Positions 1 to 24,065 of a stretch of DNA of 24,065 bases are shown in pieces. The DNA comes from a virus: the IMG/VR virus record IMGVR_UViG_3300021356_000164, positions 1 through 24,065 of that record. The stretch is one strand, 5' to 3'. Each line of letters starts with the position of its first letter. The first letter of the stretch is position 1. The translations under genes were made by a program, and so were the position numbers. The notes beneath the pieces were generated by a model that did not search any database, was not told the origin of the DNA, and saw only the letters and a list, made by a program, of their open reading frames with translations.

Positions 1-1
1 G

Positions 2-373
2 TGGACTGGCAATTTTGGTGAGCTGTGGGAGCTGAGTCCTAAGCCAGTCAAGCCAATAGTCAGCAATCAACGCGATTGGGACGCTGAAAACATGCCTACT
101 GGTCGAAACCTTCAGAAACGTCCTGCATTGAGGGTTCTAATTGGCAGTCCTTTGTATATTGGCAACGCAGCTGACTACGCAGGATACGCGGTCAATAATC
201 CGCAGGCCAAAAAACAAGGCAAAACCTACGAAGAGGCTAGAACCGGCGAAAAAGCTTTGAGAATTACTGCTAAGGATGGCCCCCGTTGGTACAAAATTTA
301 CACGGAAACCAGTAGAGACACGGGCCTGTTTCTTGATCTAGACAAAGCATTTGCATCTGTGCGTTTGGGATAA
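2..373 (+). CDS. HK97 gp10-like head-tail or tail-completion protein, 5'-truncated
   Basis: The frame is open from base 2 to the TAA at 371-373 with no stop, so the gene starts upstream of the window. The ATG at 92 is probably internal, because the sequence before it (WTGNFGELWEL...) also reads as protein. The segment around YIGNAADYAGYAVN resembles the part of HK97 gp10-like or minor capsid/tail-completion proteins where an asparagine-aromatic-glycine-rich stretch precedes the C-terminal tail. Known role of that family: a small protein at the head-tail or tail-terminator interface. It lies 28 bases upstream of the tail chaperone gene, where the tail tube gene usually sits in lambda-like phages. 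The family call is from sequence feel only; it could be another small connector protein. That it is coding is well supported by the long open frame and its position. Confidence 0.55.
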   Translation, partial: WTGNFGELWELSPKPVKPIVSNQRDWDAENMPTGRNLQKRPALRVLIGSPLYIGNAADYAGYAVNNPQAKKQGKTYEEARTGEKALRITAKDGPRWYKIYTETSRDTGLFLDLDKAFASVRLG

Positions 374-401
374 GCTATAGTGTGCTAGTTGACTGAGTTT
401 T

Positions 402-773
402 ATGGCTGAAGCACGCGCAATTGACAAGCTGTGTAAAGCGTTCAACGTCGAAGAGCGCAGCAGCTACACGATCAAAAATGGCGAAGAGGTCATTCTCAAG
501 CTGTATTGGAAGCCTTTGACGATTGCTGATCGTGATGCAATCAACAATTCTTTGAAGGCGTTAAACGTCAGCGTTTCAGAGGACAACTTGGATTTTGCGA
601 TCCAGATGGTGATTCGCAAAGCAGAAGACGAAGCTGGCGATCGTCTTTTCTCAGATGGCGACCGTGCCAAGATCCGCAACCGTCTGCCTTTGGGCATTGT
701 GCTGGACATTATGTCCAAGATGCAGGGAACGGGTGAGGTGGAAGAACCCGACGCCATTAAAAGCGAAGCTTGA
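402..773 (+). CDS. tail assembly chaperone, gpG-like
   Basis: This encodes a 123-residue, mostly helical, charged protein with no membrane segment. Its position directly before the tape measure gene, its size, and an overlapping second frame that continues past its stop all match the lambda gpG/gpGT arrangement. These are non-virion chaperones that bind the tape measure protein during tail assembly. The central part (DRDAINNSLKAL, then FAIQMVIRKAEDEAG) is typical of such helical chaperones. The ATG at 402 follows a weak purine-rich stretch (gactgag). The C-terminal tail, EVEEPDAIKSEA, is acidic and ends at TGA 771-773. The bases just before that stop contain two sequences that allow a change into the frame of the next entry. 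Family assignment is mainly by synteny. Confidence 0.7.
   Translation: MAEARAIDKLCKAFNVEERSSYTIKNGEEVILKLYWKPLTIADRDAINNSLKALNVSVSEDNLDFAIQMVIRKAEDEAGDRLFSDGDRAKIRNRLPLGIVLDIMSKMQGTGEVEEPDAIKSEA
747..762 (+). other. candidate frameshift site between gpG-like and gpT-like frames
   Basis: In the upstream frame the codons here are CCC GAC GCC ATT AAA AGC. A proline tRNA on CCC (747-749) could re-pair one base downstream on CCG. A lysine tRNA on AAA (759-761) could re-pair one base downstream on AAA (760-762) with no mismatch. Either step enters the gpT-like frame. The -1 frame meets TAA at 758-760, so a lambda-style -1 shift is ruled out here. Which site is used, if either, cannot be told from sequence alone. 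Confidence 0.4.
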
Positions 774-963
774 TAAGGACCACTATCTGTTTTTGCAGTT
801 CTTCATTGCTGAGAAGCTAGGCATGACGTTGGCTCAGCTTCGAGCCACCATGTCAATGGAAGAGTTGTTTGGCTGGAGTGCGTATTGCTCACTCAAGTCA
901 GACCGAGAGCAAAAAGAGATGGAGCGTAGCCGTCAGCAGGCTCAATATCGCAGGGTGCGCTAA
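748..963 (+). CDS. gpT-like extension of the tail chaperone, probably made by frameshift
   Basis: This frame runs past the end of the gpG-like gene to TAA 961-963. It encodes KAKLDKDHYLFLQFFIAEKLG, then an MTLAQLRATMSMEELFGWSAY segment, then a strongly charged tail (SDREQKEMERSRQQAQYRR). The pattern of a helix, 'LAQLR-MS-EE-FGW-AY' and a basic helix is that of gpT-like chaperone domains. No ATG precedes the conserved part; the first in-frame ATG (823) falls inside it, and the only earlier candidates are weak, such as TTG 793. Relative to the upstream gene the frame is +1 (equivalent to -2), not the -1 of lambda. The coordinate 748 marks where the frame could be entered at CCC-G (747-750); AAA-A (759-762) is an alternative. 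A short independent protein from TTG 793 cannot be excluded. Confidence 0.6.
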   Translation, partial: PTPLKAKLDKDHYLFLQFFIAEKLGMTLAQLRATMSMEELFGWSAYCSLKSDREQKEMERSRQQAQYRRVR

Positions 964-990
964 CCTGAGGGCAATGTCTTCGGGTTAGTC

Positions 991-3912
991 GTGGCTGCTG
1001 AGTACGAAGTCAATATCAAGATCAATACCAAGAAGGTTGAGACTGATCTCAATACCATTGACACGAAGATAAAAAATCTTGGCAAGTCAGCAACTTCTAA
1101 AGAACAAGGTCTTGAAAGAATTGTAGATAAACGTGCTCGTTTGATGAATCGCATCAACGAGATGGAGGCCAAGGGCCTAAGGGTTGCCAAGCTTAGAGCC
1201 CAAATGGGTAAAGCAACTGAGCAACAGAGTCGCAGGGACCTTACTAACGCTGAAAGAGAGTATCGAATTCTAGATAAAAGTATTCGTCTAGAACAATCAA
1301 AGTTAAAAATTCTTCGATCGCAAAGAGAAGGTTTTGCCGCAAGTCCAATTCGTGGCATAAGAAGCATGATGGGCTCTCCAGCTCAGATTGCTGCATCCGG
1401 CAGGCAAAGAGTGAGCCCTATTGGCGGCAGGATAGACATTGCTGGCTCTCCAGCTCAAATGGAAGCCATCAGAAAGTTAGAGATGGCAGAAATGCAAGCA
1501 GATAAAAATGCTCATTTTGCAGAGTTAAAGTTAATACAAAGAAGGCAAAAGGTAGAACTAGACAATATAGACAAAAAGTTAGCGGCTGATTTAAGAGCAC
1601 TTAAGAAATTTGATAAGGAGCTTGAAGCAGCCGACAAGGCACGTCAAAGACGACTGGCGGGCGCTAATGCAGGCAGAGGTCAGTTTGGACCAGCAGCGCC
1701 TCCTATGCAGGGTCCGCGTCAAATGATTGCGTCACCTATTGGTGGAGCAGTTAATATTCCAGGCTCTCCTGCATTTTTGGCTAACCAACGTCGATCAGCA
1801 CAGCTTGCTCAACAAAGAAAAAATGGCGCTCGTAGATTCCAAGATATTGCTACGGGCGCAGGCTTTCCACTGTTGTTTGGCGGCGGCCCACTGCAGGCAA
1901 TAGCTGGTGGCGTCGGTGGAGCGCTTGGCGGGTTAGGAGGTTCTATTGCGGCAACAGCTGCGATTTCGCAACTTCAGGCTTTTGGTCAAACAGCTGCAGA
2001 GATTGGTCAAGCAGTCAGTTCTACTAGCGGCGCGCTTGATTTAATGCAAGAAAAAGCGCTTTTTAGTACCAAAGCAATAGAAAGACAAGCAGCTGCGCTT
2101 GAAGAGCAAGGTAATGTTCAAGAGCTAAATGCACTTATCACGCAAGAGCTTGCCGACAAAATTGGAAATGAAGGCATTCGCTCTTTACAGGCGCTTGGAA
2201 ATACCACAGATGAGACAACTAGGTTGTGGGGCGAGCTAACGACTCAGCTGGCTGCATTGATTTCAGGTCCGTTGAATGGATTTTTAAGTATCGTCAATCA
2301 AATTTTAGGCCGAGTAACTACTGGGTTTCGTTTTGACGCATTTTTGCGAGACCTTAATCCTGAGCAGCGCGCTCAAGCTGAAGCAAGAGTTCAAGAATTG
2401 ACAAAGCGTGTTGGCACGGGAAGAAGTGCTGCAAAAAGTATGCAAATGACGGAGCAGGAGGCTCAAGCGCAAGTCCTTAAAGAGATGGGAGGAATGCGAC
2501 CGCTTGATCCTGGCTTAATTCCAATTACAGCTGCAGACACAAAGCGCTTTACTGTTAAAAATACTGCGGCTGACAAAGCAGCAAGAGAGGAGCAAAGGCT
2601 GCAGGGACGATTGGCAAAGCTTGATCAAGAACGTCAAAAGGTTATTGAGATTTCTCGATTTAAGGATCAAATTGCAGCTGCTGAGGCAGCTGGTGATCAG
2701 CAGTTAGTAATCCGTTTAGAAGGCGAGCAGAGAATCGCTGAAATCGAGGCAAGACGCAAAGAGGATCTTATTGGCGTTACGGACCAACGAGAGATAGAGG
2801 CTATCAATATTGGCAAGGCTACTGAAAAGCTAGCGGCTCATCGTGAAGTGGAGCGCGAGCTGGAAGAATTGCAGCGTCAAAGGCAAGAAAAGTTCGACGA
2901 TACGATTGAGAACCTTCAGTTTCAGCTTGACATAGCTCAGGCTACAAGTGAAGCCGAAAGGGAGCGCCTGCGTATCGAGAAAGAAATGAAAAAGTTGAAA
3001 GAAGACGGCATGTCCGAAGAGCAAGTTGCACAAGTTGGCAACTTAATGAAGCAAATATCTGCAGAAAACAGCCCTCTCAATAAGTTTATTAAGCAGTCAG
3101 TTGAGAGCCTGAATGATTTACAGACGCAAGCGGTTCAAATCGCTCAAGGCATTGGCAATGCAATTGGCAATTCACTTGTAGGCGGCATTCAAAACCTCAT
3201 CACTGGAGCGGCAACCGTTAAAGAAGTATTTGCGGACATGTTGAAGAGCGTTGCAGACGTTCTTGCGAAGCAAGCTGCGCAAATGATTGCAACTTATATT
3301 TCGATTGGCATTGCAAGGCTTTTTGCTGGAATTGGTGGTTCATATGGCACGGGAGCGGAAAAGCCCTTAACAAGTGGGATAGATTTTTCCAGTGCTTTTT
3401 CAAGTGGCGGGTTCGGCATTAGTAATTTTGCAAATGGAGGCCTTGTAACCGGTGGCTCGCCAATGCTTGTTGGAGAGCGTGGTCCAGAACTCTTCGTTCC
3501 ATTTGTTAACGGTGAAATCACATCAAGTGAAAGCCTTGGTGCTGAGATGGCAAATGCCATGGCGGTTCCCTTCGTGCCTGGAGGCAACCAAGGCGGCACT
3601 ACATCTCAGCTAATTAACCGTCAAGAGAACACGCAAATTAATCGCCAAGAAAACCTAAGACAGCTTTCTGTGCCGTTCTCTCGTAGTTCAGAGGCATCGA
3701 TGGTGGCAGCAGCGGAACAGCAAACTGCAGAAGCGATTTCAAATCCATCTCCTCTTGATGTGCGATTTGAGTCTCAATCAATTAACGGCGTTGAGTACGT
3801 TACGGCTGAGCAGCATCAAGCTGGCATGGCTCAAGCTGCACAGCGTGGACGTGCGCTTACACTCGCAGCATTGCAAAATAGCGTCAAAGCACGGCGAAGG
3901 GTTGGATTATGA
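991..3912 (+). CDS. tail tape measure protein
   Basis: At 973 residues this is the longest helical protein of the tail block. The N-terminal ~110 residues and the middle (about 520-690) are rich in Lys, Glu, Arg and Gln and read as coiled coil. Around residues 285-330 a Gly/Ala-rich hydrophobic stretch (FPLLFGGGPLQAIAGG onward) is the likely membrane-active segment. A second apolar region lies near residues 715-780. Near residue 820 the motif VGERGPELFVPFVNGEI is the hallmark C-terminal motif of many tape measure proteins. Family role: sets tail length, fills the tube and is ejected ahead of DNA. The start is GTG at 991 without a clear Shine-Dalgarno sequence; no better start follows the stop at 963. 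The gene overlaps the next by ATGA. Three copies of a short proline motif lie near the N-terminus. Confidence 0.93.
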   Translation: MAAEYEVNIKINTKKVETDLNTIDTKIKNLGKSATSKEQGLERIVDKRARLMNRINEMEAKGLRVAKLRAQMGKATEQQSRRDLTNAEREYRILDKSIRLEQSKLKILRSQREGFAASPIRGIRSMMGSPAQIAASGRQRVSPIGGRIDIAGSPAQMEAIRKLEMAEMQADKNAHFAELKLIQRRQKVELDNIDKKLAADLRALKKFDKELEAADKARQRRLAGANAGRGQFGPAAPPMQGPRQMIASPIGGAVNIPGSPAFLANQRRSAQLAQQRKNGARRFQDIATGAGFPLLFGGGPLQAIAGGVGGALGGLGGSIAATAAISQLQAFGQTAAEIGQAVSSTSGALDLMQEKALFSTKAIERQAAALEEQGNVQELNALITQELADKIGNEGIRSLQALGNTTDETTRLWGELTTQLAALISGPLNGFLSIVNQILGRVTTGFRFDAFLRDLNPEQRAQAEARVQELTKRVGTGRSAAKSMQMTEQEAQAQVLKEMGGMRPLDPGLIPITAADTKRFTVKNTAADKAAREEQRLQGRLAKLDQERQKVIEISRFKDQIAAAEAAGDQQLVIRLEGEQRIAEIEARRKEDLIGVTDQREIEAINIGKATEKLAAHREVERELEELQRQRQEKFDDTIENLQFQLDIAQATSEAERERLRIEKEMKKLKEDGMSEEQVAQVGNLMKQISAENSPLNKFIKQSVESLNDLQTQAVQIAQGIGNAIGNSLVGGIQNLITGAATVKEVFADMLKSVADVLAKQAAQMIATYISIGIARLFAGIGGSYGTGAEKPLTSGIDFSSAFSSGGFGISNFANGGLVTGGSPMLVGERGPELFVPFVNGEITSSESLGAEMANAMAVPFVPGGNQGGTTSQLINRQENTQINRQENLRQLSVPFSRSSEASMVAAAEQQTAEAISNPSPLDVRFESQSINGVEYVTAEQHQAGMAQAAQRGRALTLAALQNSVKARRRVGL
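1342..1776 (+). repeat. three degenerate SPIxG...GSPA motifs inside the tape measure gene
   Basis: Three 15-codon units start at 1342, 1414 and 1732 (residues 118, 142 and 248). Each has the form S-P-I-x-G-x5-G-S-P-A. The first two are adjacent and the third lies about 90 residues on, after a coiled-coil stretch. They read as Pro/Gly hinges flanking helical segments. Confidence 0.6.
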
Positions 3913-4403
3913 GCGGCTATGCGTTCTGCAACTATGTCAAGTTTTTAGAGCCTTCTGGTTCTACCTATGTAGAGACTGCTTATTACTTCCAGAATTTTAC
4001 GGTTGATGGTTCTCGTACACGCGGAGGCGACACCTACATCTTTGCGCCATTTGTGCTGGCAACTGGCGGAGGAGAGAAGAGCGGAGACCGCAGTTCTAAT
4101 GTGCTGGCAATTGGAGCGTCAACTCAAGCTGGTTCAACAATCATTTTGAATCTGTTTAAGCAAGCGGTTGAGCAGCGTTGGATTTTGCGAGTTGAGACTG
4201 TCAGTCTCAATATCAGCACTTTTGCTGACGATCAATTGGTTTCAACAGAAAACTGGCGCGTGGCCTCTTATGAGATGGATACCAAAGTTATTAAACTGCG
4301 ACTCATCTCGCCACTAGATGCGGTCAAGGGTCAAGTGCCTAGGAGGAAATTGAGCGAAGAGTTAGTTGGAGCCTTGCCGACCACTGGTCAAATTTCGACA
4401 TGA
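3909..4403 (+). CDS. minor tail protein, gpM/gpL-like (DUF1833/DUF2163-like)
   Basis: This is a 164-residue, beta-rich protein placed directly after the tape measure gene, in the slot held by lambda M and L. The C-terminal segment VPRRKLSEELVGALPTTG resembles the proline-arginine turn common to DUF1833/DUF2163-type tail proteins that form the distal tail ring or tip cap. The cysteine cluster that binds iron-sulfur in lambda gpL is absent: only one cysteine (C7) is present. The start ATG overlaps the tape measure stop (ATGA, 3909-3912), and the stop overlaps the next start (ATGA, 4400-4403), implying coupled translation. The structural role is inferred from synteny and the C-terminal motif; the exact family is uncertain. 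Confidence 0.7.
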   Translation: MSGYAFCNYVKFLEPSGSTYVETAYYFQNFTVDGSRTRGGDTYIFAPFVLATGGGEKSGDRSSNVLAIGASTQAGSTIILNLFKQAVEQRWILRVETVSLNISTFADDQLVSTENWRVASYEMDTKVIKLRLISPLDAVKGQVPRRKLSEELVGALPTTGQIST

Positions 4404-4771
4404 AGCGTTGGCACAAGTATTTGAGCTTGCCTCACGAATTTGGAGCTGATCCAAACGATGGGATTGGTTGCGATTGCGTGATTATGGTTTGGAACGTGTT
4501 GCGTGATGCTGGAGTTGAGCACCCGCCTTATGAACCGAGTTGGCTAGAGATGGCAGCTCGTAAGGAGTGGGCTGCACTAAAGAACCAATGGCTGGAACGG
4601 ACAGTCATTTGTCCTCAGCAAGAGTATGCGTTGACTTTGTTTGATGAGCCAACGCACTTGGGCTTAGGTATTATCGTGGATAACGGGCTTTTGTTCCCGC
4701 ACCACAAGCGTGGTGTGCATTGGCTGCCCAGCAAAAAAGTCGCAAATCTGGAGTACAGGACGTTTCGATGA
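4400..4771 (+). CDS. NlpC/P60-like cell-wall hydrolase of the tail tip, gpK-like
   Basis: This 123-residue protein sits where lambda K sits, between the gpL-like and J-like genes. It has an NlpC/P60-like layout. D25-C26 lie in GCDCVIMVWNVL, the expected nucleophile helix. H86 lies in THLGLGIIVDNG, the expected His strand. H101 or H102 follows about 15 residues later as a possible third catalytic residue. Family role: cleaves peptidoglycan cross-links during DNA entry. The usual D-C-S-G is replaced by D-C-V-I, and the protein lacks the Mov34/JAB N-terminal domain of lambda gpK, so it is a minimal catalytic domain. Start and stop are both in ATGA overlaps. A structural, non-catalytic role is possible. 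Confidence 0.75.
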   Translation: MKRWHKYLSLPHEFGADPNDGIGCDCVIMVWNVLRDAGVEHPPYEPSWLEMAARKEWAALKNQWLERTVICPQQEYALTLFDEPTHLGLGIIVDNGLLFPHHKRGVHWLPSKKVANLEYRTFR

Positions 4772-7700
4772 CTATGCTCCCTTCCGATCGTTACCTTTGC
4801 AGCCTTTTGGGGCTGACGGAAGAGGAGTTTCAATCGTTCCAGGCAGATGCAAGGCAGTATTTAAAAGAGAACCCAATTGAAGGACCAGTTGCTGGTCTTG
4901 AGACAGGACTTGTTCTTGGGATTGTCAGCCTTGCTCTTAGCGTTGGCACGACTGTAGTCTCATTGCTTTTGAGACCAAGTGTGCCTGAAGTAGGAGGAGG
5001 CCCAAGAGCAATTGGCAGGAATAATGTCGCAGATGACCCTATAATTACGAATCAAAGTTTTGCGCCACGCTATGGTTTTGACTCTGTTCAAAATGTAATT
5101 AAGATTGGCAGCACTGTTCCTCTTGTCTATGGAGACAGGAACGTAGGAGGTCAAAAAGTTGGCGGTGTTCGCATAAACATGCCGCTTGTCTGGTCGCAAA
5201 TGCTGTCTTTTGGGACGTCGCAGATGTTGCGAGCTGTATTTCTTGCAGGAGAAGGCGAAATTGAATCATTTGACAATGATTTATGGGCAGTTGGCTCTAA
5301 CCTTCTAAAGAACTACAAGTACACCACAAGCGCTGCCACTGAAGTCGCTGCACGAGCAACGATTTATGCAAGTCTTGGGAGTGGAGCGATCATAGAAAAC
5401 GATCGAGTTTTTGGTAGAAGCGGAACCAATGATCGTAGAGCTAATGGTGGGGGCTCATCTGCAACCTCGTCTACAGAAGAAGTTTTCAAAGTTCATACTG
5501 GCAGCTCGCCCACGGAAACGGCTGCATTTTCTTCAGTTCACACGCCTTCGTCCAGCACTACGTTTGGCGTTTATTCTTTGATTGGCAATGATTTAGCATT
5601 TAAAGTAAATCCTATTGTAAGACCAGGAGTCAAAGTTAAACAAGAGGCTACAAGTGGCGATAACTTTACAGTGCTTTGTCCTAAAGATGGGCCTCAAATT
5701 GCACTGCGAAGAAAGTTTAGGTACAATTTCGCAAGCTTTAGTGGACTTACCAAGAAAAACGGCAACCCTAAAAATGGTCTAAGGAGTTTAGCCGTAGGAG
5801 ACACCGTTACTTATGAGCTTTTCAAGGAATCAGAAAAGGAAATAACTTTTTCGGAAAACAATCAAACTGAAGAAAGCAAAGACGTCGCCTCAAGTGTGGC
5901 CGCTAGGCAAGCCTTTTATGATGAGAATTTAATTATTGGAGAGCTTTACAAGATTGGCAGTTCAATTGGAGTTTGCATTTCTCGTAGTCCTAGCGATGCA
6001 GTTTTTAGATCAGAGGCTGATGAAGTTGGCTCTGATCAGTCAATTGAAGCAGTTTTTGAAATTGTTGAGCCTGGCTCTGCTCGTTTCTACACAGAAGCTC
6101 ATTTAAAAGGTGCTTACACTGGTAGCACAGTAGATAATCCAACTCCAGTCGATCGTGCAGTAGCGACTACTAAGGGTCATCTTTTGCGCTATGCGCAAGC
6201 CGTGGTTACAAATACTCGTGCTTGCGACATTACCGAAATTGGGATTACTTCAACGCTAGGCGGCAGGATTAATGGCCTTTGCAATTTCAAGGATACAAAA
6301 ACCTACAACGAGACGGATGATCTTTTTTGCGAAACTTTTTCGAACACTACTGAGTATGACAGCGACTTTTACCAAAGTGGAACGCTAAGCGTTTCATTTA
6401 AAAGATTTTCTATTTTTACGCTGCAGTACAAGGAAATAGTCGCTGATGCTGATGACGATTGGGTCGATAGCGGCAAAATTTTTGCGGTTCGAAGTGAAAC
6501 ACTGCAGGCAGTATTTAATTTTATACGACTTGAATTTACGACTTCTAAGCTTCGTATTTTTAGGCTACGGCCAATCACCGGATTTGAATTTAGGTCGAAG
6601 ACCTCTGGTCAACTTTATCTTTTAGATGCAAACGAAGGTTTTCAGCATGAAAGCATAACCTCTTACGGTGGAGCCGCTGTAAAGGTGGCCTTTAGAGGTA
6701 AGATTTTTAATTATCCGTTTCACAATGATGTGAGATCTAAGTTCGGTGAAGCTGACCCTGACTTGGTTACTAGCTATACAAAATCCGTAGAGAGCGGCGA
6801 GCCTGCAGAAACATTTCAATCTCTTTCAGCCGTAGACACTTCTATTGGAACCGGGTATGCGTCAATGATTGATGAGTTTATATCTTGCGCAGAAGATTTT
6901 GTATACGAAGAAATTACGACAAGTTGCGAAAGCGGTCCAGAAAACAAAATTTCATATGTCAATGAAATTGTAACAGGTCAAACTGGCAGCTATAGCAATC
7001 TTGCTTTGGTTGGCATTAATATTCGATCTTCAACTGAGTGGCAACAATTCACGCAATTTTCTGGCTATGTAAAGCAAGGCATTAAATCAAGGCGGCTGGA
7101 CTCTTATTCAAGCTTGCCTTTTAATCCTACGCCTCAGCACTTGTATCGGTTCCCCGAAGTCTTGTTGGACTTGATGACCAACGACAGATATGGAATGGGC
7201 GATTTGATCAAAGACGAGATGATTGATCTTGCTACATTTAAAGAGGCTAACGATTGGTGTAGTGATAGAGGTTATTACTTCAATGGCGTTATTGCTGATC
7301 AGGCAAACATTAGGCAGTATGCCGCTGATCTTGCGGCAACACATTTGCTATATTTTGCTGAGATAAACGGTCAGTTTACTCTTAAACCTGCTCTGCCTGT
7401 TTCTGGAGCGACATTTGCTGCTGCTGACATCAAAGGTCTTTTCACCGTCGGGAACATTCTCGAAGATAGTTATCAGATTGAATACTTGAATCCAGAAGAC
7501 AGGGAGCCGATTGAGGTTAGCGCGACTTATAGGGAGGAACGCTCATCTTCTGATCTTGCAAGCGAAGGCGCGTTTGCCACTGTAAAAGAAGTGCTGGTTA
7601 AAGAGGCAAGTTATACGCCCTTGGATACGGTATCGCTAGATATGACTGATTACTGCACTCAGCGGAGCCATGCCATTGATGCTGCAAAGTTCATCATCAG

Positions 7701-8157
7701 AACGCGTAGGCTGACCGATCACGTTGTGAGATTCAAAGTTACGCACGAATCTGTTTACAACAATATTGCGCCTGGCGATTACATTAATGTTGCGATGGAC
7801 GCGACAGAGTATTCCGATTTCAGCAATGGCGTCGTCACTGGAGCGGGAGATCTTGTGACGTCAGAGGCTTTTGCTGATGGAAGTTATTCTGTGTTTGCTT
7901 GGGATCCCGACTCTGGCAGTGATCCAAGTGTTCAGACTTTAGTTGTAACCGGTAGTGGTACGAGAGCAACGCCAACTGGAATTATCTTTACCGAGATCAA
8001 GTCAAGCCAAGAGTCGAGAACTTATCAGGTTGAGCAGATCACTGCGGACCAAGACGGCACCTTTACAATAGAGGCGCTGCACATGCCAGTTACTGGTGCT
8101 GGCGTTCCGTTGGTTGCTGACGGTTTTGACACAGCTGGAAACTGGACCATCACTTAA
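4768..8157 (+). CDS. J-like tail tip / central tail fibre protein with N-terminal membrane-like segment
   Basis: This encodes 1129 residues from ATG 4768. That start is preferred over the TTG at 4720 because it forms an ATGA overlap with the previous gene and has AGGA seven bases upstream. After a short helical start, residues about 45-70 (GLVLGIVSLALSVGTTVVSLL) are hydrophobic, like gpI-type assembly proteins, so a gpI-like piece may be fused to J. The motif IGSTVPLVYGDRNVGG follows, typical of the gpJ hub domain. Around residues 780-870 the segment with PEVLLDLMTNDRYGMG and the following helices match the conserved J/phage-tail_3 core. The C-terminus lacks obvious fibronectin repeats. Role: caps the tail, binds fibres and may contact the receptor. 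The large insertions between hub motifs are not recognised. Confidence 0.88.
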   Translation: MTMLPSDRYLCSLLGLTEEEFQSFQADARQYLKENPIEGPVAGLETGLVLGIVSLALSVGTTVVSLLLRPSVPEVGGGPRAIGRNNVADDPIITNQSFAPRYGFDSVQNVIKIGSTVPLVYGDRNVGGQKVGGVRINMPLVWSQMLSFGTSQMLRAVFLAGEGEIESFDNDLWAVGSNLLKNYKYTTSAATEVAARATIYASLGSGAIIENDRVFGRSGTNDRRANGGGSSATSSTEEVFKVHTGSSPTETAAFSSVHTPSSSTTFGVYSLIGNDLAFKVNPIVRPGVKVKQEATSGDNFTVLCPKDGPQIALRRKFRYNFASFSGLTKKNGNPKNGLRSLAVGDTVTYELFKESEKEITFSENNQTEESKDVASSVAARQAFYDENLIIGELYKIGSSIGVCISRSPSDAVFRSEADEVGSDQSIEAVFEIVEPGSARFYTEAHLKGAYTGSTVDNPTPVDRAVATTKGHLLRYAQAVVTNTRACDITEIGITSTLGGRINGLCNFKDTKTYNETDDLFCETFSNTTEYDSDFYQSGTLSVSFKRFSIFTLQYKEIVADADDDWVDSGKIFAVRSETLQAVFNFIRLEFTTSKLRIFRLRPITGFEFRSKTSGQLYLLDANEGFQHESITSYGGAAVKVAFRGKIFNYPFHNDVRSKFGEADPDLVTSYTKSVESGEPAETFQSLSAVDTSIGTGYASMIDEFISCAEDFVYEEITTSCESGPENKISYVNEIVTGQTGSYSNLALVGINIRSSTEWQQFTQFSGYVKQGIKSRRLDSYSSLPFNPTPQHLYRFPEVLLDLMTNDRYGMGDLIKDEMIDLATFKEANDWCSDRGYYFNGVIADQANIRQYAADLAATHLLYFAEINGQFTLKPALPVSGATFAAADIKGLFTVGNILEDSYQIEYLNPEDREPIEVSATYREERSSSDLASEGAFATVKEVLVKEASYTPLDTVSLDMTDYCTQRSHAIDAAKFIIRTRRLTDHVVRFKVTHESVYNNIAPGDYINVAMDATEYSDFSNGVVTGAGDLVTSEAFADGSYSVFAWDPDSGSDPSVQTLVVTGSGTRATPTGIIFTEIKSSQESRTYQVEQITADQDGTFTIEALHMPVTGAGVPLVADGFDTAGNWTIT

Positions 8158-8162
8158 GTGCA

Positions 8163-8570
8163 ATGACCACAGCATTCCCACCAATTGAGCCTTCAAGCCG
8201 AAGCTTCAAGCCTCCAACGTATCCCGTTAAGAGCCACGTATCGCAATCTGGCGTTACAACTCGTCGTCTGTTTGCCTCTTTGCCGAGTCAGGCGGAACTC
8301 AAACTAGAGTTCAAAAACATCAACGATACGAACGCCACAGCAATCATGACTGCGTATAAAACCGCCAAGGGAGCTTTGGATGACTTGTCGCTACCAGTCG
8401 CTGTTTTCAATGGAGCGGACTCGACCTTAACGACGTATTTAGACGGATCTTCTTTTGCTGCAGGCTTGAAATGGTGTTTTGCTGAAGGCTCTCCCCCGAA
8501 AGTCACTAGTGTCGCCCCAGGGCGATCAAACGTTAGTGTTAGCCTTGTCGGAGAGCTTAGAATGAGCTGA
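8163..8570 (+). CDS. small tail protein of unknown function
   Basis: This is a 135-residue protein starting five bases after the J-like stop, with no clear Shine-Dalgarno sequence. It begins with a proline-rich arm (PPIEPSSRSFKPPTYP) and then appears beta-rich. The segment WCFAEGSPPKVTSVAPGRSN leading into a final strand, SVSLVGEL, resembles small tail proteins of the gpM or tail-hub type. I do not recognise a named family. Its position between the J-like and tube-like genes suggests a tail tip or tube accessory role. It has one cysteine and no signal peptide or membrane segment. Confidence 0.55.
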   Translation: MTTAFPPIEPSSRSFKPPTYPVKSHVSQSGVTTRRLFASLPSQAELKLEFKNINDTNATAIMTAYKTAKGALDDLSLPVAVFNGADSTLTTYLDGSSFAAGLKWCFAEGSPPKVTSVAPGRSNVSVSLVGELRMS

Positions 8571-8583
8571 AAGAGGTTTTCCT

Positions 8584-8982
8584 ATGGCTGTCAAGACAGG
8601 TTCTACCGCTGAGCTTCGTTTTGAAGGCGCAGCTATCGCCAAGGTTCGTGACGTCAGCCTGACGATTGTTAGAGATGCGCTTGAGACTACAGGCATTGGT
8701 CAAAGAGACCGCACGTACGCGTATGGCGTGAGAGGAACGACTGGCACTGGGACGCTTTTGTACGACTCGGCTGACGCCGCTACTACAGCGACTATGAATC
8801 GATTGTTGAATGATTCCGAGTCAACTGACACTATTGCGATGGTTTTAGACACCAATGTGGCTGAAGGCACGTTGGAAGGGGATGCTTTGATTACGCAGGC
8901 TGGCGTTTCAGTCAGTGTTGGAAGCGTTGTCAGCGTGCCTATCTCATTTAGCTTTACCGGCAAGCCTAGCGGTACGTTCTGA
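8584..8982 (+). CDS. tail tube-like protein
   Basis: This 132-residue all-beta protein has a good ribosome binding site (AAGAGG, seven bases upstream of ATG 8584). Features that suggest the tail tube fold are a sandwich of short strands, the central loop LETTGIGQRDRTYAYGVRG and the closing strand VPISFSFTGKP, which resembles the end of gpV/TP901-type tube subunits. The tube forms stacked hexameric rings around the tape measure protein. The location downstream of J is unusual. The next gene carries a similar motif (LDTTAIGQ, then VRGAGSLDF), so the two may be paralogous or form a composite ring. The stop overlaps the next start (TGATG). Confidence 0.6.
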   Translation: MAVKTGSTAELRFEGAAIAKVRDVSLTIVRDALETTGIGQRDRTYAYGVRGTTGTGTLLYDSADAATTATMNRLLNDSESTDTIAMVLDTNVAEGTLEGDALITQAGVSVSVGSVVSVPISFSFTGKPSGTF

Positions 8983-10106
8983 TGGCCGTCCTTGGTGCGG
9001 GTGGACTGCTTGAGATAAGTCGAGAAATACCAGAAGCTATGGCGCTGTCTTGGCAGCGTCTAAATATTGGTTCGACTCCTTACACAATAACTTTTGCTAG
9101 CCCAAGTTATTGGCAAGGGGATAGGATAATTTTGGCGGCTGACGGGGGCCTGCCTATTGATTTAAATGGTGATGGATATGCAGACTGTCCAGATGGACAT
9201 GGGATTTACCGTGGTTCGATCTGGAGGTTAGGGCCTTGCAAGGCTTGGTACCTGGGCACTGATACTGACGATGCTCCTTTCTACAACAATTTAAATAGCC
9301 CATTACTCACCCAAGCAGGTGACTACTTGGTCACTCAAGCAGGTAACAACTTGGTTGGATACACCGCATTGAGTGATCTTGATGATTTCTACAATACGGC
9401 TGCAACGACTGGCTTGACGGAGCAGACAGACGGATACATGAGTCGTGACCTGCTTGACAGAATCAGGTTGTGGACTACAGAGGCAGCTGCACGTTCACAG
9501 TCTGGTACCGAAAAAACACTTTTGAATGTTAAGCCAAAGAACTTCGTTGTCGCTAGTTACTTTAACGATGCAAGCTATACATCTGCAATCGATTCAGCGA
9601 TAGCTTCAATTGCTAATCTTGTTATTGATGGCGAAGAAGTTCTTTCTACTTTAATTGCGTTGCCATCTAATTTTGACGTTATTTGCGCTGATGCAAACAG
9701 AAATTACAATTTCCAAGTTCAATTGAAGCAATGGATTCTAAGTATTGATGCTGAGAATTTAGATACAACTGCGATTGGCCAGACATTTGGCGAGAACATC
9801 AAGTCATTGGTACGTGGCGCAGGCAGCCTTGACTTTATGGCAGAGCACAGAGCTGTTGCTGGCGAACAAGATACGTTAGCGTTGCTTCGACTTGTGCTTT
9901 TGCTGCAAAATCAATGCAACACTAAAGCAAGATTCTATTTGTTCAAGGATCGAAGCGGGCCAAGCCCGCAGGTCAATGGGTCTGTTTACTATGAGTGCCA
10001 AATTCTCTTGACCAACACCAATTTGAACGCTCAAGTTGGCGACTTGCTCACTGGAACGGCTGATTTTGTTGCGACCTCTGAGATCGACATCAAGGTGGCT
10101 GTCTAA
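8982..10106 (+). CDS. tail tube-related protein with N-terminal extension and EF-hand-like loop
   Basis: This encodes 374 residues starting at ATG 8982, overlapping the previous stop by one base. The C-terminal ~130 residues align by eye with the preceding tube-like protein: IDAENLDTTAIGQ, then VRGAGSLDF, and closing strands near VGDLLTGTADFVATSEIDI. The N-terminal part carries an EF-hand-like calcium loop at residues 60-71 (DLNGDGYADCPD, acidic at positions 1, 3, 5, 9 and 12). A short tandem repeat follows (LLTQAGDYLVTQAGNNLV, about residues 108-126). A reasonable reading is a tube- or baseplate-ring protein with an exposed extra domain, possibly calcium-stabilised. No named family is recognised. 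The gene ends 58 bases before the beta-helix gene, the first real gap after the tape measure region. Confidence 0.55.
   Translation: MAVLGAGGLLEISREIPEAMALSWQRLNIGSTPYTITFASPSYWQGDRIILAADGGLPIDLNGDGYADCPDGHGIYRGSIWRLGPCKAWYLGTDTDDAPFYNNLNSPLLTQAGDYLVTQAGNNLVGYTALSDLDDFYNTAATTGLTEQTDGYMSRDLLDRIRLWTTEAAARSQSGTEKTLLNVKPKNFVVASYFNDASYTSAIDSAIASIANLVIDGEEVLSTLIALPSNFDVICADANRNYNFQVQLKQWILSIDAENLDTTAIGQTFGENIKSLVRGAGSLDFMAEHRAVAGEQDTLALLRLVLLLQNQCNTKARFYLFKDRSGPSPQVNGSVYYECQILLTNTNLNAQVGDLLTGTADFVATSEIDIKVAV
9308..9355 (+). repeat. two tandem 24-bp direct repeats within the tube-related gene
   Basis: Units 9308-9331 and 9332-9355 differ at three of 24 bases and are in frame, encoding T-Q-A-G-x-x-L-V twice. 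Similar TQAGDYLV repeats are known in other phage structural proteins, where they form short beta turns. Confidence 0.75.
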
Positions 10107-10107
10107 A

Positions 10108-10137
10108 TTGCGCTAGATCGGGACTGCAAGCTAGACT
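10108..10137 (+). promoter_or_regulatory. weak candidate promoter before the beta-helix gene
   Basis: TTGCGC (10108-10113) and TAGACT (10132-10137) are separated by 18 bases in the 58-base gap before the 1613-residue gene. Each matches sigma-70 boxes only partly. The heptamer TAGACTC recurs at 15185-15191 before the second large fibre gene, which is the main reason to list it. Confidence 0.22.
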
Positions 10138-10164
10138 CCGCTTAGCAAATAGATCTGTAAAGAA

Positions 10165-13100
10165 GTGGCTGAGATCAACCGTGCCGGCCAGAACGAGTCT
10201 CTGGGTCATATCAACACAACCCAAGGCGAGTTTCGTGAGCAGATCGATGCCCTTACGGATGCTGTCCGCCAGCTAGGTGGCAATGCCGAAATTGCTCCTG
10301 GCACAACGGTTGTCAACGATCCACTTAGCGCTCCATACGTTTTATATGTAAACAGCTACACCGGTAAAGACACTTTTGTAGCTGGTGACTACGCAAGTGC
10401 TGACGACGGCAGCTTTGAGCAGAAGATGCGTCGCATCAGCTTGCAGCGCTTGGAATGTGGCTACACAGAAGCTCGTCCTTTCAAGACGATTAACAGGGCA
10501 ATCATTGAGGCTGGCATCATTACCAGCCGTGACTATCTGAACCTCCCTGGGAACATTTGTGGCGACTTGGTTTCGATCGTCGTGATGCCAGGCATGCACA
10601 CGGCATTGAATGGAACAGGGCTTGCTGACAACGCGACGAATTTCCCTGCTTATGGCAGCACTAAAGAATTTACGGATGCTGAGCTGCAAAGCTTTAACCC
10701 TGAAGACAGTGCCGGAATCGTTCTTCCTCGTGGTTGCAGCCTTGTCAGTCTTGATCTGCGTAAGTGCAACATCCGTCCTAACTTTGTTCCTGGCGGCACT
10801 AATGCACAGGATGAAGCTGCTGACTACAGCAACCGTGGCAGCATTTTCCTTGTCACTGGTACGGGCTTTTACTACGGCTTCACTTTTCTAGACAAAGAAA
10901 ATTATCCGTACACGCACCATTTGCTGCATACGTTTGAGTTTGCAGGTCGCGCCCGTGTCGACGAGTTTTACAGCAAAATCCTCAAGAGCTTTGGCAGTGT
11001 CGCTGGCATCAGCAGCACCTTTACCAAGACAAGGAACAGTGAAGTTCAAATTGTTGGCCCAGCACCAGCACCTGGTACGCAAACTGAAGCAACTGACAGC
11101 GTAAGCTCCGCGTCTCCTTACATCTTTAATTGCTCAATCCGAAGCCTTTATGGCATGGGTGGCATTTTTGCGAATGGTGCAAATGCCGAGGGCTTTAAGA
11201 GCATGGTTACGGCGCAATATACATCTATTGCCCTTCAAAAAGACATGCGCTGCTGGCAGCGTTATACCGGCGGCAATTGGGTTGATATTAGTTCAACTGC
11301 TGCAGGTAACTACGACGACTACATTGACGAGTCACCGGACAATGTTCGGATGGACCCAAACAAGCGAAGCTTCCACATTCGTTGCGTCAACCGTGCAATC
11401 ATTCAGGAAGTTAGTGTTTTCGCGATTGGCCAAGGAATTCACCATTGGGTAGAATCAGGCGGCGAACTTACGGTCACCAATAGTAACTCTAACTTCGGCG
11501 GCTGCGCTTCTCTTGCAGAAGGATTTGTAGCAGATAGTTTTACCACCGATAAGAACTGGAACATTTCAAGCATTAACGTTGCGCGTGACATTTCAGGGCT
11601 TACCAATAAATGGTCACGCATCGATCTTGGTGAGCTGGCGTCAACTGTTTCTAACAGTGCCACTACAATTACACTGACAACAAATCTTGAAGGCAGCGAA
11701 AACGATAAGCCAACAATTTTGGATCGTAACGGCTATTCGCTTGGGATCTATGGCGGCACGTCTTATATCTGGATTGAAAATCCAAACGGCGTTGATTACT
11801 ACGCACCACTTGCGGCTAACGCTTGGGACGCCATCAACCCAAATCAGATCAATGTTAGCGCTGCGTTTGTTAGTGCTGATGGTGATACACCGCCGTCAAC
11901 AGATGCAGGTAGCGCATTCCCGCCTATTGCAGGCAGGAAGATCTACGTGCGTCGTCTGCAAGATGTTCGAACCTTAGATGAGCGTACATATTCACTAACT
12001 TGCAGCAACACCTCAGCAGATTCACGTAATATTATTCGTGACTATGGGCTGCAAACTGACACGCTTGGAGCGGCAATTGACACTGAAATCGCAGCAGCAG
12101 AGCCAATTATTGCCAGCTCCGTTACTACGTTGCCTGCTTCAGGTGGTGTTTTTAGGGTCAACAAGGTAGAGGTTCGCCGCGCTGCTGCTTCAGCGGACTG
12201 GGACAATAAAGGCGAGTATCGAAGTGGCTATCACCTCACCAACAACTATTACAGGACTGGTGATGTTGTTCGCTATCAAAACAAGCATTACAAGTGCATT
12301 GTTGAGCACATTGCGACCGCCACGTTTAACAGCAATAACTGGGACGAAGTATTCGTCCATATGGACGAAACTTATCCGGCAGAGGACTTTTTCAAAAACA
12401 CAAAACCAGTATTGATCTTTGACCGCGACAAAGATCCCAACGTTATTAGCGACTTTCTTGGCTACACCAACGCAGACTTGGGTAATGATGAGCAGTTGAC
12501 GCGACAATTAAGGACCGCTGTTGATTATTTAGGCGTTTATTCATTGCTTCGCAGTCTGGGCTTTAGCGACGCAGATTCACATACAATTTTGCTGCCTAAA
12601 GCTCCGGCTGATCGCGAGCGCAATCCAAATACTGCTTTGGATGGCATTAGTAATCCATCAGGTGCTGCAAACGCGTGGGATAACTGGCCTTTGGTCATGC
12701 GTCGTCCCAGTCAGATCCGTCTGTTCGGGCACGCCATGGAATGGGCGGGATACCTCAACTATTCGAAAGCTCTTCCTCAGTATCAACGCGACCTTACGCC
12801 TAGTAACAAATTTAGTTTCTACTTCACCAATCAACTTGGTGGACGTGTTTACATCTCGGCTTTTAACGAAGAGGGATTCCAAATCACGGCTGCTGGTCTG
12901 ACTGATCTTGCTACAGGTGAAGTTTTGTCGCCTGAAGGTCTTGGTGGTGAAGGTGGAGACACTGGCGTAACGATCTTCAATGGTGACGTAATTGTCAATG
13001 GCGATCTTGTTAGCAATAACATCGACAGCACGCAAAAATCGCTTGTCAAGATAAAAGACACCAACAGCGATGAACCAAGCGAAGGGCGTGGCATGTCTTG

Positions 13101-15006
13101 GATCGCACCAGCCGAAGCAATTCCTGACGTTAGTATTGCTGATGCAATTACTTTCAATACAGCAAACCAAGAAGGAACTGCTGCTGGTCCAACAAACATC
13201 GGTAGCAATGGTTATTCCGGTCCGCATTTTGTAACGCCTTACTTCCTTGATTTGTGGAAGTCAAAGAATGGATTGCTTGGCAAAGTCCCTGGAACGGTCA
13301 AAATTTACGTCAACCCAAGGGCAGTGCAGAAAGCGGGCAACTTCCCTAATCCGGCAAACAACGAAAGCTATAACTACAACGCATCAATCAGTGATTTGCT
13401 GAGCCGTCCTCCAACAAGCCCTGATGCAGCTGTTAAAACTTTGGCTCTTGCCATTGAATATGCAAACCTTTCAGTTGCAACTACGACGACAATTGTGTAT
13501 TACCTTGGGCCTGGCATTTACACAGACACTGGAACTCGAACTTTTACGCATCCAGTAGAGCTTATTTCATACGATTATGCAACAAACAGTTTATTGACGG
13601 ATGGCGTTGGGGGTGGTCAGGTTCCGTTCTTGGGAACAACAAATGATGGTCGCGGCCCTAGTAATAGTGGCAGAAGTGCCTTGACAGGCTCAAACCTTGA
13701 AGCGCATATCAAAAATGCAGACAACCATCCAGTTTTCTTGACTGTAATCAGGCATCAATCGAGAAATGTTAACACTCAAAATAATATTAGTTTTCAACCC
13801 TTACAACTTACTTTTGAGAAAGAGGCAATTATGCAAGGCGTCGTTTGGTGGGGCGCTACAACCACTTTGGAGAAATTACAGGGCACTTCGACCTTGACAG
13901 ATCAGCTGGTGCCCAACAGCTTGTTTAATCAACTTAGTACTGCTCAACTGCAAACCGTCAAAACGCAGAGTAATCGCGGGCAGGTTTTAAACGCTCTTGT
14001 TTATCAGCTAATTTCGGCTAATTCAAGCACAAACAATATTGACTATATGTCAGGCGGTCCATGTATCGTTGCAAATGACGTTCTTAGGATGCGTGACGTT
14101 GCAATTACGGCCATCCAGCTTCCGTTTTTCAATCTAGGCCAGGCCAGTAATCAGCCTGTCATTGAGATGAGGAATGATGCTGTTCTTCGGATGTCTGGGA
14201 CGTATTTTATTGGCAACAACGTTCTTGATAACACTGGCTATGCAAATCAAGGCTCCGTCACCACGCCAACATTTAAAGGTGAAACTAGTTACAAGCATTT
14301 TGGCTTTGCGGCAACAATGTTCTCAATGGGCGAAAACTCGTCAAATTCTGTCGGTACCTTCCAGTTCTGCGGTTGGGGATCTCCAATTAGGGTTGGACCC
14401 GGCAATTACGTGTGGAACACAACTTACATAAATATTCATTTGATGACTAGAGAGTATCAATACATGGCTGATGCAGATACACAATACGGGGGAACACCAA
14501 CTACGGTTGATGCTAGCCAAGGCCCTGCATTTGTTTCAGTTGTTGGAGCTTTGACTAGAAATCGTAGAACAATTAACAATCACTTTAGTGATTTCCGCAC
14601 CAATGGGAATGCTAGAAGAAGTGGTTGGGCTGGCAACTTTGGACGTTATCAGCGCGGCTACGGAACAGTCACGACAGGTTGGCGGTCTGTTGGAGTGTCG
14701 ATCTTGCCTGATGCTGCACAAAGCAACCCTGATCCAGCCGCAGGCGATCCAGTGGATTCAATTCCATCAGGAAGTTATTGGAACTATGAAAATAGCGCAG
14801 TATTTTTACGGCGCAACGGTGCTGGAAATGAAACGCCTAGTGGCGCTACGTTCGCAAATCCTGGGTACCCTGCATCGCCTGAAATTATCAGTCGTAACTA
14901 CACCTACGGAACTGGTGCGGCACAGTTGAACTGCAAGTATGCAGTCATCGATGTCGGCATTGATTACGATAGGAACTACAATGCCAACAGACTGCTGTTT
15001 GCCTAA
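10165..15006 (+). CDS. large virion structural protein / adhesin with beta-helix character
   Basis: This encodes 1613 residues from GTG 10165; the upstream purines (AAAGAA) are a weak ribosome site. An N-terminal ~60-residue helical and anchor region precedes repeating short strands. The segment ICGDLVSIVVMPGMHTALNG and the later FHIRCVNRAIIQEV followed by SVFAIGQGIHHWVES are patterns I associate with large structural proteins of cyanophages, and they suggest right-handed beta-helix (pectate-lyase-like) folds. Around residue 935 a linker, FNGDVIVNGDLVSNNIDS, resembles the one in the second fibre (GNLTVEGNLTVNG), so the two may share an attachment domain. A further beta-helix-like half follows (YYLGPGIYTDTGTRTF onward). 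Likely role: fibre or baseplate adhesin that binds or degrades surface glycan. No catalytic residues can be assigned. Confidence 0.75.
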   Translation: MAEINRAGQNESLGHINTTQGEFREQIDALTDAVRQLGGNAEIAPGTTVVNDPLSAPYVLYVNSYTGKDTFVAGDYASADDGSFEQKMRRISLQRLECGYTEARPFKTINRAIIEAGIITSRDYLNLPGNICGDLVSIVVMPGMHTALNGTGLADNATNFPAYGSTKEFTDAELQSFNPEDSAGIVLPRGCSLVSLDLRKCNIRPNFVPGGTNAQDEAADYSNRGSIFLVTGTGFYYGFTFLDKENYPYTHHLLHTFEFAGRARVDEFYSKILKSFGSVAGISSTFTKTRNSEVQIVGPAPAPGTQTEATDSVSSASPYIFNCSIRSLYGMGGIFANGANAEGFKSMVTAQYTSIALQKDMRCWQRYTGGNWVDISSTAAGNYDDYIDESPDNVRMDPNKRSFHIRCVNRAIIQEVSVFAIGQGIHHWVESGGELTVTNSNSNFGGCASLAEGFVADSFTTDKNWNISSINVARDISGLTNKWSRIDLGELASTVSNSATTITLTTNLEGSENDKPTILDRNGYSLGIYGGTSYIWIENPNGVDYYAPLAANAWDAINPNQINVSAAFVSADGDTPPSTDAGSAFPPIAGRKIYVRRLQDVRTLDERTYSLTCSNTSADSRNIIRDYGLQTDTLGAAIDTEIAAAEPIIASSVTTLPASGGVFRVNKVEVRRAAASADWDNKGEYRSGYHLTNNYYRTGDVVRYQNKHYKCIVEHIATATFNSNNWDEVFVHMDETYPAEDFFKNTKPVLIFDRDKDPNVISDFLGYTNADLGNDEQLTRQLRTAVDYLGVYSLLRSLGFSDADSHTILLPKAPADRERNPNTALDGISNPSGAANAWDNWPLVMRRPSQIRLFGHAMEWAGYLNYSKALPQYQRDLTPSNKFSFYFTNQLGGRVYISAFNEEGFQITAAGLTDLATGEVLSPEGLGGEGGDTGVTIFNGDVIVNGDLVSNNIDSTQKSLVKIKDTNSDEPSEGRGMSWIAPAEAIPDVSIADAITFNTANQEGTAAGPTNIGSNGYSGPHFVTPYFLDLWKSKNGLLGKVPGTVKIYVNPRAVQKAGNFPNPANNESYNYNASISDLLSRPPTSPDAAVKTLALAIEYANLSVATTTTIVYYLGPGIYTDTGTRTFTHPVELISYDYATNSLLTDGVGGGQVPFLGTTNDGRGPSNSGRSALTGSNLEAHIKNADNHPVFLTVIRHQSRNVNTQNNISFQPLQLTFEKEAIMQGVVWWGATTTLEKLQGTSTLTDQLVPNSLFNQLSTAQLQTVKTQSNRGQVLNALVYQLISANSSTNNIDYMSGGPCIVANDVLRMRDVAITAIQLPFFNLGQASNQPVIEMRNDAVLRMSGTYFIGNNVLDNTGYANQGSVTTPTFKGETSYKHFGFAATMFSMGENSSNSVGTFQFCGWGSPIRVGPGNYVWNTTYINIHLMTREYQYMADADTQYGGTPTTVDASQGPAFVSVVGALTRNRRTINNHFSDFRTNGNARRSGWAGNFGRYQRGYGTVTTGWRSVGVSILPDAAQSNPDPAAGDPVDSIPSGSYWNYENSAVFLRRNGAGNETPSGATFANPGYPASPEIISRNYTYGTGAAQLNCKYAVIDVGIDYDRNYNANRLLFA

Positions 15007-15155
15007 TGACTGTTTACACGACACCTGATCCCGTCTATCCAGACGAAGAAGAGTTTTGGGCTGATGGCGTTTCCTTCTTTAGTGGAGACAAAGAGCTGGT
15101 TTGGGACGAATCTCAAGGTATTTACGTTGCTCAGACTCAGCCTGACGGCTCGTGA
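15006..15155 (+). CDS. 49-residue acidic protein between the two large fibre genes
   Basis: The ATG at 15006 overlaps the stop of the beta-helix gene (TAATG), and the frame ends at TGA 15153-15155. The product is short and acidic with several aromatic residues (EEEFWADGVSFF, then VWDESQGIYVAQ). It has no signal peptide or membrane segment. The overlap and the exact packing between two real genes argue that it is translated. It could be a fibre chaperone or a small virion decoration, but I recognise no family. Confidence 0.6.
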   Translation: MTVYTTPDPVYPDEEEFWADGVSFFSGDKELVWDESQGIYVAQTQPDGS

Positions 15156-15161
15156 TTTGGT

Positions 15162-15190
15162 GTGACGTCGAGCCATCAAAGCGATAGACT
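15162..15190 (+). promoter_or_regulatory. weak candidate promoter before the VGIGT-repeat fibre gene
   Basis: GTGACG (15162-15167) and TAGACT (15185-15190) lie 17 bases apart, a sigma-70-like arrangement in a 62-base gap. The second box overlaps the left arm of the hairpin at 15187. It shares TAGACTC with the gap before the other large gene. Initiation from here would start inside the hairpin, so the promoter and the RNA hairpin cannot both act on the same transcript. Confidence 0.22.
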
Positions 15191-15210
15191 CTAAATACGC
15201 ATTTAGAGTC
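15187..15210 (+). promoter_or_regulatory. perfect 10-bp hairpin just before the fibre start codon
   Basis: GACTCTAAAT (15187-15196) and ATTTAGAGTC (15201-15210) pair perfectly around the tetraloop ACGC. No T-run follows, so it is not a standard terminator. It ends seven bases before the GTG start at 15218. The only Shine-Dalgarno-like bases (AGAG, 15205-15208) lie in its right arm. It could gate translation of the fibre, or be a DNA operator. Confidence 0.6.
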
Positions 15211-15217
15211 CGTCGCC

Positions 15218-18200
15218 GTGGCAAACGTCAAAATTACGGAGCTGTTTGCCACTACTAATCCGGCAAGCACTGATGTTCTTGTAGTTGTTGACCTCCCTGC
15301 TGACGTGACGAAGAAGGTCACGATTGCAGATTTGCTTGAAAATGCAGGAAATGGAAGCCAGACAGCTCCTGCCTTTGCCTTTAGCTCTGACAGTAATACA
15401 GGCATCTTTTTAGATGCTGCTGACAGGCTTGGCATTAGCACTAATGGCGTTGGCCGGATTTACATCGCTGCTGATGGCAAAGTCGGCATTGGCACTTCCG
15501 CGCCATCTGAAGTGCTTGATGTTGTTGGCAACGCTGAAATCTCAGGTACGCTCGACGTCACTGGTGCGACCACCTTTGACGGAAATTTAACAGTTGAAGG
15601 CAATTTAACTGTAAATGGAACGACAACAACAATTGATTCAACCACTTTGGTGGTAGAGGATAAGAATATTGAGCTGGGTGTTGTAGCAACTCCCACTGAT
15701 GGAACTGCTGACGGTGGCGGAATTACGCTAAAAGGCACAACAGATAAAACAATTCGATGGACCAACTCAACTGGTTACTGGAATTTTGGCCAACCAGTTA
15801 ACGTACCAGCAGGTACAGAAAGTGCGCCTGGCTTTATTCTTGATAATCAAACCGCCGGTATTTATAGTCCTGCCGCTGATGAACTGGGAATTGTTACTGA
15901 TGGGGGTGAAAGAATACGAATTGATTTTAGTGGCAACGTTGGTATTGGCACGAACAACCCAACCGAGTTGCTTCACTTAAAGGAGTCAACACCGGCAATT
16001 CTGTTTCAAAGAAGCAGTGAGTCGGTCGCTGATTCGTTTGTGGTTCGAAACAATAGTGGTGGTTTTGAGATAAGGACAGATAGCACTCGATTTATACATC
16101 TGGACCCTATTGAAGATAGTGTAGGCATTGGTACGGCTTTCCCTGTTTCCAAGCTTCATGTCGATGGCGGTATCACTGTCAAGGACAACGAAGATGTCAA
16201 TACTTCACTTGGCGACCTCAGTATTACCGTCGATAAATTAGGTAATTCTTCGACTAAGAGCATTAAGTTCCTAAATGGTACTAGTGAGAAGCTTCGAATT
16301 GATGGCAATGGCAACGTTGGTATTGGGACGAGTAGTCCTGCTAAACCGCTCCATGCTAAATCTGCAGTCGATGAAATCCTAAGGCTTGAAACGCCTGATA
16401 ATCAAACAGGAAACATCTATCAGTCGTTTCATGACTCGACTGGAGAGTTGGCAAGGGTTGGTATGTTCAACTCTATGCAAGAGTTGCGTTTAAATAACCT
16501 GCAGTCAGATGGAGAAGTTACTTTCAGGACTAATAATGCTGAAAGAATGCGCATCGATTCCAGCGGCAACGTTGGCATTGGGGCGGGTGCTCCCGAGGAA
16601 AAGCTGCATATTGCAGCAAGCAACTCAGCTATCGGGTCAAATTGGTCTAATGCTAATAACCTGATTCTTATTGAAGATACAGATAGTTCACAAAGTAACG
16701 GTCAAGTTACTGGTGGAATTATCTTTGAAGGTAACGATAGTGATGCCCCCGGTATTCAAGCCGGCATCATTGCTCAAGCGGCAAGTGGAACTGGTGGAGG
16801 TGATCTTGCTTTCCATACTGCCGCTTCTGGATCAACCTTGGATGGCACAGAATCTCCAAGGATGGTTATCCATAACGACGGCAACGTTGGTATCGGGACA
16901 GGTAGTCCAGTTTCGACGCTTCATTTGCATAACGCGTCAAGCGACGGATTCGATGCCTTACGATTCACAAACACTGACACAGGAATCACAGCAACTGACG
17001 GATTTGTTATTGGGTTGAATGATAGCGAAGAGGGTAAAATCTGGAATTATGACAACAGAAGCATACAGTTTGGTGTTGATAATGAATTGCATGGAACGCT
17101 TAGGCAAGATGGCAGATGGTGCCTTGGTCCGGATCAAGTCTCGGGTTCTACTACTTTAAATGTTTTCATAGCCAGCGGTTCTTCAGCTCAGTTCCGTGCT
17201 GATAGCGATCCTGGAATAGAACTAAAGGACGACAGTGATAGTTCTATCGTAGAAATCAGGCACGATAGTGCCCAAATGGTTATTGACCTTGATCTCACGA
17301 ATCAAGTAACAGGCGAAAGTTTTGTTATCAAGAGAGATGGCACTAGTGCGAATGAAACAGAACTTTTCCGGATCGATTCCAGCGGCAATGTTGGCCTTGG
17401 TACAGATACTCCAGATGAGAAGCTGCACGTTAACGGTGGGCACATTGTCATCGGCCAAAGCTCAGGCGCCACCACTAATATAAGAAACTACGTCAAGTTT
17501 GGAAGAGAGGACAATCCAAAGGCTGCCATTGGATTTATCAACAATGATTCCAATGGAAGGGGTGATATTATTTTTATGAATGATAGCGTTGGTGATGGTA
17601 CAACGTTTAGCAATACCGATGAGGTAATGCGCATTGATTTCAACGGCAACGTTGGTATTGGGACGAATAGTCCTCAAGACAAATTACAGGTTCAAGATGG
17701 TCGAATTTCTATTGCCAGCACGGCTACTGAAGATTCTGACATTGTTCTTGGAACTTTAATGTTCCGAAACGGTTCTAGTAACAATAAAAACGCAAAAATT
17801 AACGCATACCTAGAAGGTGGAAGTTCAGGTGCTGGCCTCCGTTTTTATACAAGAACGCAAGCCGATGGTACAAACGACGATGGTGGTTCTGAACGGATGC
17901 GCATCGATTCCATCGGCAACGTTGGTATTGGGACGGATGCTCCTGCCCTTGAGTTAGACGTTAGCGGCACCGTAAGAGCCTCTACAGGCGTGCTGTTTGG
18001 CACTGACACCGCAGATGCAAACACACTAGATGATTACGAAGAAGGATCATGGACGCCAGCTTATGAAGGTTCAAGCTCCGACCCCACAGTTACTTATGAT
18101 CAACAAATTGGCTCATACGTCAGAATTGGCAAGTTGGTCCGTTGTGAAGGAAGAATTAGAACTGATGCTGTTAGTGGCGGTTCTGGCAACTTAAGAATTT

Positions 18201-18442
18201 CAGGCCTGCCATTCCCAGCCATGAACGAAACAAACGCGAGAGGATCTTTGGTCCCTACATCTACGGCTGGTTGGAGCTCAAATGTACCCACGCAGGGCCG
18301 ACCTAAGAACAATGCGAGTTATGTTGACCTTCTACGCATGACATCAACAAGCGTGTCGTCGAACATGTCTGTCTCTGACCTTGATGATGGCGCAAACAAA
18401 AATGACATGCATTTTGCTATAACTTATAGAGCAAAAACTTAA
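15218..18442 (+). CDS. tail fibre protein with nine VGIGT repeats
   Basis: This encodes 1074 residues from GTG 15218. The N-terminus (MANVKITELFATTNPASTDV) resembles the usual start of cyanophage fibre or structural proteins and is probably the virion-anchoring domain. Next come GNLTVEGNLTVNGTTTTID and nine copies of a G-N-V-G-I-G-T-x-x-P-like motif, often preceded by ERMRIDSS and followed by LHV. These are characteristic beta-strand repeats of long trimeric fibres. The C-terminal ~120 residues (DDYEEGSWTPAYEG, then IGSYVRIGKLVRCEGRI) form a distinct domain seen at the tips of phage fibres, likely the receptor-binding head. There is no S74 self-cleaving chaperone motif that I can see. Role: host recognition. 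The 9-fold repeat makes it prone to recombination. Confidence 0.85.
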   Translation: MANVKITELFATTNPASTDVLVVVDLPADVTKKVTIADLLENAGNGSQTAPAFAFSSDSNTGIFLDAADRLGISTNGVGRIYIAADGKVGIGTSAPSEVLDVVGNAEISGTLDVTGATTFDGNLTVEGNLTVNGTTTTIDSTTLVVEDKNIELGVVATPTDGTADGGGITLKGTTDKTIRWTNSTGYWNFGQPVNVPAGTESAPGFILDNQTAGIYSPAADELGIVTDGGERIRIDFSGNVGIGTNNPTELLHLKESTPAILFQRSSESVADSFVVRNNSGGFEIRTDSTRFIHLDPIEDSVGIGTAFPVSKLHVDGGITVKDNEDVNTSLGDLSITVDKLGNSSTKSIKFLNGTSEKLRIDGNGNVGIGTSSPAKPLHAKSAVDEILRLETPDNQTGNIYQSFHDSTGELARVGMFNSMQELRLNNLQSDGEVTFRTNNAERMRIDSSGNVGIGAGAPEEKLHIAASNSAIGSNWSNANNLILIEDTDSSQSNGQVTGGIIFEGNDSDAPGIQAGIIAQAASGTGGGDLAFHTAASGSTLDGTESPRMVIHNDGNVGIGTGSPVSTLHLHNASSDGFDALRFTNTDTGITATDGFVIGLNDSEEGKIWNYDNRSIQFGVDNELHGTLRQDGRWCLGPDQVSGSTTLNVFIASGSSAQFRADSDPGIELKDDSDSSIVEIRHDSAQMVIDLDLTNQVTGESFVIKRDGTSANETELFRIDSSGNVGLGTDTPDEKLHVNGGHIVIGQSSGATTNIRNYVKFGREDNPKAAIGFINNDSNGRGDIIFMNDSVGDGTTFSNTDEVMRIDFNGNVGIGTNSPQDKLQVQDGRISIASTATEDSDIVLGTLMFRNGSSNNKNAKINAYLEGGSSGAGLRFYTRTQADGTNDDGGSERMRIDSIGNVGIGTDAPALELDVSGTVRASTGVLFGTDTADANTLDDYEEGSWTPAYEGSSSDPTVTYDQQIGSYVRIGKLVRCEGRIRTDAVSGGSGNLRISGLPFPAMNETNARGSLVPTSTAGWSSNVPTQGRPKNNASYVDLLRMTSTSVSSNMSVSDLDDGANKNDMHFAITYRAKT
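15476..17935 (+). repeat. nine dispersed G-N-V-G-I-G-T coding repeats in the fibre gene
   Basis: Copies of a ~21-base core (consensus ggcaacgttggtattggga) begin at about 15476, 15932, 16115, 16310, 16565, 16880, 17384, 17645 and 17915, all in frame. Spacing ranges from about 180 to 500 bases. Several copies are nearly identical in DNA (16310, 17645, 17915), which suggests recent duplication or gene conversion. Confidence 0.85.
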
Positions 18443-18489
18443 TAGTAACTTGCCCGCAATGGCATAAAACTATGCTGTTAAATCTGTTT

Positions 18490-18503
18490 CTGCCAGTCGG
18501 CAG
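18490..18503 (+). promoter_or_regulatory. short inverted repeat before the 77-residue gene
   Basis: CTGCC (18490-18494) and GGCAG (18499-18503) pair around AGTC in the 69-base gap after the fibre gene. No T-run follows. A poor promoter match (TTGCCC at 18450, TATGCT at 18471, 15-base spacing) lies upstream. Listed because the gap is one of few in the block; function unknown. Confidence 0.25.
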
Positions 18504-18511
18504 CTCCTAAA

Positions 18512-18745
18512 ATGGCTTTCACTGAACGCGTTGAATACAAGCTTGAAATCATGCCACCGCATAGCGTCATTCAATGTCGTCGTGCAGACGTCGTTGAAAA
18601 AGATGGCGTTGAGGTGGGTCGTTCCTATCACCGCACCGTTTATAGCCCTGGCGATGACATGACCAGCGCTTGCAGCGAAGCACAAGCCATTGCCACTGCA
18701 TTGTGGACTGATGATGTAATTGCCGCTTATCAAGCGGCTCAATAA
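18512..18745 (+). CDS. 77-residue conserved phage protein of unknown function
   Basis: The ATG at 18512 starts a short soluble protein with an N-terminal beta part (FTERVEYKLEIMPPHSVIQC, then a run to SYHRTVYSPGDD) and a C-terminal helix (CSEAQAIATALWTDDVIAAY). The stop overlaps the next start (TAATG). It resembles small proteins that follow fibre genes in cyanophages, but I know of no assigned function. A fibre assembly or virion accessory role is a guess from position. No Shine-Dalgarno sequence is visible. Confidence 0.65.
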   Translation: MAFTERVEYKLEIMPPHSVIQCRRADVVEKDGVEVGRSYHRTVYSPGDDMTSACSEAQAIATALWTDDVIAAYQAAQ

Positions 18746-19098
18746 TGCCCGTAATGGGAGCTTCCATTACAATCTTGCTTGACGATCTTAATCTCATGAC
18801 GGCCACTATTTCTTGGAGCGTGTCTGCTCTTGATCGCCAAACTGCTGACGGTTTTGTCTACACCGCGCATTATCGCGTTGACGCTGCTGACGAAAGCTAC
18901 AAGTCAGGCGCTTATGGCTCTGAGAGCTTTGAGCGGCCCGAAACGCTTGTTCCTTACGCTGAACTAACTGAAGCCACTGTGATTGGTTGGATCAAGAGCA
19001 AGCTGACTGCTGAAAAAGTCACTCAAATCGAAGCGGCTTTGCAGGCTCAAATCGATGAGCAGCGCAATCCCACTAAAGCCAGTGGTTTGCCTTGGTAA
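18745..19098 (+). CDS. DUF7936-like fibre-associated protein
   Basis: This 117-residue protein reads like a small family found beside tail fibre genes (I believe DUF7936). A beta N-terminal part (ATISWSVSALDRQTADGFVY) continues into AHYRVDAAD, followed by YGSESFERP. A helical part then follows (LTEATVIGWIKSKLTAEKV), and the protein ends QRNPTKASGLPW, close to the N-P-x-x-x-S-G-x-P-W ending I associate with that family. It starts in a TAATG overlap with the previous gene and ends in another with the next. Role unknown; a tail-fibre accessory or assembly function is plausible. Confidence 0.7.
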   Translation: MPVMGASITILLDDLNLMTATISWSVSALDRQTADGFVYTAHYRVDAADESYKSGAYGSESFERPETLVPYAELTEATVIGWIKSKLTAEKVTQIEAALQAQIDEQRNPTKASGLPW

Positions 19099-19277
19099 TG
19101 GAGCGACCTGACCCAATGATCCCTGCAAAACCTGGCGCGGAAGACGTGGAAGCAATGAGCAACCGCGTCAAATGGCTTAATGAGCTTTACATCTTCGACC
19201 GTCGTGATGATCCTGATCATCCGATGCGTGGCCTGTTTACGGGTCTTGCCAAGAAGTACCAACAGTTTCGTGGCTAA
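19098..19277 (+). CDS. 59-residue hypothetical protein
   Basis: The start is ATG 19098, in a TAATG overlap with the previous stop; the TTG at 19092 is less likely. The product is charged and mostly helical (EAMSNRVKWLNELYIFDRRDD), with a proline-rich N-terminus. It has no membrane segment or recognised family. It ends in TAATG with the next gene, so it belongs to the same coupled run. Confidence 0.6.
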   Translation: MERPDPMIPAKPGAEDVEAMSNRVKWLNELYIFDRRDDPDHPMRGLFTGLAKKYQQFRG

Positions 19278-19402
19278 TGGCTAAATCACTCAGTGGGCAA
19301 AACTTTGTCCCTAGCAAGCCTAAAAAGACTCGTCAAGGTAATGGATCACATTCAAAACCGTCCCATGGACGGAAGAAGTATCGTGGGCAAGGAAAACGTT
19401 AA
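19277..19402 (+). CDS. 41-residue, very basic peptide
   Basis: The ATG at 19277 overlaps the previous stop; TAA is at 19400-19402. The sequence (SLSGQNFVPSKPKKTRQGNG, then a HGRKKYRGQGKR end) is rich in Lys, Arg, Gly and Ser, with essentially no acidic residues. I recall similar short basic proteins in cyanophages and picocyanobacteria. Binding to nucleic acid is a reasonable guess from charge alone. It is short, but the TAATG junction and the family resemblance support it. Confidence 0.65.
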   Translation: MAKSLSGQNFVPSKPKKTRQGNGSHSKPSHGRKKYRGQGKR

Positions 19403-19413
19403 TCCCCTTTCCA

Positions 19414-19806
19414 ATGATCAAAACTCTTATTGCGAGTGGTGTCGCCGTTTCAGCAGTTGTGCTGGGATCTCCTGCAATCGCCGGTCCTTATGTAAACGTC
19501 GAGAATAACGCTGGCTTTGCTGGCGGTGATGGTCTCGACATGGATTTCACTGGCTCTGTGACCGACCTGCATATCGGTTATGAAGGCGGTGGTGAGCATA
19601 CCTCTTGGTACATGCAAGCTGGTCCTGCACTGGTTGCCCCTGATGCAGGTGATGCTGATGTTGAGTTCTCCGGCAAAATCGGTGGCTCGATTGTCGTCAC
19701 TGAAGACGAAAAGCTGAGCCTTTACGGCGAAATCAGCTTTATCACTGTGGATGATTTTGATGCTGCCAATGTCGGCACCAAGATTGGCGCGAAGTACAAC
19801 TTCTGA
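19414..19806 (+). CDS. exported outer-membrane beta-barrel-like protein
   Basis: This encodes 130 residues. Residues 1-23 form a clear Sec signal peptide (MIKTLIASGVAVSAVVLGSP) with a likely signal peptidase I site at AIA-G. The mature part alternates polar and hydrophobic residues with many Gly and Asp, and ends KIGAKYNF. A terminal phenylalanine on an amphipathic strand is the BAM recognition signature of outer-membrane proteins. The mature length of about 107 residues would allow roughly six to eight strands. It may act in the host outer membrane, for example by altering receptors or excluding other phages; it could also be virion-bound. It is the last gene before a strong terminator. No Shine-Dalgarno sequence lies at the usual distance. 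Confidence 0.75.
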   Translation: MIKTLIASGVAVSAVVLGSPAIAGPYVNVENNAGFAGGDGLDMDFTGSVTDLHIGYEGGGEHTSWYMQAGPALVAPDAGDADVEFSGKIGGSIVVTEDEKLSLYGEISFITVDDFDAANVGTKIGAKYNF

Positions 19807-19835
19807 GCTAGCCTTTAGCTGCAGAGACGCATACG

Positions 19836-19870
19836 CCCTTCCTGATCACACGGCAGGAAGGGTTTTTCTT
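19836..19870 (+). terminator. strong rho-independent terminator ending the rightward structural block
   Basis: CCCTTCCTG (19836-19844) and CAGGAAGGG (19854-19862) form a perfect 9-bp stem with a 9-base loop, followed by TTTTTCTT. It lies 29 bases after the stop of the barrel-like gene. The next start codon is only a few bases beyond the T-run. Confidence 0.92.
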
Positions 19871-19881
19871 TGGCAATCACC

Positions 19882-20112
19882 ATGCAAAAGGTCTACAACT
19901 TACTGGCAGTCTTAGCGTTCGTGATGTCTGGAACGATGGCTGTTGGTGGCGTGTTGTTCTACACGCGCATTCCATCGCTAACCAAGCGATACATCAGCGA
20001 GTTGAAGCTGGAACTGACTGAAACGGTTTTGGAGCTTATTCCTAAGCCTGAGATTCCTGAAATGCCAAAGCTGCCTACTGAGACTGGACCGGCAATCAAG
20101 TCACCATTTTAG
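19882..20112 (+). CDS. 76-residue single-pass membrane protein
   Basis: The ATG at 19882 is preferred to a TTG at 19870, which lies in the terminator T-run. Residues about 4-27 (YNLLAVLAFVMSGTMAVGGV) form a membrane helix. A basic-then-acidic helix (SELKLELTETVLELI) and a proline-rich tail (KPEIPEMPKLPTETG) follow. Similar small anchored proteins with Pro-rich tails occur in cyanophages, without known function. A role in the inner membrane near the lysis genes is inferred. Its last 17 bases overlap the 3' end of the leftward gene at 20096. Confidence 0.65.
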   Translation: MQKVYNLLAVLAFVMSGTMAVGGVLFYTRIPSLTKRYISELKLELTETVLELIPKPEIPEMPKLPTETGPAIKSPF

Positions 20113-20413
20113 TGTTTGCGGTTGGATCATCGTCATGAGCCTCAGGTCCAAACCCTTCCGCCTTGATTTTTGCCATATCAAGTTCTGGCGCGGGTGTTTC
20201 TGGTTTCTGATCAAATGACGCTAGCCATGCACGCAACGCATCACCAGTTGGTGTGCCTTTTGGCCATTTGACGAATTTGAGGATAGCTTTTGGATCGGTA
20301 AATGGTCTGGCGGATTTGCCGCACAATACGGTGTAAACAACAGGCGGTCCTTCGCGTCTACGGTTACGTTCAATCCAAAGCTGACCTGCTGTAAACCGTT
20401 CGCCTGTTTTCAT
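20096..20413 (-). CDS. 105-residue leftward protein of unknown function
   Basis: The chosen start is the ATG at 20413 (leftward), which gives MKTGERFTAGQLWIERNRRR onward, a soluble protein with Trp and basic residues, then TDPKAILKFVKWPKGTPTG, and an acidic C-terminus (AHDDDPTANTKMVT). An upstream start at 20545 would add 44 Gly/Thr-rich residues, but that DNA is better explained by the rightward gene. The start lies in a CATG shared with the rightward gene at 20412. The 3' end overlaps the preceding gene tail to tail by 17 bases. Otherwise the 300 bases 20113-20411 would be empty. No family recognised. Confidence 0.6.
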   Translation of the reverse strand: MKTGERFTAGQLWIERNRRREGPPVVYTVLCGKSARPFTDPKAILKFVKWPKGTPTGDALRAWLASFDQKPETPAPELDMAKIKAEGFGPEAHDDDPTANTKMVT

Positions 20414-21089
20414 GCCAGAGATTCCAAAGATTGGGGTTGGAGCGGTAGGCGTGCCAAGTGTTGGCACTAGGCAAGTTATTCCACCGCCAAGATTGCCAGC
20501 TGAGCCACCTGTCACATTAATGCTGGGATTCCCTGTCGCTGACATGCCAGGAGGGGAAATTCCACATTATGAGCCGTTGGATTTTACGCCAGGGCAACAT
20601 ACGCACCAAACAGCAAAGCCACCAAGACCTGCGGATGAAGAAAAACCGGCTGGACGCTCAAACCAACCGGCATCTGTCCCCTCGCCAGCTGCGACGTTAC
20701 CAGCTGACCAACTCAAGCTAGACAAGGAATTACCTTGTCCACCTGCTGACGCAATTCCTTTAGGAGCAAAGAACAAATCTCAAACTGCTGTCATCATTGG
20801 ATATGAGATGGTTGATGGGACGTGTGAACCACAGCTCAAGCCATTGGACTTACCAGCGGTCATCGGCAATTATTTACCTGCTGCACCACTTGTCACAACG
20901 ACTGCGACTGTTGCTGCGGTGGCGACTACAGCAGCCATCTTCGCGAGACCTTTAGGGGACATCCTGCTCAAAGCAGTCAAACCCATCGTCAAAAAGACTA
21001 TTAAGAAGATCAAGGAGAAGCTGGGGAAAAAGGTTGCTGTTGAATCTGCTTGGGAGCGTCGGAGGTTTCAGCGGTCTTTACGGAAGTAG
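20412..21089 (+). CDS. proline-rich protein with C-terminal membrane segment and basic tail
   Basis: This encodes 225 residues from ATG 20412. The N-terminal ~45 residues are a Pro/Val/Gly-rich arm (KIGVGAVGVPSVG, then PPPRLPAEPPVTL). The middle is hydrophilic and proline-rich. Residues about 156-180 (PLVTTTATVAAVATTAAIF) form a membrane helix. The tail is very basic (VKPIVKKTIKKIKEKLGKK, then WERRRFQRSLRK). From memory, similar proteins with a PPxRLPAxPPVT arm and a VKP-KK tail occur in cyanophages. The topology suggests a bitopic membrane protein with one proline-rich domain and a basic tail. It is embedded in a leftward block; its 3' 80 bases overlap the gene at 21010. No clear Shine-Dalgarno sequence. 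Confidence 0.7.
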   Translation: MPEIPKIGVGAVGVPSVGTRQVIPPPRLPAEPPVTLMLGFPVADMPGGEIPHYEPLDFTPGQHTHQTAKPPRPADEEKPAGRSNQPASVPSPAATLPADQLKLDKELPCPPADAIPLGAKNKSQTAVIIGYEMVDGTCEPQLKPLDLPAVIGNYLPAAPLVTTTATVAAVATTAAIFARPLGDILLKAVKPIVKKTIKKIKEKLGKKVAVESAWERRRFQRSLRK

Positions 21090-21741
21090 GAATCGAGTGT
21101 GTATGGGGCGGAAGATTGCCTGGCGGGTTGCTCAGAACAACATCCGCACAGATGGCACTGTAGGGCGAGTCAGGATGGAAGTTCACACCCTTGCGCATCA
21201 ACTCCGAGCAATTTTTGAGCCGGGCGAGTTCGTAATTGAGCCTCTTATCAGCTAGCTGTTGTTCTAAAAGCGCCACTTGCTTTTCGGCCGCTCGATGGCA
21301 GCTCTTGATATGAGAGCGATCCAGCGGTATCGAAATCGTGGCAGTGATGCCGCCGTTAACCGAGTAGTTGCTTTTTTGCCCTGTCCGAATCGGACGATAA
21401 TAAAGGACATTGCCCGGATTATCGGGGACGCCATCTGGGATGGCATTGCCTTCCTCGTCAAACGCGCCAACCAAATCGAGAGTGTCATAAACAGGCTCTT
21501 TGTAGTAAGCCTCATAAGGTTTTGCCCAGCCAACAGTTGTGCTTAGAAAGGGGCTGATGGTCAGGCTTGTTCCTTGGCAGCTGAAGCCGTTGTATTGATA
21601 TACGAAAGACTTTGACGGAACAACTTGGACCGCCTGATTAGTCACTGAGCCAGAACTGTTCGCAACTGGAGCGGCAGTACCTGAGACCTGTGCTTGTGCT
21701 GGAGAGGCAAGCAGCAAAAGCGTTGCTATGACTCGCTTCAT
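21010..21741 (-). CDS. exported protein with four cysteines, cyanophage-type
   Basis: This 243-residue leftward protein begins with a signal peptide (MKRVIATLLLLASPAQA-Q). The mature part has four cysteines (in FSCQG, KSCHR, KNCSEL and AICADV) that could form two disulfides, and an Asp/Gly/Pro-rich segment (AFDEEGNAIPDGVPDNPGN) that may bind calcium. A helix (VALLEQQLADKRLNYELARL) and the motif GVNFHPDSPYSAICADV precede a low-complexity tail. From memory the overall pattern matches a cyanophage protein of unknown role. The start overlaps the upstream leftward stop (ATGA). The last 80 bases are antisense to the rightward gene. Likely acts in the periplasm or outside the cell. Confidence 0.7.
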   Translation of the reverse strand: MKRVIATLLLLASPAQAQVSGTAAPVANSSGSVTNQAVQVVPSKSFVYQYNGFSCQGTSLTISPFLSTTVGWAKPYEAYYKEPVYDTLDLVGAFDEEGNAIPDGVPDNPGNVLYYRPIRTGQKSNYSVNGGITATISIPLDRSHIKSCHRAAEKQVALLEQQLADKRLNYELARLKNCSELMRKGVNFHPDSPYSAICADVVLSNPPGNLPPHTHSIPTSVKTAETSDAPKQIQQQPFSPASP

Positions 21742-22187
21742 TGTGTAAACGTGCTGAGTGTCTCCGTAAGAGATTCGATCTCAGTAGTGCGGTTTATGGC
21801 AGTGTGATTTGTCAGACCTGGACCGCTCAAGGTTTCAGTGAATTGGAAAGACGCACCTTGTTCTACGAGTTTCCACTCTGGCTTGCTGGCTGGGTCAAGA
21901 CCTGTCCACGTGCTTGTGATGCCGTTAAGGCTATTAGTTGTAGTGGTTAGTTTGTTTGGAGCGATAACGCCACCAACGGGCGTAACGTTAGTGCCGCTAG
22001 CAGTGTATTCGTAGCCAGTCCGATAGTCATAGGAGTTGATGACCTCAGTTATTTTCTGCGTAGTTTTTGTAGTGGACTTAAGAGTGCCTTGTTGAAAGTT
22101 AGGCACAACTGGAATGGACTGTGCTTCTGGAGCGGCAAGAGCAATGACAGAAAGCACGCCCCATGTGATCCAAATTGCAGTCCACAT
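21738..22187 (-). CDS. exported beta-rich protein of unknown function
   Basis: This encodes 149 residues with an N-terminal hydrophobic signal (AIWITWGVLSVIALAAPEA); the putative cleavage is after A-P-E-A or nearby. The mature part is Thr/Ser/Asn-rich with short strands (KSTTKTTQKITEVINSYDYR, then YTASGTNVTPVGG) and no cysteine. It starts in a TAATG overlap with the gene at 22187-22681 and ends in an ATGA overlap with the next one, all leftward. No family name can be given. Its place between two other exported proteins suggests a common secreted or envelope complex. Confidence 0.65.
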   Translation of the reverse strand: MWTAIWITWGVLSVIALAAPEAQSIPVVPNFQQGTLKSTTKTTQKITEVINSYDYRTGYEYTASGTNVTPVGGVIAPNKLTTTTNSLNGITSTWTGLDPASKPEWKLVEQGASFQFTETLSGPGLTNHTAINRTTEIESLTETLSTFTQ

Positions 22188-22681
22188 TATTTAATCGTTA
22201 GCTCTTGGATGACTTGTCCGATTGCGGACGTGCCAGCGCCACCAGCAGTGATTGTAAGAGCGCCACCAGAATCAATAGTTCCACCGAGGCTGCCTGCAAC
22301 ACCTCCGCTAGTGGTAGTCACTGAGCCAAAAGCGGGCAAGGCCGGAACTACTCCTGAGGTGACTGTTGTTGAGAGGACGCTTGGGACGTCATCTCCTTCG
22401 ATGAATGATTCTGAATACGAAAAGCTGTCACCAGCAGTAGTGACGCTAAAAGCGCCAGGAGTGTAACCAAGAGCAGTGCCGGAAGTGTGTGACCCCAAAG
22501 AAGGCACAGTGTCCAAAGTGACGTTAGAGCCAGATACTGCCAACGAACTTGGAACGCGATTGGCAACTGATCCCGCTCCATCAACTGTCAGCTGAATGCT
22601 TGTTTGGACTCTAGAGGTAATGTCTGCCTGAGCAGGCAATCCCAAGAGTGTCACACCCAATGCCAGAAGTGTGCGCTTCAT
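22187..22681 (-). CDS. exported Ser/Thr/Gly-rich beta protein
   Basis: This encodes 164 residues with a good signal peptide (MKRTLLALGVTLLGLPAQA-D). The mature sequence is Ser, Thr, Gly and Val rich (TSIQLTVDGAGSVANR, then SVTTTSGGVAGSLGGTIDSG) with no cysteine. It reads as a beta-helix or beta-sandwich of short strands. It is coupled by ATGA to the membrane protein gene upstream and by TAATG to the next exported protein. From memory, similar proteins exist in cyanophages with unknown function. It may be a surface or periplasmic protein. Confidence 0.7.
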   Translation of the reverse strand: MKRTLLALGVTLLGLPAQADITSRVQTSIQLTVDGAGSVANRVPSSLAVSGSNVTLDTVPSLGSHTSGTALGYTPGAFSVTTAGDSFSYSESFIEGDDVPSVLSTTVTSGVVPALPAFGSVTTTSGGVAGSLGGTIDSGGALTITAGGAGTSAIGQVIQELTIK

Positions 22682-22941
22682 TTGATGCCAGCCTTGGAAT
22701 CTTTGCTATCTACGATAGTCGGCTTTTTATTGGCATTGCCATTGCTCTTACGCTCGATGCCAAATGACGCCATGGCACCTGTAAGTAGCGAAGCCACAAA
22801 AGTGTTGTCCATCTTCATCTGAGGGAAAAAGCCCAAATATGAGACGGTAAGCAGTGTGGCGCTCCAAACCAAGACAGCGCATTTAACGACATCAGCAACG
22901 CTGACGCCTTCTTTTTCGTTGTTGTCCATTTGTTCTGCCAT
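22678..22941 (-). CDS. 87-residue two-helix membrane protein, possible holin
   Basis: After a charged N-terminus (MAEQMDNNEKEG), residues about 18-40 (VVKCAVLVWSATLLTVSYLG) and about 46-62 (NTFVASLLTGAMASFGI) form two hydrophobic segments, followed by a basic hydrophilic tail. Size, two helices and charged tail fit a class II holin-like protein, though no family motif is decisive. It is the first gene of the leftward run, and its stop overlaps the start of the exported protein that follows. No Shine-Dalgarno sequence is visible before ATG 22941. Only 26 bases separate it from the divergent gene at 22968. Confidence 0.6.
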   Translation of the reverse strand: MAEQMDNNEKEGVSVADVVKCAVLVWSATLLTVSYLGFFPQMKMDNTFVASLLTGAMASFGIERKSNGNANKKPTIVDSKDSKAGIK

Positions 22942-22967
22942 GATGAAGCGAGTGATTGGAGCGGTTC

Positions 22968-23219
22968 ATGGTCGAAGTTTGGGCCGCTGTTGCTGGAGCG
23001 TCAATAACCACTGCTGCATTGGGCGTTTCTGGCATTAACCGTCAGACGCGCCAAGGGCAGGACTCGTTGATTCGTTTGACGACTGCAGTGGACAACCTGT
23101 CTGGCAGGCTTGATATTTTGCACCAGGACATCAAAAGCAAAGATGTTGAGGTGTTTGGGAGATTGAGCGAATTGGAGCGTTCGGTGGCACGTCTGGAAGG
23201 TCACACTGATAGGCACTAA
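22968..23219 (+). CDS. 83-residue membrane-anchored helical protein
   Basis: The ATG at 22968 is chosen because GGAG (22958-22961) lies six bases upstream; a TTG at 22956 is less likely. The N-terminus is apolar (VWAAVAGASITTAALGVSGI), followed by a coiled-coil-like stretch with heptad leucines (SLIRLTTAVDNLSGRLDILH, then LSELERSVARLEGH). A single N-terminal membrane helix plus a periplasmic or cytoplasmic coiled coil is the layout of i-spanins and of small cyanophage proteins near the lysis genes. The function is inferred only from layout. Confidence 0.65.
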   Translation: MVEVWAAVAGASITTAALGVSGINRQTRQGQDSLIRLTTAVDNLSGRLDILHQDIKSKDVEVFGRLSELERSVARLEGHTDRH

Positions 23220-23246
23220 CGTATTGATGTTGTTCAAGGCAAGGCA

Positions 23247-23420
23247 ATGGTTCTGATCATCAAGCCAATCCTGATGGCATTTCTGAAGTCAGATGCTGTC
23301 AAGCGTCTGGTTCTAGACCTATTGCGTGCTTATGCGAAAACGACGGATAACACCGTCGATGATCAGGTTTGCGATTTTGTGAGCAAAAACCTTTTCCCAG
23401 GCACTCGTGTTGAGAAGTGA
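23247..23420 (+). CDS. 57-residue amphipathic helical protein
   Basis: The ATG at 23247 has AAGG seven bases upstream; the frame ends at TGA 23418-23420. The sequence (IIKPILMAFLKSDAVKRLVL, then DLLRAYAKTTDNTVDD) is an amphipathic helix with a short C-terminal second part (VCDFVSKNLFPG). It does not look like a full membrane span. From memory, short proteins like this occur in cyanophages. Its stop overlaps the next start (GTGA), so it belongs to the same unit as the peptidase. Role unknown. Confidence 0.6.
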   Translation: MVLIIKPILMAFLKSDAVKRLVLDLLRAYAKTTDNTVDDQVCDFVSKNLFPGTRVEK

Positions 23421-23563
23421 AGCCATCGGTGCTGTTTGCAGCTGGTTGGTTCGTCGCAGGAGGCGCTGTCATGCTTTTGCTTTACAGCTCTGCTTTAATC
23501 TTCATCGGCGGATACAGCGTTGGCGAAAGCAGCTGCCGACCGGCATTATCAGACCGATACTGA
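23417..23563 (+). CDS. 48-residue membrane protein upstream of the peptidase
   Basis: The GTG at 23417 overlaps the previous stop (GTGA), and the frame ends at TGA 23561-23563. Nearly the whole protein is hydrophobic (VLFAAGWFVAGGAVMLLLYS, then ALIFIGGYSVG) with a Cys-Arg-containing end. It could be one long or two short membrane helices. Its position directly before a peptidase suggests a holin or holin partner. It is very short, so it is less certain than its neighbours. Confidence 0.5.
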   Translation: MKPSVLFAAGWFVAGGAVMLLLYSSALIFIGGYSVGESSCRPALSDRY

Positions 23564-23568
23564 TTATC

Positions 23569-24065
23569 TTGGCAGTGCCGCTCAGCTTATTGCCATTTTT
23601 CCAGTTTTTCCGTGGTACGCCCCATCAGTTGGCTGCGATTAAGGAGCTTGAGGAGTCAGTGTCAAAGGAGTTATTGGAGGAAGACTCAGACTGGTTTCAG
23701 TCTTGGAAGGAAAGCGGATATGACCAGCAGATCTACATGCCTTATTTCAAGCAGCTCGACAACAAGACTGGAACGGGATACCGCGAGTGTTTCAGCTCAG
23801 CAGCTGCAATGGTGGCAGCGTTTTACAAGAAGGTTCAGACAGATGATGAGTACAACAAAGTCCGCGCCAAATTTGGAGACACGACATCAGTAGAGGCTCA
23901 GCTGCAAGCGCTACGAAGCCTTGGGTTGCAGGCTGAATTTCGTCAAGACGGTGATGCAGACATGTTGGAGCTGGAGATTGAGAACGGCAGGCCTGTAATG
24001 GTTGGCTGGTTGCATCACGGAAATATGCTTCGCGGCGAACCACCGATGTGCAAGGGACCGGGTTG
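23569..24065 (+). CDS. C39-like cysteine peptidase, N-terminal membrane anchor, 3'-truncated
   Basis: The frame stays open to the window end. The start is uncertain: no ATG is available near the N-terminus. TTG 23569 or GTG 23575 are candidates, but in-frame codons further upstream (RPILIILAVPLSLLPFFQFF) complete a membrane helix, so the true start may be further upstream, overlapping the 48-residue gene. After an acidic helix, the motif TGYRECFSSAAAMVAAFY (Cys codon 23788) is the nucleophile region of C39/papain-like peptidases. DTTSVEAQLQALRSLGLQAEF and GRPVMVGWLHHGN are also typical. The catalytic His is probably in a G-H-W-like motif just beyond the end, since the window stops at KGPG. 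From memory, cyanophages carry proteins of this kind, probably envelope peptidases or lysins. Confidence 0.8.
   Translation, partial: MAVPLSLLPFFQFFRGTPHQLAAIKELEESVSKELLEEDSDWFQSWKESGYDQQIYMPYFKQLDNKTGTGYRECFSSAAAMVAAFYKKVQTDDEYNKVRAKFGDTTSVEAQLQALRSLGLQAEFRQDGDADMLELEIENGRPVMVGWLHHGNMLRGEPPMCKGPG

Follow-up and report, generated by a model that had tools for sequence, protein, structure and literature searches.

A conserved cyanophage module of exported and membrane proteins as a candidate for envelope disruption at lysis

In this study, we analysed a complete viral record of 24,065 bases, called here the window, and found an inverted cassette that is the exported half of a larger gene module. 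The cassette consists of four leftward genes at positions 21010-22941, encoding one two-helix membrane protein (DUF6450) and three Sec-exported proteins (GC237, GC236 and GC235). The facing half is formed by GC234 and the phrog_568 membrane protein. We tentatively interpret the whole as a late, horizontally shared envelope module; its likeliest role, at a little under even chances, would be disruption of the host envelope at lysis. The cluster itself is known from cyanomyoviruses, and the window holds a further member whose function is blank. We did not find earlier descriptions of its spread to siphovirus-like and T7-like cyanophages, its near all-or-none inheritance, the export of three of its members, the paralogy of GC236 and GC237, or its late-promoter pattern.

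Besides the inverted cassette, the window carries lambda-like tail genes (tail assembly chaperone and tail tip J), two large fibre genes and small genes; an endolysin gene begins near the record end and is truncated there. No phage record matched the window as a whole by megablast, and sigma-70 promoters or terminators in the window showed no excess over shuffles. The features are listed in Table 1. When the open reading frames were re-read, the leftward two-helix membrane gene and three signal-peptide genes were exactly as claimed in the original prediction, with ATGA, TAATG and ATGA overlaps in 5' to 3' gene order from DUF6450. The interval given for the cassette, 20096-22941, was about 0.9 kb too long, and the real end lies at 21010. 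The leftward frame 20096-20545, which falls inside that interval, is a separate, non-exported 105-aa gene, and the rightward gene at 20412-21089, which belongs to the module, had been overlooked. The true start of this accessory frame is probably Met45 (20413), close to where the start of the phrog_37139 profile maps. From Met45 it stands head to head with the GC234 gene through a common CATG. It is full-length in only part of the related contigs, and the others retain only the stretch that overlaps GC234.

Table 1. Module genes and their neighbours in the window
Feature	Position	Strand	Evidence or remark
"Plasmid stability" family phrog_568 (T4-GC 414-like)	19882..20112	+	phrog_568 E 2.2e-10
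Accessory 105-aa non-exported ORF (phrog_37139), probable start	20096..20413	-	phrog_37139 E 1.5e-16
GC234-like protein (phrog_570), 225 aa	20412..21089	+	phrog_570 E 7.5e-41
GC235-like exported protein (phrog_848), 243 aa, signal peptide ~1-18	21010..21741	-	phrog_848 E 6.4e-82
GC236-like exported protein, DUF6322 (phrog_650), 149 aa, signal peptide ~1-24	21738..22187	-	PF19847 E 6.9e-34
GC237-like exported beta-rich protein (phrog_564), 164 aa, signal peptide ~1-19	22187..22681	-	phrog_564 E 2.2e-40
DUF6450 / phrog_21865 (T4-GC 218-like), 87 aa	22678..22941	-	PF20048 E 3.5e-15; phrog_21865 E 4.4e-22
cc87 (phrog_26178): N-terminal hydrophobic helix and coiled coil	22956..23219	+	14 bp from DUF6450, divergent
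p2738 (phrog_2738), 57-aa conserved protein	23247..23420	+	phrog_2738 E 7e-26
Endolysin-like protein, cut by record end	23407..24063	+	phrog_10051 endolysin E 3.8e-43; Peptidase_C70 E 7e-4

It has been reported that cyanomyoviruses carry a cluster of five hypothetical proteins plus a plasmid stability protein, T4-GC 218/219/234/235/237 (Sullivan et al. 2010, PMC3037559). Of 16 cyanomyoviruses, only one lacked the cluster; a shared function and mobility through the plasmid stability protein were guessed (PMC3037559). The GenBank records of Syn1 and S-SM1 label the same families T4-GC 237, 236, 235, 234 and 414, and GC218 is DUF6450. The window genes were tied to the members in Syn1, S-SM1 and S-TIM5 by profiles and tblastn, and DUF6450 was tied by PF20048. 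In PHROG and Pfam, all module genes are large cyanophage families of unknown function. The proposal that the cassette is an undescribed system is therefore not supported, as the gene cluster, although not its function, had been described in cyanomyoviruses in 2010 (PMC3037559). The window shares with the cyanomyovirus cluster the gene families, the GC237-GC236-GC235 order convergent with GC234, and the phrog_568 companion. In contrast, DUF6450 heads the exported operon in the window and the facing operon in the cyanomyovirus cluster, and in the window nothing corresponding to GC219 lies between GC234 and phrog_568. No rightward GC219-sized frame fits in 20113-20411, where the space is taken by the accessory leftward frame. 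The window virus has lambda-like tail genes, whereas the cyanomyovirus carriers have T4-like ones, and the cyanomyovirus module adjoins hsp20/regA or psbA, in some psbA/psbD or petE, rather than an endolysin.

Gene order and direction in other cyanophages had been proposed as a check of the original prediction, and both are kept. The survey took in 311 loci of IMG/VR and GenBank origin, which are not phylogenetically independent and include contigs counted in more than one scan; the arrangement GC237-GC236-GC235 > < GC234 was found in 302 of 303 loci, window included. GC236 and GC237 share the orientation of GC235 in every locus. The coding ends of GC235 and GC234 overlap in 95% of loci (median 98 nt); in the window the GC234-like gene converges on GC235 with an 80-nt tail-to-tail 3' overlap. 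Some 80 related contigs carry these genes in identical order, with protein identities of 71-86%. Because this order recurs in those contigs and in hundreds of cyanophage records, the arrangement is far beyond chance. Neither scattered genes nor a lack of exported products was seen, since order and signal peptides are both conserved. A tblastn search with GC235 reached 437 phage records, all of them cyanophages or uncultured/marine records. Among 84,980 genomes, no cellular homologues were found except eight matches; as all eight genome contigs look like cyanophage contigs or contamination, a chromosomal origin was rejected.

In the window, GC235, GC236 and GC237 each begin with a Lys/Arg n-region or a few polar residues, followed by a hydrophobic segment and a site of the A-x-A type. 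This type I Sec signal peptide pattern, scored by rule and not by SignalP, is kept across 178 GC237 and 201 GC236 variants. The signal-peptide percentages of cyanomyovirus GC235 are lower bounds, because automatic start choice removed the signal sequence in many copies. A lipobox was seen in 0 of 178 GC237 variants, 1.5% of GC236 variants, less than 1% of GC235 variants and none of the window proteins. An hhalign comparison marks GC236 and GC237 as paralogues (92.7%, E 4e-7), and a comparison of GC235 with GC236 found no homology. GC235 keeps its four Cys residues (55/148/178/198) in 57 of 57 sequences; in mature GC236 and GC237, Cys is essentially lacking. In the AlphaFold2 model, of good local confidence (pLDDT 85.6, pTM 0.44), GC236 is an elongated beta protein that contains two strands, each about 24 residues long. 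The GC235 model was poor (pLDDT 63.5), with a beta region followed by a 42-residue helix. Foldseek with GC235 and GC236 against the PDB gave no match at E <= 0.001, and the significant BFVD matches of GC236 were only to cyanophage or unnamed viral proteins. The GC236 model shares two very long beta strands with the anthrax PA channel, lysenin and the Andhra and phi29 tails, which is a resemblance only. An aerolysin-like or other beta-pore GC236 was rejected (best PDB E 4.4e-3, TM-score <=0.25, strands without a hydrophobic face). PDB sequence searches with GC234-237 profiles and with the P-SCSP1u members returned nothing usable.

DUF6450 of the window has hydrophobic segments at residues 18-34 and 46-62. 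Exactly two such segments were found in 157 of 170 variants, which range from 58 to 105 aa. An N-in/C-in topology is predicted, so that both size and topology would be holin-like. The position of the gene varies: it lies upstream of GC237 in window-type viruses and on the far side, behind phrog_568, in cyanomyoviruses. In S-TIM5 it is far off in the genome, yet co-occurrence with the module is still kept. A dyad, GTTAC-N3-GTAAC, absent from the window, stands upstream of DUF6450 in 16 contigs without cc87. About 50 related contigs also have cc87 next to DUF6450. GC234 combines a Pro-rich N-part with a single hydrophobic segment (160-178) and a strongly basic C-tail (17 K/R vs 4 D/E), and has no signal peptide. 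The phrog_568 protein is short: a single TM helix near the N-terminus (residues 11-29 of the frame that starts at TTG are hydrophobic) precedes a Pro-rich C-part, and a Pfam search with it gave no match. On these grounds we found no support for the name "plasmid stability", and the reading of the region as a plasmid stability or mobile cassette in existing annotations is corrected here. Relatives of p2738, identified as HMM matches, are present in P-SCSP1u, S-SBP1, P-SSP7 and Syn5, and the gene adjoins the module in T7-like cyanophages. The endolysin-like protein combines an N-terminal hydrophobic segment with a papain-like C70/C39 domain, and it adjoins the module in the window and in about 65 related contigs.

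The late promoter of cyanomyoviruses has been reported as NATAAATA (PMC2984593). We scanned 120 bases upstream of each start for the TAAATA core. As a result, the core was found upstream of GC237 in 74 of 80 distinct cyanomyovirus sequences, 31 bp from the ATG (shuffled mean 12), and upstream of DUF6450 in 93 of 103, 27 bp from the ATG (shuffled mean 14). In front of phrog_568, GC234 or GC235 of cyanomyoviruses the core showed no enrichment at comparable positions; a few GC236 starts have TAAATA 9 bp upstream. Since the core stands at a fixed distance before both operon heads and not before internal genes, the cyanomyovirus module is probably organised as two convergent late operons. The motif is not used in window-type viruses, which fits phages that lack the T4 late system.

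The module was also detected, with profiles built in this study, in the siphovirus P-HS2 and, more diverged, in the T7-like P-SSP7, P-SCSP1u and S-SBP1. The P-SSP7 module runs 042 (likened to GC234 by features only), 043 (DUF6450), 044 (GC236-like) and 045 (GC235-like), and lies in the interval from fibre gene 17 to terminase gene 19. The likeness of P-SSP7_042 and of the convergent P-SCSP1u gene to GC234 is only suggestive (hhalign 19% and 34%). In a survey of 18 complete phage records, GC235 and DUF6450 were both present in seven (Syn9, Syn1, S-TIM5, P-SSP7, P-SCSP1u, P-HS2 and S-SBP1) and both absent from ten (S-PM2, S-CBS4, P60, S-CRM01, S-CREM1, S-SZBM1, Syn5, P-SS2, the SAR11 kyanovirus HTVC008M and the Microcystis phage Ma-LMM01). 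S-CREM2 has no GC235 and no GC236, and its DUF6450 match is sub-threshold only (E 1e-3). GC236 shows the same split, except in P-SCSP1u, where it is too diverged for the profile. A perfect 7/11 split would arise by chance with p ~3e-5, relatedness ignored. DUF6450, GC235 and GC236 are thus inherited almost as a block. The original prediction of a single envelope or periplasmic system is borne out by this co-inheritance, by the exported products and by the conserved order and direction. GC235 is absent from all five surveyed estuarine/freshwater Synechococcus phages (S-CBS4, S-CRM01, S-CREM1, S-SZBM1 and S-CREM2), which hints, in small numbers, at a host-envelope target.

The module is late, exported, restricted to cyanophages and moves between unrelated particle types, which points to the host envelope, and not the particle, as its place of action. 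Among the roles named in the original prediction, lysis, exclusion and virion decoration, lysis fits best in view of the late promoters and location; Sec signals oppose a virion role, late timing mildly opposes exclusion, and none of the three is proven. At the end of infection, DUF6450, with its two helices and holin size, and the single-TM proteins would act in the inner membrane, and GC235, GC236 and GC237 would assemble in the periplasm or outer membrane. The exported and membrane proteins may then jointly rupture or weaken the envelope, allowing the cell to burst once the endolysin has acted on it. GC235-237 would in this way be a non-lipoprotein stand-in for spanins. Lysis is favoured by the late timing, the holin-like member, the location in P-SSP7, the endolysin and TM/coiled-coil genes that adjoin the module in the window, and the lack of a recognised spanin in these phages. 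DUF6450 shares with holins the trait of a small TM protein made late, as it has two helices and, in its cyanomyovirus variants, a late-promoter core.

In T7, the holin and spanins are located between the fibre and terminase genes. The P-SSP7 module fills the same interval as the T7-type lysis region (17.5 holin and 18.5/18.7 spanins, from fibre gene 17 to terminase gene 19), and its products likewise comprise exported proteins and one small membrane protein of holin-like character. Unlike the T7 region, it has no lipoprotein, and no sequence similarity to T7 lysis proteins was found; where T7 has an i-/o-spanin pair, the module has exported beta-rich proteins. It has been reported that Syn1, Syn9, S-SM1, P-HM1/2 and P-SSP7 have no recognisable spanin (PMC6139136 Table 10). 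Many Prochlorococcus and Synechococcus cyanophages lack a recognisable one, and how these cross the outer membrane has been raised as an open question (PMC6139136). Non-lipoprotein substitutes for spanins have been foreseen (Kongari et al. 2018, PMC6139136). Like two-component and unimolecular spanins (PMC6139136), the module has proteins on both sides of the periplasm. The phrog_568 protein is short and single-TM with a type II topology, and the neighbouring cc87 has a TM segment and a coiled coil; in each, a helix at the N-terminus precedes a hydrophilic part, but a gene for an o-spanin partner is absent. The exported members differ from spanins in being soluble or beta-rich and without a lipobox, and the outer-membrane lipoprotein with a lipobox that marks o- and u-spanins was not found among GC235-237. 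The module thus offers a short, testable gene list for spanin-less exit, as it is present in hundreds of cyanophages, late, exported, inherited nearly as a block and placed in the T7 lysis interval in P-SSP7. A system for engineering T7-like cyanophages has been described (PMC8776855). It is conceivable, although we hold it with some doubt, that in at least three unrelated cyanophage particle types a common, horizontally exchanged late module opens the diderm envelope with Sec-exported beta-rich and small membrane proteins and no lipoprotein spanins.

Several observations stand against lysis. In Pfam, PDB and foldseek searches, neither sequence nor fold linked any module protein to a tested lysis protein, the cyanomyovirus module is not beside an endolysin, and the facing protein GC234 has no signal peptide and hence an ambiguous topology. 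S-PM2, P60, Syn5, P-SS2 and S-CBS4 are without the module and are also listed as spanin-less, and they still lyse their hosts, so the module is not universally needed. A less likely alternative is superinfection exclusion or envelope remodelling, in which the exported proteins would coat or plug the outer membrane or periplasm and block adsorption or injection, with DUF6450 and the membrane proteins as anchors. This would suit exported and membrane proteins common to competing, unrelated phages of the same hosts, and the closeness of the module to tail-fibre genes in window-type and T7-like phages. A host-envelope target also fits the absence of the block from the five estuarine/freshwater Synechococcus phages (the DUF6450 match in S-CREM2 being sub-threshold) and from the SAR11 kyanovirus. 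However, T4 imm and sp act early, and the late promoters of cyanomyoviruses are late for exclusion. A set of three exported and three membrane proteins is also large compared with known exclusion systems.

A virion role, in which GC235-237 would join or decorate the particle, for example by being acquired during release, is improbable in our judgement. Late expression, indicated by the cyanomyovirus promoter cores, is compatible with it, and the foldseek neighbours of GC236 include long-hairpin phage tail proteins (Andhra upper tail, E 4.4e-3, and phi29), which are not significant. However, Sec signal peptides move proteins out of the cytoplasm, where particles are assembled, and the module is common to myo-, sipho- and T7-like particles that have no common tail. 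In the Syn9 record other non-T4 proteins are marked "structural protein" and the module, gp161-gp167, is unmarked. The PDB contains none of the module proteins, even though the structure of the P-SCSP1u particle has been solved. The printed virion proteomes of S-CREM2 and S-SZBM1 are uninformative, because the genomes of both phages lack GC235 and GC236. More improbable still is support of the late-infected cell from the periplasm or thylakoid lumen, such as nutrient uptake or photosystem protection, without a part in lysis. Cyanobacterial Sec also serves the thylakoid lumen, and the module lies beside psbA/psbD or petE in some cyanomyoviruses. Against this, the only matches in the 84,980 genomes are apparent phage contigs, and AMGs such as psbA are host-derived whereas the module genes are not. 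The AMGs of P-HM2 belong to the middle rather than the late class (PMC5082946), which also counts against such support.

The module, comprising the leftward cassette, the convergent gene GC234 and their companions, was present on loci of the cellular-genome contig set (genome_contigs; L314, L316 and others) that are catalogued under names including Nonlabens, Prochlorococcus, Formosa and Euryarchaeota. These loci look like cyanophage genomes that were binned with, or contaminate, the assemblies.

The divergent starts of the membrane protein gene DUF6450 and the coiled-coil gene cc87 are separated by only 14 bp. This spacing implies that each promoter lies inside the neighbouring gene, or that antisense late transcripts cross the cassette. 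In relatives lacking cc87, the DUF6450 start is preceded, at a distance of approximately 25-30 bp, by a conserved dyad, GTTAC-N3-GTAAC followed by GGTAGC. The dyad-form motif occurred once per locus in 16 loci (L007, L009, L012, L016, L020, L021, L033, L044, L047, L048, L052, L056, L076, L078, L080 and L081), and no motif of this form was found in the window.

Features of the window
Feature	Coordinates	Strand	Description
p417 (phrog_417)	19414-19806	+	130-aa exported protein
Accessory ORF	20096-20413	-	ATG overlaps GC234 ATG head to head (CATG)
DUF6450/cc87 gap	22942-22955		
Endolysin	23407-24063	+	N-terminal hydrophobic segment and papain-like domain

Relatives differed in the accessory ORF, some carrying it at full length and others the GC234-overlapping stretch alone. 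In the window, p417 is adjoined by tail-fibre genes, and its C-terminus (...KIGAKYNF) resembles the end of an outer-membrane barrel. A relative of p417, SSZBM1_90 'DUF680', is included in the virion proteome of S-SZBM1 (PMC9146016 Table 1). The window endolysin has a relative in P-SS2, ACT65660 (L089:37302-38528).
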